Shown: in pieces, positions 1 to 29,399 of the stretch
How the letters are laid out: the number at the start of each line of letters is the position of its first letter
How positions within the stretch are numbered: the first letter of the stretch is position 1
Assembly: GCA_002803225.1 (NCBI GenBank)
Contig: NXFV01000336.1
Span: forward strand, 1 to 29,399
DNA from: Gamarada debralockiae
Taxonomy: Eukaryota > Ascomycota > Leotiomycetes > Helotiales > Hyphodiscaceae
Length of the DNA stretch: 29,399 bases
Direction of reading: 5' to 3'
Program-made: the position numbers and the translations under genes
The notes under the pieces: generated by a model
The model's database searches: none
What the model saw: the letters and a program-made list of their open reading frames with translations, nothing else
What the model was told of the DNA's origin: nothing

Positions 1-28
1 TTATTTAATATATATATAAATATATATT

Positions 29-62
<34 letters not shown>

Positions 63-1635
63 GGGATGGAAATTCACTGACTCCGCTTTGCTGCTAATAA
101 TTTTGGACATATTCAGTTCTCGTTCATTCCTCTACTCCAGAAATCTCGGTACTGCAGGGAACACAGCGGCGTCCCCCCCACCAATCATAACCTTGATGGT
201 TGAAACCTCAACATGGCAACAATCCTCGCGCCGAGTACACACCCTCCAGTAGATAGATAAGAAACAGGTCAACTTCTTTTGCGCTTTCTGTTTTTCAGGG
301 TCTGCTGTGAATTCCCGGCATTGGAGGCCTAAGTGCGTGTTCCCAAGTGAATCTTCCCAAAAAGATGACTTTCCTCCGTCTGCCGTTTTCCACTTTCAAA
401 TGCTCAAGGTTTATCTCTCCACCACAGACACTGCTGCACATGGATTGGGGTGCAATGTCCAATCCCGTGGCATACTTCGAGGTTAGGCTTAAGACCTGCT
501 AGGATGTTCTTTAGCCTCCGTGTGAGGCTTTATGTCGATGAATGAGAGGTGGGAGATGTGTTCCTCCGAGTCCGTTAGGTTGTCGTCGCCACGACGGCCC
601 GGAGGGTAACAAATTCCCTTGTGATGCAAACGACTCGATGGCGTTCAGCAAATTCACCATGACCATAAGATGTCCCTGTTAGCTTTGGAAAGGCTCATCC
701 GCTATTTTTCCGCAGTCCCATGTGTAGATATTTGTGTTTCATGAAACCTACATGTTAACACTGTGCTTAAACATCACCGAGTTTCGGACGACTGTGACGG
801 CACAAGAACACGAACGAGGTCAAATGCGGCTTGGGTAAAGTGATTGTTTACAAAGAGACAAGAGATCGTAAGAAGAGCTCTGGCTTAAAGTGTCGTGCAT
901 AACAAAATACAAATGAGGCTATTCACAAAGCAGGAAAGGCACTTGACCATTCCTTCACAATGACCCTTCAAATACGCACTATTATTGAACCACTTCAATG
1001 ATCCAGCAATAGGGCCCAGCAACATGGAGAATTGTGGCCGACGGATGGATATTATTAGTAAATTTTAATCTTGAGACCAGGCACTAATTATTTTCCCGCA
1101 CATCACTTCGTGCGCTACTTTATCTCCCAGAATTATGCCAACCTCTACACTAACATTAGAGTCATATCCTCTTTTACGGGCCATTTTCTGCTTTGGTACA
1201 GCTCTGCAGACGGTGTAAACAATGGAGCTGAGACCGGGTTCCTAGTAAACAAATAGGAGGTATATGTCATCCACGGAACGACATAAGTAATAGCATCTTT
1301 CCCCTTCTTCTCAATCACATCTTTACTACAAGATACTGAGCACGGGCCACTGCCTGCAATGACGAATATGCACTATGCACTTACTGGAGGAATTAACAGG
1401 CGGTATATTTACCTATGGAGAATCTACCGTAAGTGGTGGTAGTGAGGAGATCGTAAAATTAGGAATCCAAGCGTACATGGCCTCAAGGTAAGCGTTTAGT
1501 AACCCGCCCATCTTGAAGCCAGATAGCAAACCATCGCTCGATCATCTCATATGTTCTGTTCCGGCTCCTGTAACGCGACGACCTGCAAACATTAAGTGTG
1601 GTGCCCAAGTAATAATACATTTATCCTCCTAGTAT
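1..1635. other. Gene-poor left flank with poly-T run
   Basis: No gene can be supported here. Open frames are short and lack domain-like sequence or convincing splice structure. The stretch starts with AT-rich sequence and a run of 27 T at 36-62, which may be a contig-edge artefact or a simple repeat. A 45-codon frame opens at the ATG at 365 but resembles nothing I recognise. The right part is the downstream region of the P450 on the minus strand. Confidence 0.5.
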
Positions 1636-3247
1636 CTATGTTCTAGGAGTCAAAGCAACATGAACCCCATTACCTGAGCTCAACGTGAGATGCAAGCCCT
1701 CCAGCCAGTCTCTTGGATCGCGACTCTCAATCTTTTCAAACTCCTGAACCAACCTCACAATTGTATATCCAGCTTCAGTAAGAGCAAACTGCTGGCCAAC
1801 GCAAATTCGCGGCCCGCCGTTGAAAGGGAGATATTCCCAGCCAACACGCAGCGACTCCCAACGCTCCGGTCTGTATTCCTCTGCATCATCACCGTAGAGA
1901 TCCTTCCGACGATGCATTGCAAATACCGAATAGGAGACCATGCTACCCTTTGGAATGAAAACGGGAGATCTGCCATCGAGACCACCTCCTGTAGGAAGCA
2001 CGGTGTTTTTATTGGCGATGCGATAGTTCGACGGTACTGATGGATAGAGACGGAGAGCTATTATCACGCTTTAGCATGGAAGTTGTGTCTGCGGATAAGA
2101 AATTAACTCGATGGGCTTACACTCATTTAGAACATATTTCAGATACCTCATATTTCGCAATGTTTCATAATCTGGCTTTCTTCCCTCCAATTGATCGACC
2201 TCGAAGGTGAGTTTGGCCCACACGTCTGGACGGCGAGCGAGAACATAGAAAGTATTGCTCAAAAGTCCAGCAGTAGTATCTCTACCAGCAAGCAAGACAT
2301 TTAACATCTCAGAGCGAATCCGAATAGGGTCATCAGTAGCCTGCGCGAGCTCGTTCGCGAAAATATACTTTCCTTTCTCACTTTTATCACTTGACTTTTG
2401 TCCACGGTTTCTTATTGCCCTTTGGGCAAATTTATCGATATACTCATGCACCGTTTTGCAATCTTTATCGAATGATTTATTCCGCCTGAGCCACACAAAA
2501 GGACCCAATCTCAGCCGACTCAGCAACTCGTTTTGAGCAGCGTCAAATGCTAGACCGAAAAGCTGTTGCTGGGAACCAACTGGGCTTGTAAGGCTGTTGA
2601 TAGATTCTCCAAGAAGGAATTCCGTTGCGCTATCGAGAGTGAGTTGAAAAAGCAGCGATTGCAAATCCACCGATGATCCGTCTTTTGGAATTTTTTCGAT
2701 GAGCTGCTGAATGTGTGACTCGAAAGTGTCCAGGTTAGCGACTTGACTCTTAGTGAAGCTGGGGCGAACCATGGCCTGGAGAGGTTAGAAAAGCATTTTG
2801 CGTAACAGGGAGAGCTTTTACACGCGAATGTTCCCAGTCCACACCATCAGAAGTAAAGATGCCTCGGCCTAGCAAGGCTCCCATAGCATCTATCCTGCCA
2901 CCCAGGCCATAGTCTTTAAATTTCGACGACAGTATCGCTTTGATATTTTCGGGTTCGATGGTTTGGTGCAGCGTGAGACCCATCGCAACAACACTGTACG
3001 TATTTCCGAACTCCTCAAATTTTTTGTAGTGACTTTGGAGGTAGACTTTTGCTTCGGCATGAGCCTTTTCCTCTTTAAAATTTGCAAGACCAAGGATGCG
3101 TTCGGATTGAGTATGCTTTGGCGCTGGTTTGCACCCATTCGCATGGGAGTATCGGTAATTCTCGATCGAAGAGATTATTTTTGCGAGGATAAAGTAGAGA
3201 GCAAAGCTAGCACCAGAGATGAGTGCATAAATCGTTAGCGACGCCAT
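1636..3247 (-). CDS. CYP52-like cytochrome P450 (n-alkane/fatty-acid omega-hydroxylase type)
   Basis: Predicted exons are 3247-2822, 2775-2121 and 2057-1636, with introns of 46 and 63 bp. They give 500 residues, close to the usual length of CYP52 enzymes. An N-terminal hydrophobic segment (about residues 4-27) would anchor it in the ER membrane. Visible P450 landmarks are the I-helix motif AGRDTT (305-310), ExxR as ESLR (360-363, built across the second intron), PERW, and the haem loop [14 protein letters not shown] with the Cys ligand at about 446. The sequence around [23 protein letters not shown] and the long haem loop are typical of the fungal CYP52 clade. Members hydroxylate the terminal carbon of alkanes or fatty acids; the substrate here is inferred. 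The gene is divergent from the thioesterase relic at 3795. Both splice joins keep the frame and conserved residues, so the gene looks intact. Confidence 0.9.
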
Positions 3248-3794
3248 TCTTCTGTAGAGTACGTCGAGTTCAGATTAAAGATGATTAGAAGAGAGCAGAC
3301 GATTGGAACGTTCACATGTACATGTACAGTACATACAGTCGGTGCAACTTCTGGCCGACGGAATGTGGCGAGAACATTGGTACCAGAACCCGGCTTGCTC
3401 AGAAGTTGGGAGGGCACTTCGTACGGAAGTACTGTAGTAAAACTGGCATAGTTCAACTGAACTCAATATGATCTGCTCATACGTTGATACCGATGCCTCC
3501 TACGAGTACTCTTCGACTGGGCACTAATGCAAGATGGTGTGCAGTTCACGGACGTTTTGCTGTGAGGTTTGCCCGCGCCCGTGCCTGGTTGGCCCAAACG
3601 GGAGCGAAACCTCCCCCCGCATTTTGTAACGCCGTGAAGACGCCCGGAACTTAGTGGATGCTCCGCCATGACATGGCGTTCGGTGCTCGGTGCTGGACTG
3701 CTCTGAGTTCCCTCCAGAAATTCAAGTTCGCTTTGATCGGTGTACTTCTATCTCTCTCTAAGAGCCAGACCTTCCAGCTGGGACAAAGGAGTAG
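3248..3794. promoter_or_regulatory. Divergent intergenic region between P450 and thioesterase relic
   Basis: This 547-bp gap lies between the P450 start (minus) and the decayed thioesterase (plus), so it should hold both promoters. An ATG at 3658 opens a short plus-strand frame that ends just before the thioesterase frame and is not in phase with it. It could be a lost first exon or leader, which I cannot decide. A repeated ACATGTACATGTAC-type motif lies near 3313-3330. No gene is supported. Confidence 0.4.
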
Positions 3795-4492
3795 TTGATT
3801 CTCGAGAGGTCAACAAGAGCCATTGCCACCACTGCCGCTGAACACTGGGCCAAATTCACTGCAGCTTATCCCGTGCCTCAGAGATCAATCAGCCATTTCT
3901 CTGCAACGCCAGAGACGCCCAGATACATCGACAACCTGGAATTTACACTCATCCCAACTTACAGCCGTACACCCCAACCAAACGGCGAAGACCACTTCCA
4001 TAGCGCAACACTCAGCAACCCCAAGACAATCCCGCACTTCCTCACTCTCCAACGTCCTGGATCTCAATCCTTCCACAGGGCCCGTTCCTCGTCTCCTCAG
4101 ATAGTACCGGGCAGTTTACCAACAGCAGCGGCTTTACAGAAACCCGATTGTGTTTGCCTAGTTCAGCTCGGGCACGAGGGACTGAACGGTCACCCTTCCA
4201 TAGCTCATGGTGGGATCGTCTGTGCCCTTCTTGACGAGTCCATGGGGTTCGCCATGATGCTTCATCGAACGAGTGTCGCTGCGTCGGAGCCGTTGATTCT
4301 TGTTATACGGCAAATATGACTATTAACTTCAAAAAGCCGGTTATTGCTCCAGACGCAGTTGTAGTGAAGTGTTGGTTAGTGAGACAAGAAGGGAGGAAGT
4401 GTTTTCTAAGATCGCAGATTGTGAATAAGCAAGAAACAGTATTGGCGGAAGCGAGTGGTCTCTGGATTGTGAAGTCTATTAGTAGACTTTAG
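3795..4492 (+). pseudogene. Decayed PaaI/4HBT-family acyl-CoA thioesterase-like gene
   Basis: The stretch encodes recognisable hotdog-fold thioesterase segments in more than one frame. One frame (from 3795) carries TYSRTPQPNGEDHFHSATL and then LNGHPSIAHGGIVCALLDES, matching the family core (LNGHPxxxHGG...LLDE). It hits a stop at 4317-4319. The expected next segment, TANMTINFKKPV, continues in another frame from about 4300 to the TAG at 4490-4492 without a plausible intron between them. Around 4078-4160 a third frame (SDSTGQFTNSSGFTETRLCL) fits the family better than the main frame, suggesting a compensating pair of indels. No in-frame ATG precedes the conserved region. I therefore call it a frameshifted relic; sequencing indels are the main alternative. 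Intact relatives hydrolyse acyl-CoA thioesters. Confidence 0.65.
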
Positions 4493-5207
4493 AACAGGGT
4501 CTCTGTTCTGTGGGTAGAAACCGGTAGAGATGCCATGCATTGATGAGCGGCCAGTTCATTATTTCATAGAGCTGGGTTAGTGAGGCGTACGACAAGTCTC
4601 CAATTCGGACAACTTCGAGCCTGTCCTTAGACTAGAGCAATTGACAATCCCTTCACCACAATGCTCCATAATATCAGGGAGCCTTGTAGTTTGTAAACAT
4701 ATGTATAGGGATGTATTGGATCGAGTCACGCAGGTGCGTTCCAAGCGACGTAAAATATCAAGCCTCATTATGTCAACGTGGTTGATGAACTCCAATACGA
4801 GGGTCATCTTACTATGAGTTCAATAGTCATGTTTCTGATTTTAGATCTCGTGACAGAGGCGAAGTTATTCCAACTTTGACAGGAGTATTTTGCGTTTGGA
4901 TGGAACCGAGCAATCGCAGCTAAACGGGTCCACAACATACCATACCCGCACAACTTCCACAACTGACCCTTCAACCTAGGTCCGCCTATCTACGGAGCTC
5001 GGAGAGTCTGCTATTGAAGCACAGTCATCGATCTCCGGGCCACCACAGCCCAGTCGGATCCACTTTGGCACATCATGCAGGACCCCAACAAAGGCGACCA
5101 AGATCGGTCACGTATCCTACCATGCAACATAAATATATTCGATCAGTCCACATTTCTTCCGCATCCTAGTCCAGTTCCCCCGCACAGCCTGTTTTGTAGT
5201 TATAATA
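4493..5207. other. Intergenic region upstream of MFS gene
   Basis: No gene is supported. The right end should contain the promoter of the MFS transporter. An AT-rich TATA-like stretch lies at about 5127-5140, some 70-80 bp before its first ATG, followed by a C/T-rich leader. Confidence 0.4.
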
Positions 5208-7126
5208 ATGATGAAGAACACAATGGTTTTCGCTTCTGATCACTCCGAAACGAATCACGCCGCAGCAAACTCGCACTCCCAACATCAAGACCAGCCTGCT
5301 GTTATCAGCTCTGTACCGATGCTAGATAGCTATTTACACCCTTCGCAAATGTGGTCTGGAAATATTTGTAAGCCACACTTCATCTAGAACATTTTATGGT
5401 TTGGCCCTAGGAGGTTAACGCTCCTTCAATGAAGATATCGATCTCTCGGAAATCACCAACACCACCGACTCAGAACGCCAAACCAACACTTCTAGTTCTC
5501 TACCAACAAGCAATGGATCTCCATTGTCACCAACTGATGGTGCGTCGCACATGCAAATCATAAAATGGGAACAGGGGGACTCAGAAAATCCTTACAATTG
5601 GTCGCTGGTCTGCACACCTGACATTATCCACGATACCTCCTGTATTTCCCTAGGAGAGTGTCTCTCTCAAAAAAAGTCACTAATTTCGGTCGCCTAGAAA
5701 CGTAAACTCATCATCACTATGATCGGAATCTCCGTTACCATCAATAGCACGATTGGTTCTTCTCTCCCTAGCAACGCGATTCCTTACATCGCCGAGACTT
5801 TCAATATTACGGATGGTAGTGTGAAAGTACTTCCTATGTCTATTTATCTCGTGGGATACATCTTTGGGCCCCTTGTGTTCGCCCCGCTGAGTGAGGCGTA
5901 TGGACGTCGTTCGGTCACAATTGGCGCATTCTCTTTGTTTGGTATATCTACAATGGGAGTAGCGCTGGCCCCAAACTGGGCACTTCTTCTTATTTTCCGT
6001 CTCCTAGCTGGGATAGGTGCATCTGCGCCAGTTTCTGTCGTAGGTGGCATATATGCAGACATCTATGAGTCTCCCATTGCGAGAGGTCGGTCCGTAGCGG
6101 TATTCTTCACGGTTTGCACCCTTCTAAATCCTTGAAAGGCAATAAAAGTCTAACGGATTACAGACGATTGGATTCGGTCCCTTGATTTCTCCTATGATTT
6201 CAGGTTGTGCGTCACCTACGCTAGGTTGGCGATGGAGCTTCTGGATCGCCCTTATAATAGCAGGTATAAGCGCCACAGGGCTGATCTTCCTCCCAGAAAC
6301 ATATGGTCCCAAACTCCTCACCGATCGCGCAAAACGTCTTCGCAGTGAGGGCACCAACACCCTTATCTTCGGGCCCCTTGAGACAGAAAGCCACGGCTGG
6401 CGTGACCTCCTTGAACCTAAAACTCTACTACCGCTACGGATGCTCTTCGCCGAACCCATCGTCACAGCCGTATGTCTCTATCTCGCCATCCTATATGGGA
6501 TCTTTTATATGTATTTCGGCGCTTATTCAATAATTTTCGAGGGCATCTACGGCATGACCCCATGCACCTCAGGCGCTATGTTCTTCCCTCTCGGTGTCGG
6601 TGAATTAGGCGCAGTTGCATTGGGCGCCATATACGACTCCTTCCTCGTCCGAGCTCGGGCGAGCAACGACCCTTGGAGCCGGAGTGAAGAATCTTTTCGA
6701 CTCCCATTAGCCTGCCTAGGAGGGCCTGTCGCCTCAATTTCAATTTTCTGGCTCGGTTGGGCAGCGCGAAAAGACATCCACTGGGCGGTCCCCTTCGCCT
6801 CTGGCTTCATTAATGGCCTAGGCACACAGTTGATTTTCATTGGACTGCTCAATTACCTAGCGGATGCGTACACGGTATACGCGGCGAGTGCATTTGCAGC
6901 TTCAAGTTGTAGTAGGAGTGTTTTTGGGGCGTTGTTACCTTTGGTTGTTACGAAGATGTATGATTCATTAGATGTAGCGTGGGCGACGTCCACACTTGGG
7001 TTTGCAAATCTGTTTATGACGGTTGTGCCGTTCGCGCTGCTTAGATATGGACCATTTTTGAGAAAGAGAAGCAAGTTATGTATGCACTTGAAGGAGAAGA
7101 GAGAGCAGGGAAGTGCAGGACTTTAA
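5208..7126 (+). CDS. MFS transporter, DHA1-like multidrug:H+ antiporter type
   Basis: Predicted exons are 5208-5367, 5435-5607, 5698-6111 and 6164-7126 (introns 67, 90 and 52 bp), giving 569 residues with all phases consistent. The hydrophilic N-terminus is followed at about residues 96-110 by IKWEQGDSENPYNWS, the entry motif of fungal 12-TM DHA1 proteins just before TM1. A motif-A-like PLSEAYGRR follows TM2. TM4-TM5 carries RLLAGIGASAPVSVVGGIYA and FGPLISPMISG (motif C region), then LGWRWSFW before TM6. Six further hydrophobic segments run to the C-terminal RYGPFLRKRS. The third intron is short and begins GTTTGC, but its removal gives exactly the spacing expected between TM5 residues. Such proteins export drugs or metabolites across the plasma membrane; the cargo is unknown. 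The start (two adjacent ATGs) and the first intron are the least certain parts. Confidence 0.87.
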
Positions 7127-8086
7127 GGAATGGATTTAGGGTTGACAACAATCAGGGTTCAGGGTGTTGTCCAAGTCTCTTTATTGGTATTTTGGTTGAA
7201 ATAAGCTGTAGAGCAGTAGGAACAACTTAAAATTTATCCTGGTGGAAGTGATTGGAGCCACCTCTACATGAGGAGGGCTCCATTTTCAGTGAAAATGGCG
7301 TCCATATTCGGCAAGCGCAATGGTTGCCGGCGGTCCGCGTCGTGGGCGTCGGGTTAGGAGTTCAATTACAATCAAGTGTTTTCTAAAGGCATCCTGAAGA
7401 GTCTACCTACATCGCCAATAAACGGGCTTTATATTGAAGGTCACCTTGGTGGTATTCCGAAGCACTGCTTTTCTATCTAGATAACAAGTACCCTTCATAC
7501 AAATCCTTAGCTCCTATGGATATTTCTTAGAGTTCACCTACAGCTGCCTTTGTCCAATACTAGTATGTCATTGTTAGCCTGTAGTGGCCTAGCTACGCTC
7601 TAACGGAAATAAACAGTTGCTTCTCCAGATATAGCCTACTTGTCCAAATAAGAGCATAGCCCTACTTGACATGGAACCCCACAGAGGCCTCAAGAAGAGC
7701 ATGATGGTATTCGCACTAAGACTAGAGAAAACTAAGCTAAAGAGAGAAGAAGAAGAAAGAGAACTCTGCGAGAAGCTCGAGCTTATGTAGAGGTCTCTGC
7801 TAAGCTATGTTAGGCAAGCAAGACAAGGTCAGGTTTACCCCCACGGCAGGGGAAAACATTAGAGAGGGCCAGGGTCGTCACAGTTACAAGTTGGGCTTAA
7901 ATTAGATATATGAAAAAAAGCTAAGGAGTTCAATATTTCCTATAGTAGACTTTCCTCTTAATTAGCCGTGTAAGTAAACGTACCGTACACGTAAGAGGGA
8001 AATTAAATATTGATTTGACACTAGTTACAGATACGGTTGTAATATTACGGCCTAAAAAATCCCCTGCCACAATATAAAAGATCTCC
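7127..8086. other. Gene-poor tail-to-tail gap
   Basis: This 960-bp stretch separates the 3' ends of the MFS gene and the secreted-protein gene. No gene is supported. A purine-rich patch at about 7720-7790 could encode an acidic/basic low-complexity peptide but lacks a start and any flanking domain. A G+C-rich patch with GCGTC repeats lies at about 7315-7355. Confidence 0.45.
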
Positions 8087-9901
8087 TCATGGATCAACAC
8101 ATGGCCAGAAATCCGGGGTGCCAACTTCCTGATCACCGATGTTAACGATAGTGTTGAAAATATTAGTGCAAATCGACAAATTAAAGAATCCAGGCGTTTG
8201 GATACCATTTTGGAAGATCAAGTCACCTTCTGTTCCTAGACCGTCGATATATTTGGAGAGTGCTGGCATCTGGTAGCCGTTTTTGTTGCCATTCAGCTGA
8301 TAACCCATGTATGAGCTGTTGACAATATCCTCGAGCGTTACGCCGCCGAATCGATTTCCGTCAAGGTCGTTATGAGTGCCACCAGGTAGTGCTGTGAATG
8401 GCTTACCGCCTGACCAATCTCCGACGCTTCCAGGGGTCCACATAGCATTAGCCTTAGAGTTGGCATTCAGGACGTAAAATGTCATCCCATCGATGCAAAC
8501 GGCAGTCTGGCTGGCTGTGTCACTATCCATCCAATCCGAGATATCACCCTGAAGAGTCGAAGAGCACGCGTCACCAGTCTTCCTATATAGGAATTGACCA
8601 TTAGCGTTTCGAAGCCATGACACACATAGGGTTTTCGAAATTACTTACAAGATAAACGGATTAACATTCCCTGGAGCAAGGGCCCAGGCGACTGGTATCA
8701 TTTGGCCGTACATAATCTTCTGGGCATTCGCGGTCATGATGGACAAGTCAATGTCGGTTGGTATTGTAGTCATCATACCGTTTTGCATTAAAGACCAGAG
8801 ATCGCTGATTACAGATTCGTTAGATCCCGAGAAAATCTGTTCAAGATAGCTTGATTCAGTGCCCTCCCAAGAGCTAAAGAGCGAGCCCAAAGCGTCAGAC
8901 ATTGTGTTTTGCAGGCCTAGAGCGGCTTGTGCGCTAGCATAGATATCAGTAATACTCAAACCCGGCTACCAGCTTTGAAGACTCACGAAGGAAGATTATC
9001 TTTTGAAATAGTAATTGAATAGGATATTGCGGCATTGAAGGCATCCTTGTAAAAGCCACGAAAATTGTCATCAGCGAAGATTTTAGCCACCTTTATGACT
9101 AGGTTATATTAGATTGAAAGCTTGCCAAGTGGGGAGTACTATACGGACCAACATTCCATGCATAAGCGGATCCAATTCCGACAACTATTGCCAGAGTATC
9201 GAGGACATCTTTAATAATTGTGGAATGATGATTCGGTGGTAGCTGAGGAGCAAACGTGCTGGTAAAAATTCCTAAGTTACTTTGCATCTGCACGGCAGCC
9301 CCTTGGATAGCCTGGTAGTAGTGTTGATGGATCTGTAACGGAATTAGCGATGACTGAACTGCATTACCCTGAACTATATCTGAGCTTACCTGATGAATTG
9401 ACGAAAAAGAGTTTAGGATCAAGAAACTTTGAACCTTGTTAGCCTGGAATTGAGTCATCGTAAGATATACAAAACTGACCCAGCCGGATGACCAGTATCC
9501 GTACACTGAACTGTGCCTGAGCAGGGTATATCGCCCACGTCCAGGCAGTTCCACCCTTCAGGGCCATTGAAAAAATTGCTGACGAATTCAGGAAAAGCAA
9601 GCGAAACACTTCCTGAAGCCAGCGGAGCTTGCCATGCAGCAATTGTAGCATTCCAAGCATCATTGACATCGGCAGCAGCCCAACGAGCCTCAGGTGCAGC
9701 TGCCGCATTGGTGATTGGGGTCTCAGAACATTGTACGCTCAGCCAAGGCGCAGATGGGTTCGAAGATGTAGATGAGTTCGAAGGTGTAGATGTGTTCGAA
9801 GATGTAGATGAGTTCAAAGACGCAGTTGAGTTGTGTATAGCCGCTGGAATGGCGTGAACCAGTGGCAGAAAAATAAGCGCCAATTTTATTAAAAGATGCA
9901 T
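8087..9901 (-). CDS. Secreted Ser/Thr/Asn-rich protein, 6 exons, function unknown
   Basis: Predicted exons are 9901-9471, 9426-9390, 9332-9149, 9098-8987, 8933-8649 and 8582-8087 (introns 44-66 bp), giving 514 residues; the frame holds through all five joins. The first intron has a GCTAAC branch site close to its acceptor. I chose the ATG at 9901 over 9919 because it puts the hydrophobic signal-peptide core (LLIKLALIFLPLVHAIPA) at the very start. A Ser/Asn/Thr-rich linker with many NxS/T sites follows, encoded by an 18-bp tandem repeat. The body has Cys pairs around GPEGWNCLDVGDIPCSGTVQC and ends with TPGFFNLSICTN and PDFWPC. It reminds me of the non-catalytic region found in fungal killer-toxin-like GH18 chitinases and of standalone relatives, but this is from memory and unproven. 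No catalytic motif is visible. Confidence 0.75.
9759..9830. repeat. 18-bp tandem repeat, four copies, in coding sequence
   Basis: Four 18-bp units (9759-9776, 9777-9794, 9795-9812, 9813-9830) are built on TTCGAAGATGTAGATGAG. The first and third are identical and the fourth is the most diverged. On the minus strand each unit encodes six residues of the Ser/Thr/Asn/Pro linker after the signal peptide. Being in frame, copy-number change would lengthen or shorten the linker without a frameshift. Confidence 0.9.
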
Positions 9902-11212
9902 ATTTTCAGTTCGGAGCAAAAGGCTCTAAAGTTCCAAAGACTGAATAGTGTAAAAGACTAGTTGATTGACTAGATCTAAGAATAAAAAAGTCGTTGAGAA
10001 TATTAGTTGAAGAGAGCAATTGGGCTTGATAAGAAGACAATAGATATAGAAGAACACTTGATCATTTATTTGTTTGCTCGAGATAGTTGCGGAAAAACCG
10101 GCCCTTGTTTCAAAGATAGTAAGGAGATCCTAGAACAAGAGCATTCCCTCGTATTCGTTTGTACAGCTTTCTTTGTACTCTCGTGTGTGGAGTTTTAGGA
10201 GATTGCACTCACTGCGAGAGCACTCGAGCCCTATTCAAAAGTATACCAACTAAGATAGATTGATCATGCATTCGGGAACCATATTAATTCGATAGCTTAA
10301 GGAGTTTCATCTTCAATGGCTGGGCGGGGGTTATCTTCGTATAACGCAAGAGCATCTTATTAAAACTATGCATCAATAATCTTTTCTAAAAGCAAGTGCA
10401 TCTTAGAAAGTATCTTATAGTGCGATGCGGCGAAGTAAAGCCGCACCCATGATCACCACATTGATAAAGCTGCCTGTTGAGAATTGGGCTCGGATAGCCG
10501 GAGAGCTAGGCGCCTCGGCATCCTCCGCCAAGTAACGCATAATGATGTACTGATCTTAATCTCCCTTTCAGTGAACCCTTTACCGTATTTATCTTAAAGT
10601 TTTTAATCGTCCCATTTGATCCATGACAGCCCAATTGCAGGGCGTCCAGGTGGGACCGAGCGGGGCGAAGCGATGTCGCCGAGATTTACTGCTGCGACAC
10701 CTAAAAATAAGGTTCGGAAGGCGGTTTCATGTGACCGACATCCCCTGGTAGGCAGTGAGAAAAGCCCTTCCATAAAACCTTCCATAAGGGGCTCTGCGAA
10801 GGAGCAGATTAACAATCCAGGGGGTCCCTGGACACAAAGAACACTCCAACCCAGTTTTTGCGTTTCATTGTTATTTTGAAAGTTTATTATGTGGATTGCA
10901 GCATACTATGACGTTGTTGATCCTTCAACATCCCAGAGGCTTCTTCCCTGGGCAACTCCCCGTTCGGACGGCGTTTCAGAAGTTCTAGCTTACCCGTAAT
11001 TGAGACTCTTTGCCCATTGACAGGCTCCCAATAGCACTGCCCATAGAACGCACAGGTACAGCACCATGGCATTTCCAAATCAAAATCACACTTGCGAAGG
11101 CCAGATATATATATATATATATATAGGAAGTTGAGGTCTTGCTCTCATCTTGCATCGTTAAGTAACAAGGACAACAGTAGTTTCTTTAATTTGCTACTCT
11201 AACAATTTAAAA
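9902..11212. other. Intergenic stretch with an unexplained G+C-richer patch
   Basis: No gene is supported. It contains the promoters of the secreted gene (left) and of the Cys-rich gene (right). At about 10440-10545 a short frame, IKLPVENWARIAGELG, looks like the helical core of a Myb-like fungal DNA-binding domain, but it meets a stop and has no surrounding gene. At about 10600-10850 the base composition differs from its neighbours and both strands are open for 70-87 codons; I do not recognise either product. Confidence 0.35.
11105..11125. repeat. (AT)n microsatellite
   Basis: Twenty-one bases of uninterrupted alternating A and T lie about 90 bp upstream of the Cys-rich secreted-protein ATG. 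It could act as an AT-rich promoter element, but that is inference. Confidence 0.85.
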
Positions 11213-11698
11213 ATGAGATTTCACGATTTGTAAGTCATCACAAATACTTCACAAAAGATATGCCAACTAATGCCCCCGCGCAGGCCCTTCTTCGCAGCCA
11301 TTGTCCTCCAGTATTTCGCGATTGTGGCAGCCGACTGTCGGCAGCTACACTGTGCTACAACAGTTTGCGCGACAGACAGCACGCACGCTGGGGTTGTTGC
11401 TAGTGCTGGTTTACAGGCCGTTATGGGCCCAGATTGCGGGGGCTGGGACAGCAATAATCCCACCGCTAATGGGCAAGGCAGTTGTGGCGCGGGCCTGACT
11501 GAATTCTCTGGAAACTTCATCGTTTGGCGCGCTTGGATAAAGTACTCATATTCGGGTACTTTCGCGGCATCGGGAAACTTCCTGGGCGCTACCTGCCAGT
11601 CTCCCCGGAGCGTGCATTGCCAAGGGACTAGTGGCATGTGTCCGTCTCTTGGTGATGGACAATGCAGTCTTCGATGCGCTGATTGGTTTGTGCAATAG
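11213..11698 (+). CDS. Small secreted cysteine-rich protein (effector-like)
   Basis: A tiny first exon (11213-11229: ATG plus 14 bases) joins 11284-11698 across a 54-bp GTAAGT...CAG intron with a CTAAT branch site, giving 143 residues. The splice creates a clean signal peptide (MRFHDLPFFAAIVLQYFAIV then AADC). The unspliced frame would instead start with a basic MPPRR and lack this. The mature part is short, has ten cysteines, is rich in Gly/Ser/Ala and has no recognisable domain. Even cysteine number and small size fit the general class of fungal small secreted proteins, often disulphide-bonded apoplastic effectors, adhesins or antimicrobial proteins; the role here is unknown. It stands alone in gene-poor sequence. 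Confidence 0.78.
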
Positions 11699-12359
11699 CT
11701 ACAGCACATAACCCTAGGCTGAGATCACAATCTCTATTCAAGGCTCGAGCAAGGTAATACGTAACCTCTGACAAGTCTATCAGCAGCGTTGCTAATAAGG
11801 AAGCAGCTGAGGTCTCGTGAATAAATAAAGAAACTATGGGGCATATTTTTGTTGAACTGGCAGGAAGCAAGCGATTGAATTGAAGTGAGGTACGGGCAAG
11901 TCTACGACAATTCATTAAATAGACCTCATTCCACACACGACTGAATTTGTTGTTCCAACAATCTGGAATGGGAACGGGATTGAGTAGAAGTTTGGTTATA
12001 GACACCTAGGAATGTAGATAATGTTGAGATATATGACGGTGTTCTAATCCCGTCCAGTGAGTCAAGCCGCTCTAAACTTTGTCAGGAATTGCTTACGTAA
12101 TCACCGCGCTACTGAAATATTGATTATAAAGAGACTAGGAGAGCTAAGCTACGGTCCACGGTTCGAATCAAATTTTACGAATAATATACTATTTGTATAC
12201 AGTCCGAACTTAGGACTATAAGATTCGATTCGTACTGTTTCGAATCGTAGTTGATTCGATTGGAGCTCTATCGCCCATGAGAGTAAGAAAGGAGATTCAA
12301 GTCGAAAGATAACTTACAGCACTAGATCGCTTATAGCACTGGATCACTTAAGACTGGCG
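11699..12359. other. AT-rich intergenic stretch with short self-similar repeats
   Basis: No gene is supported. The stretch at 12150-12265 holds several copies of TTCGAATC/GATTCGAT-type words in both orientations and a small palindrome, AGTCC..GGACT, near 12202-12220. A 15-bp unit is imperfectly repeated at about 12317-12350 (AGCACTAGATCGCTT, then AGCACTGGATCACTT). This could be a decayed repeat element. Confidence 0.4.
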
Positions 12360-12788
12360 ATGGCAATGAGTATGGATAAGATCGAAAAACAACTGCGATC
12401 ATTGAGAGAGCCGAAGGGATATCTGCAGAGTATTCAAAACCTGTCAGGTCACTGTTCTCCTGTTCATCTTTGCAGTTGATTAACATCCCATCGTCTCCAG
12501 ATTCCCACAGGAAAAGACTATGGCGAAATCACACAGAGTCCTCCAAGCAGTCGAACAAATAGCACTGCCCAGTTTGAAGTAGCTCGTATCATGAGTCGGA
12601 CAGAAGGGAAGCTGGATAGCCTTACCTCCGTCACAAGGAAGGCTCAAGATGCGCTTCCCGAACTGGCCGCCCGCTTGGTCCATCAAGACACCACCGCCAG
12701 ATCATGGGCTGAGCAGAATGCTGAACGGCTGGTGCATGCCGTGGAAGGGACTCTGCAGCATAGACTTGAGGAACATAGGATGGAGTAG
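12360..12788 (+). CDS. Small coiled-coil-like hypothetical protein
   Basis: Two exons, 12360-12447 and 12511-12788, joined across a 63-bp GTCACT...CACAG intron, give 121 residues. The product is strongly helical and charged: MDKIEKQLRSLREPKGYLQ at the start, a Ser/Thr-rich middle (SPPSSRTNST) and a long C-terminal helix with RKAQDALPELAARLV and HAVEGTLQHRLEEH. No domain is recognised. The frame joins two otherwise unexplained open stretches with consistent character, which supports the intron. The upstream frame stays open for about 18 codons before the ATG, so an earlier exon is possible, and the gene could be the remnant of a longer protein. Confidence 0.45.
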
Positions 12789-15239
12789 AATGAGGTTCAC
12801 CCTGAAGGAGTGAGCAAAACGGGATAAAGGAACGTTACTCACCAGGGATTACCACCATATTCTGAGAAGCTGGATATCTGTGCAAATTCAACAGCTCTTG
12901 CCATACAAAAACCCGGCCGAAGTCCATGGGAATTACAAACTCGGGTTTCGGGATTATCCGAGGAATATGACAGCACGTCTTAGAATCAGAGAGATCTTTC
13001 CCCGCATGAAAAAATATCTTCATGCAGATGCCAATAGCTCAGATTTTGATGCGAATAGTGTCCACCGCATACTGGAGTGCAAGCAAAATGAACAGAGCGA
13101 AGCTACCGACTCCCTTCCACAACGGTTGGCCACATCCTGCTCATTTTCCAGTCGCGATCACAATAACAGAGATCGTGTTGTTATCCCAAGATGCGGTGCA
13201 AGGTCATGGAGCGGTCATTAGATAGCACAATATATCGCGGCTCTCGTCGAGAACATCTGATGTAGCGTATGAGAGAGGAAATTCAACAGGCCACCGAGTC
13301 TGTTATTTCGAATGGGGCATCAGCCGACTACCACCGCAGATGATACTGGACTTGGGCTTGAATAAAGTGCATCTTCGAGAACTTCGCCTTGGGGATTTTG
13401 CAACGACTTCGAGACGTTTTTCCTAGCTCGCCGTGCGGTGATCAGAAAACACCCTATGCTCGAGCGGCGCATTTCGCTTGGGAGTTGAATTCAAAGCCAT
13501 TTCGCCGGAGAGAATAAAACATCGGGAGCTATTTTCCTTGTATTGTATCATGATACCGTGGGCTCTGGTCTAGGGTTCTTTGGCATGATCGTTAAAGAAA
13601 TGTAAGATGCAGAGAGCGAGGTAAATCCAACAATAGCTCTAAAGCTGTTGCAATAGATGCAATAGACTACCTCGTCAATAGAATTGATTTCCCATTGCCC
13701 TGGTTCTTGCCTTTCTGTCATACAGCGACCACTTGGTTGCAACAACCAAAAGAACAGGTGACCGGCCGTCAGCTGAAAGTATTTCGCAGCGTTATATATG
13801 AACGAGTGCAGCGCAATTTGGCTGGAAAACTCGATACTAAGAGGCTTCTCCAACTCTACAGTACGGGTGGCCAGCGATTTAACATCATAAAGATACAGAT
13901 TTCAACACAATTGTGTCTATCCCTCCGTAAGTCCAACTCCTATTCGAGCGCGGGTCGCAACGTCCATTCTTTGGCAGCACTTCTGCCTCGTCTCTGTTGC
14001 CCCCGAAAATGTATTATTTCCGAATTCAAACCATTTCGCATATGTATCTTTGGTTCGGACTGTGCATCGGCTTCAGATCGGAGGGACGTGGATCGGGTGA
14101 TATTGGTTTGAGGTGGGATGGGTACGATCTCCGTAGGAGGTGGTTTGGTGCTGTATCCGTGGCCCATGCCTTGGAACGGAGTCCATCTCTTGTTTCCAAA
14201 GCTCCAACACTCTACTGCTCAAGTCGTAGTCTTGCGGAAGCTGCTTGATCGCGGATTTGGCGTGCGCGTGGAGAGCCTTAGGCAATGTTTCCTATCATCA
14301 TTGGCCCATTGCCCATTGAGCTAGTACTAGATACATCGCTGAGGTGCTGCTTGGCTACTGGCGGGATTTAAGGTCGTGGAGTGATAATGTCCGGGTTGCA
14401 TGATTGCTGTGATGTGAGGTGTTGCCGTGAAAATTTCCGCGCGTGACCAGCAGCTCAACCTCTGGTGCACCACCAGCCCTTCCGCGATCGCAATATCAAT
14501 GCCAGATCTCCCAAAGCCATGCGCCTACATTGCGGAGTGTTTTCTCCGAAGTGCTCTGTTCCACGTTCGCTAGTTGCGAGCCAATGAAGTGGACGTCAGG
14601 ATGTCGGAATTTTCGATGCCGTCCCCCAAAATCTGCTGGTGAACAGCTGAGTGGATGAACCCCATACAGAGATCGTCGGCGATAGCGAATTGAAGGCCTC
14701 AGAATTAAGACCCTCGTTCGGCAATTAGTAATGCCTAATTACACATGCCGGCATATGAGTCAGTTTGGAATCAGCATTCTTCTTGAAACTTCCAGATCCT
14801 CACGGCCCTGTTGATCAATTCTGGCAACTCTCCGAGAATTCCGGCCTCAAAAACTGAAGCCTTTCAGGACTTTCCACGATTCCAACAAACATGGTTGGAA
14901 TCTGATCACAACACCATTCGTGGGCCGTCTGTTCCGACCTATGGGAGGCAAGAGTTGTAAAGATGCGTTGGATCGTGGATATCATTGCCTGCGAGGCTTC
15001 ATCACATGCACCAACATTCTGTTCTTGCTTCCTCACTCGTCACCTACATTGTCTGATTACGACATGGACAAATGAGAACGTCTGGCTCTTGCAGACTTTG
15101 TCCAAATCGTCCATTCCAGTAAGCCAGAGAATTAGGATTGCATATCAGCTCATGGGAAAGTATTCCGAGTAATAATGTCATTTTTCGTCAGGCCGATTGC
15201 GCCATGATCATGATCTGATATCATAGGTGAGGCTGTCTA
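12789..15239. other. Long gene-poor stretch
   Basis: About 2.4 kb without a gene I can defend. Several frames of 60-138 codons overlap one another on both strands (12835-13225, 13548-14324, 14443-15172), mostly without ATG starts or domain-like sequence. One minus-strand segment (about 13940-14285) is listed separately as a possible relic. Confidence 0.4.
13940..14285 (-). pseudogene. Possible frameshifted coding relic
   Basis: On the minus strand, a helical-looking frame (LSSRVLELWKQEMDSVPRHG at about 14223-14165) is followed by a Pro/Ser-rich frame from about 14167 to 13940 in a different phase. The two overlap where one stops making sense. Neither has a good start, and a stop lies just upstream of the first. 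The pair could be a broken gene or two unrelated chance frames; no family is recognised. Confidence 0.2.
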
Positions 15240-15347
15240 GATACAAGATATAAGCTCCCTTCCGCCCTCCTACCTCCTACTGAAACACAAGTCATTCCAC
15301 CTCCATCCTCATTCGCCGTTACATCAGAATACCATCCACAAATCAAA
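15240..15347 (+). promoter_or_regulatory. Core promoter/leader of opsin-related gene
   Basis: A TATA-like GATATAAG occurs at about 15247-15255. It is followed by a pyrimidine-rich tract (CTCCCTTCCGCCCTCCTACC) and a C/A-rich leader ending in a favourable CAAAATGG start context. CT-rich leaders of this kind are common in well-expressed ascomycete genes; strong or inducible expression is inferred. Confidence 0.5.
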
Positions 15348-16316
15348 ATGGGTCTCCTCGAACGTAGCAATGATGCCCTCAAGGTCAACCCACCCACTGG
15401 GGATGACTATCATCTCTCCTTGGCTGGGTCTGATTGGCTCTGGACTGTGACTGCCATCTACTGTTTTTCGCTCCTCATCGTCGTTGGCCTCACGTTCTTT
15501 GCTCCTAAGGGCGAGAAGATCTTCCACTATCTCTTCACCATCTCGCTGTTCGTCGGCTCAGTGACTTATTTCGCTATGGCTTCCGATCTTGGATCGACCC
15601 CTGTCTCCACTGTTGATAATTCTGCTGGAACTAGACAAATCTTTTACGCCAGATATATCAATTGGTATGTCCCAGTGCCAAAAAAAAAAGGAGAATGACA
15701 TTAACAGATATAGGTTTTGTGGCTGGCCAGAAGTCATCATTGCCGTCGGATTGATATCTGGCGTCTCGTGGTCCACCATCGTTTTCAACATTGGGCTTTC
15801 ATGGATCTGGGTTGCTTCGTGGCTCTCGGGTGCGTTGGTCAGTACTACTTACAAGTGGGGGTTCTTTGTTTTTGGCACAGCCGCATACTTCCTGCTCGCT
15901 GCCAGTGTTCTTATATTTGGAACTGTCACCGCCAGGCGCGTGAGCATTAGCAGGCACTACCTTACCCTTGGTGGCTGGCTCGTCTTCCTTTGGATGCTGT
16001 ACCCGATCGCATGGGGTGTTGATGACGGTGGAAACGTGATAAAAGTGACTAGTGGGTTTATATTTTTCGGCATTCTTGACGTCTTAATGGTGCCCGGTCT
16101 CGCTTTCGGATTCTTAGCCCTATCGACCAAATGGGATTTCCGGTAAGTTTCTTTAGGGCAACTTCTTGATTTTGCATGTGCTAATGAAAACTCAGCGAAC
16201 TCAACATTTACTTCACCCAGTATGGCCGTGTCGCCCAAGCGGGAGCGTTCCCAGAACGCGAGAAGGCCGCTCCAGCTGAGGCCGCTCCAGTTGTGGAGCC
16301 TCAGCAAACCGTTTAA
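15348..16316 (+). CDS. Opsin-related 7-TM protein without retinal lysine (Hsp30/YRO2/ORP type)
   Basis: Exons 15348-15664, 15714-16142 and 16196-16316 (introns 49 and 53 bp) give 288 residues with seven hydrophobic segments, the length of fungal microbial-type rhodopsins. RYINWFCGWPE (102-112) is helix C, and GILDVLMVP (225-233) is helix G. Compared with bacteriorhodopsin, the Schiff-base lysine (K216) is Val232, the proton acceptor D85 is Asn105 and the donor D96 is Ala116, while D212 is kept as Asp228. It should therefore not bind retinal covalently or pump protons. This is the pattern of opsin-related proteins such as Hsp30/YRO2, stress-induced plasma-membrane proteins. The C-terminal tail is hydrophilic and Ala/Pro/Glu-rich. 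Both introns have consensus GTATGT/GTAAGT donors. The gene appears intact. Confidence 0.92.
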
Positions 16317-17019
16317 AATGCCTATGTACGCGGAGCAGTAGGGATGGGAGGGCGTATGTGAAGGACGCGATGAGTGAAATACCCTTTTCCTTTGTGGTAC
16401 TACTAATCGAGTAATGTTTAATGTATGACGGATGTTATGAAGTGGAGGAATAATAGACAAATAAACTCATCGCTCGCTCAAATTGTCTGATCATTGGCGA
16501 CTCCAAGTGACCCGAGAAAACGACTGAAGTTTGCAAGTGCACTCACAATCTCCAATTTATGAAAACACCTAAGAGTCAAAGCCCCAGTTTCAAAGTTCAA
16601 TGCAACCCAGTGGATCATGTGACTGCTACGAAACATCTCATTCAGCAGCAGCGGTCGTGGAGATGGCTTTAACGTGTAGGAAAAGTGGACGCACATTGAG
16701 AGAATGCCACCAAGATGTGTCAGAATTCGTGACGGATCAGAAACTTTGGAAAGACCGTATCTCACCACAACTTCTTTTTGAAGAAAAATTAAGTTAACTA
16801 TGCGATTCTGCACTATCGGCAGTACAAATCACATAAACATCTTAATTGTTTATTTCGAAAGTTGAGAGTTTTGTTTTCGTTTGAAGAATTTCCGGCCGTC
16901 ACGAGTAGTGTCACCCACTGGTGTGTGTTCAATTGACTGACGTCACCCAAATGCGAGCAAAAGCGACCCCTCCCCCTTCCCACCAAACCTCCGATCAAAG
17001 TCCCCGAGTCCCGTTTCAC
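16317..17019. other. Intergenic region between opsin-related and tautomerase genes
   Basis: The two genes converge here, so this 700-bp gap mainly holds 3' regions. Frames of 65-111 codons occur on both strands but overlap and have no recognisable content. No gene is supported. Confidence 0.45.
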
Positions 17020-17475
17020 CTACAGCTTACTCCTAACATTCTCCTCCACGGTATACTCGCTCGCCCTATTCTCCCTCTTCCACCTCATCTCAGCCACCGT
17101 CCCCGGTCCAGGCGGTACAATACTGTTAACCTTCCAAAGCATTCTCTCCGTCTCCACAATATGATATTCCCACGTCAAATCGCCTCTCTCCTTCAAATGC
17201 GGTGCCAGAGCCTCATCAATCTTGCTCATCCACACCCGCTTCACCTCGTCGTTCTTGAAACTCCGCGCAATCTGCTCAATCGTGAAGCGCACGAATTTTG
17301 TTGCTGGGACGCCCCCGACGTAGATGGAGGAGGGGGAGAGGGGAATGAAGATTACGTTCGTGTAGAAAGGGGGGAGTCCGACGTCTGTGTAGAGCTTTGT
17401 GATGGTGGTTGCGAGGGAGGCTTTTTGGGAGTCGGTGAAGACGGAGGTCGAGTGGTAGATGCGCCAGAGTGGCAT
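17020..17475 (-). CDS. Tautomerase-superfamily protein (putative oxalocrotonate tautomerase / cis-CaaD-like)
   Basis: An intronless frame of 151 residues starts MPLWRIYHSTSVFTDSQKAS. Pro2 becomes the N-terminal catalytic proline after Met removal, the hallmark of the tautomerase superfamily. The segment LPPFYTNVIFIPLSPSSIYV and the later FVRFTIEQIAR match the fungal proteins usually annotated as putative oxalocrotonate tautomerase (Tautomerase_3 type). The length fits this class, which is about twice that of bacterial 4-OT monomers. Members act on keto-enol tautomers or related small acids, and most fungal ones have no known substrate. It stands alone with no catabolic operon-like neighbours. 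The start is fixed by the Met-Pro. Confidence 0.87.
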   Translation of the reverse strand: MPLWRIYHSTSVFTDSQKASLATTITKLYTDVGLPPFYTNVIFIPLSPSSIYVGGVPATKFVRFTIEQIARSFKNDEVKRVWMSKIDEALAPHLKERGDLTWEYHIVETERMLWKVNSIVPPGPGTVAEMRWKRENRASEYTVEENVRSKL

Positions 17476-19090
17476 AGTGACTTATGATTTCTTTATTCAG
17501 CTTTCTACAGTATTAGACATTCGAGACCTGAAGTTGATACTCGCTTTCAAAGTTCGGAAGCCAGTGCTTACGTTTCAGAATTGGGTGTCACAAGCGTATC
17601 AAGCAATTGTCGTATATTTCCTTGAAGACTTGGGAGAGGGGAGTCCCAAGCAGCTTATATCCAGGCCGCTCATAAATTACACTGATTACTTCTCGTTTGG
17701 TCGTATTCCTACCCACTTAAAACATATTCAAGGGTATTGGCTATCTGATACCCGTAAAGCCAATGCGCAAGAGCATCCATAGAACTAGATATCTATAGTT
17801 GTACTTGAGTTAAATGTCAGACGATGGATGATGCATTGTTGATTAGTGATTACTCCGGCAGCGATGCCGAGGAGTTGTGAAACGATTAGTGATGGTCGGT
17901 GCCACGTGCGCGGCACGTGGTGCGGGGTAGCGAAGTGGGGCCAGCTCCCGAAAGCTGGGATGGTACTTGAACGCTTCACAGCATTCATGATTACTATAAC
18001 TCCTCGAGAATCCTCTTATTGAGAATTTCTATTGAGGTATTGAAGGTCTTTGAAGGTCAGTATGACTATACTGGCATTCAAGTACGCTATGACACTGACC
18101 AGTGGCCCTGTTTATCGCCCGCTGTTTGATATATCAATCTATTCGGCAAGGAGATTTTATATTTGTACTCTTTTCTGTCAAGTCTCCCCTTCTGTTTTGA
18201 TTTGATTACTATCTGTCACAGTATGGTTTGAAATCGTTACTTACAGAACTACTTGAGCTATTTTGTGAAGCCGGAGCACCCTCGTAGTCAGTTCCTTGTT
18301 CCTGGTCTCCAAAGCTGATATATCGTACGTGAGCAACAATTGTCCCAAGTCACTGACCGTACGGGTATGTTTTTAGGAGCTAAATATTGTACTGTAAGTA
18401 CTTCACTAGCTCTTGCATTAGTTTTGCCGCCAAGGTCAACCAGGACCGCTAAAGTACAAGTGCTTTGGTAAGCTGACAACGGAGTGCACCCAAAGACAAT
18501 CGGGTCAGCTGAATTTACACCCATATATAACTTTTCAACACAGTATAATTCACAATATCTGAATAGACAGAATTAAGCTTTGCGATTCACTCTATATTTC
18601 TATCAACTTTTTATTTGTTTCACGCTTGTAGCTGTCGTAGAAAATACGGCGCATATTCTTCGAGTGCCTCGACAGACTTGTCACCCCCCTGGTAGTGCAG
18701 TACCTACTTTGCCTCTATATTCTGCTGCACAATATGCTGCAAATTTAACCAGAACCTTGCTGAAGTCAGCTCCAATTGGGAGGTTCTGTTCCTACAGTTT
18801 ACGATGGAACGAATCAACACCATTTTCGTGAAATTTCCCCACATTTGGCAGCAGGACTCCACTATGGCGCGCCTCAGCTCCACCAAACTCCGCGCTTCTA
18901 AGGTTCCACCTCACTTTAAAATGCCTCATTTGCTCTTTCTGTGAGAAAAGAAACTTTACTCACTTTCTTCTTAGTTTGCATTCACGAAAAAGCAAACCGA
19001 AAATTCCTACCACAACCTTACTCTACTCCAAAAAAAGCCCTCAGCCTGTCGCTCTCTTACTTTGAGCCGGATACTTTCAAGTTGCTAAAC
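17476..19090. other. Gene-poor divergent stretch between tautomerase and SDR
   Basis: It contains the promoters of both flanking genes. A plus-strand frame at about 18577-18831 encodes a signal-peptide-like hydrophobic start and an NLT site, but it has no ATG and is bounded upstream by a stop, so it is not called. A perfect E-box palindrome at 17902-17920 is listed separately. Confidence 0.4.
17902..17920. promoter_or_regulatory. Palindrome with two CACGTG E-boxes
   Basis: CCACGTGC, a 3-bp spacer GCG, then GCACGTGG form a perfect inverted repeat with 8-bp arms, each containing the palindromic E-box CACGTG. It lies about 430 bp upstream of the tautomerase start. bHLH proteins bind CACGTG; a role in regulating the tautomerase gene is inferred from position only. 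Confidence 0.45.
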
Positions 19091-20092
19091 ATGACGCGGT
19101 TAGTCTGGCTTGTGACAGGCTGCTCCTCTGGGTTTGGAACAGCATTTGTCCATTGCCTACTCGCGCGAGGTGACAAAGTCATTGCGACTGGTCGGAAGGC
19201 AGAGACCCGCCTGGCCCATCTGAAGGAAACAGGAGCTGCAATACTTGACCTGGATGTCACAGCACCACAAGTCGAATTGGATGTAAAGATACAAGAGGCT
19301 ATCAAAATCTATGGACAAATCGATGGACTTCTCAATAATGCAGGATATATTGAAATGGGCTTCATCGAAGAGTTGACGTAAGTGATGACAATTGTCATTG
19401 TCATTTGCAAATTACCTTGACTTATCATTCGTCCACAGCCAACAGCAATGGCAAGATGAGTTAAACACTAATCTATATGGGAGCATGAATGTGACGAAGT
19501 CTTTACTTCCTCATTTTCGTTCAAGAAAGAGTGGGAAGATTGCATTCACAAGCTCCATATTTTCCTGGACGTCCATCGCAGGTGGAGGACCATACACTGT
19601 GAGCAAACACGGATTAGCAGGCCAGTATCACTTCCCACCTTTATTGTATTCATAGTCTCATCGAATGTAGGTTTTGCCCAAACGCTCAACGATGAAGTTG
19701 CGCAGTTCGGCATTACAACAACTCTATTCGATATTGGACACTTTCGAACGCCTGTAGTAGGAAACAATGCCAAAATGACTGCGCCTAAGATTGAAGACTA
19801 CAAGGAGGGGTGGGCATTCTTTGAGAGTATTGCGTCAACCATGCATGGAAATCAACCCGGAGACCCTACAAAAGGAGTTGAGCGGATGATTGACGTGTTG
19901 AAATCAGAGGGTATGGCGAAGGGAAAGGAGATTCCGATTAGAATCCCAATTGGACCCGATGCGTTGCAGATTGTAAGAGAAAAGGCAATGGCAACTTTGA
20001 AGGCGTGTGATGAGTGGGAAGCATTGAGTAACAGCACGGATTTCGACGGACCGAAGCAAGGCTTCTGGGCGCATCAACAGGAACAGGCTTGA
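19091..20092 (+). CDS. Short-chain dehydrogenase/reductase (classical SDR)
   Basis: Exons 19091-19377, 19439-19620 and 19671-20092 give 296 residues. The Rossmann entry TGCSSGFG is at about residues 10-17, LLNNAG follows, and the catalytic Ser (TSSI) and YTVSK (YxxxK) lie in exon 2. This is the complete active-site set of classical NAD(P)-dependent SDRs. The sequence resembles the group annotated as fungal oxidoreductases with DTNLFGSLNV-type motifs. Substrate unknown. The first intron (61 bp) is ordinary GTAAGT...CACAG. The second (19621-19670) must start with GC (AG|GCCAGT) to keep the frame into GFAQTLNDEV, so it is either a GC-AG intron or a damaged donor. The ATG at 19091 is preferred to the upstream in-frame one at 18941 because it sits four residues before the conserved beta strand. 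Confidence 0.85.
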
Positions 20093-20128
20093 TACCGAAA
20101 TATGCCGGAAATCGAGGTCCAAAGCTTC

Positions 20129-21078
20129 TCAAATAGCGCTTATCCCCGCTATTTTCCTTGCATTATTCCTAAAACACATTATCCGACAAGGGGTAAACTC
20201 TTCCAAGCTAGTTTTGTAAGGTGCTATTGCCCCCTTGTTCATTAAACTCCAAATGAAACATCCCCCAACAACGAAATGTTTGACAGATTCCTCGATGCTG
20301 TTGATGCTAATTGCCTCATCGATATCGAGTTCCTCAATTTCAGCACGAGTCTCTCTTCGCACCAAAAAGGGAATTCTACAGCCAGGAAACAAACAAACTC
20401 TTGTCTCCTTTTCTGGCGCCTGGATTTGTGCCACAAGCCCGTCGGACATTCTCGTCTTCTGTCCTCCGTCGCACCCAATATTGCAAGTCTAGTCCGGATT
20501 CAAGCTTCAGCTGGTGACCATGCCACTGAATAGTCTCTCCGTGACGGAAAAATCTTCTACCATTTCGAGAGTCCTAAAGAGCATCAAAGTCTCCGGCACC
20601 TTCTTCTGGACAGCGTTAATGGTGTCAATCCGTTGGCCAGATAATGTGAGGGTGAGGCCATGTATGTTGAATGATACAACGGGCGAATAGTTGCAAGTTC
20701 CGGCATCGTATATGCTGTAGCCTAGACGAGAGTGGCGCTTAATTCCATCTTCTCGCCAATCCACCACCCAAGACGGCAGTACCGGATCGGCTGCTGGGTT
20801 GGAGTTGCCGAGACCGGCAAGGCATAGAATCTCTAGCGATCTTGTACCACCAATAATGAACCATGGAAGGTACGTGTACAGTTCTGTTGGAACGTGGCAT
20901 CTGAGTCATAACCCCTTGGCCCTGTTGCCTAGGATATGAGTCACTACGCTGTATATATAGCCCTTGGATCACTACTCTAAATGTCAAGCTGCTTTCACAT
21001 TCTACGATTATGACCTCGCAACAAGTTCCGTGGCCCTTAAACCATAATCAGGGTGCAACATGAACGAATCAAGATGTG
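20129..21078 (-). pseudogene. HET-domain gene relic, C-terminal half
   Basis: This is the 3' part of a broken heterokaryon-incompatibility-type gene whose 5' part lies at 25399-26172. On the minus strand from 21078 a frame begins with FMLHPDYGLRATELVARS, then stops. At about 20780-20640 come LPSWVVDWREDG and SFNIHGLTLTLSGQRIDTI, typical of the region after the HET domain. At about 20400-20210 comes CLFPGCRIPFLVRRE followed by KHFVVGGCFIWSLMNKGAI, the usual C-terminal module. These pieces lie in different frames separated by stops and indels, so no full product can be made. It ends about 40 bp from the convergent SDR gene. Confidence 0.8.
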
Positions 21079-21126
21079 TAACGTCTATCCCTGCGTCCCG
21101 AGACGCACCCTGTCACGAGACGAATC
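21079..21126. repeat. Left terminal inverted repeat, 48 bp
   Basis: It starts TAACGTCTATCCCTGCGTCC and pairs with the reverse complement of 25351-25398, with four differences. It contains an inner palindrome (GCGTC CCGA GACGC) and an outer one (CGTCT...AGACG), so the tip can fold on itself. Confidence 0.88.
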
Positions 21127-21330
21127 CAAAGTTTTGGAATCACAAATTTTTTCTTAGTAAGTCTACGAAGTTATTATTAATATATCACTTTCTTTAACTA
21201 TTTCTCCCTAACGAGGCCACTTTACAATAAGGAAAAGACTATTGTTGATAATACTATTGATCGTTTCAATCACGCCACTGATCGTCGCTTTGGCTGTTCC
21301 CCCCTGTTTAATCACAACTATTAAAGTCTG

Positions 21331-21393
21331 TTCAAAATTCGGAGTACTTAGGGAAAGGTCCTATAACGAAAGAATATAGCTCCGAATTTTGAA
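21331..21393. repeat. Perfect 14-bp inverted repeat inside the element
   Basis: TTCAAAATTCGGAG (21331-21344) and its exact complement (21380-21393) are separated by 35 bp. With two mismatches the arms extend to about 20 bp. It may be a relic of a small fold-back insertion in the left sub-terminal region, which would also explain why that region does not align with its right-hand counterpart. Confidence 0.75.
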
Positions 21394-21654
21394 GACACTC
21401 AAAGAGGAAAATAATAAAGTCCGGGAGTTACTCCGGTGTGAGGAGAGGGGCATAAACGCCACATATTTTAGCTTCAGGATTTAGTCCTTATTAGCGTCCA
21501 TTGACATACATCAGCCCCCATCAAAATTATACTGTATAATTAAAGCCTCAGGCGCCAGGAGTCAGCTGTGGCTGAGGTTGGGAAGAATTCTTTCCTAAGG
21601 CTGTCAGGCACAATTGGTCCGACATCACATTCTCTGCGCCATGGAAGGACCTCG

Positions 21655-21779
21655 GCCCCGTAGCCTTGCAATCCAACTCAACCTTACCCATGCCTCTGGT
21701 CACTAACTCAACTCCAGAGAATTCGCCACCTCACAAGGCTATGGCTAGTGCAGGTCGGCTGCCCTCCCTGCTAGTACGG
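21655..21779. repeat. Left inner inverted repeat (about 125 bp)
   Basis: It aligns with the reverse complement of 24681-24807. A perfectly shared core around 21718-21750 includes AGAGAATTCGCCACCTCACA. Most differences are transitions, compatible with RIP-type mutation or age. Confidence 0.85.
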
Positions 21780-22136
21780 GCGACATGCCGGAAAGTCTGG
21801 AATAAATCAGTTCACAGAAAGCGGTGGAGCAAAAATAAAGTAGGGATAGCTTTGCCACTTTATATCTAGACGTGCCTTGAGTAAACACTTTATTTCTTAA
21901 GAGTTGGCTAACATTTCATTAGTAAGATTCCTAACGAACCTTCTCCAGAAACAATTACGATCTTACACCGCTGTCATGTGCCGCAGGCCCACAGCGAATG
22001 GGCACCAGGCAATGGTAAAGCTGCTCGCGACGGACGCGTCGATCCGAACTCCAAACACCGTAACCTAGTCAGCCAAGGGATTAGTGGGTTTTAACACTTT
22101 GTAAAAGTGTTCAGTTACGGTCTCTGAGCATTAAAA

Positions 22137-23933
22137 TTAGTAAATTTCTAGATCCAACCATTCCGTTTCCGCAACCATTCGCATTGCGTCTCCCCACATA
22201 ATTCCCTGAACAAACGAGTCTCCAACAAGAACAAACCCTCCCTCGGCTCTGGTACGCAAAATGACGGGGATAGTGAAACCTTCCAAAATACAGATCTTGT
22301 CCCCCTTCCGGCTGCGCGAATGGGACCATCCAACATATCCGTTCTTCGTAGTCATAAAACGCATACCATCTTTCAGTGCCTGTTCAAGGTCTTCAACCAT
22401 AGGTCTCCAATCGCCTTTATTAGGGACATAACCCCCCCCGGAAGACCCTGCCCAGTAATTCTTAAATTCCAACTCAAAATTATCCTTGTGCTCTGTCGCC
22501 AGGGTTTTTAATTCCCGGCCATGAACTAAGAATGATCCCACTTCAAGAATCCAAGCAGTTGTTTGTGTTCCAATAATACCTCGCAGATTTTCGAGTATTT
22601 CCGCATTCCAAAACATAGCGATTCGAAGCGGATAATAGTAGGGATCTGCTCCAAGGGCTTCACCGTACTCATAATATCGAGTCAAAGTGTGTGCTATAGC
22701 CCCCCAAAGACATTCTAAATCATCGTAGGTGTTAGCTTCAGATGTAGGTTGCCATTCTTTTGAGAACTGGAAATCCTCCCCGACTTCGGTCAATGTAGGA
22801 CAGACTCCGTCAATTTCGTCAAAAAAGAAGCCTCGAAGCCGAAGAACATCTGAATCCATTGACACAGATGCCTGGGTCCTGCCTGACGCACGATACCAAG
22901 AATCAGCACCGCTGGGTTGATTATCCCAAAATCTCGGCGTTGCTGTGGGTATACCATGAACAAGATAATTAATGCCTCTTGCGAAACCCTCATCGAGCCC
23001 AAACCAGTTAGGTGTCCAACTTGGAAGCCCGGACGTGTTGTCGCATCCTGAACCTAAAAGGGCAACTATATCCGGAGAGGAACTTGTTGATATAGCAGAG
23101 AGAGCTATGCTAATAGATATGTCTTTAATAGATTGTGTATAGTTCGGAACCGGGATGTAAAGGCCGCCGTCATACACAAGCCCTAGTAAGGCAAAGACTT
23201 TGTCTCGTGGATCTGTGGCTAACGAGTTACAACTGCGCCTTAATGCTTCGAGGAACCGCACGGGCTTGATACTAGCTGCGTCGAGGTGGAATTGGACCAA
23301 ATTCTGGAGGTTGGTGAGCGCAGGAGTCAAACTCGTATCCTTCAACCCATCTGGTGGTTTTATGGCGGCCAGGTCTTTCCAACCGATATCTCGTTGACCG
23401 CAATGAACTACGGTGTGTCGAGCAAGAGCGAGTTCTTGTATGATCCACACTCTTCTCCAGTATGGCCGGCCAAGGAACCTCGCAAGCGCGGCAACTCTCT
23501 CAGCGTTTTTGAAATCGAAATTTCTGTTAGATATACTCTCCAAAACCTGATCAGAATCGTGGCCCTCCTCGCCGATCCAGGCTTCCACCTCATTCGCTCG
23601 GCGATAAATAGACCCCATCCACAAAAGTTGCTGACTCTTCTCAACCTTATCTTGTTGATTAATACAAATTATATCAACCCAAAGACGGCTGAACCCTTTC
23701 GCTCGGAGATGCCGCAACCCTACTTCCAGATTCGTCGTTACTTGCACCGAGGTCTCATTGATTAGGATATCCGTGGTGATTGTTGGATCTCCCCAACAAT
23801 ATGACAGGGCGCAGTATGAGGGTGGGTTGATGAGGGATGCATGTGAGAGAGAACAATGGACTTTGGTTTCGCCAGGGAGAAGTGTTAGGAGTCGGATCTC
23901 GTTGCGGTCGTTGTTGAGAGGTTTGTATTCCAT
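22137..23933 (-). CDS. HET-domain (heterokaryon incompatibility) protein, intact
   Basis: A single uninterrupted frame of 598 residues. The HET domain (PF06985 type) lies near the N-terminus: YCALSYCWGD (40-49), LWVDIICINQQD (84-95), MGSIYRRANEVEAWIGEE (106-123) and GRPYWRRVWIIQELALA (155-171). The C-terminal part carries the usual family ending, GDKICILEGFTIPVILR then GFVLVGDSFVQGIMWGDAM. HET proteins trigger a programmed cell-death response on fusion of genetically different hyphae or in other allorecognition settings; partner and trigger here are unknown. No NLR partner gene lies in the window. The gene is intronless and lies alone inside the TIR-bounded element. It is fully open although the neighbouring HET relic is full of stops, which suggests it is younger or under selection. 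Confidence 0.93.
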   Translation of the reverse strand: MEYKPLNNDRNEIRLLTLLPGETKVHCSLSHASLINPPSYCALSYCWGDPTITTDILINETSVQVTTNLEVGLRHLRAKGFSRLWVDIICINQQDKVEKSQQLLWMGSIYRRANEVEAWIGEEGHDSDQVLESISNRNFDFKNAERVAALARFLGRPYWRRVWIIQELALARHTVVHCGQRDIGWKDLAAIKPPDGLKDTSLTPALTNLQNLVQFHLDAASIKPVRFLEALRRSCNSLATDPRDKVFALLGLVYDGGLYIPVPNYTQSIKDISISIALSAISTSSSPDIVALLGSGCDNTSGLPSWTPNWFGLDEGFARGINYLVHGIPTATPRFWDNQPSGADSWYRASGRTQASVSMDSDVLRLRGFFFDEIDGVCPTLTEVGEDFQFSKEWQPTSEANTYDDLECLWGAIAHTLTRYYEYGEALGADPYYYPLRIAMFWNAEILENLRGIIGTQTTAWILEVGSFLVHGRELKTLATEHKDNFELEFKNYWAGSSGGGYVPNKGDWRPMVEDLEQALKDGMRFMTTKNGYVGWSHSRSRKGDKICILEGFTIPVILRTRAEGGFVLVGDSFVQGIMWGDAMRMVAETEWLDLEIY

Positions 23934-24091
23934 CTCATCTGAGAGATGGGTATCGGTGACAAGGGCAGGTTTCCGGAGAGGAATAATGGGAAATCATGAG
24001 ATCGTATATCAAGGCTAGTGTAGCTATTAGACAACAAGAACTGGTAGGCCAGCGGATATGTGTGACGGGTTCGAAGGAGTTCATGGAAGTC

Positions 24092-24346
24092 CTAAAGGAA
24101 TCGTTGAATTCTATCAAAGACTAAGCTAAATACTCCTTGCTGGATATAAGACGTCCGGATGAAGAAGAGAAGAGAGGGATTCCGTTGACAAGCACTAGCG
24201 GGTGGTATGGTCCGTGCGTTAACACGTGGCGAGTGTTTTACCGAAACACCAAATCTGTGATAGGCTAGTCCCGTTACAATATGGTCGTAGATGAGCTCAC
24301 GCAGTGCGCTGGAAAAATCCTGCCCGCTTGTATTTGCTAGCCACAA
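24092..24346 (-). other. Possible F-box/2EXR-like N-terminal fragment inside the element
   Basis: A minus-strand frame contains ALRELIYDHIVTGLAYHRFG, similar in character to the helix that opens many fungal F-box-like/2EXR proteins (LPxELRxxIYxxI). It is short, has no intact remainder and overlaps the upstream region of the HET gene. It may be captured gene debris or chance. Confidence 0.25.
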
Positions 24347-24680
24347 AGTGGGAAAGCGGTGGCTCAGCAGAGAACAGCGTCGCAGCAGTTGTGGCTTTCA
24401 GTCGATTCCGAGCATATCTGTTAGGATAGGACCGTGGTTCTGGTGAGTATTTCTTACTTGATGTGCTAAGTAATATCGGAGCATCGCAGGAAACAGCTAT
24501 TTCCGTGAAACAAAGTTGAAGACGGTGGAAGAAATGGCTAGGCCGAGGGCAGAGGTTCCGAGCTGAATGTGCGCTGAAAGCCTGCAAGCCCAGCACAGCC
24601 ACTGTGCTAGGTCGTAGACAAGTCTCTTAAATAGGCATAAAGGCAGCACTTCGCCTCTTCTCGTTCAATATGTATCTTGC

Positions 24681-24807
24681 CCCTCCTAGCAGGGGAGGGC
24701 GGCCGACCCGCACTAGCCATAGCCTTGTGAGGTGGCGAATTCTCTAGAGTTGAGTTGGCGACCAAAGGCATGGCCCAAGGTTGAGTTGAATTGCAAGGCT
24801 GCGGGGC
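24681..24807. repeat. Right inner inverted repeat (about 125 bp)
   Basis: It is the inverted counterpart of 21655-21779, at a similar distance from the right end of the element as that copy is from the left end. The 540-bp stretches between the inner repeats and the terminal repeats do not align with each other. Confidence 0.85.
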
Positions 24808-25350
24808 GCCAAGATTCTACACAGCCACAGGCCATCAACGATCACGTGCTGCTATCGGGACGTACGGGGCTAGTGATCGTTTCGGTTGGAGGTACCGATA
24901 GGTGTGGCCACAGGCATTATTACACAAAAAATATAATAAATTTTACCGAGATTACCATAACCACGACGTAGCTAACCAGGATTCTTGCTCACTTGATTGG
25001 AGGAGGTATTAGCCCATGTGGCGACGTCGTATGACATGGCGCGCCCCGGCCGCCACAGGACTGATAATAGCTTTTTAGTATTATAATAAAACCCTGATAT
25101 TCATATCTCATCGTTCTATAAGTTTAAAAGGTGAAAAAGCTAGATAGTTGTGTCGCGAGTCGAGGGGTCCTAACATAGTGTAAAAAGAGGTTCTCTATAA
25201 ATTCAAGGGGGCGGCGACGATACGATAATAAATTTCGGAATTAATAGGTTAGGTGTGTTCAGGGGAGATATATAATACAACTGAAACGAAAATAAATAGA
25301 AATTTTAATGCGTTCATAGATTTAAAGTCGCTTGAAGTCGAAGTACCTAC

Positions 25351-25398
25351 GATTTGTCTCGTTACGGGGTGCGTCTCGGGACGCAGGGACAGACGTTA
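25351..25398. repeat. Right terminal inverted repeat, 48 bp
   Basis: It is the inverted counterpart of 21079-21126 (44/48). It ends AGACGTTA at 25398; the next base outward is already HET-relic sequence. Confidence 0.88.
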
Positions 25399-26172
25399 GT
25401 TGACACCAAGCCAAAGACTGCAAGCATTATCGAGAGGATTAATGCATCGGTAACGTCTTGTATTCTGCAGAAGTTGCAGCAGACTAATCTTCGCAATATC
25501 TCTCTTCTCTCGATCATAAAACCATTGCGGCCAATATCGACGTAAGACGTTCATATGCCCAGCTTGAGATATCAGTGTCTTCAGAGAGCTGCTCTAAGCT
25601 TTGTTGTCGTCCAGCCGCGTCGCCCTCGGTAACAACTTTCGTGAAGGCTTCAGGATTACTAAACACTTCTGGTGATGGTGAAAGATCTTTTACCAGGGTG
25701 ACAGCTTCTATTTCCTCGGCCTCGTCGTTTGGCTCCTTCCAGTACTCGGGTGCCTAACTACACAAACACCTCTTCAGCCTGCGAGTAAATATCTCGCATA
25801 AGAACGATCTGAAAAGATTTCTCTCTGAGATCCCTTTAATTGATGCAAATACTGTGAATCCACAAACAGACCAGGTCATTTTCGAGTCGCAGGCGTTAAA
25901 GTACTGCATAGCAATTAATAGTAACTTGGTACTTTCTGCCATCAACCGAGGTAGAACGCGTTTCATTCGGATCTCCCCCATACGTACGAAACTGCTTTGT
26001 AAACAGGATTCTCATCTATGTAGACACGGTGGAGAGTACACCTAATCTTTGATGTTCGATCGGAAGACGGTGCTAGATTAAGAAGACGGATCTGGCAGCG
26101 GGTTAAACTAATCTGTTTTAATAGCTCTGTGGCATTAGACCATCTTCCATAATCAAAGGCATGTGCTCGCAC
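25399..26172 (-). pseudogene. HET-domain gene relic, N-terminal half
   Basis: On the minus strand, CQIRLLNLAP and YKAVSYVWG (to about 25975) open a HET domain. The frame then slips and continues as GDPNETRSTSVDGRKYQVTI. Further on, ENDLVCLWIHSICIN is followed by TAA (25838-25836) where family members have Gln, and IVLMRDIYSQAEEVFV by TAG (25760-25758) where Trp is expected. Both changes are single transitions. Beyond this, long open pieces in other frames run to a TRRYRCINPLDNACSLWLG-like stretch at about 25465-25405, resembling the DPRDKVYALLGL motif. The relic ends exactly at the element boundary at 25398 and resumes at 21078. There is no good ATG; the frame at 26172 starts with GTG. Confidence 0.82.
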
Positions 26173-27663
26173 TCGACCAAGCTAGAAGGCGCATGTTGAA
26201 TGGGCTTGATTCCAGAGTTAGGGACCCCTTTAAATCCATGGTGTCGTTCGGCATCGTGTTGATGAAGTTCATACCGTTTGGTTGCTAGCAGGTCTAGCTG
26301 AACATCAACGAAGCTCAATAATATAAAGATAGAACATGCATATGAGTACAAAACATTTTCACTCCTAATTTCGACAGAAGATCTTGGATAATTCTCTGAT
26401 AAGAGATACCGACAGCTATAGGGTCTGTAGAGCAACAGACCCTCAAAGCATCTGAGGGAGCCCCGACACTCGCAAGCGGCGTGAAAATCTACGACCTCAA
26501 GCAGCCTTGGGACAGGTCATGACTTTCCTTCCTCATTGTGCAGGATTCTGAATGCAATTGAAGTGTTTGCCGAAATGAGCGCGACTTGCCAGTATTCGCA
26601 CGCCGGGCATTCAAACCCCAGTAACTTCATGACTTGCGGACTGGGCATTATCTTGTGTTTGTCGAACATATGATCGTTCAGCTATTTCTTAGTAGAATCA
26701 GCGAAGAGACAAAGTTCAACTGGGCAAACGTAAGGGCGGTAGACTGTCATATCCGGCATTCCATTCGTTCGGCCCTTGTGCTTATCGATCTCAGCTTCCA
26801 TAGCAGAGATAGTCGTGTCAAACAATTCATTGGTAAGAATAGACTAACCTGGGATAACACTGGAAGCCGACGGGGCATGTGAAGCCGATGGCCGAAGGAG
26901 CACTGTTCAGTCATGGATGCTAGCCTGTTTGAATTGTTCAAGAATGGGGGTGGGGGGATGGGCTATACTCATCATTAGAGAATCCAGCGAAATCTGTCTC
27001 GGATCAGTAGCTGCTGCCATCAGAGCTCTCATCGGAAGCCGGGAACCCACGAAACTTCGTGTCCTAAGCTACCATCTCTGGAGATTATTCCTGCTGAACT
27101 TCGCTTGAAAAGTCCTCTCCTTTGACTTGTACGTGGGGCCCAAGAGAAGATCATCAACTCATTTCTCCACAGGTCAGTGAGATTGATATGAATATTGTCT
27201 ATGATGTTGTTTTCGGAGAGATGATTAACATCGTTAGCATTGGTTGGTACAAAGCAGGGCAAGTTATGAGGACAATTGAAAGGCCGGCCGATACGGGTAC
27301 AACTTACACAAGAGTCTCGGACTATGTTATACTGGCGGGGCTCCCAAGGCCCATGGGCAGGCGTGAGGTAATGGGTATGGCTAAGACTAAACCCGGAGTC
27401 AGCCTTCTAGATATCCTTTATTTCATCGTTCCTTTAAAACAAGGAGTTAAAATTCGGGAGGACAGAAAGGACCAATGACTTACTGGGATTTGCCGCCTTT
27501 TCCGCGAAGGAACAAGCTCAACGGAGGTGAATGAGATGTTACAATAGAATTGTGAAGGCAGCATGACAAATTGGATTATCACGTGGGTGGCGTCTGCCAC
27601 TTCCCGTTTTCGTCAACGAAACACCAAAAATACAACCTCAAGTTGTACTGCCAAGACTTCGAG
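26173..27663. other. Gene-poor stretch with scattered coding debris
   Basis: No intact gene is supported. At about 27063-27119 the plus strand encodes PKLPSLEIIPAELRLK, resembling the opening of fungal F-box/2EXR-like proteins, but it stops within a few codons. A frame of 118 codons (27122-27478) starts with TTG and has no recognisable domain. A perfect hairpin lies at 26420-26443. Confidence 0.4.
26420..26443. repeat. Perfect 9-bp stem hairpin
   Basis: AGGGTCTGT, a six-base loop, then ACAGACCCT. It lies about 250 bp upstream of the first recognisable HET-relic codons. No tract of T or A marks it as a transcription signal; it could be a footprint of a small mobile element. Confidence 0.6.
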
Positions 27664-28576
27664 ATGATCGGCTATATCTTTGCGCTGCTCCCCCTTTACG
27701 TCCTTATATATCTTCCAATTTCGCATATGTTCAATGGCTCTCAGCAACGATCAGCAAAACACCAAGCCGTGAGCTTCAACGAATCCTTCATTGCGATCGA
27801 CGAGCCCCTTTCTTGTCCTTCACACAACTTCAACACCTACATTCTTTCCCACGAGCCTTTGATCATCTATATTGAGAACTTTCTCAGTGAGAGCGAGTCC
27901 AAGCATCTCCTGGAAATCAGGTACTTGAAGCCAATTTTGCGTGCCGATTCAAATCTTCGAAATCCGAGTTTTCCGATCATCGGCACGTGACTGACCCCTG
28001 AGTAGTGAAGACAAATTCGCGCCTTCAACTGTATCAACCGGAGCAGAAACTTCTGTTCAGAAGGAAATTCGTTTTTCGGAGGTTGCTCTTTTAGATCGCG
28101 ATGACATCGTCCGCTGTATCGAGAATCGGGCGCGAGCTTTCCAAGGCTGGCGACCTCATCTCCACATTGAACGGCTGAGAACGCAAAGATATGGCGTAGG
28201 AGGCTATTATAAACACCACTTTGACTGGAGTGGTGCGAGCAGAGATACCGATCGCGTAAGCACCTTCATGGTGTACGTTGATGCTAATTGTGAGGGCGGT
28301 GGAACTGAGTTTCCGAGGATCAGGATGCCCGAAACAGGAAAAGGCAGATGGTGTGAGTTCTTGGAATGCGAGGATGAAGTTGAAGGCCACAGTAGCAGAA
28401 GAAGAGAGAGAATAGGGTTGACTTTCAAGCCGATTAAAGGGAATGCGATTTTCTGGGAGAATTTAAGATCCGATGGGAAGGGATATGAGGAGACCTATCA
28501 TGCAGGATTGCCGGTGTTGTCTGGGTCAAAGGTTGGATTGAACATTTGGAGCTGGGGATCTGCCAGAGAGCAATAA
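27664..28576 (+). CDS. Prolyl 4-hydroxylase-like 2-oxoglutarate/Fe(II) dioxygenase
   Basis: Two exons, 27664-27920 and 28006-28576, with an 85-bp intron (GTACTT...GAGTAG), give 275 residues. An N-terminal hydrophobic segment (about residues 3-23) suggests a signal anchor to the ER/secretory pathway. The P4Hc-type core shows the iron ligands HFD in YYKHHFDW (His157, Asp159) and the distal His251 in YHAGLPVLSGSKVGLNIWSW, with Lys261 ten residues later to bind 2-oxoglutarate. EGGGTEFPRI, the strand pair between them, is typical. Such enzymes hydroxylate proline; the protein target in fungi is usually unknown. The ATG at 27664 is chosen because it starts the hydrophobic anchor and follows an in-frame region without conserved sequence. 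The gene appears complete. Confidence 0.9.
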
Positions 28577-28847
28577 AGACATTCAGTGAAGTATCTCCAC
28601 GTGAGTATCGCGCTTTGTTCAAACGTGTCAATTGTTTGCTTTGTCCCCTTGCAAGTCGCGACATCCTTTCTTGGATTTGCTTCGTTGAGCGCACCTTTCG
28701 ACCTTTAACAATGATTCCCAACTCGCATCAAATTCCAACCAAACTTCATTCACAGTCGTCAACTATATCTTTCCGCCTCAAATATTTTACCTGAGCAGTC
28801 TGTAATATAATCTCGTCTCCGTTACCAACTTCCGCACTGTGATCATA

Positions 28848-29264
28848 ATGCCACACGTCACGCCAGCCATCCAAAAACAGCTCACCACCGCACGTACTCG
28901 AACCAAATCCATTGCCGAAAGCATCGAACCTTCCCCCTCCATCAACGAACCGGACCCCCGCGAACTCGTCTACAACATCCACACAAACAAGTTCCGCACC
29001 GCATATCGATCCAACCTCCTCACGCATGACCTCAAAGACGCGCTGCTCATTGAGGTGCGAGCCAATATGCCACCTCTGTTGGTTGATGGGAGAATGCAGG
29101 TCATTGTGATACCGAAATGGAAGACTAAGGTGTACTTTCTTTGGAGGACGAGTAATGGAAATTTGACGAAGGTCAAGAAGAGGGTTGTGAGGTTGCCGAC
29201 GCGGGTTTGGATGGAGAGAAACTTTGGGTGGAAGTGGAAGGAGCTTTGGATTGAGAGGTGTTGA
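28848..29264 (+). CDS. Small hypothetical protein
   Basis: An intronless frame gives 138 residues from the ATG at 28848; an in-frame GTG at 28839 is less likely as start. The N-terminal half is hydrophilic with Thr/Arg and Ser/Pro clusters. The C-terminal half has alternating hydrophobic residues (MQVIVIPKWKTKVYFLWRTS), then a basic and Trp-rich end (WMERNFGWKWKELWIERC), suggesting a small beta/alpha fold. No family is recognised. It lies about 270 bp downstream of the hydroxylase on the same strand, with a C/T-rich stretch before the start that is compatible with its own promoter. Confidence 0.5.
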   Translation: MPHVTPAIQKQLTTARTRTKSIAESIEPSPSINEPDPRELVYNIHTNKFRTAYRSNLLTHDLKDALLIEVRANMPPLLVDGRMQVIVIPKWKTKVYFLWRTSNGNLTKVKKRVVRLPTRVWMERNFGWKWKELWIERC

Positions 29265-29368
29265 GGGGTGGATGGCGGGGTTGGATCATTAGATGCGGTC
29301 ACGGAATTTTCGATGGAATGGTGATGGGCTCGAGTGAGTATGGCATACGGAGACTACCGCATTTTATA

Positions 29369-29399
29369 TTTTTTTTTGGGGGGGGGGGGGGGGGGGGGG
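29369..29399. other. Homopolymer T then G run at window end
   Basis: Nine T are followed by 22 G to the last base. A pure G run of this length at a sequence end is more like a read or assembly artefact (dark-cycle poly-G) than genome sequence. Confidence 0.7.

What the first reader, a model, noticed from the sequence alone, without database searches (positions are those of the whole stretch)
20129..26172. HET gene nested inside another HET gene: the element splits a HET pseudogene exactly at a TA
Minus-strand relic sequence runs from 26172 to 25399 and resumes at 21078 down to about 20129. Joining 25399 to 21078 through a single TA leaves a frame open across the junction (about 50 codons before it and about 20 after), reading through VFGLVSTTHLDSFMLHPDY, which fits the usual order of HET motifs. 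Head-proximal motifs lie only on the right side and tail motifs only on the left. This is strong internal evidence for one insertion event and fixes the target as a HET gene. Homing of HET-bearing elements into HET genes would be notable, or it could be coincidence.
Basis: partly seen in the sequence, partly recalled or inferred. Interest (0 to 1): 0.9.

Follow-up and report, generated by a model that had tools for sequence, protein, structure and literature searches.

The report
Small jumping elements carrying HET genes
A 4.3-kb DNA element holding an unbroken fungal self/non-self recognition (HET) gene sits inside the broken remains of a different HET gene, and six of its 14 complete sibling elements in the same genome hold other HET genes, so this family of small transposons likely moves fungal immune-type genes around.

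Summary
The minus-strand stretches 26172-25399 and 21078-20129 are two halves of one HET gene, split at a TA by a 4,320-bp inverted-repeat element (21079-25398). Of 140 HET proteins tested, 67 match both halves, all 67 in the right order. With the element left out, spacing across the junction is off by a median of 0.7 residue. Homing is not supported: cargo and target HET are under 40% identical where they match, the target is a TA, and one HET hit is unsurprising in so HET-rich a genome (P about 0.08-0.5).
The larger finding is the family. The genome has at least 15 elements with both ends: conserved ends, mostly TA|ACGT borders, different interiors. Seven of the 15 hold a different open HET-domain gene (P about 2e-6 if the genome has 534 HET genes, the count of a relative), though neighbouring DNA is also HET-rich. 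Transposase remains (DDE_1/HTH_Tnp_Tc5) in some copies make a non-autonomous Fot1-like Tc1/mariner element likely. The ends look RIP-mutated in 12 of 14 elements, the cargo frames in none. How genes were captured, and present mobility, are not shown.

The parts
25399..26172 (-). 5' half of the split HET pseudogene (HET N-terminal residues, then about 110 codons up to the insertion)
   Evidence: tblastn with cargo HET and with HET proteins of other loci, E down to 7e-19; 129 of 140 HET proteins match this flank at E<=0.1
20129..21078 (-). 3' half of the same HET pseudogene (PDY motif just after the junction, middle part 20887-20510, weak tail matches near 20470-20189)
   Evidence: C836 HET frame matches both halves in order; 70 of 140 proteins match this flank, 67 of 67 with both flanks collinear; genome search hit C836 at 5.7e-11
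21079..21080 (.). left copy of the TA target
   Evidence: one TA restores the HET frame in the joined flanks
25397..25398 (.). right copy of the TA target
   Evidence: as above
21079..25398 (.). whole inserted element, 4,320 bp
   Evidence: terminal inverted repeats; sibling copies in the genome with the same ends
21079..21126 (+). left terminal inverted repeat, TA then ACGTCTATCC...
25351..25398 (-). right terminal inverted repeat
21079..21449 (+). conserved left end of the family (about 370 bp), RIP-like dinucleotide content
   Evidence: 65-87% identity to 14 other copies; RIP indices
24940..25398 (+). conserved right end of the family (about 460 bp), RIP-like dinucleotide content
   Evidence: 64-88% identity to 14 other copies; RIP indices
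22140..23933 (-). cargo gene: HET-domain protein, 598 codons without a stop
   Evidence: PF06985 101 bits, cut-off 22.5; best full-length relatives 41-58% identical, in Helotiales and in unnamed contigs
21655..21768 (+). left arm of an inner inverted repeat around the cargo gene, about 0.57 kb inside the end
   Evidence: two stretches, 21655-21685 and 21688-21768
24693..24807 (-). right arm of the inner inverted repeat, about 0.59 kb inside the end

Best explanation
The window holds a 4,320-bp inverted-repeat element (21079-25398) with an unbroken HET gene as cargo, lying at a TA inside one broken HET gene; it is likely a non-autonomous Fot1-like Tc1/mariner transposon that was moved by a transposase supplied from elsewhere. 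Shown: the two flanks are halves of one HET gene in order and at the right spacing, the element has paired ends, and 6 of the 14 other complete elements found in the genome carry other HET-domain genes between the same kind of ends. Inferred: the whole unit, cargo included, entered by one transposition; a DDE_1/HTH_Tnp_Tc5 transposase, now seen only as remains inside some siblings, moved it; host genes were acquired repeatedly between the ends. Also inferred: HET and NLR-like genes are kept more often than other cargo, because a single-copy gene between repeated ends escapes repeat-induced mutation and because such genes may be selected as self/non-self recognition genes. That this copy landed in a HET gene is most simply chance in a genome with at least 150 HET domains.
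For: Collinear halves: 67 of 67; median spacing error 0.7 residue, n=69; single C836 frame across the junction. Family: 37 matches to the terminal repeat with up to 3 mismatches and 0 to its reversed control; left and right ends listed, both lists capped. Complete elements with both terminal repeats: 14 clean plus the inner one on C149 = 15. Within an element the two repeats agree better than between elements (3.8 against 5.9 mismatches in 40; 0 of 10,000 permutations; 15 rows, the compound C149 read as one). Cargo: open HET frames in 7 of 15 (window, C512, C80, C669, C874, C350, C1064). Chance of 7 of 15 if HET domains are spread evenly: 4e-10, 2e-6 or 2e-5 for 150, 534 or 770 of them. Diverse cargo: 9 cargo HETs need 7 changes on a tree of 34 and never form one group in 200 bootstrap trees; for three cargo HETs the first nine contigs of relatives have no recognised family ends (against 5, 26, 30). 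Transposase: HTH_Tnp_Tc5 + DDE_1 frame inside the C821 copy; relatives start 715 bp (C149) and 710 bp (C834) inside the left end. Borders TA|ACGT in 13 of 15 left ends and ACGT|TA in 14 of 15 right ends, as reported for fungal Tc1-mariner elements with HTH_Tnp_Tc5/DDE transposases (PMC4188875, passages). Second nested unit: on C149 a 4,774-bp element lies within a transposase-like stretch. RIP-like indices: ends 12 of 14, longest cargo frames 0 of 14, non-coding stretches outside 7 of 26.
Against: No second near-identical copy of any of the three cargo HETs searched was found, so movement with cargo rests on the inserted position of this copy. No intact transposase was seen between two matching ends. 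The empty site is inferred from homologues; no strain without the insertion was available. HET genes may simply lie near these repeats: in the fetched DNA of 14 clean elements, HET or NACHT stretches were 8 inside and 2 outside (P=0.054; open HET genes only, 7 against 0, P=0.008), and HET genes lie roughly 1-2 kb outside the right ends of the one-ended copies on C248 and C366. Eight of the 15 complete elements hold no open HET gene: C703 (hydrolase, flavin reductase), C597 (cupin), C462 (PigL_N/AIG1-like), C149 (SDR, WD40), C834 (transposase remains), C490 (708-aa frame without a family, HET tail fragment), C964 and C786 (no family). The two repeats of the inner C149 element differ at 15 of 40 positions. 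The inner inverted repeat might mean that the HET gene came in by a second, nested event.
Confidence: 0.78

Rival explanations
1. Ordinary bystander capture: a Tc1/mariner-type family picks up any neighbouring DNA, and HET genes are frequent only because the genome is full of them and they lie in repeat-rich regions; there is no bias for recognition genes.
For: At least 150 HET domains (scoring stopped at 150 of 770 candidates); other cargo exists; HET genes also lie just outside the ends on C248 and C366; the flank control is only borderline when fragments count (P=0.054).
Against: 7 of 15 is far above a uniform expectation even with 770 HET domains (P=2e-5); open HET genes 7 inside against 0 in an equal length of flank (P=0.008); HET fragments inside C490 and the one-ended C1062 and C262, and HET-NACHT frames in the truncated C41.
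Confidence: 0.32
2. Homing: HET-bearing elements insert preferentially into HET genes.
For: One clear case, this window.
Against: A TA target; cargo and relic under 40% identical where they match; no HET match at the borders of the 13 other clean elements at E<=1e-4, a test of limited power; one hit by chance has P about 0.08-0.5; the one other insertion read in detail is in a transposase-like stretch.
Confidence: 0.05
3. The HET gene entered a resident, empty element later (second-step capture at the inner inverted repeat), so the HET-bearing unit itself never moved.
For: An inner inverted repeat surrounds the cargo gene symmetrically, 570-590 bp inside both ends; C129 has a similar two-layer layout by coordinates.
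Against: The same inner stretch lies 479 and 493 bp inside the left ends of C129 and C553, against 639 bp here, so it looks like part of a subfamily rather than a mark of a later event here.
Confidence: 0.15
4. The two relic halves are fragments of different HET genes brought together by chance, or an assembly join.
For: HET genes are abundant, and the relic is decayed.
Against: Correct order in 67 of 67 proteins, right spacing, frame restored by one TA, one homologous frame across the junction.
Confidence: 0.03

Closest known systems
Fungal Fot1-like Tc1/mariner elements (Mariner families of Sclerotinia sclerotiorum, PMC4188875; passages seen; the label Fot1-like is recalled)
   Same: TA target, ACGT at the ends, inverted repeats, HTH_Tnp_Tc5 + DDE transposase among the relatives
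   Different: The table rows I saw there are 1.4-2.3 kb; these are 3.2-7.2 kb, most complete copies show no transposase, and many carry host-type genes between long conserved ends
Pack-TYPE elements of plants (Pack-MULE, Pack-CACTA; PMC8903248, passages seen)
   Same: Works like one: non-autonomous inverted-repeat elements with host coding DNA inside
   Different: Not filed as a member: a fungus and a Tc1/mariner-like family; cargo frames are long and open, 7 of 15 from one protein family, and no near-identical donor gene was found for the three cargo HETs searched
hAT element that captured histone H3 in Pseudocercospora fijiensis (PMC6710886, abstract seen)
   Same: A fungal DNA transposon carrying a host gene, under RIP
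   Different: There one gene was amplified to hundreds of RIP-inactivated copies; here each copy read has its own cargo, and the cargo frames show no RIP-like bias while the ends do
Starships, giant fungal elements with HET and NACHT cargo (PMC9594970, passages seen)
   Same: Mobile elements that carry HET and NLR-type genes
   Different: Starships have a DUF3435 tyrosine recombinase captain and are very large; this element is 4.3 kb, has inverted repeats and no captain
Tn7-like transposons with defence cargo (PMC8649781, search listing and start of abstract only)
   Same: In outline: a transposon family with varied defence-type cargo
   Different: Bacterial, a different transposition system (recalled), unrelated

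Membership tests
Tc1/mariner (Fot1-like), non-autonomous member | TA target site | tested here: met
   TA at both borders of 15 of 15 rows (the C149 row pairs an outer left with an inner right end); one TA restores the interrupted HET frame
Tc1/mariner (Fot1-like), non-autonomous member | Terminal inverted repeats starting ACGT | tested here: met
   48-nt repeats; ACGT in 13 of 15 left and 14 of 15 right ends; ACGT rule from PMC4188875 (passages)
Tc1/mariner (Fot1-like), non-autonomous member | Related HTH_Tnp_Tc5/DDE_1 transposase between the same ends in some copies | tested here: inconclusive
   Remains 710-715 bp inside left ends of C149 and C834, and inside C821; none complete between two matching ends
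Tc1/mariner (Fot1-like), non-autonomous member | Transposition in trans by that transposase | not testable with these tools
   Needs an excision assay
Pack-TYPE element | No transposase, host coding sequence inside inverted repeats, several family members | tested here: met
Pack-TYPE element | Donor gene still recognisable elsewhere | tested here: not met
   Best relatives in the genome: 64% over part (C417, broken) and 48% (C730) for the window cargo; 40% for the C512 cargo; 34% for the C350 cargo; other cargo not searched
Starship | DUF3435 tyrosine recombinase captain | tested here: not met
   All six frames of 100 aa or more inside the element were scanned with Pfam: HET in one, nothing in the other five
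HET-domain protein family | PF06985 above the curated cut-off | tested here: met
   101.2 bits against 22.5
HET-domain protein family | Triggers cell death or incompatibility | not testable with these tools
   Needs expression in a fungus
Homing element | Insertion into the homologous gene or a long recognition site | tested here: not met
   TA target; target under 40% identical to cargo; no HET match at the borders of the 13 other clean elements, limited power

The most novel reading that the evidence does not exclude
A family of small cut-and-paste transposons is a standing vehicle for fungal recognition genes: conserved, RIP-hit ends with an exchangeable single-copy slot that is repeatedly filled with a different HET or HET-NLR gene, and which helped to build the large HET repertoire of this fungus and perhaps of Helotiales at large.
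Probability: 0.4. Interest if true: 0.88.

Novelty: new variant of a known kind. Interest (0 to 1): 0.74.

Why it matters
Why some fungi hold hundreds of HET genes (534 gene models in Phialocephala subalpina, PMC5148876, passage) is, to my knowledge, an open question. A small transposon family that carries such genes in 7 of its 15 complete copies would give a concrete way to move, scatter and exchange them without the single-copy cargo being mutated as a repeat. It is testable by strain comparison. It may also have been overlooked: for the P. subalpina repeat library, sequences matching HET-domain proteins were excluded as not belonging to transposable elements (PMC5148876, passage).

Tried and rejected
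Homing: rejected as unsupported. One ancestral HET gene handed down with the element: disfavoured, 7 changes on the tree (shuffled mean 7.9, 140 of 500 shuffles as low) and 0% of 200 bootstrap trees with one origin, though starred branches alone force only 2 changes and several branches are long; the two HET-NACHT cargos (C669, C41) do group together. RNA genes: none at Rfam's cut-offs. Composite of two unlinked ends: disfavoured by repeat concordance. C149 was first read as one element of 5,605 bp and then split into an outer part with transposase remains and an inner 4,774-bp element; it was left out of the counts of 14. C848 (HET, both ends recognised, last 52 bp of the right end missing) is left out of the 15; with it the count is 8 of 16. 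One-ended or truncated copies (among them C41, C143, C627, C129, C262, C593, C707, C821, C972, C978, C1062) were not counted. Contents of C129, C802, C144 and C363 could not be read. Two papers searched for a link between HET genes and transposons gave nothing: PMC12881547 (0 occurrences of transpos/Starship) and PMC12153272 (heterokaryon incompatibility only in its reference list).
Full report
What was checked. The window is contig C122 of an assembly of 54.3 Mb in 1,112 contigs. The nearest named relatives of its HET gene are from Helotiales (Mollisiaceae, Phialocephala subalpina, Hyaloscypha finlandica), so the host is probably a helotialean fungus; the species is not known. The element at 21079-25398 has 48-nt terminal inverted repeats and a second, inner inverted repeat around one open HET gene of 598 codons. 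Its five other frames of 100 aa or more match no Pfam family.

The split HET gene. The right flank matches the start and the left flank the later part of HET proteins. A HET gene on contig C836 has one frame that matches both flanks in order, residues 1-37 on the right and 57-171 on the left. Of 140 HET proteins tested (120 listed of 373 hits, and 20 from loci of this genome), 129 match the right flank, 70 the left and 67 both at E<=0.1; in 67 of 67 the order is right. After leaving the element out and keeping one TA, the coordinates of protein and relic stay in step: median shift 0.7 residue, quartiles -18 and +7, range -84 to +198, n=69 of 141. The frame with one TA carries a PDY motif like that of HET proteins; without the TA it stops after three codons. 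Less tidy: a frameshift near 25975, stops on both sides, and about 49 residues more than C836 after the junction, which could be an intron or an indel.

The family. A search with the left end gave 40 matches (40 of 56 candidates scored), one with the right end 42 (40 of 48 candidates scored), and the terminal repeat with up to 3 mismatches 37 matches against 0 for the reversed control. Fourteen copies have both terminal repeats in a clean arrangement, 3.2-7.2 kb long; the inner element on C149 makes 15. The ends are 64-88% identical to those of the window copy, but the interiors differ. Open HET-domain frames lie in seven: the window, C512 (533 aa), C80 (765), C874 (623), C350 (636), C1064 (998) and C669 (HET-NACHT frame of 806 aa followed by a WD40 frame of 780 aa). 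C848, with the last 52 bp of its right end missing, has another (685), and the truncated C41 a HET frame and a NACHT frame. HET fragments lie inside C490 and inside the one-ended copies C1062 and C262. The eight complete elements without an open HET gene hold hydrolase and flavin reductase frames (C703), a cupin (C597), PigL_N and AIG1-like frames (C462), SDR and WD40 frames (C149), transposase remains and frames without a family (C834), a 708-aa frame without a family (C490), or only frames without a family (C964, C786).

More than chance? The genome search scored 150 of 770 HET candidates and all 150 passed the cut-off; the window's own HET gene is not among them, so 150 is a floor. P. subalpina has 534 HET gene models (PMC5148876, passage). 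With 150, 534 or 770 HET domains spread evenly, 7 of 15 has P = 4e-10, 2e-6 or 2e-5, and 8 of 16 with C848 is smaller still. The local control is weaker: in the fetched DNA of the 14 clean elements (67.0 kb inside, 67.5 kb outside) there are 8 HET or NACHT stretches inside and 2 outside (P=0.054); for open HET genes 7 against 0 (P=0.008). HET genes also lie roughly 1-2 kb outside the right ends of the one-ended copies C248 and C366. So some of the excess may come from HET-rich surroundings.

Independent cargo. On a tree of 34 proteins the nine cargo HETs need 7 changes, about as many as shuffled labels (mean 7.9), and no bootstrap tree joins them; long branches limit this, and starred branches alone force 2. 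For the window, C512 and C350 cargo, the first nine contigs of relatives in the genome have no recognised family ends (against 5, 26, 30, all capped lists). The best relatives of the window cargo are 64% (part of a broken gene, C417) and 48% (C730) identical, so no donor gene is in sight. It works like a Pack-TYPE element, but I do not file it as one.

Mechanism. The borders read TA|ACGT in 13 of 15 left and ACGT|TA in 14 of 15 right ends; fungal Tc1-mariner elements with HTH_Tnp_Tc5/DDE transposases have TA duplications and ACGT ends (PMC4188875, passages). Such a transposase frame lies inside the C821 copy, and relatives of it begin 715 bp inside the left end of C149 and 710 bp inside that of C834. 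Three ends (C821, C802, C1099) have DDE_1 within 3.5 kb in the same direction, where 0.1-0.2 would be expected under the assumptions (40 ends). On C149 another family member lies within the transposase-like stretch. So movement by a Fot1-like transposase in trans is likely; no complete transposase between two ends was read. The repeats of one element agree better than those of different elements (0 of 10,000 permutations), which argues for real units, although the inner C149 repeats differ at 15 of 40 positions.

RIP. The ends have RIP-like dinucleotide content in 12 of 14 elements, the longest cargo frames in 0 of 14; non-coding stretches outside elements in 7 of 26, and non-coding stretches inside but away from the ends in 9 of 16. 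Coding and non-coding DNA differ anyway, so the fair comparison is ends against non-coding flank (Fisher P=0.0007). It fits repeated ends being mutated while single-copy cargo is spared, but the 9 of 16 inside shows that the bias is not confined to the ends.

Homing. Not supported: cargo and target are 37-39% identical where they match, the target is a TA, and one insertion into a HET gene among 14-24 has a chance of about 0.08-0.5.

Novelty. Ten searches of the paper library were made. They turned up Starships with HET and NACHT cargo (PMC9594970, passages), gene capture by a fungal hAT element (PMC6710886, abstract) and Pack-TYPE elements of plants (PMC8903248, passages), but in the listings no small Tc1/mariner family enriched for HET genes. 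The library holds no preprints and lacks most subscription papers. I rate it a new variant of a known kind: gene-carrying non-autonomous elements.

Noticed in passing
window 21655-21768 and 24693-24807: Inner inverted repeat around the cargo HET gene, symmetric to the ends; relatives on C129 (two arms), C553, C935, C262, C552 and C231. C129 seems to have the same two-layer layout; its content could not be read.
   Followed up: partly
L033 (C149) 2187-6960: A 4,774-bp family member lies inside a transposase-like stretch of a related element: a second nested insertion of a whole unit.
   Followed up: yes
L041 (C848) 696-1070: The right end of one family member, cut at position 370 of 459, abuts the left end of another: a further nested pair.
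   Followed up: no
L037 (C669) 1942-6740: HET-NACHT frame followed by a WD40 frame (14 matched repeats), an architecture like Podospora het-d/het-e type NLRs (likeness recalled), carried inside one of these elements.
   Followed up: partly
L035 (C462) 6120-8422: PigL_N and AIG1-like GTPase frames as cargo; another AIG1-like frame lies about 1.5 kb inside the left end of the one-ended C627 copy: possibly another class of recognition-type genes.
   Followed up: no
G000:C350:34304-44734: Two right ends facing outwards about 10 kb apart with no left end listed between them (capped lists).
   Followed up: no
window 15231-16143: Microbial-rhodopsin-like gene in two overlapping frames on the + strand (PF01036; the first frame is just under the cut-off).
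   Followed up: no
PMC5148876 methods: The repeat library of Phialocephala subalpina was cleaned by excluding HET-domain matches, which could hide elements of this kind (passage).
   Followed up: no
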